Positions 1 to 64,000 of a stretch of 64,000 bases of DNA are shown here, one piece after another. Below the pieces are notes generated by a model. It saw only the letters and a list, made by a program, of their open reading frames with translations. It ran no database searches and was not told the origin of the DNA. Both the position numbers and the translations under genes were made by a program. Within the stretch, counting starts at the first letter, position 1, and the number at the start of each line of letters is the position of its first letter. Source of the DNA: Solidesulfovibrio aerotolerans (GTDB lineage Bacteria > Desulfobacterota > Desulfovibrionia > Desulfovibrionales > Desulfovibrionaceae). Where the stretch lies: the NCBI RefSeq assembly GCF_009856865.1, contig NZ_WVUD01000013.1, forward strand, positions 1 through 64,000. Direction: 5' to 3'.

Positions 1-293
1 CCGGGCGCATCGGCGTGCCCGGCCCGGCCTACGGCCCGGGAACGGGCTATGGCCCCCGGCCGCCCATCCCGGTGGCCCCCGTGCCCGTGCCCGTGCCGGT
101 TGGCGTGCGCCCCTGGGGTCCGCCGCCGCCCGTGGGTGTCGGTCCCTGGCTTTGGGCCTTGCCCGCCGCCGCCGCTGCCGTGACCGTGGCCGGCATGACC
201 TATTATAACGTCAACAATACCTGCTATATCGAGCAGTACCAGGGCGACAGGGTGGCCTACGTCCCGGTCAAGGGGCCGTGCCCGCCGCGTTAG
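1..293 (+). CDS. Pro/Val-rich hypothetical protein, 3' part
   Basis: The reading frame is open from base 3 to a TAG at 291-293, so the start lies left of the window. The visible 96 residues are a low-complexity Pro/Gly/Val region with repeated PVPVPV and GPP motifs, then an Ala-rich hydrophobic stretch. A short Tyr/Asn-rich tail follows (around TYYNVNNTCY) with two cysteines about 30 residues apart. Such Pro-rich proteins with a YY-N tail are usually small exported or envelope-associated proteins of unknown role. I do not recognise a named family. An internal GTG at 15 is possible but has no ribosome binding site. A bidirectional hairpin terminator follows about 25 bases after the stop. Confidence 0.5.
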   Translation, partial: GRIGVPGPAYGPGTGYGPRPPIPVAPVPVPVPVGVRPWGPPPPVGVGPWLWALPAAAAAVTVAGMTYYNVNNTCYIEQYQGDRVAYVPVKGPCPPR

Positions 294-311
294 AACCATC
301 CCTGCGCGCAC

Positions 312-345
312 AAAAAAAGGGCGGTCCGGCTACGGACCGCCCTTT
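312..345. terminator. Bidirectional intrinsic terminator
   Basis: A 10-bp perfect GC stem (319-328 with 333-342) closes a four-base loop. It is flanked by seven A residues on the left and three T residues on the right. Read on the minus strand it ends gpmA with a seven-U tract. On the plus strand it can end the partial gene finishing at 293. Confidence 0.85.
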
Positions 346-371
346 GGCATTTGAAAGAAGGCTGCGGCGTA

Positions 372-1118
372 TCAGCCAGCCTTGCCCTGGGCGGCCACAG
401 CGGCCATGCTTTTTGCCACTGCTTCCGGGTCGCCGAGATAATAGTGGCGCACGGGGCGCAAATCGTCGGCCAGTTCATAGACCAGCGGCACGCCGGTGGG
501 AATGTTGACTTCGCTGATGGCCGTGTCGCTGACGGCATCAAAATATTTGACCAGGGCGCGGATCGAATTGCCGTGGGCGGCCACAAGGAGCCGGCTGCCG
601 CCCGAAAGGGCCGGGGCCATGACGTCGTGCCAAAAGGGCAGCACCCGGGCCACGGTGTCTTTGAGCGACTCGCACCGGGGCAGTTCGGCGTCGGCAAGGG
701 CTGCATAGCGCCGGTCGCGGCCGGGAAAGCGCGCGTCGTCAACGGTCAGGGCCGGGGGTGGGGTGTCGTAGCTCCTGCGCCAGACAAACACCTGCTCCTC
801 GCCGTATTGGGCGGCCATCTCGGCTTTGTTTAAGCCCTGCAACGCCCCGTAATGGCGTTCATTCAAGCGCCAGTTCTTGGTCACCGGCAGCCACAGCCGG
901 TCCATTCCCTCCAAGACGAGATCAAGGGTTTTCACGGCCCGGGAGAGCACCGAGGTCAGGCAGGCGTCGAAGTCGTAGCCGCCGTCGGCCAGCAGTTTGG
1001 CCGCCGCGCGGGCTTCGGCTTCGCCTTGCGGGGTCAGGCCCACGTCGGTCCAGCCGGTGAAGCGGTTTTCCAGATTCCAAACGCTTTGGCCGTGGCGCAC
1101 AAGGACCAGGGTGGGCAT
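372..1118 (-). CDS. gpmA: 2,3-bisphosphoglycerate-dependent phosphoglycerate mutase
   Basis: This cytoplasmic glycolytic/gluconeogenic enzyme interconverts 3- and 2-phosphoglycerate through a phosphohistidine. The 248-residue length is typical of the cofactor-dependent family. The N-terminal [10 protein letters not shown] motif carries the phospho-accepting His at about residue 9. [15 protein letters not shown] and the second catalytic His in [10 protein letters not shown] are all present. I chose the ATG at 1118. The frame stays open further upstream, but that part only shadows thiC. The gene lies 20 bases downstream of thiC on the same strand, so the two are probably cotranscribed, and a strong terminator follows the stop. 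Confidence 0.95.
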
Positions 1119-1138
1119 GGCGTTCTCCCGGGACAGGG

Positions 1139-2461
<1,323 letters not shown>

Positions 2462-2702
2462 GCTGCTTCCTTTCAATGGTTGCCGGATGGCCGATCCTAG
2501 CACGAAGGCAGGCAAAGCTCAAAGGCGGGCGCATCCGGCGGCGACAACTTGCCTGAGGGCATTGCCAGCCCGTCCCCGAGCCTGTATGAGAGGCGTCCGG
2601 CTGGGCGGTCAGGAAAAAAACGTCAGCAAAGCCCTTGCCAAGCCCAAAAAAAGGCGTTACTTGATCTCGCTTTCCCGGAAGGGATATCCAAGGAGTCAGG
2701 CT

Positions 2703-2921
2703 ATGAAAAAAGATATTCATCCCAAGACGTTTAAAGCCACCATCCGCTGCCACTGCGGCTTCGAGGCCCAGGCCATTTCCACCAAGGGCGAACAGCTCCA
2801 GGTCGAAGTGTGCTCCAACTGCCATCCGTTTTACACCGGCAAGCAGCGTTTCCTCGACACCGCCGGACGCATCGACCGCTTCCGGAAAAAGTACGCCAAA
2901 TTCGACGCGCCCAAGGCCTAG
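2703..2921 (+). CDS. rpmE: 50S ribosomal protein L31, zinc-binding form
   Basis: The 72-residue protein has the L31 signature MKKDIHPK at its start. It also has four cysteines arranged as CHC (residues 16 and 18) and CSNC (37 and 40), the zinc-binding 'C+' form. It sits in the large ribosomal subunit and contacts the small subunit. An AAGGAG ribosome binding site precedes the ATG. The order rpmE, DUF1385, prfA, prmC is a common arrangement of translation genes in anaerobes and suggests cotranscription. Confidence 0.95.
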
Positions 2922-2985
2922 TGCGGCCTCTGTCGATATCCGCCGGGCGGCCAGCCCGCCCGGCGTCAAACTCCGGGATACGACC

Positions 2986-3939
2986 ATGAAACGCTTTCTG
3001 CGCTTGCTCCCCCTGCTGGTGGCCTCGCCAACCGTGGGCGGCCAAGCCGTCATGGAAGGCGTTATGATGCGTGATCGGGATCGCTTGGCTATTGCCGTGC
3101 GAAAACCCGGTGGCGATATCCTCATTGACGTGCGCCCGTGGTTCTCCTTAACCGCCGCCAAGTGGCTGCAAAAGCCCTTGCTGCGCGGGTTTCCCGTGCT
3201 GCTCGAAACCCTGGTCAACGGCGTCAAGGCGCTCAACTTCTCGGCCCAGGTGGCCGTGGAGGAAGAGGACGGGGCCGAGATCGGACCTCTGGCCATGGGC
3301 CTGACCCTGGCGGCCTCCCTGGGCTTTGCGCTGCTCCTGTTCGTCGTCACGCCCCACCTGTTTTCCCTGGGCATGCGCGGCATGGGCCTTTCCGGCGGCG
3401 TCGAGGACTTGAGCTTTCACGTCTGGGACGGGCTGTTTAAAATGGTCATGTTCCTGGGCTACGTGGTGGCCATCTCCTTTTTGCCGGATATCCGCCGCGT
3501 CTTTGAGTACCACGGGGCCGAGCACAAGGTCATCTGGGCCTACGAGCAGGGCGCGCCCATGACCCCGGCCGGGGCACGCGGGTTTTCCCGGTTGCATCCC
3601 CGCTGCGGCACAGCCTTTCTGCTCTTTGTCCTGGCCATTTCCATCGTGCTCTACGCTTTTCTCGTGCCCTGGCTGCTGACCTTTTACGCCCCGGAAACGG
3701 CCTGGATCAAACAGGCCTATATCGTTGTCATGAAGCTGTTCCTCATGATTCCGGTCAGCGCCCTGGCCTATGAAGTCATCAAACTGGCCGGCAAGTATCA
3801 TACCAGTCCGGTCTGCCGCCTGATCTCGGCCCCTGGGCTTTTCATGCAGATGCTCACCACCAAGGAACCTGACGACGCCCAGATCGAAGTGGCCCTGGCC
3901 GCCCTTGACGGTGCCGTTGCCCGGCAGCCTGCCGCCTGA
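2986..3939 (+). CDS. DUF1385 family membrane protein
   Basis: This 317-residue protein begins with GGQAVMEGVMMR, the hallmark of DUF1385, near residue 18. Several membrane segments follow (about residues 100-125, 145-165, 205-230 and 240-260). The conserved EYHGAEHK and RLHPRCGTAF motifs lie between them. Those His, Glu and Cys residues could bind a metal, but no enzymatic role is established that I know of. It lies between rpmE and prfA, a linkage seen in many bacteria, which hints at a link to translation or ribosome function. The start ATG at 2986 is 64 bases after rpmE. Confidence 0.85.
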   Translation: MKRFLRLLPLLVASPTVGGQAVMEGVMMRDRDRLAIAVRKPGGDILIDVRPWFSLTAAKWLQKPLLRGFPVLLETLVNGVKALNFSAQVAVEEEDGAEIGPLAMGLTLAASLGFALLLFVVTPHLFSLGMRGMGLSGGVEDLSFHVWDGLFKMVMFLGYVVAISFLPDIRRVFEYHGAEHKVIWAYEQGAPMTPAGARGFSRLHPRCGTAFLLFVLAISIVLYAFLVPWLLTFYAPETAWIKQAYIVVMKLFLMIPVSALAYEVIKLAGKYHTSPVCRLISAPGLFMQMLTTKEPDDAQIEVALAALDGAVARQPAA

Positions 3940-4017
3940 CCAGACCCTGTCCGGTCGATCCGTGCCAACCCTCAAGCCGGGGGACGCTTTTGCCGTGTCC
4001 CGCCCCGGAGACTCCCC

Positions 4018-5091
4018 ATGTTCGCCAAGCTCGAAAGCCTCGAACGCAAGTACGAGGAACTGGTGCGCCAACTGTCCGATCCCGACGTCCTTTCCGACCA
4101 GGAACGGTACCGCAAACTGGCCAAAACACATTCCGACCTCGGCGACGTGGTGGCTGGCTTTCGCCTGTACAAGCAGGTCGTTCGCGACCTGGAAGACAAC
4201 CAGGAAATGACCCAGGACTCCGACCCGGACATCCGCGAACTGGCCCAGGCCGAGACCAAGGCGCTCAAGGAAACCCAGGTCGATCTCGAAGCCAAGCTCA
4301 AGCTGCTGCTGCTGCCCAAAGATCCCATGGATGAGAAAAACATCCTGCTCGAAATCCGGGCCGGCACCGGCGGCGAAGAAGCCGCCCTTTTTGTCGGCGA
4401 CCTCTTTCGGATGTACACCCGCTACGCCGAAACCAAGCGCTGGAAAGTCGAGATCATGAGCCAGTCCGAAACCGGCACCGGCGGCTTTAAGGAAGTCATT
4501 GCTTCCATCTCCGGCGACAAGGTCTACAGCCGGCTCAAATACGAATCCGGTGCCCACCGCGTCCAACGCGTGCCGGCCACCGAATCCCAGGGGCGCATCC
4601 ACACCTCTGCCGTCACCGTCGCCATCATGCCCGAGGCCGAGGAAGTGGACGTGGCCCTTGACCCCAATGATCTGCGCATCGACGTGTACCGCTCCAGCGG
4701 CCCCGGCGGCCAGAGTGTCAACACCACCGACTCGGCCGTGCGCGTCACCCACATCCCTTCGGGGCTGGTGGTCATCTGCCAGGACGAAAAATCCCAGCAC
4801 AAAAACAAGGCCAAGGCCATGAAGGTGCTGCGCTCCCGCCTGCTGCAGGCCGAGCAGGAGAAACAGCGCATGGAACAGGAAGCCGTCCGCCGGTCCCAGG
4901 TCGGCAGCGGCGACCGCTCCGAACGCATTCGCACCTACAACTTTCCCCAGGGCCGCATCACCGACCACCGCATCAACCTGACGCTGTATCGCCTCGAAGC
5001 GGTGCTGGAAGGCGATCTCGACGAAATGTGCGACGCGCTCATCGGCCACTACCAGGCCGAGGCCCTTAAAGCCCAGGCCGACGCGGCGTAA
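4018..5091 (+). CDS. prfA: Peptide chain release factor 1
   Basis: RF1 recognises UAA and UAG in the ribosomal A site and triggers peptide release. The 357-residue protein has the usual RF1 length. The peptidyl-hydrolysis motif [15 protein letters not shown] sits around residue 230. Conserved family segments such as [12 protein letters not shown] and [16 protein letters not shown] are intact. It is followed by prmC, whose product methylates the GGQ glutamine, so substrate and modifying enzyme are neighbours. A modular hairpin repeat begins six bases after the stop and separates the two genes. Confidence 0.97.
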
Positions 5092-5096
5092 CGCCA

Positions 5097-5200
5097 GAAG
5101 AGGCGAAGAGACGAAGAGGCGAAGAAGTGAAGAGGCCTCCGGCGGCCGGGGGGATGATCCCCCCGGACCCCCCAGCCAAAGAAGTTTTTTAAGGGGTTAG
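5097..5200 (+). repeat. Modular hairpin repeat, copy A
   Basis: Immediately after prfA comes a purine tract of GAAGAGGC-like units (5097-5135). The core CCTCCGGCGGCC (5137-5148), a GGGGGG-ATGA-TCCCCCC hairpin and the linker GGACCCCCC follow, then a tail ending in TTTTTTAAGGGG (to about 5195). The same modules recur at seven other places in the window. The remaining bases to prmC (5366) show no other feature. Confidence 0.75.
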
Positions 5201-5365
5201 GGGCGTTGGCTGGCGCTGGGCGGCTGTGGAACGTGCTGTGCTTGACGCTTGACGGGAGCCAGCGCTGCTTCCGTTGGGCCCTCCTTTGCTGGAGGCGCGA
5301 TGTTCCCAGTCGTCAAGATCCGGCCGAAAACAACGCGCCATCAAAATAGCAGAGTGGAAACCGAG

Positions 5366-6232
5366 ATGGGAAAAGCGCCGACGGTGCGGGAGATTCTGGC
5401 CAAGAGCGACCGCTATCTGGCCGAGCGGGGCATCGACAGCCCGCGTCTGTCCGCGCAGGTGCTGCTGGCCAAGGCCCTGGACCTGGACCGGCTGGGCCTG
5501 ATCCTGGCCATGGACCGGCCGTTGACCCCGGACGAACTGGATGCCGTGCGCCCGCTCATTGCCCGGCGCGGACGCGGCGAGCCCACCGCCTATATCCTGG
5601 GCGAACGCGAATTCTACGGCCTTGATTGCTGCGTCACCCCGGCCACCCTTATTCCCCGCCCCGAGACCGAGCTTATAATCGACCGCGCCCGCAAGCTTTT
5701 CCCGGACGGGGGGCTGACCGCTTTTGGCGATCTCGGGACCGGCTCGGGCTGTCTGGCCGTGACCCTGGCCACGTTTTTCCCCCAGGCCCGGGGGCTGGCC
5801 CTGGACTTGAGCGCAGCGGCTTTGGAAGTCGCCCGGCAAAACGCCGTCCGCCACGCCGTGGCCGACCGCCTGACCTTTCTGGAAGCCGATTTCGCCGCGC
5901 TGCCCCAGTGCCCCGGCGGCTACGGCCTGATCGTCTCCAATCCGCCCTATGTCAGCGCCGCCGAATACCGGGAATGCTCCCGGGAAGTGCGCGATTTCGA
6001 GCCGGCCAGCGCCCTGACGCCGGGCGAGACCGGCCTGGAGGCCGTGCCCACGGTGGCCCGGACCGCCGCTGCCGCCCTGGCCCCGGGCGGCTGGCTGCTG
6101 GTGGAAATCGGCTGGAAGCAGGGGCCGGCCGCTGCCGCGATCCTGACCGAGGCCGGCTTTGCCGAGGTGGCCGTGCGCCGCGATCTGGCCGGCTGCGACC
6201 GGATGGTCGAAGGCCGCCTGCCCCTGCTCTGA
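5366..6232 (+). CDS. prmC: Release-factor glutamine N5-methyltransferase
   Basis: PrmC (HemK) transfers a methyl group from SAM to the GGQ glutamine of RF1 and RF2. The 288-residue product has the N-terminal helical substrate-binding domain and EREFYGLDC. It also has the IPRPETELII loop, the SAM-binding DLGTGSGCLAV motif (about residue 125), and the catalytic SNPPYV motif (about residue 192). I chose the ATG at 5366 because the frame upstream (a TTG at 5249) lies in repeat-derived sequence. The ribosome binding site is weak, so a nearby GTG 12 bases upstream is possible. It converges with the TolB-like gene. Confidence 0.93.
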   Translation: MGKAPTVREILAKSDRYLAERGIDSPRLSAQVLLAKALDLDRLGLILAMDRPLTPDELDAVRPLIARRGRGEPTAYILGEREFYGLDCCVTPATLIPRPETELIIDRARKLFPDGGLTAFGDLGTGSGCLAVTLATFFPQARGLALDLSAAALEVARQNAVRHAVADRLTFLEADFAALPQCPGGYGLIVSNPPYVSAAEYRECSREVRDFEPASALTPGETGLEAVPTVARTAAAALAPGGWLLVEIGWKQGPAAAAILTEAGFAEVAVRRDLAGCDRMVEGRLPLL

Positions 6233-6327
6233 TCCCGCCCGTCAGCGGCCCTCGGGCCGCGTTGTCTGGATACTATTATCCACTCCTGGATCGACTTGAT
6301 CCCGCCCGTTAGCGGCCCTCGGGCCGC
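6230..6327. repeat. 31-bp direct repeat with palindromic core, two copies
   Basis: Two 31-bp copies (6230-6260 and 6297-6327) differ at one position and lie 67 bases apart. Each contains the palindrome GCGGCCCTCGGGCCGC. The first copy supplies the prmC stop and the second encodes the last residues and stop of the convergent TolB-like gene. No T tract follows, so this is not a classic terminator, but the paired hairpins could limit read-through. Confidence 0.7.
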
Positions 6328-7492
6328 ATCCCGGCGCTTGGCATCCAACCTTTGCCGAGTAGCGTCAGTTCTGTCCCATCCGCGTTCATACGGTAGATCC
6401 CCTGCGGCCCATTGGCCGGTGTATCCGGCAAACCCGCAAAATAGATGCGCTTGCCGTCCGGCGTCCAGGCAGGAAAGGCTGCAGTCAGGCTGCGCGGGGT
6501 GAGGCGGTAATTTGTGCCGCTTTTGGCGTCATACAAATAAAGCGCCGCTCCGGGGCCGTTGCCCCAGCGCGCGAAGGCTGCAGAGCCGACCACGTCGCGG
6601 GCAACCAGCATCAAAGCTTCGTCGGCCGGGCTTGGCAGATACGTATCAGCGCTCGAACCCCAGGGATCGTCGGTAAACGTCCCGATGGGTTCCTGGCGCA
6701 GACGCTTCCCGTCAAGGCCGATCCAGGTCACGGTTGTCATATCCTGGACGACCAGCGCCGTCCCGTCCCGGGTGGAGCCTTGCAGCGAGCAGTCAGAGGG
6801 CAGGCCGGTGTGGATGACCACGGGCGACGGGTTGGTCGCAGTCAGATCCACGGTTTCGATGCGGCCATCCACCAGCCAGAAGAGCCGTCGGCCGTCTGGG
6901 CTAAAGTGCATACTGCGCACGAAGGCGTTTTGGGTGGCAAACTTCCTGGGTTTGGTCTGCCCGGTCCTGTCCACCACAGTCACGCCGCTGCCGGACTCGG
7001 GGCTGTAAGCCAGAAACGCCGCATCCCGCGACAGGGCCGGAGCCGAACCTTTGGCCACCCGGGTGGGCTTGGCCCCGGGAGTCAGCAGCATGATCCATGG
7101 CCCGTCGGCATAGGCCACCACGTCGCGACTTTCTGTTGCGGCCTCGGCCGGGGCCGGAAGCCAGTCCGGTTTATCGAGATGGGTCTTGCCCGGTGCGGTG
7201 GCCAGGGCGGTCTGTGGCAGGCGAAAACGGCGCTCAGTCTGTGCGCTCGCTTCTGGTTCCTCGACAACCACCTCGGCCATGCCGTCACGCTGCGCTTCCA
7301 GCCGGACCTTGTCGCCAACAGCCAGAGGCGGCGTCTTTCCCTTTTTGCCGCCAACCGGCACGGCCTGCCCGATAGCAAGGACAGTCAACAGCGGATCACC
7401 GCCCTTGGTGAGGATTTGGGCCGGCAGGCGGCCGGGCCAAAGACACAGGCCGACAAGGACCGCACTTGTTGCGAGCGCGAGGGATTGTGCCT

Positions 7493-7496
<4 letters not shown>
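6309..7496 (-). CDS. TolB-like WD40/PD40 beta-propeller protein, exported
   Basis: The 395-residue protein has an N-terminal signal peptide (charged start, hydrophobic core to about residue 25). A set of beta-propeller-like repeats follows, including MHFSPDGRRLFWL and PAWTPDGKRIYFAG, typical of PD40/TolB blades, with IYRMNADGTELTLL near the C-terminus. It is probably a periplasmic propeller protein with a binding or scaffolding role. Genuine TolB normally sits in a tol-pal cluster, which is absent here. Its ATG overlaps the ftsH stop by four bases, so the two are translationally coupled. The 3' end contains one copy of the 31-bp repeat. Confidence 0.75.
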
Positions 7497-9388
<1,892 letters not shown>

Positions 9389-9444
9389 GTTCTTCACGGT
9401 GTACTCGAAGGTGGAGGTTGCGGGCTAAACCGGTCTATTTTGTG

Positions 9445-9473
9445 ACTATAGGCGTGTTTAAGGGTGTTGACAA
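9445..9473 (-). promoter_or_regulatory. Sigma70-like promoter for ftsH
   Basis: On the minus strand TTGTCA and TATAGT are separated by exactly 17 bases. The start site would fall near 9438, giving a leader of about 50 bases before ftsH. Confidence 0.65.
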
Positions 9474-9607
9474 CGCGCCCGTGGGGCGGGGGAGACAAGA
9501 AATTTGGGCGGATAGCGAAATAATGGTTGCCAGGGGTGTGGGATGGGGGTAAAGACTCCACTTCGCGTCTGGGTGAAACCGACGCGACGTGCTGGTGAAA
9601 AAAAGAC

Positions 9608-9636
9608 TTGACCCGCTCTGTATGTTTCGCTAACTT
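9608..9636 (+). promoter_or_regulatory. Sigma70-like promoter for the tRNA-tuf operon
   Basis: TTGACC at 9608-9613 and TAACTT at 9631-9636 are separated by 17 bases. Transcription would start near 9643, some ten bases before the first tRNA. That fits a stable-RNA promoter driving the four tRNAs and tuf. The rest of the 9389-9651 gap shows no gene. Confidence 0.65.
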
Positions 9637-9651
9637 GCTGCCTCTTGGCTT

Positions 9652-9727
9652 GCTGGCGTAGCTCAACTGGCAGAGCAGCTGATTTGTAATCAGCAGGTTG
9701 CGGGTTCGAGTCCCATCGCCAGCTCCA
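9652..9727 (+). tRNA. tRNA-Thr (anticodon TGT)
   Basis: Full cloverleaf with acceptor GCTGGCG pairing with CGCCAGC, GGTTCGAGTCC T-arm, anticodon loop TTTGTAA reading TGT, and encoded CCA. First of four tRNAs upstream of tuf. Confidence 0.95.
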
Positions 9728-9732
9728 GGTTC

Positions 9733-9818
9733 GGAGGGGTTCCCGAGTGGCCAAAGGGAACAGACTGTAAATCTGTCGGCGTACGCCTTCGGAGGTTCAA
9801 ATCCTCCCCCCTCCACCA
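9733..9818 (+). tRNA. tRNA-Tyr (anticodon GTA)
   Basis: Class II tRNA with a long variable arm. The acceptor GGAGGGG pairs with CCCCTCC, the anticodon loop reads GTA, the T-arm is GGTTCAAATCC, and CCA is encoded. It lies five bases after tRNA-Thr. Confidence 0.95.
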
Positions 9819-9877
9819 TAGTGCGCGAATGCTGTAGGAGACAGGAAGTCCTGTCGCATGAACTACATGTGACATAC

Positions 9878-9954
9878 GCGGGAATAGCTCAATTGGCTAG
9901 AGCATCAGCCTTCCAAGCTGAGGGTTGCGAGTTCGAGTCTCGTTTCCCGCTCCA
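9878..9954 (+). tRNA. tRNA-Gly (anticodon TCC)
   Basis: Acceptor GCGGGAA pairs with TTCCCGC. The anticodon loop CTTCCAA gives TCC, the T-arm is AGTTCGAGTCT, and CCA is encoded. Confidence 0.95.
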
Positions 9955-9986
9955 AAAGGCCGCCCCGTGTCCTACCGCTAGAAAGG

Positions 9987-10062
9987 GCCCACGTAGCTCA
10001 GTCGGCAGAGCACTTCCTTGGTAAGGAAGAGGTCGCCGGTTCGAATCCGGCCGTGGGCTCCA
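9987..10062 (+). tRNA. tRNA-Thr (anticodon GGT)
   Basis: Acceptor GCCCACG pairs with CGTGGGC. The anticodon loop TTGGTAA gives GGT, the T-arm is GGTTCGAATCC, and CCA is encoded. It is the last tRNA before tuf, 49 bases from the tuf start. Confidence 0.95.
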
Positions 10063-10111
10063 TATCTTCACCTTAAAAAATCCTGAGAAGCAGCAGCTGC
10101 AGGGGGATGAC

Positions 10112-11305
<1,194 letters not shown>

Positions 11306-11308
11306 GTG

Positions 11309-11458
11309 ATGCGGATTAACGTCCAGCTGCAGTGCACCAAGTGCAAGCGCAAGAACTACGCCACGGAAAAGAACAAGAAGAACACGACCGGCCGTCTGGA
11401 ACTCAAAAAGTTCTGCCCCTTCGACCGTGAGCACACGGTTCATCGGGAAACGAAGTAA
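11309..11458 (+). CDS. rpmG: 50S ribosomal protein L33
   Basis: This 49-residue protein starts four bases after the tuf stop. It reads [17 protein letters not shown] at first and closes with HTVHRETK, the L33 signature. The first zinc pair CTKC is present. The second pair is incomplete, reading CPFD where CPFC or CPYC is usual, so three cysteines remain and a neighbouring His may complete the site. Position between tuf and tRNA-Trp/secE supports the call. Confidence 0.95.
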
Positions 11459-11477
11459 GTTCCGGTAGTCATAACGC

Positions 11478-11553
11478 AGGGCAGTAGCTCTAACGGTAGA
11501 GCATCGGACTCCAAATCCGAGGGCTGGGGGTTCGAATCCCTCCTGCCCTGCCA
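11478..11553 (+). tRNA. tRNA-Trp (anticodon CCA)
   Basis: Acceptor AGGGCAG pairs with CTGCCCT. The anticodon loop CTCCAAA reads CCA, the T-arm is GGTTCGAATCC, and the 3' CCA is encoded. It sits between rpmG and secE as in many bacteria. Confidence 0.95.
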
Positions 11554-11574
11554 TTTTCAAGCAAGGCGTAGGTC

Positions 11575-11874
11575 ATGGCCAAAGACAAGACCCAGGCGGC
11601 TTCGGTCGCGGAAACACCCTCCAAGCCCAAGGCTTCCCGTGGCAAGTCCAAGGAAGAGGCCGGCAAGGACGGAATTTCCCTGACAGGCCGCATCGATCAG
11701 GCCAAGGAATTCTTCGACCAGGCGAAAGGTGAGCTCAAAAAGGTCACCTGGCCGACGCGCGAAGAAACGGTGAAGACCGGGATCGCCGTCCTGGTCTTTA
11801 GCGTCGTAATGGCCATCTACCTGGGCGTCGTCGACATGGCCCTTTCCAGGCTCGTCGCGCTCATCCTCTCGTAA
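11575..11874 (+). CDS. secE: Preprotein translocase subunit SecE
   Basis: SecE clamps SecY in the inner-membrane translocon. The 99-residue product has a Lys/Ala-rich cytoplasmic N-terminal extension of about 35 residues. The conserved amphipathic helix ends in ELKKVTWPTREET, and one membrane segment lies at about residues 72-95. It overlaps the nusG start by one base. Confidence 0.95.
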   Translation: MAKDKTQAASVAETPSKPKASRGKSKEEAGKDGISLTGRIDQAKEFFDQAKGELKKVTWPTREETVKTGIAVLVFSVVMAIYLGVVDMALSRLVALILS

Positions 11875-12449
11875 TGGAACCCACCATGGTTGAACAAGAC
11901 GAAGTCGGCGAAGATCAAAACCCGGCACGCTGGTACATCGTCCATACGTATTCTGGTTTTGAGAACCGGGTGGAACTGACTCTGCGCGAAATGATGCGCA
12001 CCGGTCAGGATGGCGGAAGCATCAAAGAAGTGGTGGTTCCGACGGAAAAGATCATCGAATTGGTCAAGGGCGAGAAAAAGACCTCCACGCGGAAGTTTTA
12101 TCCCGGCTACGTCATGGTCAAGATGGCCATGAACGACAATTCCTGGCATCTGGTGCAGTCCATTCCCCGCGTTACGGGCTTTATCGGCGGCAAAAACCAG
12201 CCGACGCCCATGCGCGACAGCGAGGCGCAAAAGATCCTCAGCCTGATGGTCAGCCGGCAGGAACAGCCCCGTCCCAAGTATCACTTCGAGCGTGGCGATG
12301 AAGTCCGCGTCATCGACGGCCCCTTCGGCGGCTTCAACGGCGTGGTCGAGGATGTCAACTACGACAAGGGCAAGCTTCGCGTTTCAGTCTCCATCTTTGG
12401 CCGTCAGACGCCGGTGGAACTCGACTTCGTGCAGGTAAGCAAAAATTAG
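11874..12449 (+). CDS. nusG: Transcription termination/antitermination factor NusG
   Basis: NusG binds RNA polymerase and couples transcription to Rho or to the ribosome. The 191-residue product has the NGN domain (WYIVHTYSGFENRV near residue 19, then FYPGYVMVKM) and a C-terminal KOW domain (GPFGGFNGVVEDV). I used the ATG that overlaps the secE stop. A second in-frame ATG at 11886 is equally plausible, since neither has a clear ribosome binding site. Confidence 0.96.
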   Translation: MEPTMVEQDEVGEDQNPARWYIVHTYSGFENRVELTLREMMRTGQDGGSIKEVVVPTEKIIELVKGEKKTSTRKFYPGYVMVKMAMNDNSWHLVQSIPRVTGFIGGKNQPTPMRDSEAQKILSLMVSRQEQPRPKYHFERGDEVRVIDGPFGGFNGVVEDVNYDKGKLRVSVSIFGRQTPVELDFVQVSKN

Positions 12450-12479
12450 GGCTTAGCCCTTTTTGTAAGGATAATCGCA

Positions 12480-12902
12480 ATGGCCAAGAAGATCACCGCC
12501 AAGGTCAAGCTGCAGCTCCCCGCCGGTTCGGCCAACCCGTCTCCCCCGGTCGGTCCGGCCCTGGGTCAGCACGGTGTGAACATTATGGAGTTCTGCAAGG
12601 CGTTCAACGCCCGGACCATGGAGCAGAAAGGCACCATCATCCCGGCGCTCATTACCATCTACGCCGACCGCTCCTTCACGTTTATCACCAAGACCCCTCC
12701 GGCGTCCGTGCTTCTGGTCAAGGCCGCCAGCATCGCCAAGGGTTCGGGCGAACCGAACAAGAACAAGGTCGGCAAGGTCACTGCCGCGCAGATCGAGGAA
12801 ATCGCCAAACTCAAGATGGTGGACATGTCGGCCAAAGATCTGGAAGCCGCCTGCCGCACCATCTCCGGCACCGCCCGCAGCATGGGCATTGAGATCGTCT
12901 AA
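12480..12902 (+). CDS. rplK: 50S ribosomal protein L11
   Basis: L11 forms the GTPase-associated centre with 23S rRNA. The 140-residue product has [21 protein letters not shown]-type N-terminal sequence, then KTPPASVLL and the C-terminal RNA-binding motif [11 protein letters not shown]. An AAGGAT ribosome binding site precedes the ATG. It lies between nusG and rplA. Confidence 0.98.
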
Positions 12903-12931
12903 CCGGCACGACCGCAAGAGGAATTTCCGCC

Positions 12932-13639
12932 ATGGCCAAGCACGGGAAAAATTATCGCGAGGCGATCAAGGACATCGACCTCACGGTCAAATATGATGTC
13001 AATCAAGCCATGACCCTGACCGTTGAGACGGGCAAGGCCAAGTTTGACGAGACCGTTGACGTCGCCCTGAACCTGGGCGTCAACCCCAAATATTCCGACC
13101 AGATGGTGCGCGGCGCAGTGTCGCTGCCCCATGGTCTGGGCAAGACCGTGCGCGTGCTCGCGTTTTGCAAAGGCGACAAGGAAGCCGAGGCCCGTGAGGC
13201 CGGAGCGGACTTCGTCGGCGGCGATGAGCTGATCGAACAGGTCAAAAACGGCTTTCTCGCCTTTGACAACGCCGTGGCCACCCCGGACATGATGGCTTCT
13301 GTCGGCAAGATCGGCAAGATCCTCGGCCCCCGGGGACTCATGCCCAACGCCAAGACCGGCACGGTTTCCTTTGACATCGGCAAGGCCGTGGCCGAACTCA
13401 AGGCCGGTAAGGTCGAGTTCAAGGTTGACAAGGCCGGCGTGCTCCATGTGCCGCTGGGCAAGCGCTCCTTTGGCGCTGAAAAGCTCCTCGACAACTTCCG
13501 GGCCGTCATTGATGCTGTCATGCGCCTGAAGCCCTCGGCCGCCAAGGGCACCTATTTGCAGGGCATGGCTCTGGCCACCACCATGGGGCCTGGCATCAAG
13601 GTGGATACCCAGTCTGTGCGTAAGCTCATTGAAGGCTAA
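12932..13639 (+). CDS. rplA: 50S ribosomal protein L1
   Basis: L1 forms the mobile stalk near the ribosomal E site, and in many bacteria represses translation of its own operon. The 235-residue product carries the L1 signature around [18 protein letters not shown] and ends with [10 protein letters not shown]. It has an AAGAGGAA ribosome binding site and follows rplK by 29 bases. Confidence 0.98.
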
Positions 13640-13688
13640 GACCCTTCGTTCCTAAAGCACAATCCGTCCCAGGCCAGAGGTGCGTCCT

Positions 13689-13718
13689 TTGGCCGGGGAC
13701 GATTTTTCGATATACAAT
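13689..13718 (+). promoter_or_regulatory. Candidate promoter for rplJL-rpoBC
   Basis: In the 195-base rplA-rplJ gap, TTGGCC (13689-13694) precedes TATACAAT. TATACA at 13711 gives 16 bases of spacing and TACAAT at 13713 gives 18. An internal promoter here matches the E. coli PL10 arrangement. Confidence 0.45.
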
Positions 13719-13724
13719 CTGGGC

Positions 13725-13834
13725 ATGGAAGGCGAGTCAAAGACAGCGGGTGGGGATGTACCCCTTAATTTCCCGCCGAGACCCCGCTTTGGCTCTCTGA
13801 AAGGCCCGCCAACCCGCATGTGGAGGTAGGTACC
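13725..13834 (+). promoter_or_regulatory. Putative L10 autoregulatory leader
   Basis: About 110 bases between the candidate promoter and rplJ contain G/C-rich segments able to pair. In many bacteria this position carries the L10(L12)4-binding leader that represses rplJL translation. The call rests on position. I could not verify the conserved kink-turn by eye. Confidence 0.4.
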
Positions 13835-14356
13835 GTGCAACGTGCGCAAAAAAACGAGATTATCGAAAAACTGCGCGCAAGGGCGGACCGGGCCGGCATC
13901 GTGGTGGTCACCGACTTTCGTGGCATGACGGTGGAGGAACTGACTGATCTTCGCGGCAAGCTTCGCGCCGTTGGAGTTGAGTATCAGGTCGTCAAAAACA
14001 CCCTGGCCCGATTGGCAGTGAAAGACGGCGTCCATGACGCCCTCAAGGATCATCTCATTGAGAACAACGGCATCGCGTTCGGGTATGAAGACCCGGTCGT
14101 GGTGGCCAAGGTCCTTGTGGATTATGCCAAGACCAGCAAAAAGTTTTCGGTCAAGCTCGCTTGCCTGTCCGGAAAGATCATCGACGCCGCCGGCGTGGCC
14201 GATCTCTCCAAGCTCCCGAGTAAGCCCGAACTTCTTGCCATGACCCTTGGCACCATGAATGCTGTGCCCACGAGCTTCGTCAGCCTGTTCGCGAACGTGA
14301 TTCGCGGCGCGCTGTACGCCCTTAAGGCCATCCAGGAAAAAAAGGAAGCGGCCTAA
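13835..14356 (+). CDS. rplJ: 50S ribosomal protein L10
   Basis: L10 anchors L7/L12 dimers to the ribosomal stalk. The 173-residue product begins with [11 protein letters not shown] and contains [13 protein letters not shown] and [10 protein letters not shown], all characteristic. The GTG at 13835 is chosen because GGAGG stands seven bases upstream, whereas an in-frame GTG at 13820 overlaps that ribosome binding site. Confidence 0.96.
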
Positions 14357-14398
14357 GGCCGGCTTCCGCCAAAGCGAACGTTTCAGGAGGAACAATCC

Positions 14399-14785
14399 AT
14401 GTCCGAGATCACCAAAGAGCAAGTCGTCGATTTCATCGCCAATATGACCGTCCTTGAGCTTTCCCAGTTCATCAAAGAGCTGGAAGAGAAGTTCGGCGTT
14501 TCCGCCGCCGCCCCGGCCATGGGTATGATGATGGCCGCCCCGGCTGCCGATGCCGCCCCGGCCGAGGAAGAGAAGACCGAGTTCGACGTCATCCTGACCA
14601 GCTCCGGTGGCAACAAGATCGCCGTCATCAAGGTCGTTCGCGCCCTGACCGGTCTGGGCCTCAAGGAAGCCAAGGCCAAGGTTGACGAGCTGCCCTCTTC
14701 CATCAAGGAAGCCGTGTCCAAGGCCGAAGCCGAGGATGCCAAGAAGCAGCTGGAAGAATCCGGAGCCGCTTGCGAAATCAAGTAG
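14399..14785 (+). CDS. rplL: 50S ribosomal protein L7/L12
   Basis: L7/L12 recruits translation GTPases to the ribosome. The 128-residue acidic product has the N-terminal dimerisation helix, an Ala/Pro/Met hinge ([15 protein letters not shown]) and the C-terminal domain ending around [13 protein letters not shown] near-perfect AGGAGGA ribosome binding site reflects its high expression. Confidence 0.98.
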
Positions 14786-14814
14786 TTTGCCGCACGCCTT
14801 CGTCTTTGACACCA

Positions 14815-14860
14815 AAGAGCGCCCCCTCCGCGAGGGGCGGGGCGCTCTTTTTCCCTTTTT
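14815..14860 (+). terminator. Terminator/attenuator between rplL and rpoB
   Basis: An 11-bp stem (14815-14825 with 14839-14849) has a GC-rich loop and is followed by two T runs. It lies 30 bases after rplL and 150 before rpoB, where partial termination lowers rpoBC transcription relative to ribosomal proteins in other bacteria. Confidence 0.8.
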
Positions 14861-15010
14861 GTTGATTTTTGCTTTCCGCATCCCTGTCGGTAGTATACAA
14901 CCGACGGTCAGGGACAAACCAGGCGCGACGCGCGCTCCGCAAGGCCGATAGAGGGCGTACGGTACGCCCGACACCCTTCCCAACGTCGTAGCCCTGCAAC
15001 AGAGGACACA

Positions 15011-19117
<4,107 letters not shown>

Positions 19118-19221
19118 TCGCACCCCAGGCGGCCATAGCATAGATTCGAGACGATAACGCCCCGTCGGCACGGCCGGCGGGGCACGAAGCGGGACGGGTC
19201 ATCCCGCCTACGAGGTATCGT

Positions 19222-23385
<4,164 letters not shown>

Positions 23386-23404
23386 CTGGTTGCACCCAAT
23401 TGGC

Positions 23405-23440
23405 AAAAAAGGGGACTCCGCAGGGAGTCCCCTTTTTTTT
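23405..23440 (+). terminator. Intrinsic terminator after rpoC
   Basis: A nine-base-pair GC stem (23411-23419 with 23424-23432) is flanked by six A on the left and eight T on the right, so it can work in both directions. Confidence 0.92.
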
Positions 23441-23517
23441 GCGTCCTGGCCACGGACCCGGCCGGCGGGGTTGGGTGGCAGGTAACACCCTGATATGCCT
23501 TTGCGCTTGTTTTCGGG

Positions 23518-23618
23518 GACGCAAGCGTCGCCAGACCCCTGGTGCCAGGTTACCCGGGCATGGCCCTGACCATCGACGATGGCAGGACGCAGGCGTCACC
23601 AGACCGCTTGGCACCAAG
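23518..23618. repeat. Two imperfect 32-bp repeats after rpoC
   Basis: Copies at 23518-23549 and 23586-23618 share GACGC-NN-GCGTC-N-CCAGACC followed by a second short inverted repeat. The first half forms a small palindrome in both. They lie between the rpoC terminator and the next promoter. Function unknown. Confidence 0.5.
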
Positions 23619-23625
23619 AGCGGCT

Positions 23626-23653
23626 TAGACAAATGTTGCAAGGCGTGTATACT
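23626..23653 (+). promoter_or_regulatory. Candidate promoter for the DksA-like gene
   Basis: TAGACA (23626-23631) and TATACT (23648-23653) are separated by 16 bases. The transcript would have a leader of about 130 bases before the start at 23789. Confidence 0.5.
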
Positions 23654-23788
23654 GTCATCCTGGGCTTCGCTGCCGGCTGCTGCCGGCGGTCGATGCCGAA
23701 TGGCGGCGCAATGCCTGTTACCGGCCGGAGGAGCCGCCCGGCCTTGCACGCAGGCTCAGGCCGCGTTGCCGCGAACAAGGAGAATGCT

Positions 23789-24055
23789 ATGGCTGGTGGT
23801 TGGACAGCCGATGGAGCCGTGCAAGAGCAAATCACGCACTCCATCGAAGATGAAATTTCACGGGTCCGCAGTTTGTTGCCGACTGGCGAAAGTTTGCTTG
23901 AATGCGAAGAATGCGGCGAGGCCATACCGCTGGCCCGGCGCGAGGCCTTGCCGGGCGTACGTCTGTGCATCAGCTGCCAGGAGGAGCACGACAAGGAGCA
24001 GGCGGCCGAATCCGCCTACAACCGGAGCGCCAACAAGGACAGCCAGTTGAAATAG
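23789..24055 (+). CDS. DksA/TraR C4-type zinc-finger protein
   Basis: This 88-residue protein ends in a four-cysteine zinc finger, CEECG followed 16 residues later by CISC, with the EAIPLARREALPG segment typical of short TraR/DksA relatives. Full DksA binds the RNA polymerase secondary channel with ppGpp through an acidic coiled-coil tip. This short form has only a reduced helical part, so its role is uncertain. The ATG at 23789 has an AAGGAG ribosome binding site seven bases upstream. Nothing after the gene suggests an operon, since the next gene is convergent. Confidence 0.85.
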   Translation: MAGGWTADGAVQEQITHSIEDEISRVRSLLPTGESLLECEECGEAIPLARREALPGVRLCISCQEEHDKEQAAESAYNRSANKDSQLK

Positions 24056-24071
24056 GGCGAGCGTCCGGTCC

Positions 24072-27000
24072 TTATGGATGTACTTGCGCCGTGCGCAGAC
24101 GCTTGACCGTCAATTCGTAATTTTCCTTAAACAGCGTGTCCCGGGGATTGCACCGCAAGGCCTGCTCGAAAAAGGGCAGGGCTTCCGGGGTGCGGCCCTG
24201 CTTGTGCAGGGTAAGCCCCAGGTTGTTGTAGGCGGCGCAGAAATCCGGGCAGCGGGTCACCACCGCCTTGTAGCCTTCCACGGCACCGGCCAGATCGCCG
24301 CCGCCGCGCCGGGATTCGGCCGTCTCAAAGGCGGCGGTGCACGTGGTGGTTGCGTCCCCGGCCGCAGTGGCGGGGGTGGCCAGGCGTTTTCGGGTCAGGG
24401 TGGCGTTTTCGCGGAAAAGCGCTTCGGATGGGGAACATTTGACCGCCTCGTCAAACCAGGGCAACGATTCGGCGGCGTAGCCCAGGGAATACAACGACGT
24501 GCCGACGTTGTTGTAGGCCTGGCAGGTGTCCGGGCACAGGGTGAGCAGGGCCTGATAGTCGCGGATGGCCCCGGCATGGTCGCCGCTTGTGCGTTTGGCT
24601 GTGGCTTGTTTGCCCAGGCTGTCGCACTGTCCGGCCCGGTCGGCATCGACGGTGGCGGCGGCGGATTTGTTGCGGTTGTCCTGTTCGCGTTTGGCGGCCT
24701 CGTGCTGCAACCGGCCGGCATCGATGCGGCGTTCGAGATCCTTGGCCTTGCCGGCCAGGGACTGGGGCAGGGGACCGGTCTCCCGGGCGGCATCCAGCAC
24801 GCGACGGGCGGCTGCGAAATTTTTCTGGTCCGCAAGCTGTCCGGCCTGGGCCAGGGAGCCGGCCAGTTCCGTCTCGGCCCGGGTTTTCTCGGACTGCACA
24901 TTTTGCCGCAACTGCGCCAGTTGCGGCAGTTTGGCATTGATTTTTTCAGCCTCGGCCAAAGCGGCCAAGGCCAGATCGTAGCGGCGCGCGGCCAGGAAAT
25001 CCCGGCTGCGGGCCAGGGCGTCGGCCACGGCCTCTTTGGCCCGGGCGAGTTTGGTCCGCTCGGCGGCAAGGGCAGCATCGCCCGGGACCAGGGCCAGCAT
25101 GTCGTTGACGGCCAACAGCGCCCCGTCGAGATCGCCGGCAGCGTTGCGCTTGGCCGACTCGGCAGCCAGGGCGGCCAGACGCTGGTCCCGGCCGGCCCGG
25201 TGGGTGGCGGCGTCCTGCAATTGGGCAATGCGCGGGTGGCGGGGGTTTAATTTGGCGGCATCGGCCAGGGCGGCCCGGGCTTCGTCGAGCTTGCCCCGGG
25301 CCAGGGCGGCTTCGGCCCGGTCTTCGGCCCGGGCCAGATTGTCCCGGGCCTGGGCCAGATTTTTGCGCGCCTGCACCGCGCCCGGATGTTCGGGATCAAG
25401 GGCGGCGGCCTCACTCACCGTGGCCAGGGCGGCGTCGGCATCGCCGGCGTTCCACTGGTCCCTGGCCCGGGCCAGACGTTCGTCCAGGCTCCAGGCCCGC
25501 TGCTTGCGGGCGGCGATGGCGGCCTCCATTTCGGCCACGGCCCCGAATCGGGGACTGACAGCCTTGGCCTCGGCCACGGCCTTGGCCGCGCTGTCAAAGC
25601 GTTTGGCGGCAAGCATGGCGGCGGATTGCTTGAGCGCAGCAATAAGCCGGTCCCGGGCAGCCACCAGCCGTTCCCGTTCGGCCTTGGCCCCGGCATGGGC
25701 CGGATCGCTTTCCAGGGCTTTGCCCGTCAGACCCAGGGCCTCCTCCACAGCCCCGGCTTCCCATTTGTCCCGGGCCTGGGCCAGCAGTCTGGCAATGCGG
25801 GCGAGCGTGTCCTTGCGCACGGCAACGGCCTGGCGCGCGGTCGTAATGGCTGCGGCCTTGGCGTTTATTTTGGCGGCAGCGTCGAGCATGGCCGCTGCTT
25901 CGTCGAAATCATCGGCCGCAAGGGCTGCGTTTGCCCGGGCCAGATGGTCGTCCAAACGGCCCTTGTCGCGCAGGATGCGCTCCAGATTGGCCACGGCGGC
26001 CGGATCTTTGGGACTGAGGCGCACGGCCTGCCCGGCAGCCTGGGCCGAGCGGCCGGGATCGCCGTCGGTCCAGGCCTGGCCGGCTTCGCCAACGAGTCGG
26101 GCCACTTCCCGGGCGCGTTCGGCGGCCCGGTCGAGTTCGGCCTGGGACACGGCCACTTCAAAGGCACCCTGGCCGCGGCCAAGGAGCAAACCCCGGGCGT
26201 CGCGAACTTCCACCGACACCGGACAAGGGCCGGTTTCCTGCCGCGAGGCCGCGATTTCGCGGGTGTCGTCGCCGCCGGCCGCCCGGGCTCCGGGGCACAG
26301 GCCCCAGGCATAGGACAGGGGCAGATGGGGGGAGGCCGGCGTAATGGAGGCCCGAAGCCCCACCCGCTGGCCCACGGCCGCACCATCGGCTGCAACCGGC
26401 CCTTCTCCGTCGCGCCACACCGTGGCCGGGGCTTCAGCCAGCCCCCGATTGTCCACGGTGACGGCATAGGTGCGCACCGGCACATCGGCCTTGGCCAGAC
26501 CGAGTGGGGCGCTGGATTTGCCGCTGTCGGCGGCCACGGCCGTCACCTTGACCGGCGTCGTTTTGGCCTGCGTCGGATAAAAGGTCAGGCTGCGTTCGCC
26601 CACCCGCACCAGTTTGGCGTGGCCGGGCAGGGGGTCCCAGCGAAATTCCACCCCGTCGTGGACCGGAAAATCCCGGATGGCCACGGTGACTTCTTCGCCG
26701 ACCAGGGGCGAGGCCGGCGAGGCGGACAGGCCAAAGCTCGGTTGGGCAATGTCCAAGGTCACAGCCTCGGAGATGGCGGCCAGACCGGCCGACGGCCCGG
26801 ATTTGGGCACCACTTCCACCCAGACCCGCTGGCGGCCCGGACGCGTGAAGACGGCTGTGTTGGTGAAGGGGCCGGCTGCCTCCAAAAATTTGGCACCGTC
26901 GTCGGCCTGCCAGCGGCACTCGTAGGCGTCCTGGGGCAGTTCCGTCTCGCCGCGATACAGGCGGGCCTCGAAGGAGGCTGCGCCGCCGACGCGCGGGGTG

Positions 27001-27281
27001 CCTTCGGTGGGAGCGCTTTTTTTCAGCGCCACCCGCAGCTCTTGGCCGTCCTGCCCGCCGTGCCCGCTCTGCCCGCTCTGCCCGCTCTGGTTGACCAGAG
27101 GCTTTGCCGGGGCCACTGGCGGTTCGACGACCGGGCCAGGGCGACGGATGGCGGCCTGGGCTGGATCGGCGGCCAGGCCCAGGCTGGGTGATAGAGCAGT
27201 CAGGAGCAGTGTGGCGGCCAAACACAGCAGGTGCAAGGCCCTGACTCTGACTCTTCCGGTATGTTTTTCGCTCTGCTTCAC
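24072..27281 (-). CDS. Large exported TPR/coiled-coil repeat protein
   Basis: The 1069-residue product starts with a signal peptide (to about residue 38, ending LGLAADP). A short Ser-Gly-Gln repeat segment (about residues 65-80) and beta-rich, Ig-like domains up to about residue 390 follow. The remainder is Ala/Arg/Lys-rich helical repeats of about 68 residues with the pattern LARARDQWNAGDADAAL. At the C-terminus are two clear TPR units with paired cysteines (CPDTCQAYNNVG and CPDFCAAYNNLG). It is probably a periplasmic or envelope scaffold. The GTG at 27281 has a GGAAG site, while a TTG at 27311 is an alternative. Convergent with the DksA-like gene. Confidence 0.7.
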   Translation of the reverse strand: MKQSEKHTGRVRVRALHLLCLAATLLLTALSPSLGLAADPAQAAIRRPGPVVEPPVAPAKPLVNQSGQSGQSGHGGQDGQELRVALKKSAPTEGTPRVGGAASFEARLYRGETELPQDAYECRWQADDGAKFLEAAGPFTNTAVFTRPGRQRVWVEVVPKSGPSAGLAAISEAVTLDIAQPSFGLSASPASPLVGEEVTVAIRDFPVHDGVEFRWDPLPGHAKLVRVGERSLTFYPTQAKTTPVKVTAVAADSGKSSAPLGLAKADVPVRTYAVTVDNRGLAEAPATVWRDGEGPVAADGAAVGQRVGLRASITPASPHLPLSYAWGLCPGARAAGGDDTREIAASRQETGPCPVSVEVRDARGLLLGRGQGAFEVAVSQAELDRAAERAREVARLVGEAGQAWTDGDPGRSAQAAGQAVRLSPKDPAAVANLERILRDKGRLDDHLARANAALAADDFDEAAAMLDAAAKINAKAAAITTARQAVAVRKDTLARIARLLAQARDKWEAGAVEEALGLTGKALESDPAHAGAKAERERLVAARDRLIAALKQSAAMLAAKRFDSAAKAVAEAKAVSPRFGAVAEMEAAIAARKQRAWSLDERLARARDQWNAGDADAALATVSEAAALDPEHPGAVQARKNLAQARDNLARAEDRAEAALARGKLDEARAALADAAKLNPRHPRIAQLQDAATHRAGRDQRLAALAAESAKRNAAGDLDGALLAVNDMLALVPGDAALAAERTKLARAKEAVADALARSRDFLAARRYDLALAALAEAEKINAKLPQLAQLRQNVQSEKTRAETELAGSLAQAGQLADQKNFAAARRVLDAARETGPLPQSLAGKAKDLERRIDAGRLQHEAAKREQDNRNKSAAATVDADRAGQCDSLGKQATAKRTSGDHAGAIRDYQALLTLCPDTCQAYNNVGTSLYSLGYAAESLPWFDEAVKCSPSEALFRENATLTRKRLATPATAAGDATTTCTAAFETAESRRGGGDLAGAVEGYKAVVTRCPDFCAAYNNLGLTLHKQGRTPEALPFFEQALRCNPRDTLFKENYELTVKRLRTAQVHP
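27061..27087. repeat. 9-bp tandem repeat inside the TPR gene
   Basis: Three exact TGCCCGCTC units, with a fourth degenerate one at 27052-27060, encode the SGQ repeats on the minus strand. Unit number could vary without a frameshift because the unit is nine bases. Confidence 0.7.
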
Positions 27282-27395
27282 GGGTATCGCTTCCCTGCGT
27301 TTTCCGGTCAAGATGCAGCAATCGTTCCAGGAAAAAATGACCGCCCCCTAACGCCCTGGCCAAAGCTGCCGAAAAGACCGGGCAAGGAGGCTGTC

Positions 27396-27692
27396 ATGAA
27401 ATCCCCAAACACCGCCGCTGCCACGAGTTCCCTGCCCATTCTCGACATCCACTGCCCCGAACACGTGGCCCAGATTGGCGAAGCCTATGCCCGGGAGCGG
27501 CATACCGTCCTGACGGCCCTGCACCGGCTGGAATCCATGGGCTATGCCGACAGCCGCCAGCGGGAACGCACGGTCCTGGCCACCATGGAGCCGCTGCCCG
27601 GCCATGCACTGATGGAGCGCGCCCCGCGCGAAGTGCTCAAATTGCGGGCGGCCCTGTTTCTGGTGTCCTGCCACGAGCACCGCCGCAATTAG
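27396..27692 (+). CDS. Small hypothetical protein
   Basis: The 98-residue product has an excellent AAGGAGG ribosome binding site seven bases before its ATG, supporting expression. It reads as a soluble, mostly helical protein with histidines and charged residues (PEHVAQIGEAYARERHTV, then RLESMGY). It has two cysteines and no membrane segment. I do not recognise the family. It is divergent from the large TPR gene, with 114 bases between starts, and is followed by the hairpin-rich segment at 27845. Confidence 0.55.
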   Translation: MKSPNTAAATSSLPILDIHCPEHVAQIGEAYARERHTVLTALHRLESMGYADSRQRERTVLATMEPLPGHALMERAPREVLKLRAALFLVSCHEHRRN

Positions 27693-27844
27693 CCGGGCTG
27701 CCTGGATCTTTACACAGGCCTTGGGATGCTTATTTCTAAGGTGCAAGGGGAGTGATTCCCTTAACGATATGTCAGCAACCGAAGCGGAGGGGTGGGCGAA
27801 ATAAACAGCAGCAACCATACTTGGCGCATTGAGGCGCCGCTGGC

Positions 27845-27938
27845 AGAGATTCGCCAGGCGTAAGAAAAAGAGTTCGCGAAGCTTGGCTTCGCAACCGGCT
27901 GTATAAGCAGCTCCCGCGCCGACGGCGAATCTCTTTTT
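27845..27938. ncRNA. Candidate structured RNA or complex terminator
   Basis: An 11-bp perfect outer stem (AGAGATTCGCC at 27845-27855 with its complement at 27924-27934) encloses two smaller hairpins: GCGAAGC/GCTTCGC near 27876-27892, and GCTG/CAGC near 27898-27911. Four T residues follow on the plus strand. It lies between the small unknown gene (plus) and the 3' end of the GGDEF-EAL gene (minus). I could not match it to a known RNA family. Confidence 0.4.
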
Positions 27939-27949
27939 GTTGTGCGGCG

Positions 27950-29653
27950 TTACGAGTCAGAGGCAGGGGCAGACTTCCAGTGCTGGCGCATGAGCGTGTC
28001 GAGTTCCTCGCCCGGCACAGGCTTGGAAAAATAAAATCCCTGGGCGCTTTCACAGCGCAGTTCGGACAGGGCGGTTCGGTGTTCGGCCAGCTCCACTCCT
28101 TCGGCCACCACTTCCAGTCCCAGTTTGTGGGCCATGGCAATAATGGCCCGTACGATCTCCATATTCTGCTCGGCTTCGTTCATGTTGCCCACAAACGACC
28201 GATCCACTTTGAGGCTGTCAAAGGGGAAACGCTGGATGTAGGACAGGGACGAATAGCCTGTGCCGAAATCATCAATGACCACCTTGACCCCAAGCGCCTT
28301 GAGCCGTTTGATGGTGCGAACGGCCTCGTCGGCGTCGTCCATGAGCACGGATTCGGTCAGTTCGAGCTTGACCATTACCGGATCGATGCCGGTCTCGGCC
28401 AAAATGGTGGCAACTTCTTCCACGAAATCCGGTCGCTTGAACTGTCGCCCGGAGATGTTGACCGAAAGGGTGAGGGCTGCGGCGTCGGGATTGTTCCGGG
28501 TCAGCTCCACCAGCCGGCGGCAGGACAGGCGCAGGATCAACGCCCCGAGTTCGTTTATAAGGCCCGTCTCCTCGGCGATGGGGATAAATTCCGTTGGCGC
28601 AATAAGTCCCTGGCGCGGATGCTGCCAGCGGGCCAGGGCTTCAAAGCCGGTGACGTCGCCGGTCGTCAGCGACACGATGGGCTGGTAGTGGACGGTGATT
28701 TCGCCGTGTTCCATGGCCTGGCGCAGGGCCAGTTCCATTTCCATGCGGCGCTGGGTGAGCACGCGCATGCCGGCGTCAAAGACAGTGTAGTGGTCGCCGC
28801 CATGCTCCTTGGAACTGTACATGGCGTTGTCAGCATCGCGCAGCACCTGGTCGGGGTGTTCGTAGGCCGACGAGCCAAGCACCACTCCGATGCTGCAGGT
28901 GACAAAAATTTCCTGCTTTTTAAGGCGAAACGACTGGGCCAACTGGCGCAGGACGTTTTCAGCCATGGAGCTTGCTTCCTCCAGGCTGGCGATATCCTCG
29001 ATGAGGATGGCGAATTCGTCGCCGCCGAACCGGGCCAGGGTGTCGAGCTCGCGCAAAAGCTTTTGCAGGCGGTTGGCGATGACCATGAGCAGCCGGTCGC
29101 CGGTGACGTGGCCGAAGGTCTTATTGACCAGCTTGAAGCGATCCATGTCGAGGTAGAGGACCGCATAGAGGGAGTTGGGGCTGCGCTTGAGGCGTTTGAT
29201 GGCCAGATCGAGGCGGTTTATAAAAAGCGCCCGGTTGAAAAGGCCGGTCAGGGTGTCGTGGAAAGCGTCGTGGAGGATGTGTTCTTCGAGTTGTTTTTGC
29301 CGGGAGATCTCGGCCAGGGTGACCAGGGCACCGGGCAGGGGGCCGGCCAGTCGCGTCACGCACAGGGCGCGCCAGATTTGGACTGACGGCTCGCCGCAGG
29401 GCAGATCCATTTCATAGCGGGGCAATTCCCCGGCCAGCACGGCGGCAAATCCTTGCGAAACGGCGGTGGATACGGGAGCTGCCAAAAACTTGGCGCAGAC
29501 AGCGACAAAGGGAGTGCCAGGGCCGACGTTGGGATCGAATTCGCGCAGCAGCGAAAAGCAGGAGGCATTGGCGGCAATGACCAAACCGGCCGCATCCAGG
29601 ATGGCGGCATGGGAGGGCATCGATTCGAGGAGGTCAGTCAGATTTGGTAACAT
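27950..29653 (-). CDS. PAS-GGDEF-EAL cyclic-di-GMP protein
   Basis: The 567-residue protein has a PAS-like N-terminal sensor (about residues 1-115, soluble). A GGDEF domain follows with an intact FGGDEF motif near residue 237 and an RxxD inhibitory site (RELD) five residues before it. The EAL domain has EALARW, SVNISGRQF, ELTESVL, DDFGTGYSSL and DRSFV. Both catalytic sites look complete, so it could make and degrade c-di-GMP, although many such proteins favour one activity. I chose the ATG at 29653. A TTG 21 bases upstream is the alternative. The gene stands alone, and the 490 bases upstream contain no other gene. Confidence 0.9.
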   Translation of the reverse strand: MLPNLTDLLESMPSHAAILDAAGLVIAANASCFSLLREFDPNVGPGTPFVAVCAKFLAAPVSTAVSQGFAAVLAGELPRYEMDLPCGEPSVQIWRALCVTRLAGPLPGALVTLAEISRQKQLEEHILHDAFHDTLTGLFNRALFINRLDLAIKRLKRSPNSLYAVLYLDMDRFKLVNKTFGHVTGDRLLMVIANRLQKLLRELDTLARFGGDEFAILIEDIASLEEASSMAENVLRQLAQSFRLKKQEIFVTCSIGVVLGSSAYEHPDQVLRDADNAMYSSKEHGGDHYTVFDAGMRVLTQRRMEMELALRQAMEHGEITVHYQPIVSLTTGDVTGFEALARWQHPRQGLIAPTEFIPIAEETGLINELGALILRLSCRRLVELTRNNPDAAALTLSVNISGRQFKRPDFVEEVATILAETGIDPVMVKLELTESVLMDDADEAVRTIKRLKALGVKVVIDDFGTGYSSLSYIQRFPFDSLKVDRSFVGNMNEAEQNMEIVRAIIAMAHKLGLEVVAEGVELAEHRTALSELRCESAQGFYFSKPVPGEELDTLMRQHWKSAPASDS

Positions 29654-30328
<675 letters not shown>

Positions 30329-30351
30329 AGCATCTTGTCCCCCTGTGGGAC

Positions 30352-30386
30352 AGCCCGCGCCGGCTTGCCGGCGCGGGCTTTTTTTT
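30352..30386 (+). terminator. Intrinsic terminator after ferredoxin
   Basis: A 13-base GC stem (30352-30364 with 30367-30379) is followed directly by eight T residues. Confidence 0.93.
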
Positions 30387-30536
30387 CAGAATCAGGCGGC
30401 GGCCGTAAGCCTTGGCGGGAAACAGCCGATAAGAAGTCTGAAGCATCCGGCTGCTTGCGGCCGGCAGGATCGGGCAGGAACGTTTCTTGCTATGCTTTAG
30501 CGAGGAGCCGGATCAACTCCCAAGCGAGGCGACGCC

Positions 30537-30686
30537 ATGAACTCCATCCGTAACTACCTGCAACATCGGCTCAATCCCGTTCACATGTATTGTCGGTTGA
30601 TGGATTTCGGGCTGGCCAGGAAAAACGCCCGGCGGCTGTGCTCTGTGTACGAACGCTTCATCTACCGGGGTTTTTTGTTTCATTAG
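30537..30686 (+). CDS. Candidate 49-residue basic small protein
   Basis: An ATG at 30537 with a GAGG site seven bases upstream opens a 49-codon frame ending in TAG at 30684. The product is Arg-rich (NYLQHRLNPVHMYCRL, then ARRLCSVYERFIYRG) with two cysteines. Its NP-H-YCRL and YERFI segments look like those of short uncharacterised proteins I have seen in related genomes, but I cannot name a family. It lies alone between the ferredoxin terminator and pgpA. Confidence 0.5.
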   Translation: MNSIRNYLQHRLNPVHMYCRLMDFGLARKNARRLCSVYERFIYRGFLFH

Positions 30687-30931
30687 TCGCCAGTTGCGTT
30701 TGACGCCAGCCGTCCGGTCCAGGAAAATGGTGCCTGACGGCAGCGCTCGGCCGCTACCCCACCACCCATCGCCACGTTCTCCTGCCCCAAACGCATTGCC
30801 CTGCGAGAGCCGCCGAGTACGATTTTGTTCTACGCCCGGCGGCTGTGTGCAAAAAACGTAACCTCCGACGCGTCAAAACACCCGCTTTCCAGCGGACTGC
30901 CGCCGCCCCGTTGCGGCCGCAGCCAGCTCCC
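30687..30931. other. Gene-free 245-base gap
   Basis: No supported gene or terminator was seen. The segment CGCCCGGCGGCTGTG at 30832-30846 repeats a stretch inside the small gene at about 30628-30642, possibly a remnant of duplication. Confidence 0.3.
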
Positions 30932-31399
30932 TCAGGCCCGCAACCAGATCAGCACGAGCAGACACACGGCAGCGTAGACTCCGGCCAGCACGTCGTCGAT
31001 CATGACGCCGTAGCCGCCGGGCAGCCAGTTTTCCGAGGCGCGCACCGGGGGCGGCTTTAAAATGTCAAAGGCCCGAAACAGGAAAAACCCGGCCACGAGT
31101 TCAAATGTTGTTGGTGCGGCCAGGGGCAGAAACGTCAGCCATTGCCCGACCAGTTCGTCGATGACCACATGGCCGGGGTCTTTGCAGCCCAGGACGATTT
31201 CGGTGCGGCTGGCCGCCTTGGCTCCGATGTAAAATATGATGGCCAGCACCACGAAACGCAAAGCGATGGGCAGGGGCAGGAAACACAGCGGCGCGACCAG
31301 GACGGCGGCAGCCGAGCCCCAGGTGCCCCGGGCACCGGGCATGCGGCCGATGGGGCCAAGACCTGAGACGAGCAGCGCAAGGCGGTCGCTTGTAAACAT
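30932..31399 (-). CDS. pgpA: Phosphatidylglycerophosphatase A
   Basis: PgpA removes phosphate from phosphatidylglycerophosphate at the inner membrane in phosphatidylglycerol synthesis. The 155-residue product has the family pattern GLGPIGRMPGARGTWGS, DPGHVVIDELVGQW, FRAFDILKPPPV and GYGVMIDDVLAGVYA, with about four membrane segments. The ATG at 31399 has a GGAGG site five bases upstream. No neighbour on the same strand is close. Confidence 0.93.
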   Translation of the reverse strand: MFTSDRLALLVSGLGPIGRMPGARGTWGSAAAVLVAPLCFLPLPIALRFVVLAIIFYIGAKAASRTEIVLGCKDPGHVVIDELVGQWLTFLPLAAPTTFELVAGFFLFRAFDILKPPPVRASENWLPGGYGVMIDDVLAGVYAAVCLLVLIWLRA

Positions 31400-31574
31400 G
31401 CGGTCCTCCAAAATGTTCGCTCAAGGCCGGGAAGCTACAACGGGGGCGGCTTTGGCGCAAGAGGCGGCCCGGACAGGCCCGACTGTCGTCCTTGCCTGCT
31501 TGTCACTGCTGGCGCTTGGGGGTAATGCTGCTACCCAATCCCTGCGCCCTCTGGCGGTGCAGAAAGGAGCAGCC

Positions 31575-31916
31575 ATGGGCCGCTATATTTTTCTTTTTTG
31601 CCTCCTCGGCTGTTTCGGCCTCATGGGGTGCGCCACGATCCAACCCATCATGACGCCCCAGGAGTTCGAGGCCGATTGTCGCGCCAACACAGTCGGTGCC
31701 GACGCCGCCTGCGCCGGCAAAGTCTGCGAGGTCTATCAGGCTGTGGTGACCGATTATTATGACACCATGGAAGGTTGCTACGCCGCCTGCAAGGATCGGG
31801 CTGCCTCCCTGGAAACCGGTGCGACCGGCCAGTGTCTGGCCAAAATCCGCAAGGCCCGGGATACCTGCCGCGATTTCTGCAACCGCAAGTTCTATCGTTG
31901 CAACTGCGCCAAGTAA
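31575..31916 (+). CDS. Cys-rich lipoprotein of unknown function (paralogue 1)
   Basis: The 113-residue product has a lipoprotein signal peptide with lipobox LMGC near residue 19. The mature part contains eleven or so cysteines (for example VCEVYQAVVTDYY, GCYAACKDR, CRDFCNRKFYRCNC). A second gene at 45761 encodes a protein with the same framework: C-x2-YQ-x-V-x-T-x2-Y, then C-x-AAC. They are clearly paralogues of an unnamed family. The cysteines suggest periplasmic disulfides or metal binding. AAGGAG precedes the ATG, and a DJ-1-type gene follows after 54 bases. Confidence 0.7.
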   Translation: MGRYIFLFCLLGCFGLMGCATIQPIMTPQEFEADCRANTVGADAACAGKVCEVYQAVVTDYYDTMEGCYAACKDRAASLETGATGQCLAKIRKARDTCRDFCNRKFYRCNCAK

Positions 31917-31970
31917 CCGTTTTCCGTCCCGATTCCGGGGCGGTGAAACGCCAGAGACAAGGAGTGCCAC

Positions 31971-32558
31971 ATGGCGGTTAAAAAGATCCTCATGCTCGTC
32001 GGTGACTATGTCGAAGACTACGAAGTCATGGTGCCGTTTCAGATGCTGCTGATGGTCGGCCACGACGTGTCGGCCGTCTGTCCGGGCAAGAAGGCCGGCG
32101 ATACCGTGCGCACGGCCATCCACGATTTTGAAGGGGACCAGACCTACAGCGAAAAACCCGGCCATAACTTTGCGCTTAACGCCGACTTCGACGCCGTCGA
32201 TCCGGCCGCCTTCGATGCCCTGGTCATCCCCGGCGGACGCGCCCCGGAGTATATTCGCTTAAACCCCCGCGTCATCGAAATCGTCAAACACTTCGGCGCG
32301 GCCAAAAAGCCCATCGCCGCCGTCTGCCACGGCCAGCAGGTGCTTGTTGCCGCCGATGTCATCGCCGGCTGCCAGTGCATGGCCTATCCCGCCGTGCAGC
32401 CTGAAATCGAACGTGCCGGTGCCACCTACGTCGGCCCCAACGCCACGTTCACCAACGCCGTCACCTGCGGCAATATCGTTACCGCCCCGGCCTGGCCCGC
32501 CCACCCGCAATGGATGCGCCAGTTCCTGGACGTGCTCGGCACCAAGATCGAAGCCTAG
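31971..32558 (+). CDS. DJ-1/PfpI family protein
   Basis: The 195-residue cytoplasmic protein has the DJ-1/PfpI fold signature. This includes [14 protein letters not shown] near residue 11, the conserved Glu-loop, [10 protein letters not shown], and the nucleophile elbow AAVCHGQQ (Cys near residue 118). Family members include glyoxalase III, deglycase-type and protease-like activities, so the substrate cannot be told from sequence. An AAGGAG site precedes the ATG. It follows the Cys-rich lipoprotein gene on the same strand. Confidence 0.88.
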
Positions 32559-32715
32559 GGAGCGTGGCGCCCAAAAGCCGTTCCGTTTGTTGCGGATAAA
32601 ATAATAAATTCCAGATGGTAACGCTTGGCAACCGTTGGCCGCACAAAGCGGGCGCAACACGCGGCAAGCGGCCCGAAATGACGGTTCCAAGGCGTTTCCC
32701 CATGGACCCAAAGCA

Positions 32716-32747
32716 GGGGGTGAACCCGGATTTGCCGGATCACCCCC
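32716..32747. terminator. Hairpin after the DJ-1 gene
   Basis: An 8-bp GGGGGTGA/TCACCCCC stem encloses a CCGG/CCGG stem. A CCCCC run and six T residues follow a little further on. The rest of the 32559-32845 gap shows nothing else I can name. Confidence 0.5.
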
Positions 32748-32845
32748 AAAGCTCCCCCTTTTTTCCACGGCCTAACGATGGTATAGCCCTGGGCGATGAC
32801 CCGCCCGGCGGCGGCCCGACCCACCCGCCGGCGCAATGAGGCGCT

Positions 32846-33265
32846 ATGATTGATACGACCAAGATAGAACGTGTGCGGCAAGTGATCGGCGATTTCGCTG
32901 TCAATAAAGGAAAAGTGCTCCTGCTCGTTTCCTTTTTGCTCTTTATCGTTGCCGCCTATTACGTCATGGACTTTATCACCGAAGACAGCTTGGCGGTAAA
33001 ATACAAAAAAACCACCGCCATGGTCGAAGAAGTCCAGGAAACGAAAAATGTTCTCACCATCGTCACCAGCCAGGGGTTTTTCGTCGTCGATCCCAGCCTG
33101 CGTTCAGATAAATTCAAGAATATCGCCGATTTTTTCCGCAAAGTGAAAGAAGACGGCTCACCCGTGCGTATCGACTACAAGGACGTCGGCAACGACAAAG
33201 TCATCGAAAACGTCTTCTACCGGGCCGAGTCCAATAAATTCGGCAAAATCGGGTCGTTGAAGTAG
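32846..33265 (+). CDS. Single-span membrane hypothetical protein
   Basis: The 139-residue product has a charged N-terminus and one membrane helix at about residues 24-46. Its soluble C-terminal domain of about 90 residues is rich in Lys, Val and Asp (for example VLTIVTSQGFFVVD, then VRIDYKDVGNDKVIENV). The C-terminal part looks like a small beta domain on the periplasmic side. I do not recognise the family. A GAGG site precedes the ATG. A modular hairpin repeat (copy B) begins about 20 bases after the stop. Confidence 0.6.
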   Translation: MIDTTKIERVRQVIGDFAVNKGKVLLLVSFLLFIVAAYYVMDFITEDSLAVKYKKTTAMVEEVQETKNVLTIVTSQGFFVVDPSLRSDKFKNIADFFRKVKEDGSPVRIDYKDVGNDKVIENVFYRAESNKFGKIGSLK

Positions 33266-33284
33266 CCGGCGAGCGGCAGAAAGC

Positions 33285-33376
33285 GGAAGGCGAAGCGAAG
33301 AGGCCTCCGGCGGCCGGGGCTTTGCCCCGGACCCCACCGGGGGGATGATCCCCCCGGACCCCCCGATTGGGGGGCG
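33285..33376 (+). repeat. Modular hairpin repeat, copy B
   Basis: A purine tract (GAAGGCGAAGCGAAGAGG) leads into CCTCCGGCGGCC. A GGGGCTTTGCCCC hairpin, linker GGACCCCACC, a second GGGGGG-ATGA-TCCCCCC hairpin and linker GGACCCCCC follow. It lies just after a plus-strand stop. Confidence 0.75.
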
Positions 33377-33435
33377 GGAGATGCGTAAGCGGGTTGGAGG
33401 TTTTGGCGTCGGCGGGAGCGTCGGCGTGAGAGAAT

Positions 33436-33506
33436 GGGGGTCGGAATTTGGCCGCTGTTCCCGACGCGGAAGCCGCGCCAGGAACAGCGGCCAAATTCCG
33501 ACCCCC
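33436..33506. repeat. 26-bp perfect inverted repeat (IR1)
   Basis: Left arm 33436-33461 and right arm 33481-33506 are exact complements around a 19-base spacer that itself holds a GCGG/CCGC stem. The arm contains GGAATTTGGCCGC. No T tract adjoins it. Confidence 0.9.
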
Positions 33507-33515
33507 AACTCGCCA

Positions 33516-33576
33516 GCGGCCCTGGGGCTTTTGCGCAATCAAAGCCTTGCGCAAAAGCCCCAGGGCCGCATTTTTT
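33516..33576 (+). repeat. 23-bp perfect inverted repeat with T tract (IR2)
   Basis: Left arm 33516-33538 and right arm 33547-33569 are exact complements with an 8-base spacer. Six T residues follow one base later (33571-33576), so on the plus strand it could act as an unusually long intrinsic terminator. Confidence 0.85.
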
Positions 33577-33778
33577 GAGGTGGCGGCTGAGCCTTCATAT
33601 GATTGTTTTTTCTGGGCGAACCGGGCAAAGCCACCGTTCTTACAGTCTTTTGACCTGCTTACCGAGCAACCCAGCATGCCGACTGGGGAGTGGCAGCGCC
33701 CAAAGTCTTCCCGTCCTCTGACTTGTTTGCAGAATCAACGCCGTCGACGTGGTTGTCTCCTGCCTTCCCGGGCGAACC

Positions 33779-33852
33779 GGGTGGCTGCAATTTGGGCCGC
33801 CGTGCTCGCCGCGCTTCGCGGGGAGTGTCGGCGGCCCAAATTGCAGCCACCC
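33779..33852. repeat. 23-bp perfect inverted repeat (IR3)
   Basis: Left arm 33779-33801 and right arm 33830-33852 are exact complements. The 28-base spacer carries its own CCGCG/CGCGG stem. The arm contains CAATTTGGGCCGCC, resembling the arm of IR1. Confidence 0.9.
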
Positions 33853-33950
33853 ATGCGGCGCAGCCGCCAAGCGCTCCCGCGCTCCCGCGCCAACAGTCTT
33901 CCCACACTCCCGCGTCCGCCGTAGCCCCTTACCCCGTCCATCCCTTGCGC

Positions 33951-34097
33951 CCCTATCCGGGGGTCCGGGGGGCCGTCGCCCCCCGGCGGGTGCAGGGCAG
34001 AGCCCTGCCGGAGAGGTCCAGGAGAGGCAGCGCCTCTCTTGGCAGGGTCTGGGACAGCGTCCCAGCGGGGTTTGGGGCAGCGCCCCAATTCTCTCTC
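33951..34097 (-). repeat. Modular hairpin repeat, copy C (five hairpins)
   Basis: Read from the hydG stop, five GC hairpins alternate with short C-rich linkers: TTGGGGCGCTGCCCCAA, TGGGACGCTGTCCCA, GAGAGGCGCTGCCTCTC, CAGGGCTCTGCCCTG and GGGGGG-CGACGG-CCCCCC, ending in GGACCCCC. It is the longest copy in the window. Confidence 0.75.
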
Positions 34098-35534
34098 TTA
34101 AAAGAACATGTCGCGGCGGCCGGCTTCGATATCGCCCAGGCGTTCGATGGTCAGGTCGCGGATGCCATCTTTGGGGATGGTGGCCAGGGCTTCCTGGATG
34201 CGCCTCTCACCCAGGACTTTGGTTTCGGGGTCGGCGTAGTCGATCAGATATTCTTTGAAGGTGAGCAGGGCGTTGGGCAGGCAGACGTTTTGGATGGTGC
34301 CGTCTTTGGCCAGACTCATGAAGCGGTCGCCGGTGCGGCCCTGGCGGTAGCAGGCGGTGCAGTAGCTGGGGATAAAGCCGCGCTGGCAGAGCATTCGGAT
34401 GATTTCGTTGGGTGAGCGCTGGTCGCTGGGTTCGAACTGTTGGCCGTTGTTGGTGTTGCTGGTTCCCTCGTGTTCCTCGTGGACTTTCTGGTAGCCACCA
34501 ACGCCCGTGCAGGAGCCGGCGCTGATCTGGGAGATGCCGCAGTCGATGAGTTCGTCGCGAAACTCCGAGTCTTCGCGGGTGGAGAGGATCATGCCGGTAT
34601 AGGGCACGGCCAGTCGGATGATGGCGATGATCTTTTTAAAGGCCTCGTCCGGGACGAGGTAGGGGAAGGTGTCGAGGTTGACGGCACCGGCCGGGCGCAT
34701 GCGCGGGACGGAGATGGTATGGGGGCCGACGCCGAAGGTTTTTTCCAGATGTTCGGCGTGCAGGAACATGGCCACGGTTTCGTATTTCCAGTCGTAGAGG
34801 CCGTAGAGCACGCCGATGCCGACGTCGTCGATGCCGGCTTTCATGGCCCGGTCCATGGCGGTGGTGTGCCAGTTGTAGTCGTGCTTGGGGCCGGAGGGAT
34901 GCAGCTTAGCGTATTGGGGGCGGTTGTAGGTTTCCTGAAAGAGGATGTAGGTGCCGATTTCGGCGTCCTTGAGTTTCTTATAATCTTCGATGGTGGTGGC
35001 GGCGATGTTGATATTGACGCGGCGGATGGAGCCGTTGCCGTCTTTGATGCTGTAGATGGCCTTTATGGCGTCGGTGACGTATTCGATGGGGCAGTTGAGC
35101 GGATCTTCGCCGGCTTCCACGGCCAGGCGTTTGTGGCCGAGGGATTCGAGAATTTCCACCTCGTGTTTGATTTCCTCGGTGGTCAGGCGTTTGCGCAGTT
35201 GGTCCTTGTTGCTGCGTTTAAAACCGCAGTAGACGCAGTTGTTGATGCAGTGGCTGGAGATATAGAGCGGCGCAAAAAGGACGATGCGTTTGCCGTAGAT
35301 GGCCTCTTTGACCTGTTTGGCGGCGGTGAACATGGTTTCAAGGAGTGGCGCGTCGTTGACTTCGAGCAGCACGGCCACTTCTTCGGCGGACAGGCCCTTG
35401 TAGTCCAGGGCCTTATCGATGATGGCGCGCACGGTTTCGGGGTTGGCGGCGGCGCTTTTGGCGGCGGTAAGCGCCGCGTGGATGCGGTTTTCGTCGATAA
35501 ACGCGTCGGATGTGCGCTGGGTTTCGTCAATCAT
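34098..35534 (-). CDS. hydG: [FeFe] hydrogenase maturase HydG (radical SAM tyrosine lyase)
   Basis: HydG splits tyrosine to give the CO and CN ligands of the [FeFe] hydrogenase H-cluster. The 478-residue product has the radical-SAM CX3CX2C motif CINNCVYC (Cys 96, 100 and 103). It also has the C-terminal auxiliary-cluster motif CTAC followed exactly 22 residues later by Cys, the CX2CX22C signature separating HydG from ThiH. It overlaps the TM1266-type gene by eight bases, so the two form one operon. HydE, HydF and the hydrogenase itself are not in this window. The stop is followed directly by repeat copy C. Confidence 0.95.
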   Translation of the reverse strand: MIDETQRTSDAFIDENRIHAALTAAKSAAANPETVRAIIDKALDYKGLSAEEVAVLLEVNDAPLLETMFTAAKQVKEAIYGKRIVLFAPLYISSHCINNCVYCGFKRSNKDQLRKRLTTEEIKHEVEILESLGHKRLAVEAGEDPLNCPIEYVTDAIKAIYSIKDGNGSIRRVNINIAATTIEDYKKLKDAEIGTYILFQETYNRPQYAKLHPSGPKHDYNWHTTAMDRAMKAGIDDVGIGVLYGLYDWKYETVAMFLHAEHLEKTFGVGPHTISVPRMRPAGAVNLDTFPYLVPDEAFKKIIAIIRLAVPYTGMILSTREDSEFRDELIDCGISQISAGSCTGVGGYQKVHEEHEGTSNTNNGQQFEPSDQRSPNEIIRMLCQRGFIPSYCTACYRQGRTGDRFMSLAKDGTIQNVCLPNALLTFKEYLIDYADPETKVLGERRIQEALATIPKDGIRDLTIERLGDIEAGRRDMFF

Positions 35535-35802
35535 GGTCGGCCTCCTTGCGAAGGGTCTTGCTGGTCAGGGCGGACTTGACCGTCACGCCTGGGATATTCC
35601 CGAGTCTGCCGGTAAGCGAACCGATCTCATCGGTTGTGCCTTCGATAATCAGCGACACCACGCCGGCCTGATATTCGGGGCGCGGGATGCCCATGCGGCC
35701 GAGCACGATGTGGCCGTGGTCGCTGATGACGGCGTTGACCTTGTCGGAGATGTGTTTGGGATCGTCGATGACGATGCCGACCACGCCGATACGTCTGTTC
35801 AT
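35527..35802 (-). CDS. TM1266-type putative [FeFe] hydrogenase system regulator
   Basis: This 91-residue protein begins with RIGVVGIVIDD and matches the small TM1266 family (ACT/NikR-like fold), recurrently linked to hydEFG. A regulatory role is a family-level assumption. Residues such as HGHIVLGRMG and GIPRPEY are typical. It precedes and overlaps hydG. Its ATG overlaps, as ATGA, the stop of a 27-codon frame that runs through the upstream terminator, which suggests translational coupling. Confidence 0.85.
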   Translation of the reverse strand: MNRRIGVVGIVIDDPKHISDKVNAVISDHGHIVLGRMGIPRPEYQAGVVSLIIEGTTDEIGSLTGRLGNIPGVTVKSALTSKTLRKEADHD

Positions 35803-35882
35803 GGCTGTTTCCTCGTTTGGGCAATAAAAAACGCCTTCGTTTTCCCAAGGGAAACAAAGGCGTGGTGTTCTGGCTTGTGCAT
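35799..35882 (-). CDS. Putative 27-codon leader peptide
   Basis: An ATG at 35882, with GAGGA eight bases upstream, opens a frame starting MHKPEHHAFVSLGK and ending TRKQP. It translates straight through the terminator hairpin, and its TGA overlaps the ATG of the TM1266-type gene. A ribosome on this frame would disrupt the hairpin, a standard attenuation logic. Expression is not proven. Confidence 0.45.
   Translation of the reverse strand: MHKPEHHAFVSLGKTKAFFIAQTRKQP
35826..35863 (-). terminator. Attenuator-type terminator before TM1266-hydG
   Basis: On the minus strand a 15-bp stem with one mismatch (ACGCCTTTGTTTCCC pairing with GGGAAAACGAAGGCGT) is followed by six U residues. It sits about 25 bases before the TM1266-type start and after the candidate promoter, so it must be bypassed for hydG expression. 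Confidence 0.8.
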
Positions 35883-35981
35883 GGCGTCATCCTCGGCGCA
35901 GGGTCACCCCCTTGCCAGCAGATTGCGGTATGGTTTTTTTCGCCTTCACGTCAGGACCGGTCCCACCGTGGCAGCAAGGCC

Positions 35982-36010
35982 ACTATGCGAGGGTTTTGGA
36001 CGGTTGGCAA
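35982..36010 (-). promoter_or_regulatory. Candidate promoter for TM1266-hydG
   Basis: TTGCCA and CATAGT on the minus strand are separated by 17 bases. The start would be near 35975, giving a G/C-rich leader of about 170 bases ending in the attenuator. The leader's folding segments (for example GGGGGTGACCC near 35905-35915) did not match a riboswitch I know. Confidence 0.45.
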
Positions 36011-36270
36011 GTGCTACGAAAAATTATTTTGTGCGAAGTTGCTTTCTTGCTGGAATTATTGCGAAAGGCAAGTCCTGTCCTGACCGGGCCGGGGCGGGCC
36101 GTGCGAGGCAGGATTGTCCGGCTTGGGAGGGGGCGCATGAATGGCAAGTTGCCTGACTGACACAGCGCAAGCGGCATTGAAGTGTTTTCGGGCATATTGT
36201 GTTCATTGCCGGGAAATGATAACTATCGCTGTTCATTTTTTCTCATATTGAGTCAGCAACACAGGCACAT

Positions 36271-36372
36271 ATGAACGATATTTTGAGTATTGATGTCAGG
36301 AATGAGATGGCTGTCGATATCGCACTCGGCTGGAAGGGGCATTGGTCTCTATCGAGGCGTTTGAGACCATGA
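36271..36372 (+). CDS. Possible 33-codon upstream frame before the hybrid kinase
   Basis: An ATG at 36271 opens a short frame beginning MNDILSIDVRNEM whose TGA overlaps the ATG at 36369 of the kinase gene (ATGA). Its ribosome binding site is weak. It may be a coupled leader peptide or chance. Confidence 0.25.
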   Translation: MNDILSIDVRNEMAVDIALGWKGHWSLSRRLRP

Positions 36373-38735
36373 TTGCCAACATGCAGGCGACGGAACACTC
36401 CATATCCCTGACGCAGGATGGCCTTGCCTTTTTACGTGACCATATTAACGATGCTCTTTTTTTCATTGATGTTACCACCGGCCGAATCTGCGACGTCAGC
36501 CGGGCGGGGTGCAGTCTGCTGGGGCTTGCCCGTGAAAAGCTTGTCGGACGGCTCCAGACCGAGTTGCATCCCATCGAGGATCGGGTCTTTTGCGCGGCCC
36601 AGTTTCGTGAATGCGTGCGTATGGCCGAGGCCGGGCAAGCCAGCCAGTCTCTTCCGGTGATCGTGGTGCGGGTGGACGGCAGCCGCATTACGGGGAGGAT
36701 GGCCGTTATCATGATCTCTTGCGCCGGTGAGCGGCTGGCCTGCTGTGTCTTTAACAGTCCGGCCCTGCATGGACTGCTCGGCAGCGGGCTGCAGGAGAGC
36801 GAAGCTTATTTTGCCCAGTCCCTGCCGGGCGTCGGGGACGGGGCCTGGAGCTGGAATCCGCAGACCGGGGTCGTCTATCTGTCCCGGCAGTGGGAGGCCC
36901 TGCTGGGCTACGCGCCGGGTGAAGTCAAAGGCACAATCGAGGGTTCCCAGGTGTTGGTGCATCCTGATGACCGCGACAGGGTTCTTCAGGCCGTTGGTGA
37001 CTGCGCCCGGGGGGTGAGCCCGTCGTTTTCCCTGGAGTATCGGTTGCGCGCCCGGGACGGCTCTTACGTTTGGGTGCACGGCCGGGGCGGTCCGGTTCGC
37101 GACGCATCGGGCCGGGTGACGTTGCTGGCCGGGGCCACCACCGACATCACGGCGCGCAAAGAGGCCGAATCGGCCCTTCGGGAAAGCGAGGAGCGGTTCC
37201 GGTTTCTGGCCCAGCATTCGCCTGACGGCGTCATCATCCACGACGCCACGGGTTGCATTCTCGACGTCAATGAGCGCGCCTGCCAGGATCTCGGCTATGA
37301 GGCGGATGCGCTGCGGCGCATGAACATCAGCGACATCGCGACCACGCGCCCCCGTCCATGGCTGATTGACTTTTGGGATAACCATCCGCTCGGGGAATTT
37401 TCTCTCCAGACTACGGCGCGACGCAAGGATGGCACGTTCTACCCGGTGGAGATCAAGGGCGTGGTCTTTGAGGAGCGCGGCCGACGCCTGTTTCTGGCCA
37501 CCGGGCGCGATCGGACCGAACGGCTGCGCCAGGAACAGACCCTGGCCGCAGCCCGGGATGCCGCCGAGGACGCCAATCGCGCCAAGACCGAATTCCTGGC
37601 CAGCATGAGCCATGAGATACGCACGCCCATGAACATCATTCTGGGCATGGCCGAACTCCTTGGCGAGCAGGCCGCAACCCCGGCCCAGGAGCAGTTTGTC
37701 GCGGCTATTGAGAACTCGGGCCAGATGTTGTTGCGGCTCTTAAACGACCTGCTTGATCTGTCCCGCATCGAGGCGGACCGCGTTGAGTTGCGACAGGAGC
37801 CGTTCTGCCCGGCCGAACTGGTGGGCGACGTCTGCCGGACCATGGCCGTGGCTGCGGCCCAGAATAGTCAGGAGCTGATCACGATTTGGGGAGACGATCT
37901 GCCGGCCGTGGTGGAAAACGACGCCGACCGGGTGAGGCAGGTGCTGGTCAATTTGATCTGGAACGCCGTCAAATTCACCGGAGCGGGCCGCATTGAAGTC
38001 CGGTTGGCGCATCAGATCGAAAGCGACAGCCGGTCCTGGCTCCATTTCGCTGTGGCCGACACCGGTCCCGGCATCCCGCCGGAACTGTTGTCCCGGATTT
38101 TCGATCCCTTCGCCCGGGGCGATGGTTCAGCCTCAGGCCAACATTGCGGCACCGGCCTTGGTCTGGCCATCAGCAAGCGGTTGGTCGAACTGATGGGCGG
38201 CGCCATTGCCATTGATTCGCAACCCGGGCGTGGGGCCACATTTTCCTTTAGCCTGCCAGTGGGGACGACGCCGGCCGCAGCGTCGGTCGCAGACAGTCAC
38301 GGCCCCTCTGTATCTCCTGTCCGACGAGCTGGAGCCGCCGTCGACCGGCGTCGGCAAATACTTGTGGCCGAAGATTCCGAAGCCAATCAGGAACTGCTGC
38401 GGCTGTTTCTTGAAGAGCAGCCGTACGACGTCGTGATGGCGGCGTCGGGCCAGGAGGCGGTCGCTCTCTTTGCCCGCGAGCGCTTCGACGTGGTGCTCAT
38501 GGACGTGGAGATGCCGGGCATGTCCGGCCTGGAGGCCAGTCTGGCCATCCGTCGTCTGGAAGCAACGACCGGCGCCCCGCGAACGCCACTGGCCCTGCTC
38601 ACCGCCCATGCCTTCAGCGAATACGAAACCCGGGGGCGTCAGGCCGGTTGCGACGGTTTCCTGACCAAGCCCATCCGCAAGGCCCATCTGCTCGAATCCC
38701 TGGCCAAGCTCGTTACCGTGGGTCGCTTGGATTGA
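36369..38735 (+). CDS. PAS-containing hybrid sensor histidine kinase/response regulator
   Basis: The 788-residue product has three PAS-type domains (about residues 20-125, 140-265 with PAC region, and 275-395). The dimerisation/phosphoacceptor segment [15 protein letters not shown] follows (His near residue 417). The ATPase domain has [17 protein letters not shown] and [12 protein letters not shown]-terminal receiver domain carries [13 protein letters not shown]. No membrane helix is evident, so it probably senses a cytoplasmic signal. The start is uncertain: the ATG at 36369 is favoured, and an in-frame TTG at 36342 is the alternative. No partner gene adjoins it, and a very long terminator hairpin follows. 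Confidence 0.9.
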
Positions 38736-38742
38736 GCCGCGC

Positions 38743-38800
38743 TTTTCCAAAACAAAACGGCCGGAGCGGTGAACCGCCCCGGCCGTTTTGTTTTGGAAAA
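38743..38800. terminator. Very long bidirectional terminator
   Basis: A 22-bp perfect arm (38743-38764 with 38779-38800) continues through one mismatch into a GCGGT/ACCGC stem with a two-base loop. The arms contain AAAACAAAA/TTTTGTTTT tracts, so it can terminate both the kinase gene and the convergent cstA. Confidence 0.85.
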
Positions 38801-38809
38801 CGCGGCCGG

Positions 38810-40621
38810 TTATTCCGGCACCACCTCCAGCACCGGTTCGCCGTAGGTGTCGGGAACCGTGCCCTTGATGCGCAAAAGGCTCATCCAGCGGCGCAGGGTG
38901 CCGACGATGACGATGGCGATGAGGATGAGGACGATGACCGCCAGGGTGGCCAGCAGATAGAGGCCCTTGGGCAGGTAGGTATTGACGATCTGCAGATACC
39001 CGGCCCAGACGGTGATGCAGACCATGGCCAATCCCGGCACGGCCGTCATCCAGGCGTAGCGGGCCTTGCCCATGCGGATGATCATGGTGGTGCCGATGAG
39101 TAAGCCCATGGCGGCCAGCAACTGGTTGGACATGCCGAAAAGCGGCCAGATGGTGGAGATATCGCCGGTGTAGACCAGATAGCCCCACATGAAGGTGAAA
39201 ATCGCCGAGGTGGAGAGGATGCCCGGCATCCAGTGCTTTTCCTGGAACTTGGGGATCACCTGGCCGATCATTTCCTGGAGGAAGAACCGGCCCACCCGGG
39301 TGCCCGTGTCCACGGCCGTCAAGATAAAGACGGCCTCGAACATGATGGCGAAGTGGTACCAGTAGTCCATCAGATGGCTCATGATGGGCACGGACGAGAA
39401 GATATGGGCCATGCCCACGGCCAGGGACACGGCCCCGCCCGGCCGGCCGGTGATGTTTTCGCCGACGGCTTGGGAGAGTTGGGCCAGATCGACGGTGGCC
39501 ATGCCAAGGGTGGCAAAGACTTCGGGCTTGGTGTTGATGGCGAAATAGTCGGCGGGCATGAGCACGCAGGCGGCAATGAGCGCCATGATGGCCACGAAGC
39601 CCTCCATGAGCATGGCTCCGAAGCCGACGAAGAGCAGGTTGCGCTCATTGTCGAGCATCTTGGGCGTGGTGCCCGTGCCGATGATGGCGTGGAAGCCCGA
39701 GAGCGCGCCGCAGGCGATGGTGATAAACAGGAACGGGAAGACCGCGCCGGGGATGATGGGGCCGCCGCCGCCGGCAAACTTGGTGAGTGCCGGCATCTGC
39801 AGATCCGGGCGTACCCAGAAGATGCCGATGGCCAGCATGGCGATGGTGCCGATCTTTAAATACGTGGAGAGGTAGTCGCGCGGGCATAAGAGCAGCCACA
39901 CCGGCAACACCGAGGCCACGAAGCCGTAGATGGGGATGGTGATGGCAATGGCCGGGCGCGGCATGTTGAACAGCGGTCCCCAGGTGGGGCTGGCGGCCAC
40001 GTAGGGGCCGATCAGGATGGCCACGGCGAGCAGGCCCACGCCGAGGATCGACGCGCCAAGGACGTCGCCGTCGCGCCACTTGTGGAGATACACGCCCATA
40101 ATGAGTGCGATGGGGATGGTGGCAAAGACGGTAAAGGTGCCCCAGGCGCTGTCATGCATGGCGTTGACCACGGCAATGGACAGGCCGGCCAGGGTCAAGA
40201 CGAGGATGAACAGCACGGCAAACCCGGCCACGTTGCCGGTGTTCTTGTCGATCTCCTGGGTGGCGATGTAGGCCAGCGAGCGGCCCTTGTGGCGCACCGA
40301 GGCGAAAAGGACCACCGTGTCGTGGACACAGCCGGCCATGACGCAGCCGACGAGAATCCACAACGCGCCCGGCATGTAGCCGAACTGGGCGGCCAGCACC
40401 GGTCCGAGCAGGGGGCCGGCGGCGGCGATGGCCGCGAAGTGGTGGCCGAAAAGGACATACTTGTCGGTCTTTACGTAGTCGTGCCCGTCCGCCATCTTCA
40501 CCGCCGGAGTCAGGCGCGTTTCGCTCACGCCCAGCACCTTTTTGGTGAAAAAGAGCCCGTAAAAACGGTAACCGATGGCGAAGATGCACAGGGCGGCAAA
40601 GACCAGGGTCAGGGCATTCAT
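38810..40621 (-). CDS. cstA: CstA-family carbon starvation/pyruvate transporter
   Basis: CstA-family proteins are multi-span permeases. E. coli CstA and BtsT take up pyruvate (and peptides have been proposed). The 603-residue product has the N-terminal YRFYGLFFTKKVLG, the conserved KYVLFGHHFAAIAAAGPLLGP region, GFHAIIGTGTTPKML, and about fifteen hydrophobic segments. The ATG at 40621 has a GGGAGG site. It lies downstream of a LytS-type kinase and LytTR regulator on the same strand, the gene partnership of E. coli BtsS-BtsR with BtsT. The 133 bases upstream contain a 13-bp palindrome that could be an operator. Confidence 0.9.
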   Translation of the reverse strand: MNALTLVFAALCIFAIGYRFYGLFFTKKVLGVSETRLTPAVKMADGHDYVKTDKYVLFGHHFAAIAAAGPLLGPVLAAQFGYMPGALWILVGCVMAGCVHDTVVLFASVRHKGRSLAYIATQEIDKNTGNVAGFAVLFILVLTLAGLSIAVVNAMHDSAWGTFTVFATIPIALIMGVYLHKWRDGDVLGASILGVGLLAVAILIGPYVAASPTWGPLFNMPRPAIAITIPIYGFVASVLPVWLLLCPRDYLSTYLKIGTIAMLAIGIFWVRPDLQMPALTKFAGGGGPIIPGAVFPFLFITIACGALSGFHAIIGTGTTPKMLDNERNLLFVGFGAMLMEGFVAIMALIAACVLMPADYFAINTKPEVFATLGMATVDLAQLSQAVGENITGRPGGAVSLAVGMAHIFSSVPIMSHLMDYWYHFAIMFEAVFILTAVDTGTRVGRFFLQEMIGQVIPKFQEKHWMPGILSTSAIFTFMWGYLVYTGDISTIWPLFGMSNQLLAAMGLLIGTTMIIRMGKARYAWMTAVPGLAMVCITVWAGYLQIVNTYLPKGLYLLATLAVIVLILIAIVIVGTLRRWMSLLRIKGTVPDTYGEPVLEVVPE

Positions 40622-40709
40622 GCCAGCCTCCCGTGTTTGGGAGCCGGTCTGGCCGGACTCCCGTTCTCGTGGTTGGCCCCGGTCTGCCACGGCCGGCAGA
40701 CAACAACAA

Positions 40710-40722
40710 GACGCATTGCGTC
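40710..40722. promoter_or_regulatory. Palindrome upstream of cstA
   Basis: GACGCATTGCGTC is a perfect 13-base palindrome about 90 bases before the cstA start. Directly beside it on the minus strand is a TTGACG element. It is a candidate regulator site. LytTR proteins usually bind direct repeats rather than a palindrome, so the binding protein is open. Confidence 0.3.
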
Positions 40723-40754
40723 AAAGGGATAATCGCGGGGGTGAAACGGCGTTT

Positions 40755-42629
40755 TTACGAAGTGGCCGACGCCGTGGCCGGGACTTCCCCGGCGGCCTGG
40801 GTGGGCTTGGTGGCCTGGGGCGTTTGGTCTGGCAGGGCAACGTCAACCGTTGGGGGCGTGGGCGTCGGTCCGGGCCGGGCTGGGTCGGCGGCCGGATCGG
40901 ACCGGGGCACGGCGGCCGGCGGCACGCGAAAGACGATGCGCGTCCCCGTTCCCGGGGCGCTGGCGATATGCATGGCGTAGTCCTGGCCGAAAAGCTGCAC
41001 CAGCCGCTGGTTGGAATTGCGCGCCCCAACGCCTTCATTAAGCGATTCCGGGGCGGTGGGCGACAGGACCAGCGCGATGGTTTCCCGGGCCATGCCCAGG
41101 CCGTCGTCCTCCACCGTCACCTGCAAGTGGCCGTCCTGGCGGCAGACCTTAAGGCGCACCCGGCCGCCCTCGGGGCGGGCCTGCAAGCCATGGCGCACGC
41201 TGTTTTCCACCAGGGGCTGGATTAAAAGCGGCGGGATCAGCCAGTCCTCGCAGCCCGGCTCCACCTCGATGCGACTGGCGATGCGCTCGCCAAACCGGGC
41301 CTGTTCGATGGCCAGATAGGAGCGCACCTGCTCGATTTCCTCCGACAGGCGCACCAGTCCCCGGGAACTGTCCAGGTTGCGGCGCATGTAGCGGGCCAGA
41401 TCGAGCAGCAGCTCCCGGGCCTGCCCTGGGGCGGTGCGGCAAAAGGAGGCTATGGTATTGAGCGAATTAAACAGGAAATGCGGGTTGATCTGGGCTTGCA
41501 GACGCCGGATCTCGGCATGGGCCAGCAGTTGGTTTTTAATGCCGATGTCTTCCAGTTCGAGCTGGGTGGAAAACAGATCGGCCAGCCCCTTGGCCAGTTC
41601 AAACAGCGGCTGATCCAGGGGCCGGTCCTTGGTGCCGTAAATTTTGAGGCAACCGCAAATGGTCGGGCCTTTGCGCAGGGGCACGATAATGGCTTCGCGC
41701 AACGGACAGTCGGCCTTGGCGCAGCCGATGCTCTCGCGGTCGCGCAGAAAAAGGGCCGTGCCGCTTTCAAAGGAAAGCCGCGTGGCCCGGGTGCGCCAGG
41801 GCGCACCGGCCAGATGATGCTCCTGCCCGGCCCCGACATGGGCCAAAATGGTGCGGTCGCCGGTTATGGCCACGGCGGCAACGGCCGTCTCGGCCAGGAT
41901 GATGGCGGCCGTGGCCTGGGCGGATTGCCGGGTTAGGCCGCTGCGCAGATGGGGCACGGTCTGGCTGGCGATGGACAGGATGCGCCGGGCCTCGTTGGAA
42001 TCCTGGTGTTCGCGCAGGCTGCGTTGCAAGCGCAGCGCACGCACAAAGATGGCCGCGCCCATGGCGTTTATAACGATCATGGGCGCGCCGATGACCTGGA
42101 CCAGGGCCACGGCCTCGTCAAAGGGTCGCGACAGGGCCAGGACCAGCCCCATGTGAACGGTCTCGCCCACAAGCCCCAAGGCCATGGCCACGCCCCAATC
42201 AAGTGACTGGCCGGGAAATCGTCGGGCAATAAGCCCGGCCACCGTCCCTTCGAGAAAGGTGGCCAGGGCGCAGGGCAGGGCGCTAAACCCGGCGATGTCA
42301 ATTAAATACCGGTGGCCGCCGGCGATAAGCCCGGCCCCCAGGCCCACCCAGGGGCCGCCAAAAAGCCCGGCGGTAATCACGCCCATGGCCCGCAGATTGG
42401 CATACGAGTGAAAGACCGAGTTGCCGGTGTAGGTGCCCAGAATCCCGAAAATGCCAAAGAGCAGGGTGACGGCCAGCGTCGTCCAAAACGGGCGTTTTTG
42501 CCCCAGCCCCATGCGCTCGAACGGGGCCATGGTCATAATGGCGAAGCCACCGGCCAGGAGCAGCCCAAAGCGCTGGGACAGGTTGATAAACAGCCCCGGC
42601 ACCTCGGGAACGAGAATGTCCAGATCCAC
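40755..42629 (-). CDS. LytS/BtsS-type sensor histidine kinase
   Basis: The 624-residue protein has a 5TM-Lyt domain with several membrane spans (residues about 10-210), including GGPWVGLGAGLIAGGHRY. A GAF-like domain follows (about 225-360). The His_kinase domain has INPHFLFNSLNTI (His near residue 395), and the ATPase domain has PLVENSVRHGL and EDDGLGM. A Pro/Thr-rich tail of about 45 residues follows. It would sense an extracellular signal, plausibly pyruvate, and phosphorylate the adjacent LytTR regulator, whose gene lies 55 bases upstream. The assignment to pyruvate rests on the neighbouring cstA. Confidence 0.88.
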   Translation of the reverse strand: MDLDILVPEVPGLFINLSQRFGLLLAGGFAIMTMAPFERMGLGQKRPFWTTLAVTLLFGIFGILGTYTGNSVFHSYANLRAMGVITAGLFGGPWVGLGAGLIAGGHRYLIDIAGFSALPCALATFLEGTVAGLIARRFPGQSLDWGVAMALGLVGETVHMGLVLALSRPFDEAVALVQVIGAPMIVINAMGAAIFVRALRLQRSLREHQDSNEARRILSIASQTVPHLRSGLTRQSAQATAAIILAETAVAAVAITGDRTILAHVGAGQEHHLAGAPWRTRATRLSFESGTALFLRDRESIGCAKADCPLREAIIVPLRKGPTICGCLKIYGTKDRPLDQPLFELAKGLADLFSTQLELEDIGIKNQLLAHAEIRRLQAQINPHFLFNSLNTIASFCRTAPGQARELLLDLARYMRRNLDSSRGLVRLSEEIEQVRSYLAIEQARFGERIASRIEVEPGCEDWLIPPLLIQPLVENSVRHGLQARPEGGRVRLKVCRQDGHLQVTVEDDGLGMARETIALVLSPTAPESLNEGVGARNSNQRLVQLFGQDYAMHIASAPGTGTRIVFRVPPAAVPRSDPAADPARPGPTPTPPTVDVALPDQTPQATKPTQAAGEVPATASATS

Positions 42630-42684
42630 GCGGCCTCCACACGGTTCGCGGTTCGCGCCGGGCGGCCTGTCCTGCCGGCCGTGG

Positions 42685-43452
42685 CTACAGGCCCAGCCGC
42701 TCCTTGAAATCGCGCACCCGGTTGCGGCTGACCGTCACTTCGGTGCGGGCCGGATCGTTCATAACGAGCAGATACTTGCCGCCGACCCAGGGGGAGAGCT
42801 CGGCAATGCGCTCCAGATTGACCAGCACGGCGCGATTGGCCCGGAAAAAGGGCTGGCCGCCCAGGCGCTCCTCGGCCCGGGTCAGCGTCGGCAGGCCGTG
42901 GCAAGGGTAGCGGCCGTGGTCGGTGAGCGCCCCCACATCGCGGTCGTCGGCTTCGATCAAGACCACTTCGGCGGCCGGGAGCAGGGCGATGCGGCCCAGA
43001 CGTTCCACCGCGATGCGGGAGACGGTGCTCCCCCGGCCAAGACCGGCCAAAAGCGACCCCAGGGCGGTAGTCAGACCGGCCGGCCCGTCAGCCAGCCGCT
43101 GGCGGATGCGGTCGAGACTGACGGCCAAACGCTCGGCCGCCACGGGCTTGAGCAGATAATCCACGGCGTTTTGCTCAAAAGCGGCAATGGCATACTGGTC
43201 AAAAGCAGTGACGAAAATAAAGAGCGGCACATGGGGCAACCCGGCCGCCTCGCGCAGCACGTCAAAGCCGTCTCGGCCCGGCATGCGGATATCCAGCAGC
43301 ACCAGATCAGGCCGGGACACGGCAATGGCGGCCAGGGCCGCGTCAGCCCCGTCAGCCTCGCTCGCTTCAATGTCGGGATGCTGGCCAAGCAGATAGGCCA
43401 GCTCGTCGCGAGCCGGTTTTTCGTCGTCAACAATGAGAGCCCGGATAAGCAT
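42685..43452 (-). CDS. LytTR-family response regulator
   Basis: The 255-residue protein has an N-terminal receiver domain (IVDDEKPARDEL, phospho-acceptor in LVLLDIRMPGRDG, and the conserved Lys in YLLKPV). Its C-terminal LytTR DNA-binding domain is recognised by FFRANRAVLVNLERI and DFKERLGL. It heads a minus-strand set with the LytS-type kinase and cstA. The likely role is activation of cstA in response to the kinase. The ATG at 43452 is preceded by a GGGG site, and upstream lies the inverted repeat block with copies D1 and D2. Confidence 0.9.
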   Translation of the reverse strand: MLIRALIVDDEKPARDELAYLLGQHPDIEASEADGADAALAAIAVSRPDLVLLDIRMPGRDGFDVLREAAGLPHVPLFIFVTAFDQYAIAAFEQNAVDYLLKPVAAERLAVSLDRIRQRLADGPAGLTTALGSLLAGLGRGSTVSRIAVERLGRIALLPAAEVVLIEADDRDVGALTDHGRYPCHGLPTLTRAEERLGGQPFFRANRAVLVNLERIAELSPWVGGKYLLVMNDPARTEVTVSRNRVRDFKERLGL

Positions 43453-43502
43453 GCCCCAAAGCCTAGCGCCGGCCCGCCCCCCTGTCCAGGGGGCAGAGCG
43501 TG

Positions 43503-43561
43503 GAGAAGAGAAAGAGTGCCTCCGGCGGCCGGGAGGGGGTAGCCCCCTCCCGGACCCTCCC
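43503..43561 (+). repeat. Modular hairpin repeat, copy D1
   Basis: GAGAAGAGAAAGAG leads into GCCTCCGGCGGCC, a GGGAGGGGG-TAG-CCCCCTCCC hairpin and GGACCCTCC. It faces copy D2 and, unlike the others, does not follow a gene end. Confidence 0.7.
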
Positions 43562-43566
43562 TTCCT

Positions 43567-43615
43567 GGGGCGCGTGTTTTTCTTCAGGCAAGGCCTGAAG
43601 AAAAACGCGCGCCCC
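43567..43615. repeat. 21-bp inverted repeat between D1 and D2
   Basis: Arms 43567-43587 and 43595-43615 pair with one G-T wobble, extendable by two GC pairs into the seven-base loop. It carries TTTTTCTTCAG/CTGAAGAAAAA and a GGGGCGCG base. Confidence 0.85.
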
Positions 43616-43657
43616 AAAAAGAGAGGCTTCGCGAAAGGATGCAGCGGACAGCGCGCC

Positions 43658-43733
43658 CCCTTAACCCCTGGCCTTCCAGGTGGGATTCCAAAGGGCTCAG
43701 CCCTTTGGCCGCCGGAGGCATCTTCTGTCTTTA
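43658..43733 (-). repeat. Modular hairpin repeat, copy D2
   Basis: Read from the CDF transporter stop (minus strand) it has AAGACAGAAGAT, GCCTCCGGCGGCC, an AAAGGGCT-G-AGCCCTTT hairpin, then GGAATCCC and a GGCCAGGGGTTAAGGG tail. The stem sequence is unlike the G-run stems but the architecture is the same. Confidence 0.7.
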
Positions 43734-44732
43734 ATCACCGCGTAGCGGGGTGCAGGCGGTGTCGGGGGACCATTGGGGCGAGGCTTCGGACGGTTGGCTG
43801 CGCAGATCGCAGGGGTCGGCGTCGCAGGCCGGGCAGCAGTCTTCGGCGCAGGGATCGGCGTGGATCATGACGTCGGCCTCGGGGCCGAGGTGGTTGCGCA
43901 GCAGTTGTTCCAGGGCTTCGACTTGTTCGTGGGCCAGGGCCAGGGTCATGCCCCGGGGCAGGATGAGGTGCAGATCGATGTGGACGGAGCGGCCGGATTT
44001 AAAGGCCCGCAGCCGATGGACGTTGATCCAGGCGGGATGGCGGTTGTCCCGCAGCAGATCGCAGATACCTTGCAGCAGGGCCGGATCGGATTCGTTCATG
44101 AAACCGGCCACGGACTGGCGAATAAGCCCGACGCCGGTCCAGGCGATGTTGGCTCCGACCAGACAGGCGATGGCTCCGTCCAGCCACAGCCAGCCGGTCA
44201 GCATGACCAGCGCCAGGGCGAGGAGCACCCCGCCCGAACTCCAGACGTCGGTGAGCACATGCCGGCCGTCGGCGGTAAGGGTCAGGGAGCCGGATTTTTT
44301 GCCCTGGCGCAGGAGCAGCAGTCCCAGCCAGAGATTGACGCCACTGGCCGCGACCAGCAGCAGGATGCCTGCGCCGAGGTTGGGAAGCGCTTGGGGATTA
44401 AGGATCTTGTCCCAGGATTCCCAGATGATGGCGGCCGAGGCGAGCAGGATCAGCAGCCCTTCGATGCCGGCGGCGTAGTATTCGACGTTGCCGTGGCCGT
44501 AGGGGTGGCGCTTGTCCGGCGGTGCTGCGGCCACGGTCACGCTGAAAACCGCAAACGCGGCGGCCACGACGTTTATAATGGATTCCAGGGCGTCGGACAG
44601 GATGGCGGCCGAGCCGGTGAGCAGCCAGGCCAGCATTTTGATGCCGAGCAAGGCCATGGCCACGAAAAAGGAGAGCCGGGCGGCCCGGATTTCGGGCGTT
44701 GCGGCGGTGCGGGAAAAAAGTTGCATACCCAT
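43731..44732 (-). CDS. Cation diffusion facilitator (metal efflux) protein
   Basis: CDF proteins export divalent metals such as Zn, Fe, Co or Mn against protons at the inner membrane. The 333-residue product has six membrane segments and the paired metal-site motifs ILSDALES (second helix) and HVLTDVWSS (fifth helix). It also has HPYGHGNVEYYA and a cytoplasmic C-terminal domain. It ends with a cysteine-rich tail (DPCAEDCCPACDADPC) not usual in the family, which could bind metal. Start ATG at 44732, with a second ATG two codons later. Metal specificity cannot be read from the sequence. Confidence 0.9.
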   Translation of the reverse strand: MGMQLFSRTAATPEIRAARLSFFVAMALLGIKMLAWLLTGSAAILSDALESIINVVAAAFAVFSVTVAAAPPDKRHPYGHGNVEYYAAGIEGLLILLASAAIIWESWDKILNPQALPNLGAGILLLVAASGVNLWLGLLLLRQGKKSGSLTLTADGRHVLTDVWSSGGVLLALALVMLTGWLWLDGAIACLVGANIAWTGVGLIRQSVAGFMNESDPALLQGICDLLRDNRHPAWINVHRLRAFKSGRSVHIDLHLILPRGMTLALAHEQVEALEQLLRNHLGPEADVMIHADPCAEDCCPACDADPCDLRSQPSEASPQWSPDTACTPLRGD

Positions 44733-44785
44733 GCTAGTAGCGCCGTGGCCTGCCCCTGTCCACTGGCCGCAGTGCGTTTGGTCGT

Positions 44786-44830
44786 GTCCAACCCCGCGTC
44801 CAACCCCGCGTCCGGCCCCGCGTCTGGCCC
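44786..44830. repeat. 12-bp tandem repeat
   Basis: GTCCAACCCCGC occurs twice exactly, then as GTCCGGCCCCGC and a partial GTCTGGCCC. It lies in the 133-base divergent gap between the CDF gene and the prepilin peptidase gene. Confidence 0.8.
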
Positions 44831-44865
44831 TTGACGCCAACCGTGGCTATGGCCACAACAGGCGG

Positions 44866-45657
44866 ATGCCAACAGTCATCGATCCCGCCCTTTTCCCGTA
44901 TGTGTTCCCGGCCGCTGCCGCTGTGCTCGGGCTTTTTCTCGGCAGTTTCTATTCGGTGTGCGTTTCGCGCGGCATCGAGGAAACCTCCATTATCTCGCCG
45001 CCGTCCCATTGTCCGGCCTGCGGCCATCGGCTGCGGCCGTGGGAGTTGATCCCGCTGGTCAGTTGGCTGGCCCTGCGGGGGCGGTGCGCCGGCTGCCGGG
45101 AGCGGATTTCCGTCCTTTATCCGCTTATTGAACTGGCCTCGGCGGTCTTTGCCGCCCTGGCCGCCGCCCGCTTTGGTCCGAGCTGGTGGTTTGTGGGGCA
45201 TCTAGCCCTGGGCGGTCTTTTTATCGTGGCCTCGGGCATCGATTTCCAGGTCTATCTGCTGCCCAATTATCTGACCTATCCGGCGGCGGTGCTGGGCTTA
45301 ACGCTCGGGGCGCTCGATCCGGCCATCGGTCCGCTGGCGGCGGTGGCGGGGGCGCTGATCGGCTTTGGCGTCTTTTGGCTTTTGGCCGCCGGCTACCGCC
45401 GGGCCAAGGGCGTGGACGGCCTGGGCGGCGGCGACGTCAAGCTCATGCTCTCCATCGGCGGGGCCGTGGGGGGGCTTGGGCTGCCCTATGCCGTCTTGAT
45501 CGGCAGTGTGGCCGCCTTGGCCGCCAGCCCCTTTTACGTGTTGGGGCGGGGCAAGGACCGCCAGATGCCCATTCCCTTCGGGCCGTTTCTGTGTTTCGGG
45601 GGGCTGGTGCAGATTCTGTACGGCCAGGCGATCTTCGGTTTTCTGGCCGGACGCTGA
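44866..45657 (+). CDS. Type IV prepilin peptidase/N-methyltransferase
   Basis: The 263-residue membrane enzyme cleaves and N-methylates prepilins and pseudopilins. It has the N-terminal LGSFYSVCVSR segment and the cytoplasmic zinc-type pair CPACG and CAGC around residues 50-80. The two catalytic aspartates are in SGIDFQVYLLPN and the GGGDVKL motif, within about seven membrane segments. No pilin or secretion genes lie beside it. The ATG at 44866 is chosen because the upstream frame lies in tandem repeats. Confidence 0.9.
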   Translation: MPTVIDPALFPYVFPAAAAVLGLFLGSFYSVCVSRGIEETSIISPPSHCPACGHRLRPWELIPLVSWLALRGRCAGCRERISVLYPLIELASAVFAALAAARFGPSWWFVGHLALGGLFIVASGIDFQVYLLPNYLTYPAAVLGLTLGALDPAIGPLAAVAGALIGFGVFWLLAAGYRRAKGVDGLGGGDVKLMLSIGGAVGGLGLPYAVLIGSVAALAASPFYVLGRGKDRQMPIPFGPFLCFGGLVQILYGQAIFGFLAGR

Positions 45658-45760
45658 CCGGAGTACCAGGGGGCGCTGGCGTTTTGCTGCTGCTTTGTGC
45701 TAGACTGTCTTACTGCCCTTGTCCCGGAAAACGCCTATCCCGTATTCCCTGGAGGTCGCC

Positions 45761-46096
45761 ATGCCGCGTCACGCTTTGTTTGCCGCAGCCGTTTTGCTCC
45801 TTGGCGTAACGGCCGCCTGCGTCCCGCAAAAGCCCTATTCGGAGTCCATGTTTTACGGCAACTGCATCATGCCTTTCGGCCGTGATCCGTGCGATTCGGA
45901 TATGGAGATCTGCCAGATATACCAGGGGGTTTTTACGGAGACGTATGCCGACGCCAGGGCTTGCAGCGCCGCCTGCGACCGGATTTCCCTGGACCCTGGC
46001 AATGTCTACACCGGACGCAACTGCGGCTATATGCTCGTCCACGGCGGCAACCTTTGCTCCCAACAGTGTGAACGCCTGTATCCCCAACAAAAATGA
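45761..46096 (+). CDS. Cys-rich lipoprotein of unknown function (paralogue 2)
   Basis: The 111-residue product has a signal peptide ending in lipobox TAAC near residue 20 and about ten cysteines in the mature part. ICQIYQGVFTETY, then CSAACDR and CSQQCERLY, aligns with the lipoprotein encoded at 31575 (VCEVYQAVVTDYY, CYAACKDR, CRDFCNRK). GGAGG stands seven bases before the ATG. The MlaE-type gene follows after 106 bases, but a shared function is not implied. Family unknown. Confidence 0.7.
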   Translation: MPRHALFAAAVLLLGVTAACVPQKPYSESMFYGNCIMPFGRDPCDSDMEICQIYQGVFTETYADARACSAACDRISLDPGNVYTGRNCGYMLVHGGNLCSQQCERLYPQQK

Positions 46097-46202
46097 CGCT
46101 TGGCAATCGTGTCAAGGGGAGGCATTGTGGCGGTGCCCCGGGCCGTTGCCGGGAGCGTCGTAAGGAAATCGGATATCCCATGCGCCAAGGCTTTTTTCTC
46201 TC

Positions 46203-47360
46203 ATGACCCGCGCCGCCGCCAGCCGGCCCCGGGCCGATGCCCCGACGCGCTCTCTGGTCGTGGCGGATGGCGTCCTGACCCTGACCATCGCCGGTTCCTG
46301 GCGTATGGATCAGGCTTTGCCCGCCCTTGATCCGGTGCGCCAGGCCCTTGAGGCAACGCCGCCGCCCAAGACGCTGGCCTTTGCCTGCGCCGGGGTCACG
46401 GGCTGGGACAGCCTGTTTCTCACCCAGTGCCGGGCCATCCTGGCCCTGGCCCGGCAGCGCGGCGTCACGGCCGATCTGGCCGGGTTGCCCGACGGCGTGG
46501 CCAGCCTGCTGGCCCTGGCCGAAAAGGTGCCCGAGCGCCAGGGCGCGGCCCGCACCACGGCCCATGCCCCTTTTCTCGACCGCATGGCCGATCTGGGGAT
46601 CGGCTCGGTCCAGGCCGTCCATAATCTGCTGGAATTTCTCGGCGAAGTCACCCTGGCCGCCGTTGCCCTGGTGCGCGGCAAGGCCGTTTTCCAGCGTTCC
46701 CAGCTCACCACGCTGATCTATCAGGCCAGCATCGATGCCCTGGCCATCGTCTCGCTGATAAGCTTCCTGGTGGGCCTTATTTTGGCCTTTGTCGGGGCCA
46801 TTCAGTTAAGCCAATTCGGTGCCCAGATCTACGTCTCCACCATCGTCGGCATCGCCATGATCCGGGTCATGGGGGCGATTATGACCGGCATCATCATGGC
46901 CGGGCGAACCGGTGCGGCCTATGCCGCCGAGTTGGGCACCATGCAGGTCAATGAAGAGATCGATGCGCTGAAGACCTTCGGCTTTTCCCCAACCCAATTT
47001 CTTGTCCTGCCGCGCATGATCGCCTTGGTGCTCATGATGCCGCTGCTGTGCATTTACGCCGACCTCATGGGTGTTATGGGCGGCTTTGTGGTCGGGGTGT
47101 TTATGCTTAAAATCAACCCCATCCAGTACCTGACCCATACCTGGCAATCCGTGCCCCTGGCCAACTTCTGGATCGGGCTGGTGCACAGCACGATCTTTGG
47201 CGTGCTGGTGGCCATGGCCGGCTGCTACCGGGGCATGCACTGCGGCCGCAGCGCCCTGGGCGTCGGGCAGGCCACCACTTCGGCCGTGGTCACGAGCATC
47301 CTGGCCATCGTCATCGCCACGGCCATTCTCACCGTGGCCTGCAACATCATCGGCGTGTGA
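46203..47360 (+). CDS. MlaE-type ABC permease with fused STAS domain
   Basis: The 385-residue protein joins an N-terminal STAS domain (about residues 15-105, the role played by separate MlaB) to an MlaE permease (about 150-385). The permease carries the conserved GRTGAAYAAELGTMQVNEEIDAL region and about five membrane segments. Such permeases, with an MlaF ATPase and an MCE protein, move phospholipids between inner and outer membranes. It heads a four-gene operon with mlaF-, mlaD- and pqiC-like genes. No MlaC-like periplasmic carrier gene is present here. Confidence 0.9.
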   Translation: MTRAAASRPRADAPTRSLVVADGVLTLTIAGSWRMDQALPALDPVRQALEATPPPKTLAFACAGVTGWDSLFLTQCRAILALARQRGVTADLAGLPDGVASLLALAEKVPERQGAARTTAHAPFLDRMADLGIGSVQAVHNLLEFLGEVTLAAVALVRGKAVFQRSQLTTLIYQASIDALAIVSLISFLVGLILAFVGAIQLSQFGAQIYVSTIVGIAMIRVMGAIMTGIIMAGRTGAAYAAELGTMQVNEEIDALKTFGFSPTQFLVLPRMIALVLMMPLLCIYADLMGVMGGFVVGVFMLKINPIQYLTHTWQSVPLANFWIGLVHSTIFGVLVAMAGCYRGMHCGRSALGVGQATTSAVVTSILAIVIATAILTVACNIIGV

Positions 47361-47367
47361 GGCGACC

Positions 47368-48159
47368 GTGACAGCAGTTCCTGACAACGCCACCCCGCCG
47401 GCCCCGGACGCCGCCGCTGCGGCCATTCGCGTCGAAGGCCTGACCATGGCCTACGGCGACTTCGTCATCATGCGTGATCTCAATTTCACCGTGCGACTCG
47501 GCGATATCTTTATTATCATGGGTGGCAGCGGCTGCGGCAAATCCACCTTGCTGCGGATGCTGGTGGGGCTCAAAGCCCCGGCCGCCGGCAAGGTGTTCTA
47601 CCGGGAAGGCAGCCTTTGGGACGCCCCGCCGGATGCGCGCCACGCCATCCTGCGCCGCACCGGCATCCTCTACCAGTCCGGGGCGCTTTTCAGCTCCATG
47701 ACCCTGGCCGAGAACATCTCCCTGCCCCTGTCGCAGTATACTGCCCTGACGCGCGGCGAGATTCGCGACATTGTATCGCTCAAACTGGCCCTGGTCGGTC
47801 TGGCCGGGTTTGAGGATTTCTATCCCTCGGAAATCAGCGGCGGCATGTGCAAGCGGGCCGGTCTGGCCCGGGCCATGGCCCTTGACCCGGACATCCTCTT
47901 TTTCGACGAGCCTTCGGCCGGACTGGACCCGGTCAGCGCCCACAACCTGGACGAACTTATCCTGGAACTGCGCGAAAGCCTCAAAGCCACCTTCGTGGTG
48001 GTCACCCACGAACTGGCCAGCATTTTTGCCATCGGCAACAACTCCGTCTATCTCGACGTGGAAACGCGGACCATGACCGCCTCAGGCGATCCCAAAGAGA
48101 TGCTCGCCAATGCCACCGACCCTAAACTGCGCCGGTTTCTTACCCGGGGCCAGGAATAG
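47368..48159 (+). CDS. MlaF-type ABC transporter ATPase
   Basis: The 263-residue ATPase has Walker A GGSGCGKST (near residue 50), the Q-loop LYQSGALFSSMT typical of MlaF, the signature SGGMCKR, and Walker B DILFFDEPSAGLDPV, followed by the switch His in VVTHEL. The GTG at 47368, with a GAGG site, starts seven bases after the permease gene. It powers lipid transport by the adjacent permease. Confidence 0.92.
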   Translation: MTAVPDNATPPAPDAAAAAIRVEGLTMAYGDFVIMRDLNFTVRLGDIFIIMGGSGCGKSTLLRMLVGLKAPAAGKVFYREGSLWDAPPDARHAILRRTGILYQSGALFSSMTLAENISLPLSQYTALTRGEIRDIVSLKLALVGLAGFEDFYPSEISGGMCKRAGLARAMALDPDILFFDEPSAGLDPVSAHNLDELILELRESLKATFVVVTHELASIFAIGNNSVYLDVETRTMTASGDPKEMLANATDPKLRRFLTRGQE

Positions 48160-48177
48160 CGCAAAGGATTTTTCATC

Positions 48178-49188
48178 ATGAGCGGTGCCGCCAACAAAAC
48201 CATGATCGGACTTTTCGTGCTGGGATCGCTGGCCCTGGCCCTGGGTGCCATTGTCGCCCTGGGTTCGGGTGTCTTTTTCACCCAGAAGTTTCCCTGCATC
48301 ATGTATTTCCCCAACTCCGTTTCCGGGCTCGAAATCGGCGCACCCGTGCTGTTTCGGGGCGTGCCCATCGGCTCGGTCAAGGAGATCAGCATCGAAGCCG
48401 ACGCCTCCCGCCTGCATTTCTACATTCCGGTTGTGGTGGAAATCCTTGGCAGCAAGATCAAGCTGGCCCCCAGCGAGAAACACAAGGCCGCGGAAAATTT
48501 GGCCCAGGCCCGCAAGGAAACGGCCGGCGATCTGCTCTCCCAACTCATCGACAAGGGACTGCGCGCCCAGCTTGTCACCCAAAGCTTCGTCACCGGCCAG
48601 TTGGCCGTCTCCCTCGACCTCATGCCCGACACCCCGGTGCGCCTGGTTGGCGGCGCGCCGCTGCCGGAAATCCCCACCGTCCCGTCAACGTTTGAGAAGC
48701 TGACCGAAACCATCAAGCAACTGCCGCTTCAGGAGCTGGTCAACCGGCTTATCGGCGCGGTCACCGGCATCGAAAAGCTCGTCAATTCGCCTGAATTGAC
48801 CAAAATGCCCACCAAGATCGACACCGTGCTCAGCAACGGCAACGAGCTGATGCTCGAACTGCGCAGCAAGGTCGGGCCGCTGACCAGCAATCTCGACGAA
48901 GCCGTCACCAGCTTCACCGAGCTGGCCAAGCATCTCGACCACCGCACCGACGGGCTGAGCGCTTCGGCCAAGACCGCCATGGACTCCTTTGACGCCACGC
49001 TCAAGGAAAGCCGGGCCGCCATCGGCAAATTCCAGAAAATCGTGAGCAGCGATTCGCCCACAGTCACCGACCTCAACCGGGCACTGGCGGAAATCGCCAC
49101 GGCCGCCCGGTCCATCCGCGCACTGGCCGATTATCTTGAACGCCACCCCGAGGCGCTCATCCAGGGCAAGGGAGGCCCGCACAAATGA
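48178..49188 (+). CDS. MlaD-type MCE-domain protein
   Basis: The 336-residue protein has an N-terminal membrane anchor (about residues 8-30). An MCE domain follows (about 38-115, with SGLEIGAPVLFRGVPIGSV), then a long helical C-terminal region to residue 336, longer than E. coli MlaD. Such proteins form hexameric periplasmic rings that bind lipid. It follows the ATPase gene by 18 bases and overlaps the lipoprotein gene by four. Confidence 0.92.
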   Translation: MSGAANKTMIGLFVLGSLALALGAIVALGSGVFFTQKFPCIMYFPNSVSGLEIGAPVLFRGVPIGSVKEISIEADASRLHFYIPVVVEILGSKIKLAPSEKHKAAENLAQARKETAGDLLSQLIDKGLRAQLVTQSFVTGQLAVSLDLMPDTPVRLVGGAPLPEIPTVPSTFEKLTETIKQLPLQELVNRLIGAVTGIEKLVNSPELTKMPTKIDTVLSNGNELMLELRSKVGPLTSNLDEAVTSFTELAKHLDHRTDGLSASAKTAMDSFDATLKESRAAIGKFQKIVSSDSPTVTDLNRALAEIATAARSIRALADYLERHPEALIQGKGGPHK

Positions 49189-49787
49189 TGATCCCATCCC
49201 GCGCATCCTGCGTCGCCCTGTTGGCCGGCGCGGCCTGCTGCCTGCCACTCCTGGCCGGCTGCGGCAAATCAGCGCCCACCCATTTCTATTCCCTCAATAC
49301 CGCCGCGCCCAAAACCGACACAGTCCCGGCCGGCCCGTGCCTGTCCGTGGGCATCGGTCCCGTGGATCTGCCGGCCTACCTCGACCGGTCCCAGATCGTC
49401 ACCCGCCTTGGCGACAACCAGATGCATCTGGCCGATTTCGACCAGTGGATCGAATCACCCCATGACAACTTCCAGCGCGCCCTGACCGACAACCTGTCGC
49501 GGCTTATCTGCGCCAAACCGCTTTTCACCTACCCCTGGCCCGTGGGCGGACACCCGGATCGTCAGGTTGTTATCCAGGTGGCCCGCTTTGACGGGGCGCT
49601 TGGCCAGGAAGCGGTCCTTCGGGTGAGTTGGTCTGTCCTTGACGCCGACAACAAAACCCTCGACTGGCGCTCCACCGACTACCGCGAGGCCGTCCAAGGG
49701 CCGGACTACGCCGCCCTGGCCGCTGCCCAGAGCCGGCTGGTGGAAAAGTTCGCCAAAGACGTGGCCGCGAGCCTGGGCGCGAAATAA
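49185..49787 (+). CDS. PqiC-like ABC transport auxiliary lipoprotein
   Basis: The 200-residue product has a lipoprotein signal with lipobox LAGC near residue 26. The family pattern follows: FYSLNTAAP, VGIGPVDLPAYLDRSQIVTR and LADFDQWIESP. PqiC-type lipoproteins are outer-membrane partners of MCE systems. Its ATG overlaps the mlaD-like stop (ATGA), so the four-gene operon is tightly coupled. Combining MlaE/F/D-like subunits with a PqiC-like partner is common outside the enterics. Confidence 0.9.
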   Translation: MMIPSRASCVALLAGAACCLPLLAGCGKSAPTHFYSLNTAAPKTDTVPAGPCLSVGIGPVDLPAYLDRSQIVTRLGDNQMHLADFDQWIESPHDNFQRALTDNLSRLICAKPLFTYPWPVGGHPDRQVVIQVARFDGALGQEAVLRVSWSVLDADNKTLDWRSTDYREAVQGPDYAALAAAQSRLVEKFAKDVAASLGAK

Positions 49788-49818
49788 ACCGGAACCGGGG
49801 TGCTGCCCCGGTTCCGGT
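49788..49818. terminator. 13-bp hairpin after the lipid-transport operon
   Basis: ACCGGAACCGGGG (49788-49800) pairs perfectly with 49806-49818 around a five-base loop, directly after the stop. It has no T tract and may act as a 3'-end stabiliser. Confidence 0.6.
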
Positions 49819-49941
49819 CTGCTGTGCCCGGCTCGGCCGGCGCATCATGCTTGGAGACATCTGCGTTGCCCGGCCCCGGGCGGCGTGTTGGCTTCTGCGC
49901 CCCCGCCTGGAACCTGCCCCGGCGAAGGCTCAAGCCCTGGC

Positions 49942-49984
49942 CCTGCCCGGGGCGCGCCATCAGACAGCGCGCGCCCCGGGCAGG
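49942..49984. repeat. 16-bp perfect GC inverted repeat
   Basis: Arms 49942-49957 and 49969-49984 (CCTGCCCGGGGCGCGC and complement) enclose an 11-base loop. It lies between the first hairpin and the T-tract terminator near 50002, in the convergent gap with rsgA. Confidence 0.8.
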
Positions 49985-50001
49985 AGTCGTCCGGCCGCAC
50001 G

Positions 50002-50036
50002 GACCGCTGCGGTCTCAGCGGTCTTTTCGTTTTTTC
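50002..50036 (+). terminator. Intrinsic terminator overlapping the rsgA 3' end
   Basis: GACCGCTG (50002-50009) pairs with CAGCGGTC (50016-50023), followed by TTTTCGTTTTTT. It ends plus-strand transcription of the lipid-transport operon and lies partly within the last codons of rsgA. Confidence 0.75.
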
Positions 50037-51070
50037 ACGGCTTTGACGAGACGGCCAAAGGCCTTGTCCTTTTTACGTTTGTCCAGGGACGACAGGGCGT
50101 AATAGGCGGACTCCTTCTTAAGCTTGCAGTAGTTGGCGTAGCGCTGCGCCGCCAGTTCCCCGTTTTGAAGGGCAGCAGCCACGGCGCAACCTGGCTCGCC
50201 CCCGTGGCTGCAATCGGCATAGCGGCAACGGGCGGCCAGGGCGGCGATGTCTTCAAACCCCGCCTCGATGCCCTCGCCGGCGTCGGCAAGGCCCAGTTCC
50301 CGCATCCCCGGCGTGTCGATGACCAAGGCTCCCTGGCTGCAAACGACAAGCTGGCGGCGCGTGGTGGTGTGGGTGCCTTCCCCGGTACCGCTGACCGCCC
50401 TGGTCTCAAAGGCTTTCCGGCCCACAAGACGGTTAATGAGCGTCGTTTTCCCCACCCCTGACGAGCCGAGCAGGCAGGCGGTCTGGCCGGCAACGAGGTG
50501 AGGCCCCAGCGCCTCCCAGCCGGTGCCGGTGACGGTACTGAGCGCGATCACCTCGGCTGTGGTCATGGCCGCAACGAGCGCAATTTTTTGTTCCAGGTCT
50601 TCCCGGTCGATCAGGTCGGTCTTGGTCAGGACAACAACAGGGGTGACGCCGCCATCGGCCGCCATGGCCAGATAGCGGTCCAGGCGGTTGGGGTTAAAAT
50701 CGAAGTGGCAGGACTGCACCAGAAAGGCGGTATCGATGTTGGCGGCGATCATCTGGATGGCCCGGGAGTCGCCGGGGGAGCGGCGGCGCAAAAACGATTT
50801 TCGCGGCAACACCTGCTGGATGAGGGCGGCGGCGTCGTCGTTATAATACGAGACGATCACCCAATCGCCCGCGCAGGGCAGCTCGTCCGGGCTTTTCAGG
50901 GTGTAGGCCAGCCGGCCGGCCAGTTCGGCCGGGATTTCCCCTGACCCGTTCCGTACGCGGTAGATGCCGCGATCAACGGCGCAGACGCGGGCAACGCCGC
51001 AGCCCTTTTGAAGAGACGTGGGGAGCTGGCGCTCAAACCAATGGTCGAAACCGAGATTGTGTAATTCCAT
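50015..51070 (-). CDS. rsgA: Ribosome small-subunit-dependent GTPase RsgA
   Basis: RsgA is a GTPase acting in late 30S ribosomal subunit maturation. The 351-residue product has an N-terminal OB fold and a circularly permuted GTPase with G4 TKTD before G1 GSSGVGKTTLINRL (near residue 203) and G3 DTPGMREL. A C-terminal zinc site follows (CRYADCSHGGEPGC). The ATG at 51070 gives the normal length. The frame continues upstream without support. The C-terminal tail is Lys/Arg-rich. Confidence 0.95.
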   Translation of the reverse strand: MELHNLGFDHWFERQLPTSLQKGCGVARVCAVDRGIYRVRNGSGEIPAELAGRLAYTLKSPDELPCAGDWVIVSYYNDDAAALIQQVLPRKSFLRRRSPGDSRAIQMIAANIDTAFLVQSCHFDFNPNRLDRYLAMAADGGVTPVVVLTKTDLIDREDLEQKIALVAAMTTAEVIALSTVTGTGWEALGPHLVAGQTACLLGSSGVGKTTLINRLVGRKAFETRAVSGTGEGTHTTTRRQLVVCSQGALVIDTPGMRELGLADAGEGIEAGFEDIAALAARCRYADCSHGGEPGCAVAAALQNGELAAQRYANYCKLKKESAYYALSSLDKRKKDKAFGRLVKAVKKRKDR

Positions 51071-51461
51071 GGACAGGGCACTCCTTGTGCGTGGCGGCAA
51101 AGCCAAGCCTGAGGATGGACGGCGCAAAGGCACGTCCCAGGCGAGGCATGGGCGCAATAAGCTTGGATAACGCCAAGGGAGTGGTTGCCGGAGAAGCACA
51201 ACGAAAGACCGACCCGAAGAAATCGGGCAGGTGCGGTACGGACGGAACTATTCGCCCCGAAGCGGCTGCGGCCTCCTTCAGGGAAGGAGGTTTACGTCTT
51301 TTGGGCGCTTACCGGCCGCGGCTTTCGCCGGCAACCAGTACGACAAGATCCAATGATGTGGTGCGCAAAAAAGCTCCTTTGGAAAAGCGACTCGATTTTT
51401 TCTTCATAGGCAAGGGGTGCCCTGGCGTCAAGGTGGCCGGTTCTCCCCCTGCGACTCTTTG

Positions 51462-51496
51462 GGGGTTCGGGGGCTTGAGGCCCCCGCCGCCGGAGC
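51462..51496 (-). repeat. Modular hairpin repeat, copy F (short)
   Basis: On the minus strand it reads CTCCGGCGGC, a GGGGGCCT-C-AAGCCCCC hairpin and GAACCCCCAAAG. It is a diverged, truncated copy that does not adjoin a stop codon. Confidence 0.6.
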
Positions 51497-51589
51497 AACG
51501 GTGGTTCCTGTCAAGCACAAACGCTGGCTGTCCTGACCGGTGAGCGGCCAATGTGCCCGCCAACGCCCAAAACCCCTTGAAAATCGTTT

Positions 51590-51672
51590 CCCGTCGGGGG
51601 GTCCGGGGGGATCATCCCCCCGGCCGCCGGAGGCATCTTCTGTCTTCTCTTCTCTTCTCTTCTCTTGCGCCC
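51590..51672 (-). repeat. Modular hairpin repeat, copy E
   Basis: From the hynD stop, a run of AAGAG units (five-base microsatellite, 51644-51666) leads into ACAGAAGATGCCTCCGGCGG. The GGGGGG-ATGA-TCCCCCC hairpin and GGACCCCCC follow. Its core is nearly identical to that of copy A, 46 kb away. Confidence 0.8.
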
Positions 51673-51674
51673 AC

Positions 51675-52169
51675 TCAGGCCTTGGGCGTGGCAACGCCGC
51701 CGGCGGCGGCCAGTTCTTTGAGGGCGATTTCGAGCATGGCGGGCACGCGTTCGGCCACGGTGGCGGACAGGTCGATGCTCATATTTTTGAAATCCTGCGG
51801 TTCCATGCCGATGACCACGGTGTCGGGGCGTTTGCCGACGAGTTCGCAGTAGATCAGCGTATCCACGAGATCGGACTGGTGCATGGAGTCTTTAAAGGCC
51901 AGGGATTTGCGCAGATCGTCGCCGGTAAAGCGGTAAATGGTGCCTGGAACGTCGCCGCCAAGGACGGCATCGAGGACGATACAGTAATCGGCATCCATGA
52001 GCGGCTGCATGAGGCGCATGCCGAGGTTGCCGCCGTCCATGAGGGTGACGTTGTCGGAAAAATCATACGTTTCGAGCAGGCGTTCCACGGCGCGCACGCC
52101 GACGCCTTCGTCGGTGTACAGGATATTGCCGACGCCGAGGATGAGGATTTTCTGGGGTTCGCCGGTCAT
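51675..52169 (-). CDS. hynD: [NiFe] hydrogenase maturation endopeptidase
   Basis: This HyaD-type protease cleaves the C-terminal extension of the hydrogenase large subunit once nickel is inserted. The 164-residue product has the nickel-sensing residues of the family: the Glu in LGVGNILYTDEGVGVRAVE, the Asp in VLDAVLGGDVPG, and the His in SMHQSDL. The ATG at 52169 has an AAGGAG site five bases upstream, and a GTG two codons earlier would overlap that site. It is the third gene of the hyn operon but is separated from hynA by an intrinsic terminator. Confidence 0.93.
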   Translation of the reverse strand: MTGEPQKILILGVGNILYTDEGVGVRAVERLLETYDFSDNVTLMDGGNLGMRLMQPLMDADYCIVLDAVLGGDVPGTIYRFTGDDLRKSLAFKDSMHQSDLVDTLIYCELVGKRPDTVVIGMEPQDFKNMSIDLSATVAERVPAMLEIALKELAAAGGVATPKA

Positions 52170-52180
52170 GGGCACTCCTT

Positions 52181-52216
52181 AAAAAAAGGGAGAACCCGGC
52201 CGGGGCCGGGTTCTCC
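52181..52216 (-). terminator. Terminator between hynA and hynD
   Basis: On the minus strand a 12-bp stem (52205-52216 with 52189-52200) with a four-base loop is followed by seven U residues. The hynD ribosome binding site begins at the end of this U tract. Read-through would give hynD less transcript than hynBA. Confidence 0.88.
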
Positions 52217-52238
52217 AGAGGTAGCAATCGGGAGCGGG

Positions 52239-53936
52239 TTAGACAACCCGGAACTTGAGCACTTCGTTGGTCTCGGGCTCGATGATGTGCACGCCGCAGG
52301 CGATGCAGGGATCGAAGGCGTGGACCGTGCGCAGGATTTCGACCGGACGCTTGGGATCGGCGATGGGGGTGCCGATCAGCGCCTCTTCGACCGGGCTCTT
52401 GTCGCCCTTGGCCCCGCGGGGTCCGAGGTTCCAGGTGGAGGGAACGACCAGCTGGAAGTTGTCGATCTTTTTGTTTTTGATGCGAATCCAGTGGGACAGC
52501 GCGCCGCGCGGGGCGTCGCAAAGGCCAACGCCCTTGGCCTCGTCGCCGGGCATTTCCCACTTGGCGCACAGGGTGTTGTCTTTGGCCGAGCTGTCGGCGA
52601 ATTCCTTGATCCAGCCGTCGATCTTGGCGGCGACGATGGCGGTCTCGATGCCGCGGGCAGCGGTGCGGCCCAAGGTCGAGTGCAGGGCGGTGGCCGGAAC
52701 GGACAGCTTGCCGAGCACCATGTCAACGACCTTTTTGAATTCCGGCTGACCCTTGGCGTAGGCGATGAAGGTACGGGCCAGGGGGCCGACTTCCATGGCG
52801 TTGCCTTTGTAGCGGGGGGCCTTCATCCAGGAGTAGTGGTCCTTGTCGTCGAGCTTGGTGTAGTTGGGATCGGTTACGCCGTCGTAGGGATGCAGGCCGT
52901 CGGCACCGGGCTTGTACCAGGAGTACTTGACGTCTTCGTAGATGGCGCCGAGATCGACCTTGTCCACCTTGCCCAGATCGCGGTTCATGATGACACCGGC
53001 CGGGAAGTAGGAGGAGTCCATGTGCTTTTCGGGCGAGCTTTCGTCGGTGGCGAATTCGCCGAAGGCCATGTAGTTGGTGCAGCCGCCGATGCCGCCCCAG
53101 TCCTTGTAAAAGCCAGCCACAGCCAGCAGGTCCGGGATATAGACATCATTGACGAACTTGCAGACTTCCTGGGTGAGCGTCAGGTAGTTGGCAAGGGGTT
53201 CTTTGCCCATGGCGTTGTAGTTGGAGCAGCCGCCCACCACGGTGAACTGGGTGTGGGGGTTTTTGCCGCCGAGAATAGCCATGGCGCTGGCCGCTTTGAC
53301 TTGCAGGTGCAGGGCTTCCAGGTAGTGGGCGGTGGCGATGAGATCGACTTCGGGCGGCAGATAGTAGGCCTTGTGTCCGCCGAGGAAGTAGGCGTTGGTG
53401 AAGATGCCGAGCTGGCCGGTCTCCACGAAGGCTTTGAGTTTGTCCTGCACGGCCTTTAAGGTCGCGGCGGAGTTGCCGGGCCGGGCCGGGGCGATGGTTT
53501 CGGCCAGTTTGGCGGCCTTGACCGGATCGGCTTTGAGGGCATTGGTCACATCCACCCAGTCCAGGGCGTGGAGGTGATAGAAGTGGACAATGTGGTCATG
53601 CAGATACTGGGAAGCCATGACCAGGTTGCGCATCATCCGGGCGTTGCCGGGGATGTTGACCTTGACGGCGTCGTCAACGCACCGGGTGGAGGCCAGGGCG
53701 TGGACGTAGGTGCAGACGCCGCAGGCGCGCTGGGTGAAGTGCTGGGCGTCGCGGGGGTCGCGGCCCTTGAGGATGATTTCCAGACCGCGGAAGAGCTGCG
53801 AGGAGCTCCAGGCGTCTTTGACTTTTCCGTTTTCAACTTCGACCATGATCCGCAGGTGGCCTTCGATGCGGGTGATGGGATCGACCACAATGGGGCCGGT
53901 GAAGGTCGATTGCGGCGTGGGTTTGCTCTCAGCCAT
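52239..53936 (-). CDS. hynA: Periplasmic [NiFe] hydrogenase large subunit
   Basis: The large subunit holds the Ni-Fe active site that oxidises or evolves hydrogen. The 565-residue product has both nickel-binding motifs: RACGVC (near residue 70) and DPCIACGVH at the C-terminus. Fifteen residues follow it (IIEPETNEVLKFRVV) for removal by the protease. It has no signal peptide of its own, and the family is exported bound to the small subunit, whose Tat signal is intact. The sequence closely resembles my recollection of the D. fructosovorans enzyme. It lies 74 bases after hynB. Confidence 0.97.
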   Translation of the reverse strand: MAESKPTPQSTFTGPIVVDPITRIEGHLRIMVEVENGKVKDAWSSSQLFRGLEIILKGRDPRDAQHFTQRACGVCTYVHALASTRCVDDAVKVNIPGNARMMRNLVMASQYLHDHIVHFYHLHALDWVDVTNALKADPVKAAKLAETIAPARPGNSAATLKAVQDKLKAFVETGQLGIFTNAYFLGGHKAYYLPPEVDLIATAHYLEALHLQVKAASAMAILGGKNPHTQFTVVGGCSNYNAMGKEPLANYLTLTQEVCKFVNDVYIPDLLAVAGFYKDWGGIGGCTNYMAFGEFATDESSPEKHMDSSYFPAGVIMNRDLGKVDKVDLGAIYEDVKYSWYKPGADGLHPYDGVTDPNYTKLDDKDHYSWMKAPRYKGNAMEVGPLARTFIAYAKGQPEFKKVVDMVLGKLSVPATALHSTLGRTAARGIETAIVAAKIDGWIKEFADSSAKDNTLCAKWEMPGDEAKGVGLCDAPRGALSHWIRIKNKKIDNFQLVVPSTWNLGPRGAKGDKSPVEEALIGTPIADPKRPVEILRTVHAFDPCIACGVHIIEPETNEVLKFRVV

Positions 53937-54010
53937 ATGCTTCCTCCGTCACGGAACGTTCGCTGCTGGGTGTGATGTCCAGGGTCTTGCCTTGCCGAAG
54001 CGGGGCGGTG

Positions 54011-54955
54011 TTAGCCCTGCTCGTAGAAGGGGGTCATGGTGTCCCAGAAGTCCGGCTCGCTGCAACCGATGCAGGGGTGTCCGGCCTTGACGGGCCAGTT
54101 GACCTGATTGAACAGCACTTTGGGACAGTTGTTGTAGGTGACCGGACCCTTGCAGCCGAGTTCGTAGAGGCAGTAGCCTTTCTTGGCCTCTTCGGAGTCG
54201 AAGGAGGGAGCGAATTCGGAGGCCTCAAAATGCTTCAGGCGCTCACAGTTGTCGTGGACAAGTTCGCCGAAGAAGATTTTCGGACGGCCGTTGGAGTCGA
54301 GTTCGGGGATGCCCTTTTCCAGGACATGGACCACGGCGCCGATGAAGTTGATGGGATTGGGCGGGCAACCGGCGATGTTGATGGTGGTCAACCCGGTGGC
54401 TTCGCTGACACTGATGGACTGGCTGGGGTTGGGCTTGGCTTTCTGGATGCCGCCGTAGGACGAGCAGGTGCCGATGCAGATGACACCCTTGGCCTTGGGA
54501 GCCAGTTTTTTGGTGGTTTCCAGCATGGGATGCCCGGAAACCATGCCCCAGTTGCCGCCGTCGATGGTGGGCAGCCCGCCTTCAACGACCAGATAATATC
54601 CGTCAGGCGAAGAGACGGCTTGGTGCAAAGCATCCTCGGCGGCATCGCCGGCGGCGGCCATGATGGTCTCCTGGTAGTCCAGGGAGATCGTGTCGAGGAT
54701 CAACGAATCGATAAACGGCTTGATCGTGCGCAGGGCTGCTTCGGTGCAGCCGGTGCACTCGGCGTTATGCAGCCAGACCACCGACGGACGGCGTTTGGCT
54801 GTGAGCGCCTGGGCCACTTTGGGCGCGAAAGCCGGGCCCATGCCCATGGCCGCGGCCACAGTGGCGCAGAATTTCATGAAGTCGCGGCGGGAGACGCCGT
54901 GCTGTTCAAGCCGTTTTTCCGCATCATCCCTGCCAAGACCCACGGAAAAGTTCAT
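54011..54955 (-). CDS. hynB: Periplasmic [NiFe] hydrogenase small subunit
   Basis: The small subunit carries three iron-sulfur clusters from the active site to cytochrome c3. The 314-residue precursor has a Tat signal SRRDFMKF (about residues 26-33) followed by a hydrophobic segment to about residue 50. The mature protein begins near [20 protein letters not shown], with later cluster ligands in [17 protein letters not shown], and the C-terminal [10 protein letters not shown] and CIGCSEP motifs. The ATG at 54955 has an AAGGAGG site. It is first in the operon hynB-hynA-hynD. Confidence 0.97.
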
Positions 54956-55261
54956 AAACGTCCTCCTTGGTTTTACGAAGGGCCACGACCCTGACATCCC
55001 TGGAAGGCGTCCTGGCCGTGTTGCATCCATCCCTCGCATCGGTACCCGCCGGGCAGTGCGTCCGAACGCTCCACCCGGCCTGGCGGCATATGCCTATACC
55101 GCTGCCCGAGTTAATGTTCCCTTTGGCAGTTCATCACGAAAAGCAGGGGACGTCAATGGGGAATGCGAGATTTTTCACGTGATTCAAGGGTGTTACTGTG
55201 CGCTTGCCTCGGAAGAAGTTCTGAATACGAAATAGAAAATCGTATGCACTAGCCCCGAAGT
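54956..55261. other. Intergenic region upstream of the hyn operon
   Basis: This 306-base gap should contain the hyn promoter. On the minus strand TTGACG (near 55155) with TGAACT 17 bases on is the best sigma70 candidate, though weak. A TCACGTGA palindrome near 55177-55184 could be an operator. I saw no sigma54 (TGGCAC-N5-TTGC) promoter. Confidence 0.35.
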
Positions 55262-56164
55262 TCACTGCCCGGCCGCGCCGGGACGCACGGCTCCAACGGG
55301 ATGTACCAGCCTGCCGATATCGGCCAACGCGAGCGTCTCGCCGCGGGCCAGCCGGGCCAAGAGCACCAGTTCCGGCCGGTATTCGAAATGCATGACGTCA
55401 AATTCCGACCACTTGCCGCCCCAGATAAATCCCTCGGCCTCAAAGACCGCCACCACGGCCGGCGGGAAGCCTTGCCGCGTGGCCAGGATGTTGGTCCCGG
55501 GGGGAAAGTTGCGCCAATAGGGGTTGCCCTTGGGGCTGACATCCACGGCGGCGGCAAAGGAGTGGACGGACAGGCGCCGGGTGCCGGCAATCACCCGCCA
55601 GACCACGCCGCCCGAAGCCGGCAGCAGGAAACGGCGCAGGGACGGATCGGCAGCCAGCAGGCGGCGCAGTTGCGCTTCCACCCGGGCAAAGGCGTCGGCC
55701 GCGCCGTAGCGGGTGTTAAAGGCCATGGTCTGGCCGAGAAAGGGCACCGGGCGGCAGTTGGCTGTGACGGCGGCCTTGTCGTGGCCGTAGAGGGCCAGGA
55801 AAAGCGGCTGGACCCGGATACGGCCCGGGGAAAAATGGAGCGCCGGTTCGGCCACCACCGGCCCCAGCGGATAGGGCTGGGCCAGCATGTCCTTGATGTC
55901 GGGCTTGTCGAGCAGTTCTTCCGGGGATTTTGCCCGGCCGTCGTCGTAGGGCAGTCGCGTGCCGTCGGTCAAAACCACCGTGGCCCGGCCGGCCGGGTCC
56001 ACTTCGATGGCGGCCATGACGCCGGGATAGGCCGTGGCCAGGACGGCCAGATCGCGTTTGGCCTGGGGGGCCAGGGTCTGGCCCAGGCTCTGGGCCGGGG
56101 CTGTCAGGGCAAGGGCGAGGAGCAAGGCGCACAGACAGGAAAGGCGAAGGATGCGAAGCGGCAT
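55262..56164 (-). CDS. Exported M15-family D-alanyl-D-alanine carboxypeptidase-like protein
   Basis: The 300-residue product has a signal peptide (to about residue 25) and a C-terminal VanY/M15-type domain. Its zinc-site pattern is SVHSFAAAVDVSPKG and later FDVMHFEYRPEL. Such enzymes trim peptidoglycan stem peptides in the periplasm. The N-terminal half (about residues 30-150) is a region I do not recognise. AAGGAG stands seven bases before the ATG at 56164. It is downstream of the C_GCAxxG_C_C gene on the same strand, with a gap of about 170 bases. Confidence 0.8.
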   Translation of the reverse strand: MPLRILRLSCLCALLLALALTAPAQSLGQTLAPQAKRDLAVLATAYPGVMAAIEVDPAGRATVVLTDGTRLPYDDGRAKSPEELLDKPDIKDMLAQPYPLGPVVAEPALHFSPGRIRVQPLFLALYGHDKAAVTANCRPVPFLGQTMAFNTRYGAADAFARVEAQLRRLLAADPSLRRFLLPASGGVVWRVIAGTRRLSVHSFAAAVDVSPKGNPYWRNFPPGTNILATRQGFPPAVVAVFEAEGFIWGGKWSEFDVMHFEYRPELVLLARLARGETLALADIGRLVHPVGAVRPGAAGQ

Positions 56165-56333
56165 GGGCGGCTCCTTAAGCGTTTTGTTTTGTCGGCATAC
56201 GGCCGCTTGGGGGCAAAGGGAAGGGGGGCTGGCGGGGCGCGGTGGCAACCGGCCGGCGGGGGCCGGCGGACAGGGGCCGGCTCAGGGTCGAATTGTCTTT
56301 AAATTTGTTATGTTGACTGTTTTTTGTCGGACG

Positions 56334-56891
56334 CTAACGGCAAAAAAGCGACAGCAACCAGCGCACCCGGCTGCACAGGCGCTTTTCCCCGGCCGGGGCG
56401 GTGTCCGGGCAGGTCAGGAGTTCCGGGCGCAGGCGCAGGATGGAGCGCACGGCCAGTTCGGCTCCGTAGCCGGTAAGGCCGGCGCACTGGGCCATGTGGG
56501 CGTCCGGGTCGTTTTTGACGTGCTTGGTCAGCACCCGGCAACACGACGATTTGTGCCGGGCGGTGAAGGCTTCGTGGATGGCGGCGGATTCCCGGCGAAC
56601 GGCAGCCCGGGTGGCGGCGTGGTCGCCCCGGGAGCAGACGATGCCAAGGCCGGCGCAGGCTCCGGCCACGGCCCCGCACAGGCAGCCCCGGTCGCCCAGG
56701 CCGGCGGTGAGGCCTGCCGCCATGCCAACGGCCTGATCTTCGGTCACGGGCTGGCCAAAGGTTTCGTTTATGGCCACCAGGATGGCCTCGGCGCACAGGA
56801 GTTTGCGGTGGGAAAAAAGGCTGGCAGCCTTTTCGCCAACGGCCAGGGCCAGGGTGTCGGCGCGGGCGTTGTCGGAATACGGAGCGTTCAT
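56334..56891 (-). CDS. C_GCAxxG_C_C family redox-type protein
   Basis: The 185-residue cytoplasmic protein matches the C_GCAxxG_C_C family, with GCLCGAVAGACAGLG around residue 70, SSCCRVL near 114 and AQCAGLTGYGAELA near 134. The family is common in anaerobes and predicted to be redox-active or to bind a cofactor through these cysteines, but no reaction is established that I know of. Start ATG at 56891. No partner gene is directly coupled, and upstream lies repeat copy G. Confidence 0.82.
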   Translation of the reverse strand: MNAPYSDNARADTLALAVGEKAASLFSHRKLLCAEAILVAINETFGQPVTEDQAVGMAAGLTAGLGDRGCLCGAVAGACAGLGIVCSRGDHAATRAAVRRESAAIHEAFTARHKSSCCRVLTKHVKNDPDAHMAQCAGLTGYGAELAVRSILRLRPELLTCPDTAPAGEKRLCSRVRWLLSLFCR

Positions 56892-56971
56892 GCCGGCTCT
56901 CCTACGCCTGCCCGGGGTGTGACGGCAAGCTCCCGGGAGGTAGCCTAAGCAGGGTGGCCCCCTTGCAAGCC

Positions 56972-57053
56972 TTCCCTTCCAGGGGGTCCGGGGGGGATGA
57001 TCCCCCCCGGCGGGGCTTGGGGCAGCGCCCCAATCTTCTTCGTCTTCTTCGTC
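56972..57053 (-). repeat. Modular hairpin repeat, copy G
   Basis: From the rhodanese stop, GACGAAGAAGACGAAGAAGA leads into TTGGGGCGCTGCCCCAA, linker GCCCCGCC, a GGGGGGG-ATCA-TCCCCCC hairpin and GGACCCCCTGGAAGGG. It uses the same first hairpin as copy C and the last hairpin type of copies A and E. Confidence 0.75.
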
Positions 57054-58055
57054 TTATTTTACAGCTTCCACGGGCTGGGCAGCGCCCTTCCAGGCAAAGA
57101 TGCCGCCGGGGTAGCGCACCACGTTTTTATAGCCAAGCTTTTTGGCCCAGACCGCGCCGTTGTGGCTGCGGGTGCATTTGACGAAGCCGCAGTAGACCAC
57201 AATGGTCTTGTCTTTGTCCGGGCCAAGCAGCGCCGCATAGTCGGCTTCGGACTTGCCGCCGGTTTCCTTGGCGTCCCAGGTGTCCATGTCCGGGATGGGG
57301 AAGACAAAGCTCACGGCACCGGGCACATGCTCTTTTTTAAAGCTGTCCTCAAAGGGCATGGTGTCGACGAGGACGAGGGGTTTTTTTTCGGCGATCCATT
57401 TCTGCAGTTCTTCGGTGGAGACCAGCCCGTAGCCGCCTTTCTGGGTGTCGCGCGTCAGTTTGACGGCTTCTTTTTCCTTGGCGGTCTCGTCCTCGAATTT
57501 GTCGGCCAGGGCCGGGTGGGCCAGGGCGAGGACGGTGACCAGGGCCAGCAGCATTTTAAGCGCGCGCATGAACACTCCTTGGGGGTTGGGGGTTGCAGAC
57601 GAGGGGGGGCGGCGTGGGTGGGAAAACCGCCACAAGACGCAGAAGGCGACACCGGCCAGCATCACGAGATCGCGCCACAGCGTGGGCCACAGGCCATGGT
57701 AGACCTGTCCTTCGATATCGCCCGGGCCGTAGCAGCCGCAGTCGATGTCCAGGCCCTGGCGCAGGGCATTGGCAATGACGGCAATGAAAAGGAACAGCAG
57801 GCCGCCGACGATGGCCAGCCCGCCGGGGATGTCAAAAAGGAGCAGCAGGCCGCCGATGATTTCCAACACCGGCATGGCCACGGCCACGGGTTTGACGCTA
57901 TCGGTCGGCAGGACGCCAAAGGCTTTGATGGTCAGGACGAAGGAATGGACGTCGGCGAGCTTGAGCGTCCCGGCCACGAGAAATGACACGGCCAGGGCGG
58001 CGCGGACGGCCCGGTAGGACCAGGGCGAGGCGAGGAGGGCGGCAATGGTGCGCAT
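57054..58055 (-). CDS. MauE/DoxX-like membrane domain fused to rhodanese domain
   Basis: One uninterrupted 333-codon frame encodes two proteins' worth of sequence. Residues 1-162 form a four-helix MauE/DoxX-like membrane domain with DCGCYGPGD. Residue 163 is a Met (57569) beginning a typical signal peptide MRALKMLLALVTVLALA, followed by a rhodanese-like domain with IVVYCGFVKCTRS as its active-site loop. AAGGAG stands seven bases before that internal ATG. Translation may therefore give a full-length fusion and a separate periplasmic rhodanese of 171 residues. Roles in periplasmic thiol or sulfur chemistry are inferred from the domains. The ATG at 58055 starts the frame. Confidence 0.75.
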   Translation of the reverse strand: MRTIAALLASPWSYRAVRAALAVSFLVAGTLKLADVHSFVLTIKAFGVLPTDSVKPVAVAMPVLEIIGGLLLLFDIPGGLAIVGGLLFLFIAVIANALRQGLDIDCGCYGPGDIEGQVYHGLWPTLWRDLVMLAGVAFCVLWRFSHPRRPPSSATPNPQGVFMRALKMLLALVTVLALAHPALADKFEDETAKEKEAVKLTRDTQKGGYGLVSTEELQKWIAEKKPLVLVDTMPFEDSFKKEHVPGAVSFVFPIPDMDTWDAKETGGKSEADYAALLGPDKDKTIVVYCGFVKCTRSHNGAVWAKKLGYKNVVRYPGGIFAWKGAAQPVEAVK

Positions 58056-58167
58056 GGTTGTTGGGCCGCTTGGGAAAAAAGCGACCCAACAACCTTAGCA
58101 CGGCTTAAAACTTGTGACAAATCAAGAAGTTAAATAGATTTGTCCCAGAGCTATCGACAAACCCGAT

Positions 58168-59208
58168 TCATTGCCCGGCCGGCATCTGGGCTGCGGGGGC
58201 CGCAGCGTCCTGGCCTTTGGGCGCAGCCTCGGGAGTGGCCGGGGACTTGGACGCGTTCTCGGGAGGTGTGGCGGCCGCAGAGGCCGGGTCGGAACCGGCC
58301 GGGGCCTGTCCTGGCGCGTCCTTTTTGACCGGAATGCGCAGCACCGTGCCCGGGCGGACGTTGTCCGGGTTGATGTCGGGGTTGGCGGCAATGACATCGC
58401 GGATGCGCGCGCCGTTGGCATTGGCCACCTTGGACAGGATTTCGCCCTCTTTGACCGTGTATTCGAAATACTCGCCCGGTTTGAGCGGCGGGGCGGGTTT
58501 GCGGGCCGGCTTGGCGGCCTGTCCGGGCAGATTGATGGTCGCCCCGGCCTTGAGGTTTTTGTCGGTCAGGCCCGGATTGGCGGCCAGCAGCTCGGCTTTG
58601 GCCACGCCGTGGGTCTTGGCGATGCGTTCCAGGCTGTCGCCTTTCTTGACCAGATAGCCGCCCGGGGCCGCTGTCCCGGCCGCCTGGGCCGGGGCCAGCC
58701 CCTGGGATTTGGCCGAGGCTTCGGTCAGGGGGGCGTAAAAATAAAAGATGCGGCCGCTGGGTGCGCCTTTGTCGTGGCGGTGGCCGATGAAAAGCGCCCC
58801 GGGCCAGTTCCAGGTGGCGACTTCGTAGGCCTGGCCGGCGGCGTCGGTCTTGTGGCGCACGGCGTCGGGCGGGCCGTACTTGGCTTCGAGTGCGCTTTGC
58901 AGGGCGTCAAACGCCCCCGGGGCCTCGTAGCCGATTTCGGCGTGGTAGAACTGGTTTTTAAAAAACGAGTAGGTGACGTTTTTAAGGGGTATGCCGGCCA
59001 GTTCTTTTTTTTCGCCAGTGCGCTCGTAGTGGATGATGTCGCCTTCGCGGTCCACGGTCTTCAGATCAGCCAGGGACGTCGCCGGCGCGCCCCAGTGCAC
59101 GCCCCGGAAGTCGGCGGGTTGTTTTTGCGGATCGGCGGCCAGGGCCGGGGAGAGCGCGGCGCAAAGGGCCAGCGGGGCCAGGAGGATGGCAAACAGACGC
59201 ATAGACAT
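58168..59208 (-). CDS. Exported LysM-domain protein
   Basis: The 346-residue product has a signal peptide (MSMRLFAILLAP to about residue 24) and an N-terminal domain of about 140 residues starting DFRGVHWG. Two LysM domains follow (GGYLVKKGDSLERIAKTHGV near 190 and YTVKEGEILSKVANANG near 255), then an Ala/Pro-rich tail. LysM repeats bind peptidoglycan. The start at 59208 is preferred because GGAGG lies 11 bases upstream. An ATG at 59226 overlaps that site. It follows motB on the same strand with a 52-base gap. Confidence 0.85.
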   Translation of the reverse strand: MSMRLFAILLAPLALCAALSPALAADPQKQPADFRGVHWGAPATSLADLKTVDREGDIIHYERTGEKKELAGIPLKNVTYSFFKNQFYHAEIGYEAPGAFDALQSALEAKYGPPDAVRHKTDAAGQAYEVATWNWPGALFIGHRHDKGAPSGRIFYFYAPLTEASAKSQGLAPAQAAGTAAPGGYLVKKGDSLERIAKTHGVAKAELLAANPGLTDKNLKAGATINLPGQAAKPARKPAPPLKPGEYFEYTVKEGEILSKVANANGARIRDVIAANPDINPDNVRPGTVLRIPVKKDAPGQAPAGSDPASAAATPPENASKSPATPEAAPKGQDAAAPAAQMPAGQ

Positions 59209-59260
59209 AAACGGTCGGGCCTCCATGTGAAGTGCGGGCAGTTTACGCCAGAGCGCGGCG

Positions 59261-60013
59261 TCAGTACAGCACTTGCGAATTGGTCACATCGGGGCGATGG
59301 AAGTAGAACTCCACCCGGCGGTTGGCGGCCACGGCTTCCGGGGAAAAGTCGGGCATAAGCGGGCGTGAATCGCCATAGGCCACGGCCCGGATACGATTGG
59401 CCTGGATGCCGCCCATGGCGATGATGGCCCGGGCGGCGGCAGCGGAGCGGGCACCGGACAGTTCCCAATTGGACGGGTACAGGCCCTTGGTCGCCTCGCC
59501 GGCGTCGGCAAAACCCCGGATGACCAGGGCGACGTTGTAGGTTTTAAGCACGTCCACCACATCGGCCAGCAGGCGCTTGGCCGCTTCGGTCAGTTCGGCG
59601 GAACCCGGGGTGAAGAGCATGCCGCTTTGCAGGCGCAAGAGCACGCCCACGTCGTCGGAACTGATGCCGCTGCTGTTTTTAAGAAACGGGTCTTCGGTGA
59701 TGATCTTTTTTAAGCGCACGGCAATGGCGTAGCGCATGGCCTCGTCGCGATTGAGCGCTGCCGTGTGTTGGCGTTCGTTGGCGTCGGGCGAAAAAAGCGC
59801 CCCCTGGGCCGGCTTGGGGTCGCCCTGGAAGTACTGCTCAAGCTGCTTTAGGGTGGCCGGCGGGGTCATATTGATGATCCACATGAGCAGGAAAAAGGCC
59901 ATCATGGCGGTGACGAAGTCGGCGTAGGCCACCTTCCAGCTTGAGCCGTGGGCCTGGGGAAAGCCGGGAAGCTTGGGGGGCTTACTTGGGGCGGATTTTT
60001 TGCCGGTCAGCAT
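59261..60013 (-). CDS. motB: Flagellar motor stator protein MotB
   Basis: MotB anchors the stator to peptidoglycan. The 250-residue product has a short cytoplasmic N-terminus and one membrane helix containing the proton-binding Asp in YADFVTAMMAFFLLMW (near residue 32). A plug region follows, and the C-terminal OmpA-like domain has VIRGFADAGE and ELSGARSAAAARA. It lies 106 bases after motA, with an AT-rich palindrome between them. Confidence 0.93.
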   Translation of the reverse strand: MLTGKKSAPSKPPKLPGFPQAHGSSWKVAYADFVTAMMAFFLLMWIINMTPPATLKQLEQYFQGDPKPAQGALFSPDANERQHTAALNRDEAMRYAIAVRLKKIITEDPFLKNSSGISSDDVGVLLRLQSGMLFTPGSAELTEAAKRLLADVVDVLKTYNVALVIRGFADAGEATKGLYPSNWELSGARSAAAARAIIAMGGIQANRIRAVAYGDSRPLMPDFSPEAVAANRRVEFYFHRPDVTNSQVLY

Positions 60014-60091
60014 GGTGGTCTCGTGTCGCGGCCTTGCAGTTCGTATAGGCGTGAAAGTGTGCCCACAAACTGCAATGCAGCGTTATTTATT

Positions 60092-60111
60092 AAAAATACG
60101 CGCGTATTTTT
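60092..60111. repeat. 20-bp AT-rich palindrome between motA and motB
   Basis: AAAAATACGCGCGTATTTTT is a perfect palindrome flanked by T and A runs. As an RNA hairpin it would have an 8-bp stem followed by five U residues in either direction, a weak terminator; it might instead be an operator. Confidence 0.7.
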
Positions 60112-60119
60112 TAGGGATG

Positions 60120-60965
60120 CTATCCCCGCAGCAGGGCTTCGAGGTCGGCAAAGTCCGGGCGAAGCGCCTCAGGTATGGCCCGGCGGCCGTATTCTACCGC
60201 TATAAGCGGCGTGGCCCCCCGGGCCGCCCCGGCGATGACCGCCCGGATGACGGAAAAATAGGTCTGGCGTTCCATGGCCTGGTTTTCCAGGTTCGAGGCC
60301 AGGGGGCCGACGAAGCCATAGCACAGAAGCACGCCCAGAAAGGTGCCGACCAGGGCCGCGCCGATGCTGTGCCCCAGGACTTCCGGCGGCTGGCTGATCT
60401 TGCCCATGGTCAAGACCACGCCCAAAACAGCGGCCACGATACCAAGGCCGGGCAGCGACTCGGCCACCTTGCCCAGGTTGTGGCCGGGGCTGGCCGCCTG
60501 CTGGTGGATGGCGGCCATGTCCAGGTCCATGAGTTGCTCGATCTCCTGGGCGTCGCCGGTGACGAGATAGACGCGCATGGTGTCGCAGATAAAGGCCAGG
60601 GCTGTCTTATCGCGCACCAGCCGTTTGGCCTGGGAAAAGACCGGGCTGGCTTCGGGCCGTTCGATGTCGTTTTCGATGCTCATGAGGCCTTCGCGCCGGG
60701 CCTTGCCGAAAAGGCGCGACAGGCAGATCAGCGTTTCCAGATAGTCTTCCCGGCCAAGGTGGGCCGGGGCCAGGGCCCGGGGCAGTCCCCGGGCAATAAG
60801 GCCCAGGGAATTGCGGGTGGAGCTTATGAGCATGGCCCCCAGGGCCGCGCCGAAAATGATGACCCATTCGGCCGGTTGCAAAAGGACGCTGAAAACGCCG
60901 CCCTCCATGAAATACCCCAGACAGACCGAGGCAACAACGACAAGGAAGCCGACGAGTACGATCAT
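60120..60965 (-). CDS. motA: Flagellar motor stator protein MotA
   Basis: MotA forms the stator ring around MotB and conducts the driving ion. The 281-residue product has four membrane segments (about residues 2-20, 33-50, 170-190 and 200-220). The conserved PGLGIVAAVLGVVLTMG and GAALVGTFLGVLLCYGFVGPLA segments and the charged cytoplasmic loop are present. It overlaps the PilZ-like gene by four bases, so that gene and motA are coupled. Confidence 0.93.
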   Translation of the reverse strand: MIVLVGFLVVVASVCLGYFMEGGVFSVLLQPAEWVIIFGAALGAMLISSTRNSLGLIARGLPRALAPAHLGREDYLETLICLSRLFGKARREGLMSIENDIERPEASPVFSQAKRLVRDKTALAFICDTMRVYLVTGDAQEIEQLMDLDMAAIHQQAASPGHNLGKVAESLPGLGIVAAVLGVVLTMGKISQPPEVLGHSIGAALVGTFLGVLLCYGFVGPLASNLENQAMERQTYFSVIRAVIAGAARGATPLIAVEYGRRAIPEALRPDFADLEALLRG

Positions 60966-61708
60966 GAAACGTCATCCTGGCTGCGTGTTGGCGACGAGGC
61001 CGACACGCCGGGCTCGTCGAGGAGCCGGTCAAGGTTTACGCCCGGGTCGGGGTCGTGGCCGGGGCGGTGTTCGTCCCGGACCACGGCGTCGATCCAGGCA
61101 GCCAGCCCGGGCGCGCCGAAGCGGCTGACGTCGAGAAATTCCAGGGCCTTGTCAAAGGGCGAGCCGCGTCCCTGGCGCATAAAGCGCAGGCCGGCAAACA
61201 GATGCCCGGGGGTGGTGGTAATCCGGGCGGCGGTTGCGTGGAAAAACAGCGACAAGAGTTCGCCAGCCGTCTGGGGGCGGTAGTCGCGAAGGCGCAAATA
61301 GAGGAATAAGGCCGGGACGCCGGCCAACAGGTCAATGATCAGGGCCGGGTCCGAAGCCGGGCCCGAAGCCAGGGCCGAAGCTGGGGCAGGGGCAGGAGCC
61401 GAAGCTGGGACAGGGGCAGGGGCAGGAGCCGAAGCTGGGGCCGGGATCGGCGCACCCCCTGCACCAGCCCGGCCAAGGCATCCGGCCGGGGCCGGGGGCG
61501 GGGCGGAAAGTTCGATGCCGATGCCGATGGCCGAGATGTCGGCCACGAGCAGCCGGTACCCGGTGCGTCGGGAAACAGCCGGCGGGCCAAGCTCAGCCAG
61601 GGCCAGTCGGGCCGGGGCCGCAGCTCCGGCCGGCCACAGGGCGAATTCAAGCACTGCGTCCCCTGGCGGGCGCACCCGTTTTTCAGCCCGACGATCATGC
61701 GCGTCCAT
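60962..61708 (-). CDS. PilZ-like domain protein upstream of motA
   Basis: The 248-residue product begins with RRAEKRVRPPG and VADISAIGIGIEL. The RxxxR and D-x-S-x2-G patterns are those of c-di-GMP-binding PilZ domains, though the match is partial. An Ala/Pro linker (about residues 90-125) is encoded by tandem DNA repeats, and an unrecognised C-terminal domain of about 110 residues follows. Coupling to motA and the c-di-GMP motif suggest control of motor function, as with YcgR-type brakes, but this is inference. The ATG at 61708 has a GGAGG site. Confidence 0.65.
   Translation of the reverse strand: MDAHDRRAEKRVRPPGDAVLEFALWPAGAAAPARLALAELGPPAVSRRTGYRLLVADISAIGIGIELSAPPPAPAGCLGRAGAGGAPIPAPASAPAPAPVPASAPAPAPASALASGPASDPALIIDLLAGVPALFLYLRLRDYRPQTAGELLSLFFHATAARITTTPGHLFAGLRFMRQGRGSPFDKALEFLDVSRFGAPGLAAWIDAVVRDEHRPGHDPDPGVNLDRLLDEPGVSASSPTRSQDDVS
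61366..61441. repeat. Tandem G-rich repeats encoding the Ala/Pro linker
   Basis: Units of CCGAAGCTGGGGCAGGGG type recur with variation through 61366-61441, inside the PilZ-like gene. They encode alternating Ala-Pro residues on the minus strand and remain in frame. Confidence 0.7.
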
Positions 61709-61742
61709 AGCCCTCCCAGACCGGGCAAGTGTGCCGCGCCGG

Positions 61743-61782
61743 GGCGGGAAAGTCAAAGCGTGCGCCCTTTGACTTTCCCGCC
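61743..61782 (+). promoter_or_regulatory. 16-bp perfect hairpin upstream of metX
   Basis: GGCGGGAAAGTCAAAG (61743-61758) pairs exactly with 61767-61782 around an 8-base loop, 32 bases before the metX start. It has no T tract, so it looks like a leader structure or operator. It does not resemble the SAM riboswitch classes I know. Confidence 0.5.
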
Positions 61783-61813
61783 CGGGCTGGTAGGAGAAGT
61801 TTGCGAGGACGTC

Positions 61814-63004
61814 ATGAGCGAATATGTGGAACATTCTCCGTCCGGGACCAGTGTCGGGCGGGTGGAAAAGCAGTTTTTCACCTTTGCCGCCGACGAGCCG
61901 CTGCTCGTGGAATCGGGCCGCAGCCTGGGGCCCGTGACCCTGGCCTACGAGACCTACGGCCGCTTAAACGCGTCGGCCACAAACGCGGTGTTGGTGCTCC
62001 ATGCCTTGACCGGCGATTCCCATGCCGCCGGCTATTACGAGACCAGCGATTCCAAGCCCGGCTGGTGGGATTTGATGATCGGTCCGGGCAAGCCCCTGGA
62101 CACCGACCGGTATTTTATCATTTGCTCCAATGTCGTTGGCGGCTGCATGGGCACAACCGGCCCGGCCTCGGTTGATCCGGCCACGGGCAGGCCCTATGGC
62201 CTCTCCTTCCCGGTCATCACCGTGGGCGACATGGTCCAGGCCCAAAAGTGTTTGATTGATCACCTGGGCGTGGGGCGGCTTCTCAGCGTGGTCGGCGGCT
62301 CCATGGGCGGCATGCAGGTGCTGGAATGGTCGGTGCGCTACCCGGATATGGTGCGCTCGGCCGTGCCGCTGGCCACCACCACCAAGCATTCGGCCCTGGC
62401 CATCGCCTTTAACGAAGTGGCCCGTCAGGCCATCATGGCCGACCCGGCCTGGAACGGCGGGGACTATTACGACGGGGAGCAACCGGCTCACGGTCTGGCC
62501 GTGGCCCGCATGATCGGGCACATCACCTATCTGTCCGACGAGGCCATGCGCCAGAAGTTCGACCGCCGGCTCCAGGACCGCTGCGAAATCTCGTTTGCCT
62601 TTGAGGAGGCCGATTTCCAGGTGGAGTCGTATCTGCGCTACCAGGGCCAGAAGTTCGTGGACCGGTTCGACGCCAATTCCTTTCTCTACGTCACCAAGGC
62701 GGCGGATTATTTCAATCTGGAGTCCAGCCACGGCTGCGGCTCGGCCGTGGCCGCCTTTGCCAAGGCCCAATGCCGCTTTCTGGTGGCGTCTTTTTCCTCG
62801 GACTGGCTCTATCCCACCTACCAGTCCCGGGCCATGGTCCAGGCCATGAAGAAAAACGGCCTGGACGTGAGCTTTGTGGAGCTGGAGGCCAAGTGGGGGC
62901 ATGACGCCTTTTTGCTGCCAAACGCCCGCCTTTCCGGCATGATCGCCCGCTTTTTGGACCGGGCCGCCGCCGACGCCGCCAAGGAGGACGCCCGTGCGTT
63001 ATGA
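61814..63004 (+). CDS. metX: Homoserine O-acetyltransferase
   Basis: MetX acylates homoserine, the first committed step of methionine synthesis. The 396-residue alpha/beta-hydrolase-fold product has LAYETYGRLN, ALTGDSHAAG, the nucleophile elbow GGSMGGMQ (Ser near residue 159), and the C-terminal Asp and His in SFSSDWLYP and KWGHDAFLL. The acyl donor (acetyl or succinyl CoA) is not fixed by overall homology. The ATG at 61814 has a GAGGA site. Its end overlaps metW by 11 bases. Confidence 0.93.
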   Translation: MSEYVEHSPSGTSVGRVEKQFFTFAADEPLLVESGRSLGPVTLAYETYGRLNASATNAVLVLHALTGDSHAAGYYETSDSKPGWWDLMIGPGKPLDTDRYFIICSNVVGGCMGTTGPASVDPATGRPYGLSFPVITVGDMVQAQKCLIDHLGVGRLLSVVGGSMGGMQVLEWSVRYPDMVRSAVPLATTTKHSALAIAFNEVARQAIMADPAWNGGDYYDGEQPAHGLAVARMIGHITYLSDEAMRQKFDRRLQDRCEISFAFEEADFQVESYLRYQGQKFVDRFDANSFLYVTKAADYFNLESSHGCGSAVAAFAKAQCRFLVASFSSDWLYPTYQSRAMVQAMKKNGLDVSFVELEAKWGHDAFLLPNARLSGMIARFLDRAAADAAKEDARAL

Positions 63005-63605
63005 TCTGTCGCTTATCGCCTCGTGGATCGATCCTGGGGCCACGGTCCTGGATCTGGGCTGCGGGGCCGGGGATCTGCTGCATATCCTTACGGTTGATAA
63101 AAACGTGCGCGGCACGGGCATCGAGCGCGAGGAGGAAAAAGTCACCCGGGGCATCGAAAAGGGCCTCTCGATCCTGCACGGCGACATCATCGAAGAGGTG
63201 GCCGACTACCCGGACGGGCATTTCGACTATGTGATCCTGTCCCAGACTTTGCAGCAGGTGTTTGAACCGGCGGTGCTCATCCGCGAGATGCTGCGGGTGG
63301 GCAGATGCGGCATCGTGAGCTTTCCCAATTTCGCCTACTACCGCATCCGGGGGCAACTGCTCTTTCGCGGCCGCGCCCCGGTGTCGCGGGAACTGCCCTA
63401 TGAGTGGTACGACACGCCCAACATCCGGGTGATCACCATCCGGGATTTCCGCCGCTTTTGCCGCAAGGAAGGGTTCGTCATCGCTCGTGAGACGGCGGTC
63501 AGCACGCCGCACCACCACGAACAGGGCAAGATGGTGACCTTTCTGCCCAACCTGCGGGCTTCTTACGGTATGTTCCTGTTGCAGCGCAAAGGGGCGCAGG
63601 GCTAG
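62994..63605 (+). CDS. metW: Methionine biosynthesis protein MetW
   Basis: The 203-residue protein is a class I SAM-dependent methyltransferase-fold protein with VLDLGCGAGDLL near residue 18. The MetW-specific LSQTLQQV, SFPNFAYYRIR and PYEWYDTPNIR segments follow. MetW is regularly paired with MetX and is thought to support it. A GTG at 62994 begins inside metX, giving an 11-base overlap and translational coupling. Confidence 0.93.
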   Translation: MRYDLSLIASWIDPGATVLDLGCGAGDLLHILTVDKNVRGTGIEREEEKVTRGIEKGLSILHGDIIEEVADYPDGHFDYVILSQTLQQVFEPAVLIREMLRVGRCGIVSFPNFAYYRIRGQLLFRGRAPVSRELPYEWYDTPNIRVITIRDFRRFCRKEGFVIARETAVSTPHHHEQGKMVTFLPNLRASYGMFLLQRKGAQG

Positions 63606-63614
63606 GCTGCACTG

Positions 63615-64000
63615 CTAGGAACTCCGGGTCCGCAGTCTGGAGTGCATCTGGGCGGCGAACCCCGTTGCTGCGTTGTCCGATTGGCTTTGGGTCCGGTAGG
63701 TGTTGCTGCCCCGGCGGGCCATGGCGGGGCTTCCGCCTGCCATGTTGGTCATGCCCGAGGTGGTGGCCAGGAGCGCGTCGCCCTCATGGCTGGACTTCGG
63801 CGTCTCCTTGGCGCGCGGGGTTTGACGAACCAGGTCGCGCATCGCTTCCCTCTTTGCCTGGGTTACGAGGCGCAGGCCCTCAATGCCGGCATTGATGTAG
63901 TCGTGGCCGCTGCCCATATTGATGCTGACCTGCGTGCTGCCGCCTCCCCCTACGCCGATCCAGCTTGAACCGACACTGTCGTTGCCGGCTCCCGTATCAA
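63615..64000 (-). CDS. Hypothetical protein, C-terminal part
   Basis: A minus-strand frame is open from the right window edge to a TAG at 63615, giving at least 128 residues. It contains a Gly/Ser-rich segment (VGGGGSTQVS), then NMGSGHDYINAGIEGLRLV and a polar, low-complexity tail with many Ser, Thr, Arg and Gln residues. The start lies outside the window. I do not recognise the family. It converges with metW, and no clear terminator separates them. Confidence 0.45.
   Translation of the reverse strand, partial: DTGAGNDSVGSSWIGVGGGGSTQVSINMGSGHDYINAGIEGLRLVTQAKREAMRDLVRQTPRAKETPKSSHEGDALLATTSGMTNMAGGSPAMARRGSNTYRTQSQSDNAATGFAAQMHSRLRTRSS

Follow-up and report, generated by a model that had tools for sequence, protein, structure and literature searches.

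The TM1266-hydG leader of Solidesulfovibrio looks like an RNA switch whose central hairpin is probably a member of a new RNA family accompanying TM1266 in several bacterial groups

HutP at hut and TRAP at trp are protein-bound attenuators. The logic we propose for the leader of TM1266-hydG in Solidesulfovibrio aerotolerans is the same, in that a small alpha/beta protein would bind the leader RNA and change termination, although TM1266 belongs to a different fold family, the RNA is different, and RNA binding by TM1266 is putative. In the B12 riboswitch of Mycobacterium tuberculosis ppe2, as described in the accessible part of the source, a short upstream open reading frame (uORF) has its ribosome site governed by an RNA structure, and the downstream start, which overlaps the uORF stop (AUGA), depends on uORF translation (PMC11260477). 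The leader in our window (the whole stretch of 64,000 nucleotides that was analysed) likewise carries a uORF and an AUGA-type overlap; ppe2, however, has a B12 aptamer and, in the same accessible text, no intrinsic terminator described inside the ORF (PMC11260477), whereas the window leader RNA is unrelated to any Rfam family. Its design is unusual: a short ORF has its ribosome site within a conserved hairpin and crosses a terminator into the next start codon.

The regulated gene is itself a member of the TM1266 family (structure 2NZC). What is known of this family goes no further than a putative regulatory role, the sources searched attach no RNA element to it, and the 2NZC structure is listed as uncharacterized. 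In Clostridium thermocellum the homologue is a neighbour of hydG, and the accessible part of one report gives it as a putative regulator and a predicted Rex target (PMC8457756). No hydrogenase terms were found in the accessible parts of PMC11109978 and PMC11124144, and searches of an open-access library listed no paper whose title or abstract opening tied an RNA element to TM1266, hydG or hydAB; most subscription papers lay outside this search, so an earlier description in print is possible. A conserved RNA element alongside TM1266 in several phyla gives this protein a directly testable role, and through such an element the assembly of [FeFe]-hydrogenase would have a control of its own at the level of RNA.

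Table 1. Features of the TM1266-hydG leader and the genes that follow it (window coordinates).
Feature	Position	Strand	Remarks
Leader of TM1266-hydG	35977-35799	minus	precedes TM1266 in Solidesulfovibrio
Promoter-like site TTGCCA-17-CATAGT	35982..36010	minus	9/12 to consensus; chance level by itself
Hairpin H1 (UGCC..GAAGGCG), leader 5' end	35941..35973	minus	kept in 14/14; two-sided pair changes
Hairpin H2, probably a diverged copy of the RNA element linked to TM1266; holds the uORF Shine-Dalgarno	35889..35923	minus	
Shine-Dalgarno GAGGA of the leader ORF, within H2	35890..35894	minus	GAGG or GAAGG in 14/14
Leader ORF, 27 codons + stop, overlaps TM1266 start (ATGA)	35799..35882	minus	
Intrinsic terminator (hairpin + six U), within the leader ORF	35826..35863	minus	
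TM1266-family gene	35527..35802	minus	TIGR03959, PF21699
hydG	34098..35534	minus	TIGR03955

A preliminary description of this DNA had named the two genes correctly: in an NCBIfam profile search the TM1266 gene scored 104.5 bits (cut-off 60.8) and HydG 661.7 bits (cut-off 312.15). The promoter it had placed ahead of them fared less well, since the site is present but a promoter scan found one such site where shuffled sequence gives an expectation of 1.0, so that on its own the match does not exceed chance. In all ten aligned genus leaders (this alignment is without 4 of the 14) a -10-like hexamer was seen by eye directly 5' of H1. Also by eye, an AT-rich near-palindrome, GTGNTAC..GTANCAC, overlaps or adjoins the -35 site (window 36011-36038, minus strand), and similar near-palindromes were seen 5' of TM1266 in L040, L043, L099 and L111-L114; it is perhaps a candidate transcription-factor operator. 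Elsewhere in the window, positions 9652-11553 of the plus strand carry five tRNA genes (Thr, Tyr, Gly, Thr, Trp).

TM1266 was present in 14/14 Solidesulfovibrio genomes examined, and in each the leader lay 5' of it, giving an alignment (A1) of the window and 13 counterparts. Taken as a whole, the named leader structure paired in 96.1% of alignment cells, a value reached by 0/500 shuffles; two of five structure measures fell within the shuffle range (two-sided-change pairs, 152/500; further pair types, 395/500). H1 changed on both sides of its pairs, with GC in 10 and AU in 4 leaders at columns 9-35 and AU in 6, UA in 4, GU in 2 and UG in 2 at columns 17-27. The terminator, with a stem at about 35863-35832 and six T at 35831-35826, was present in the minimum-energy fold, and its pairing was kept across the 14 leaders with both-sided changes at several pairs; a simple terminator scan of the window did not list this hairpin, which the folding program does find. 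The terminator of the preliminary description thus held, as did the pairing in related genomes that it had proposed to check. H2 was near-invariant in 14/14 leaders, so its pairs carry little information, and the stability of the 183-nt leader was unremarkable (z -1.23; 25/200 shuffles at least as stable). The part upstream of the ORF had been called GC-structured and unassigned; it proved to be the more informative part of the leader, its second hairpin, H2, carrying the ribosome site of the ORF and resembling a wider RNA element.

The Shine-Dalgarno, ATG, frame and stop/start overlap of the leader ORF were kept in all 14 leaders (the overlap is GTGA in L045), with 26 codons in 13 of them and 27 in the window, where the stop TGA overlaps the ATG of TM1266 at 35802. 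Ensemble folding of the window leader predicts the Shine-Dalgarno bases to be partly to mostly paired (probability 0.33-0.96). Because the other two reading frames of this stretch are also mostly open, openness of the frame means little by itself. The variable columns gave no codon-position signature (of 27 columns each, 20 vary at codon position 1, 17 at position 2 and 18 at position 3), and this even spread, together with the open alternative frames, makes the conservation evidence for a start and an overlap rather than for a peptide product. Peptide residues outside the terminator U run were poorly conserved in the 14 leaders, with no run of one codon. The locus thus has the intrinsic terminator 5' of the gene that marks a transcription attenuator and the conserved start and overlap of stop/start coupling, and lacks the conserved codons or residues of a peptide-sensing leader of the trp/tna type. 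Judged from these alignments, the leader peptide appears to be free of coding constraint, and at most the act of translation would matter. The earlier reading of an attenuator-like leader, in which a frame with its own ribosome binding site crosses the terminator and overlaps the TM1266 start, was therefore upheld; a role for the peptide sequence was not.

The preliminary description had proposed comparing the leader with Rfam. At the gathering cut-offs of Rfam 15 no leader match was found in the window, in 14 leader loci or in 5 further loci, and E-value searches of the window leader and of L147 gave sub-threshold matches only. The sole family with any match to the window leader was the ribosomal protein L10 leader (RF00557; 16.7 bits, E 1.3), which was rejected because the score is far under the gathering score of 44 and the gene context is wrong. 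GGTGGGACCG in H1 resembles a T-box core; it is not kept across the genus and sits far 5' of the terminator, and a T-box was rejected. A pairing of H1 GAAGGC with the 5' arm of the terminator was missing in some genus members by eye, and a long-range GCAAU/AUUGC pair from the consensus fold, with few and clustered changes, was not relied on.

In the TM1266 leaders of other genera we found a compact element with highly conserved unpaired positions and the core CCUGMGGNNAGG-stem-CUGANCC-N(1-3)-AGGG. It lies just 3' of the stop codon of hydB, 5' of TM1266, or both; hydB encodes the small [FeFe]-hydrogenase subunit. (HydA and HydB of L119 were confirmed by Pfam, and other loci were assigned by similarity.) The exact pattern occurred in 45/199 genomes of the order, with 1-4 copies each, and the reversed pattern in 0/199. 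When 84,980 species were scanned, with one genome per species, 102 exact matches turned up on 95 contigs: 45 lay within 450 nt 5' of TM1266 and 31 within 300 nt 3' of hydB, 23 of them in both positions, and one lay just 5' of hydG. The 54 matches at any of these three genes were all on the sense strand and, by record titles, included four Moorella species, Omnitrophota, Lentisphaerae, Verrucomicrobia and Desulfobacterota. The other 48 were near none of the three genes by tblastn, a number to be set beside a rough estimate of about 28 chance matches. L145, L172, L194, L223, L230 and L232 each have two copies in the hydB-TM1266 interval, with a spacing of about 185-235 nt.

For covariance models, 171 element instances were reduced to 67 at 85% similarity, 65 of which formed alignment A2; the 31 rows with a 2-nt CC-AGGG spacer (A3) are the base of model R1. 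In the R1 alignment 82.7% of cells paired against 26-54% in slid versions, and one stem pair showed two-sided changes (AU in 15, GC in 11, GU in 3, UA in 1). At E<=0.05, R1 found the element in the fetched stretch of 53/70 non-genus TM1266 loci of the order, 8 of which had given training rows, and in 17 it found none. At E<=0.01 it found 6/25 loci in other families of the phylum, two being identical in element sequence to training rows; several more loci of these families carry variants by eye.

The element tracks TM1266, not HydG, in a link confounded by shared ancestry. Within the order, the strict motif occurred in 44/76 genomes with TM1266 and in 1/123 without; Fisher values for this association are too small because the genomes share ancestry. 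Among 83 HydG-positive genomes (>440 bits), it was present in 33/56 with TM1266 and 1/27 without, the one exception (G066) being 82% complete. That count left out five genomes at 312-440 bits (one with TM1266, none with the motif), and including them gave 33/57 versus 1/31. Eleven motif-bearing genomes had no HydG above 440 bits, and in the phylum sample the motif was found in 3/26 genomes with TM1266 versus 0/319 without. In L115 and L126 the gene 3' of TM1266 is not hydG but one for a TonB-dependent receptor (Plug domain); neither genome (G061, G074) has a HydG scoring over 440 bits. TM1266 itself is a lone beta-alpha-beta-beta-alpha-beta domain (AlphaFold pLDDT 92.8), nearest in structure comparison to 2NZC and then to NikR C-terminal and ACT domains, and Pfam found no DNA-binding domain in it. 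That TM1266 consists of a single NikR-C/ACT-like domain, in which no DNA-binding part was detected, leads us to infer action on RNA; TM1266 would then be a putative RNA-binding autoregulator, in line with its co-occurrence with the element.

To see whether H2 is a copy of this element, we compared the TM1266 leader and the hydAB locus within single genomes of the genus. R1 gave weak matches (E<=1, best E 0.0087) in 11/14 genus genomes, and in 11/11 of these the best match was just 3' of the HydA gene on the same strand; in the window genome it lies after the stop codon in the stretch 3' of hydAB (G000:C73:237651-237703). This hydB-3' copy aligned with the leader at H2 (CUGC-GGCAAGGGUGUCACACCUGCCCCAAGG / CUGCUGGCAAGGGGGUGAC-CCUGCGCCGAGG) with a score of 36, reached by 0/4922 and 0/5000 random window pieces. 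Across eight such own-genome pairs, 0, 0, 25, 21, 134, 358, 929 and 1700 of 5000 controls were at least as good, that is, strong support in 2/8, moderate in 2/8 and none in 4/8; the best alignment fell at H2 in 5/8 and elsewhere in the leader in 3/8. Neither R1 (31 sequences from other lineages) nor R3 (11 genus copies) reported H2 in the window, and R3 gave weak partial matches at H2 in 4/13 other genus leaders. The GG, AGG-stem-CU, CC and AGG blocks follow one another in one and the same order in H2 and in the element. The full-leader model R2 was strong in 9/9 sampled genus genomes; outside the genus it matched 24/199 genomes at E 4.5e-5 to 0.1, and these matches were rejected as leader homologues, the five that were inspected resembling unrelated coding sequence. 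On balance we consider homology of H2 with the TM1266-linked element fairly probable.

Outside the genus, the 3' strand of the element is complementary to terminator arms. Of 36 chosen leaders, 30 had a script-defined terminator (some of them poor, e.g., L190, L222 and L224) and 6 had none; 27 were tested for complementarity after L215, L234 and L284 were dropped as near-duplicates. For the AGGG strand and the bases that follow it, the terminator region of the same leader was a better pairing partner than the regions from other species (mean 15.6 versus 12.2; 1/20000 permutations as high), the own region being the best partner in only 6/27 leaders. Pairing was clear in L159 (GGGCUGGA/UCCAGCCC) and in L174 and L188 (GGGCUAAUG/CAUUAGCCC), and L282 had 13 bp. 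In such leaders the closed element and the antiterminator would be mutually exclusive, which would be an attenuator design.

We propose, with a probability of about one half, that the window leader attenuates the TM1266-hydG operon and has the conserved RNA element at its core, with H2 as the sensor, a diverged copy specific to the genus. H2 would be held closed by an effector, most likely TM1266 alone or with a ligand; the closed hairpin would hide the uORF Shine-Dalgarno, leaving the ORF untranslated, and the terminator would form and turn TM1266-hydG off. With H2 free, ribosomes could enter the ORF behind RNA polymerase and keep the terminator from forming, then pass across the ATGA overlap onto TM1266. 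The net effect would be negative feedback on H-cluster maturation. What the sequences establish is the set of parts with its conservation, the distribution of the element and, outside the genus, the complementarity between element and terminator; switching, its direction and the effector are inferred.

A rival reading is that H2 is unrelated to the element and is a separate, genus-only regulatory RNA in the same place. The silence of R1 and R3 at H2, the confinement of strong R2 matches to the genus (next best E 4.5e-5) and the four unremarkable own-genome alignments all point that way, whereas the common block order and the alignments at H2 in the window genome (0 of 5000 controls), G182 (0), G172 (21) and G078 (25) argue for kinship, and we hold a separate origin to be possible but the weaker of the two accounts. 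Somewhat unlikely in our view is a new small-molecule riboswitch in which the element serves as aptamer for a ligand linked to hydrogenase or H-cluster assembly, TM1266 being only a regulated gene. Its compactness, its conserved unpaired positions, the terminators that follow it in many leaders and its absence from Rfam would all suit a riboswitch; it is, however, short for an aptamer, follows TM1266 rather than HydG, and is found chiefly beside TM1266 and hydB instead of genes for transport or biosynthesis.

The element might instead be mainly a 3'-end or stability hairpin of the hydAB mRNA that is also present in the intergenic stretch before TM1266. The copies 3' of hydB, 31 of 102, fit this idea, as do the T runs directly after some copies, in L119, L120, L121 and similar hydB 3' UTRs, where the element might itself serve as the hydAB terminator. 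Yet for 22 of the 102 matches, all of them 5' of TM1266, no upstream hydB was detected, and many of these are complementary to the terminator, which leaves this explanation quite improbable. Peptide-sensing attenuation, with ribosome stalling on codons or the nascent peptide setting termination, could draw on the conserved frame across the terminator, but the lack of codon-position bias, of residue conservation outside the U run and of any single-codon run makes it the least credible of all. Extended from the attenuator reading to the whole family, a bolder and quite tentative proposal is that TM1266 proteins may be RNA-binding feedback regulators that recognise a specific hairpin, both in the leader of their own gene and 3' of hydB, and so adjust [FeFe]-hydrogenase and its maturation through RNA. 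This would hold in Desulfobacterota, Bacillota, Omnitrophota and other groups, and the Solidesulfovibrio operator would have been rebuilt to gate a translated antiterminator ORF.

Seven loci (L283, L285, L287, L291, L297, L014 and L077) encode a variant TM1266 subfamily (RVAI..SV..LN) and, by eye, have another leader motif, approximately CTGACRYC..GA.GGAAG. If real, this would mean that the RNA type changes with the type of TM1266 protein.
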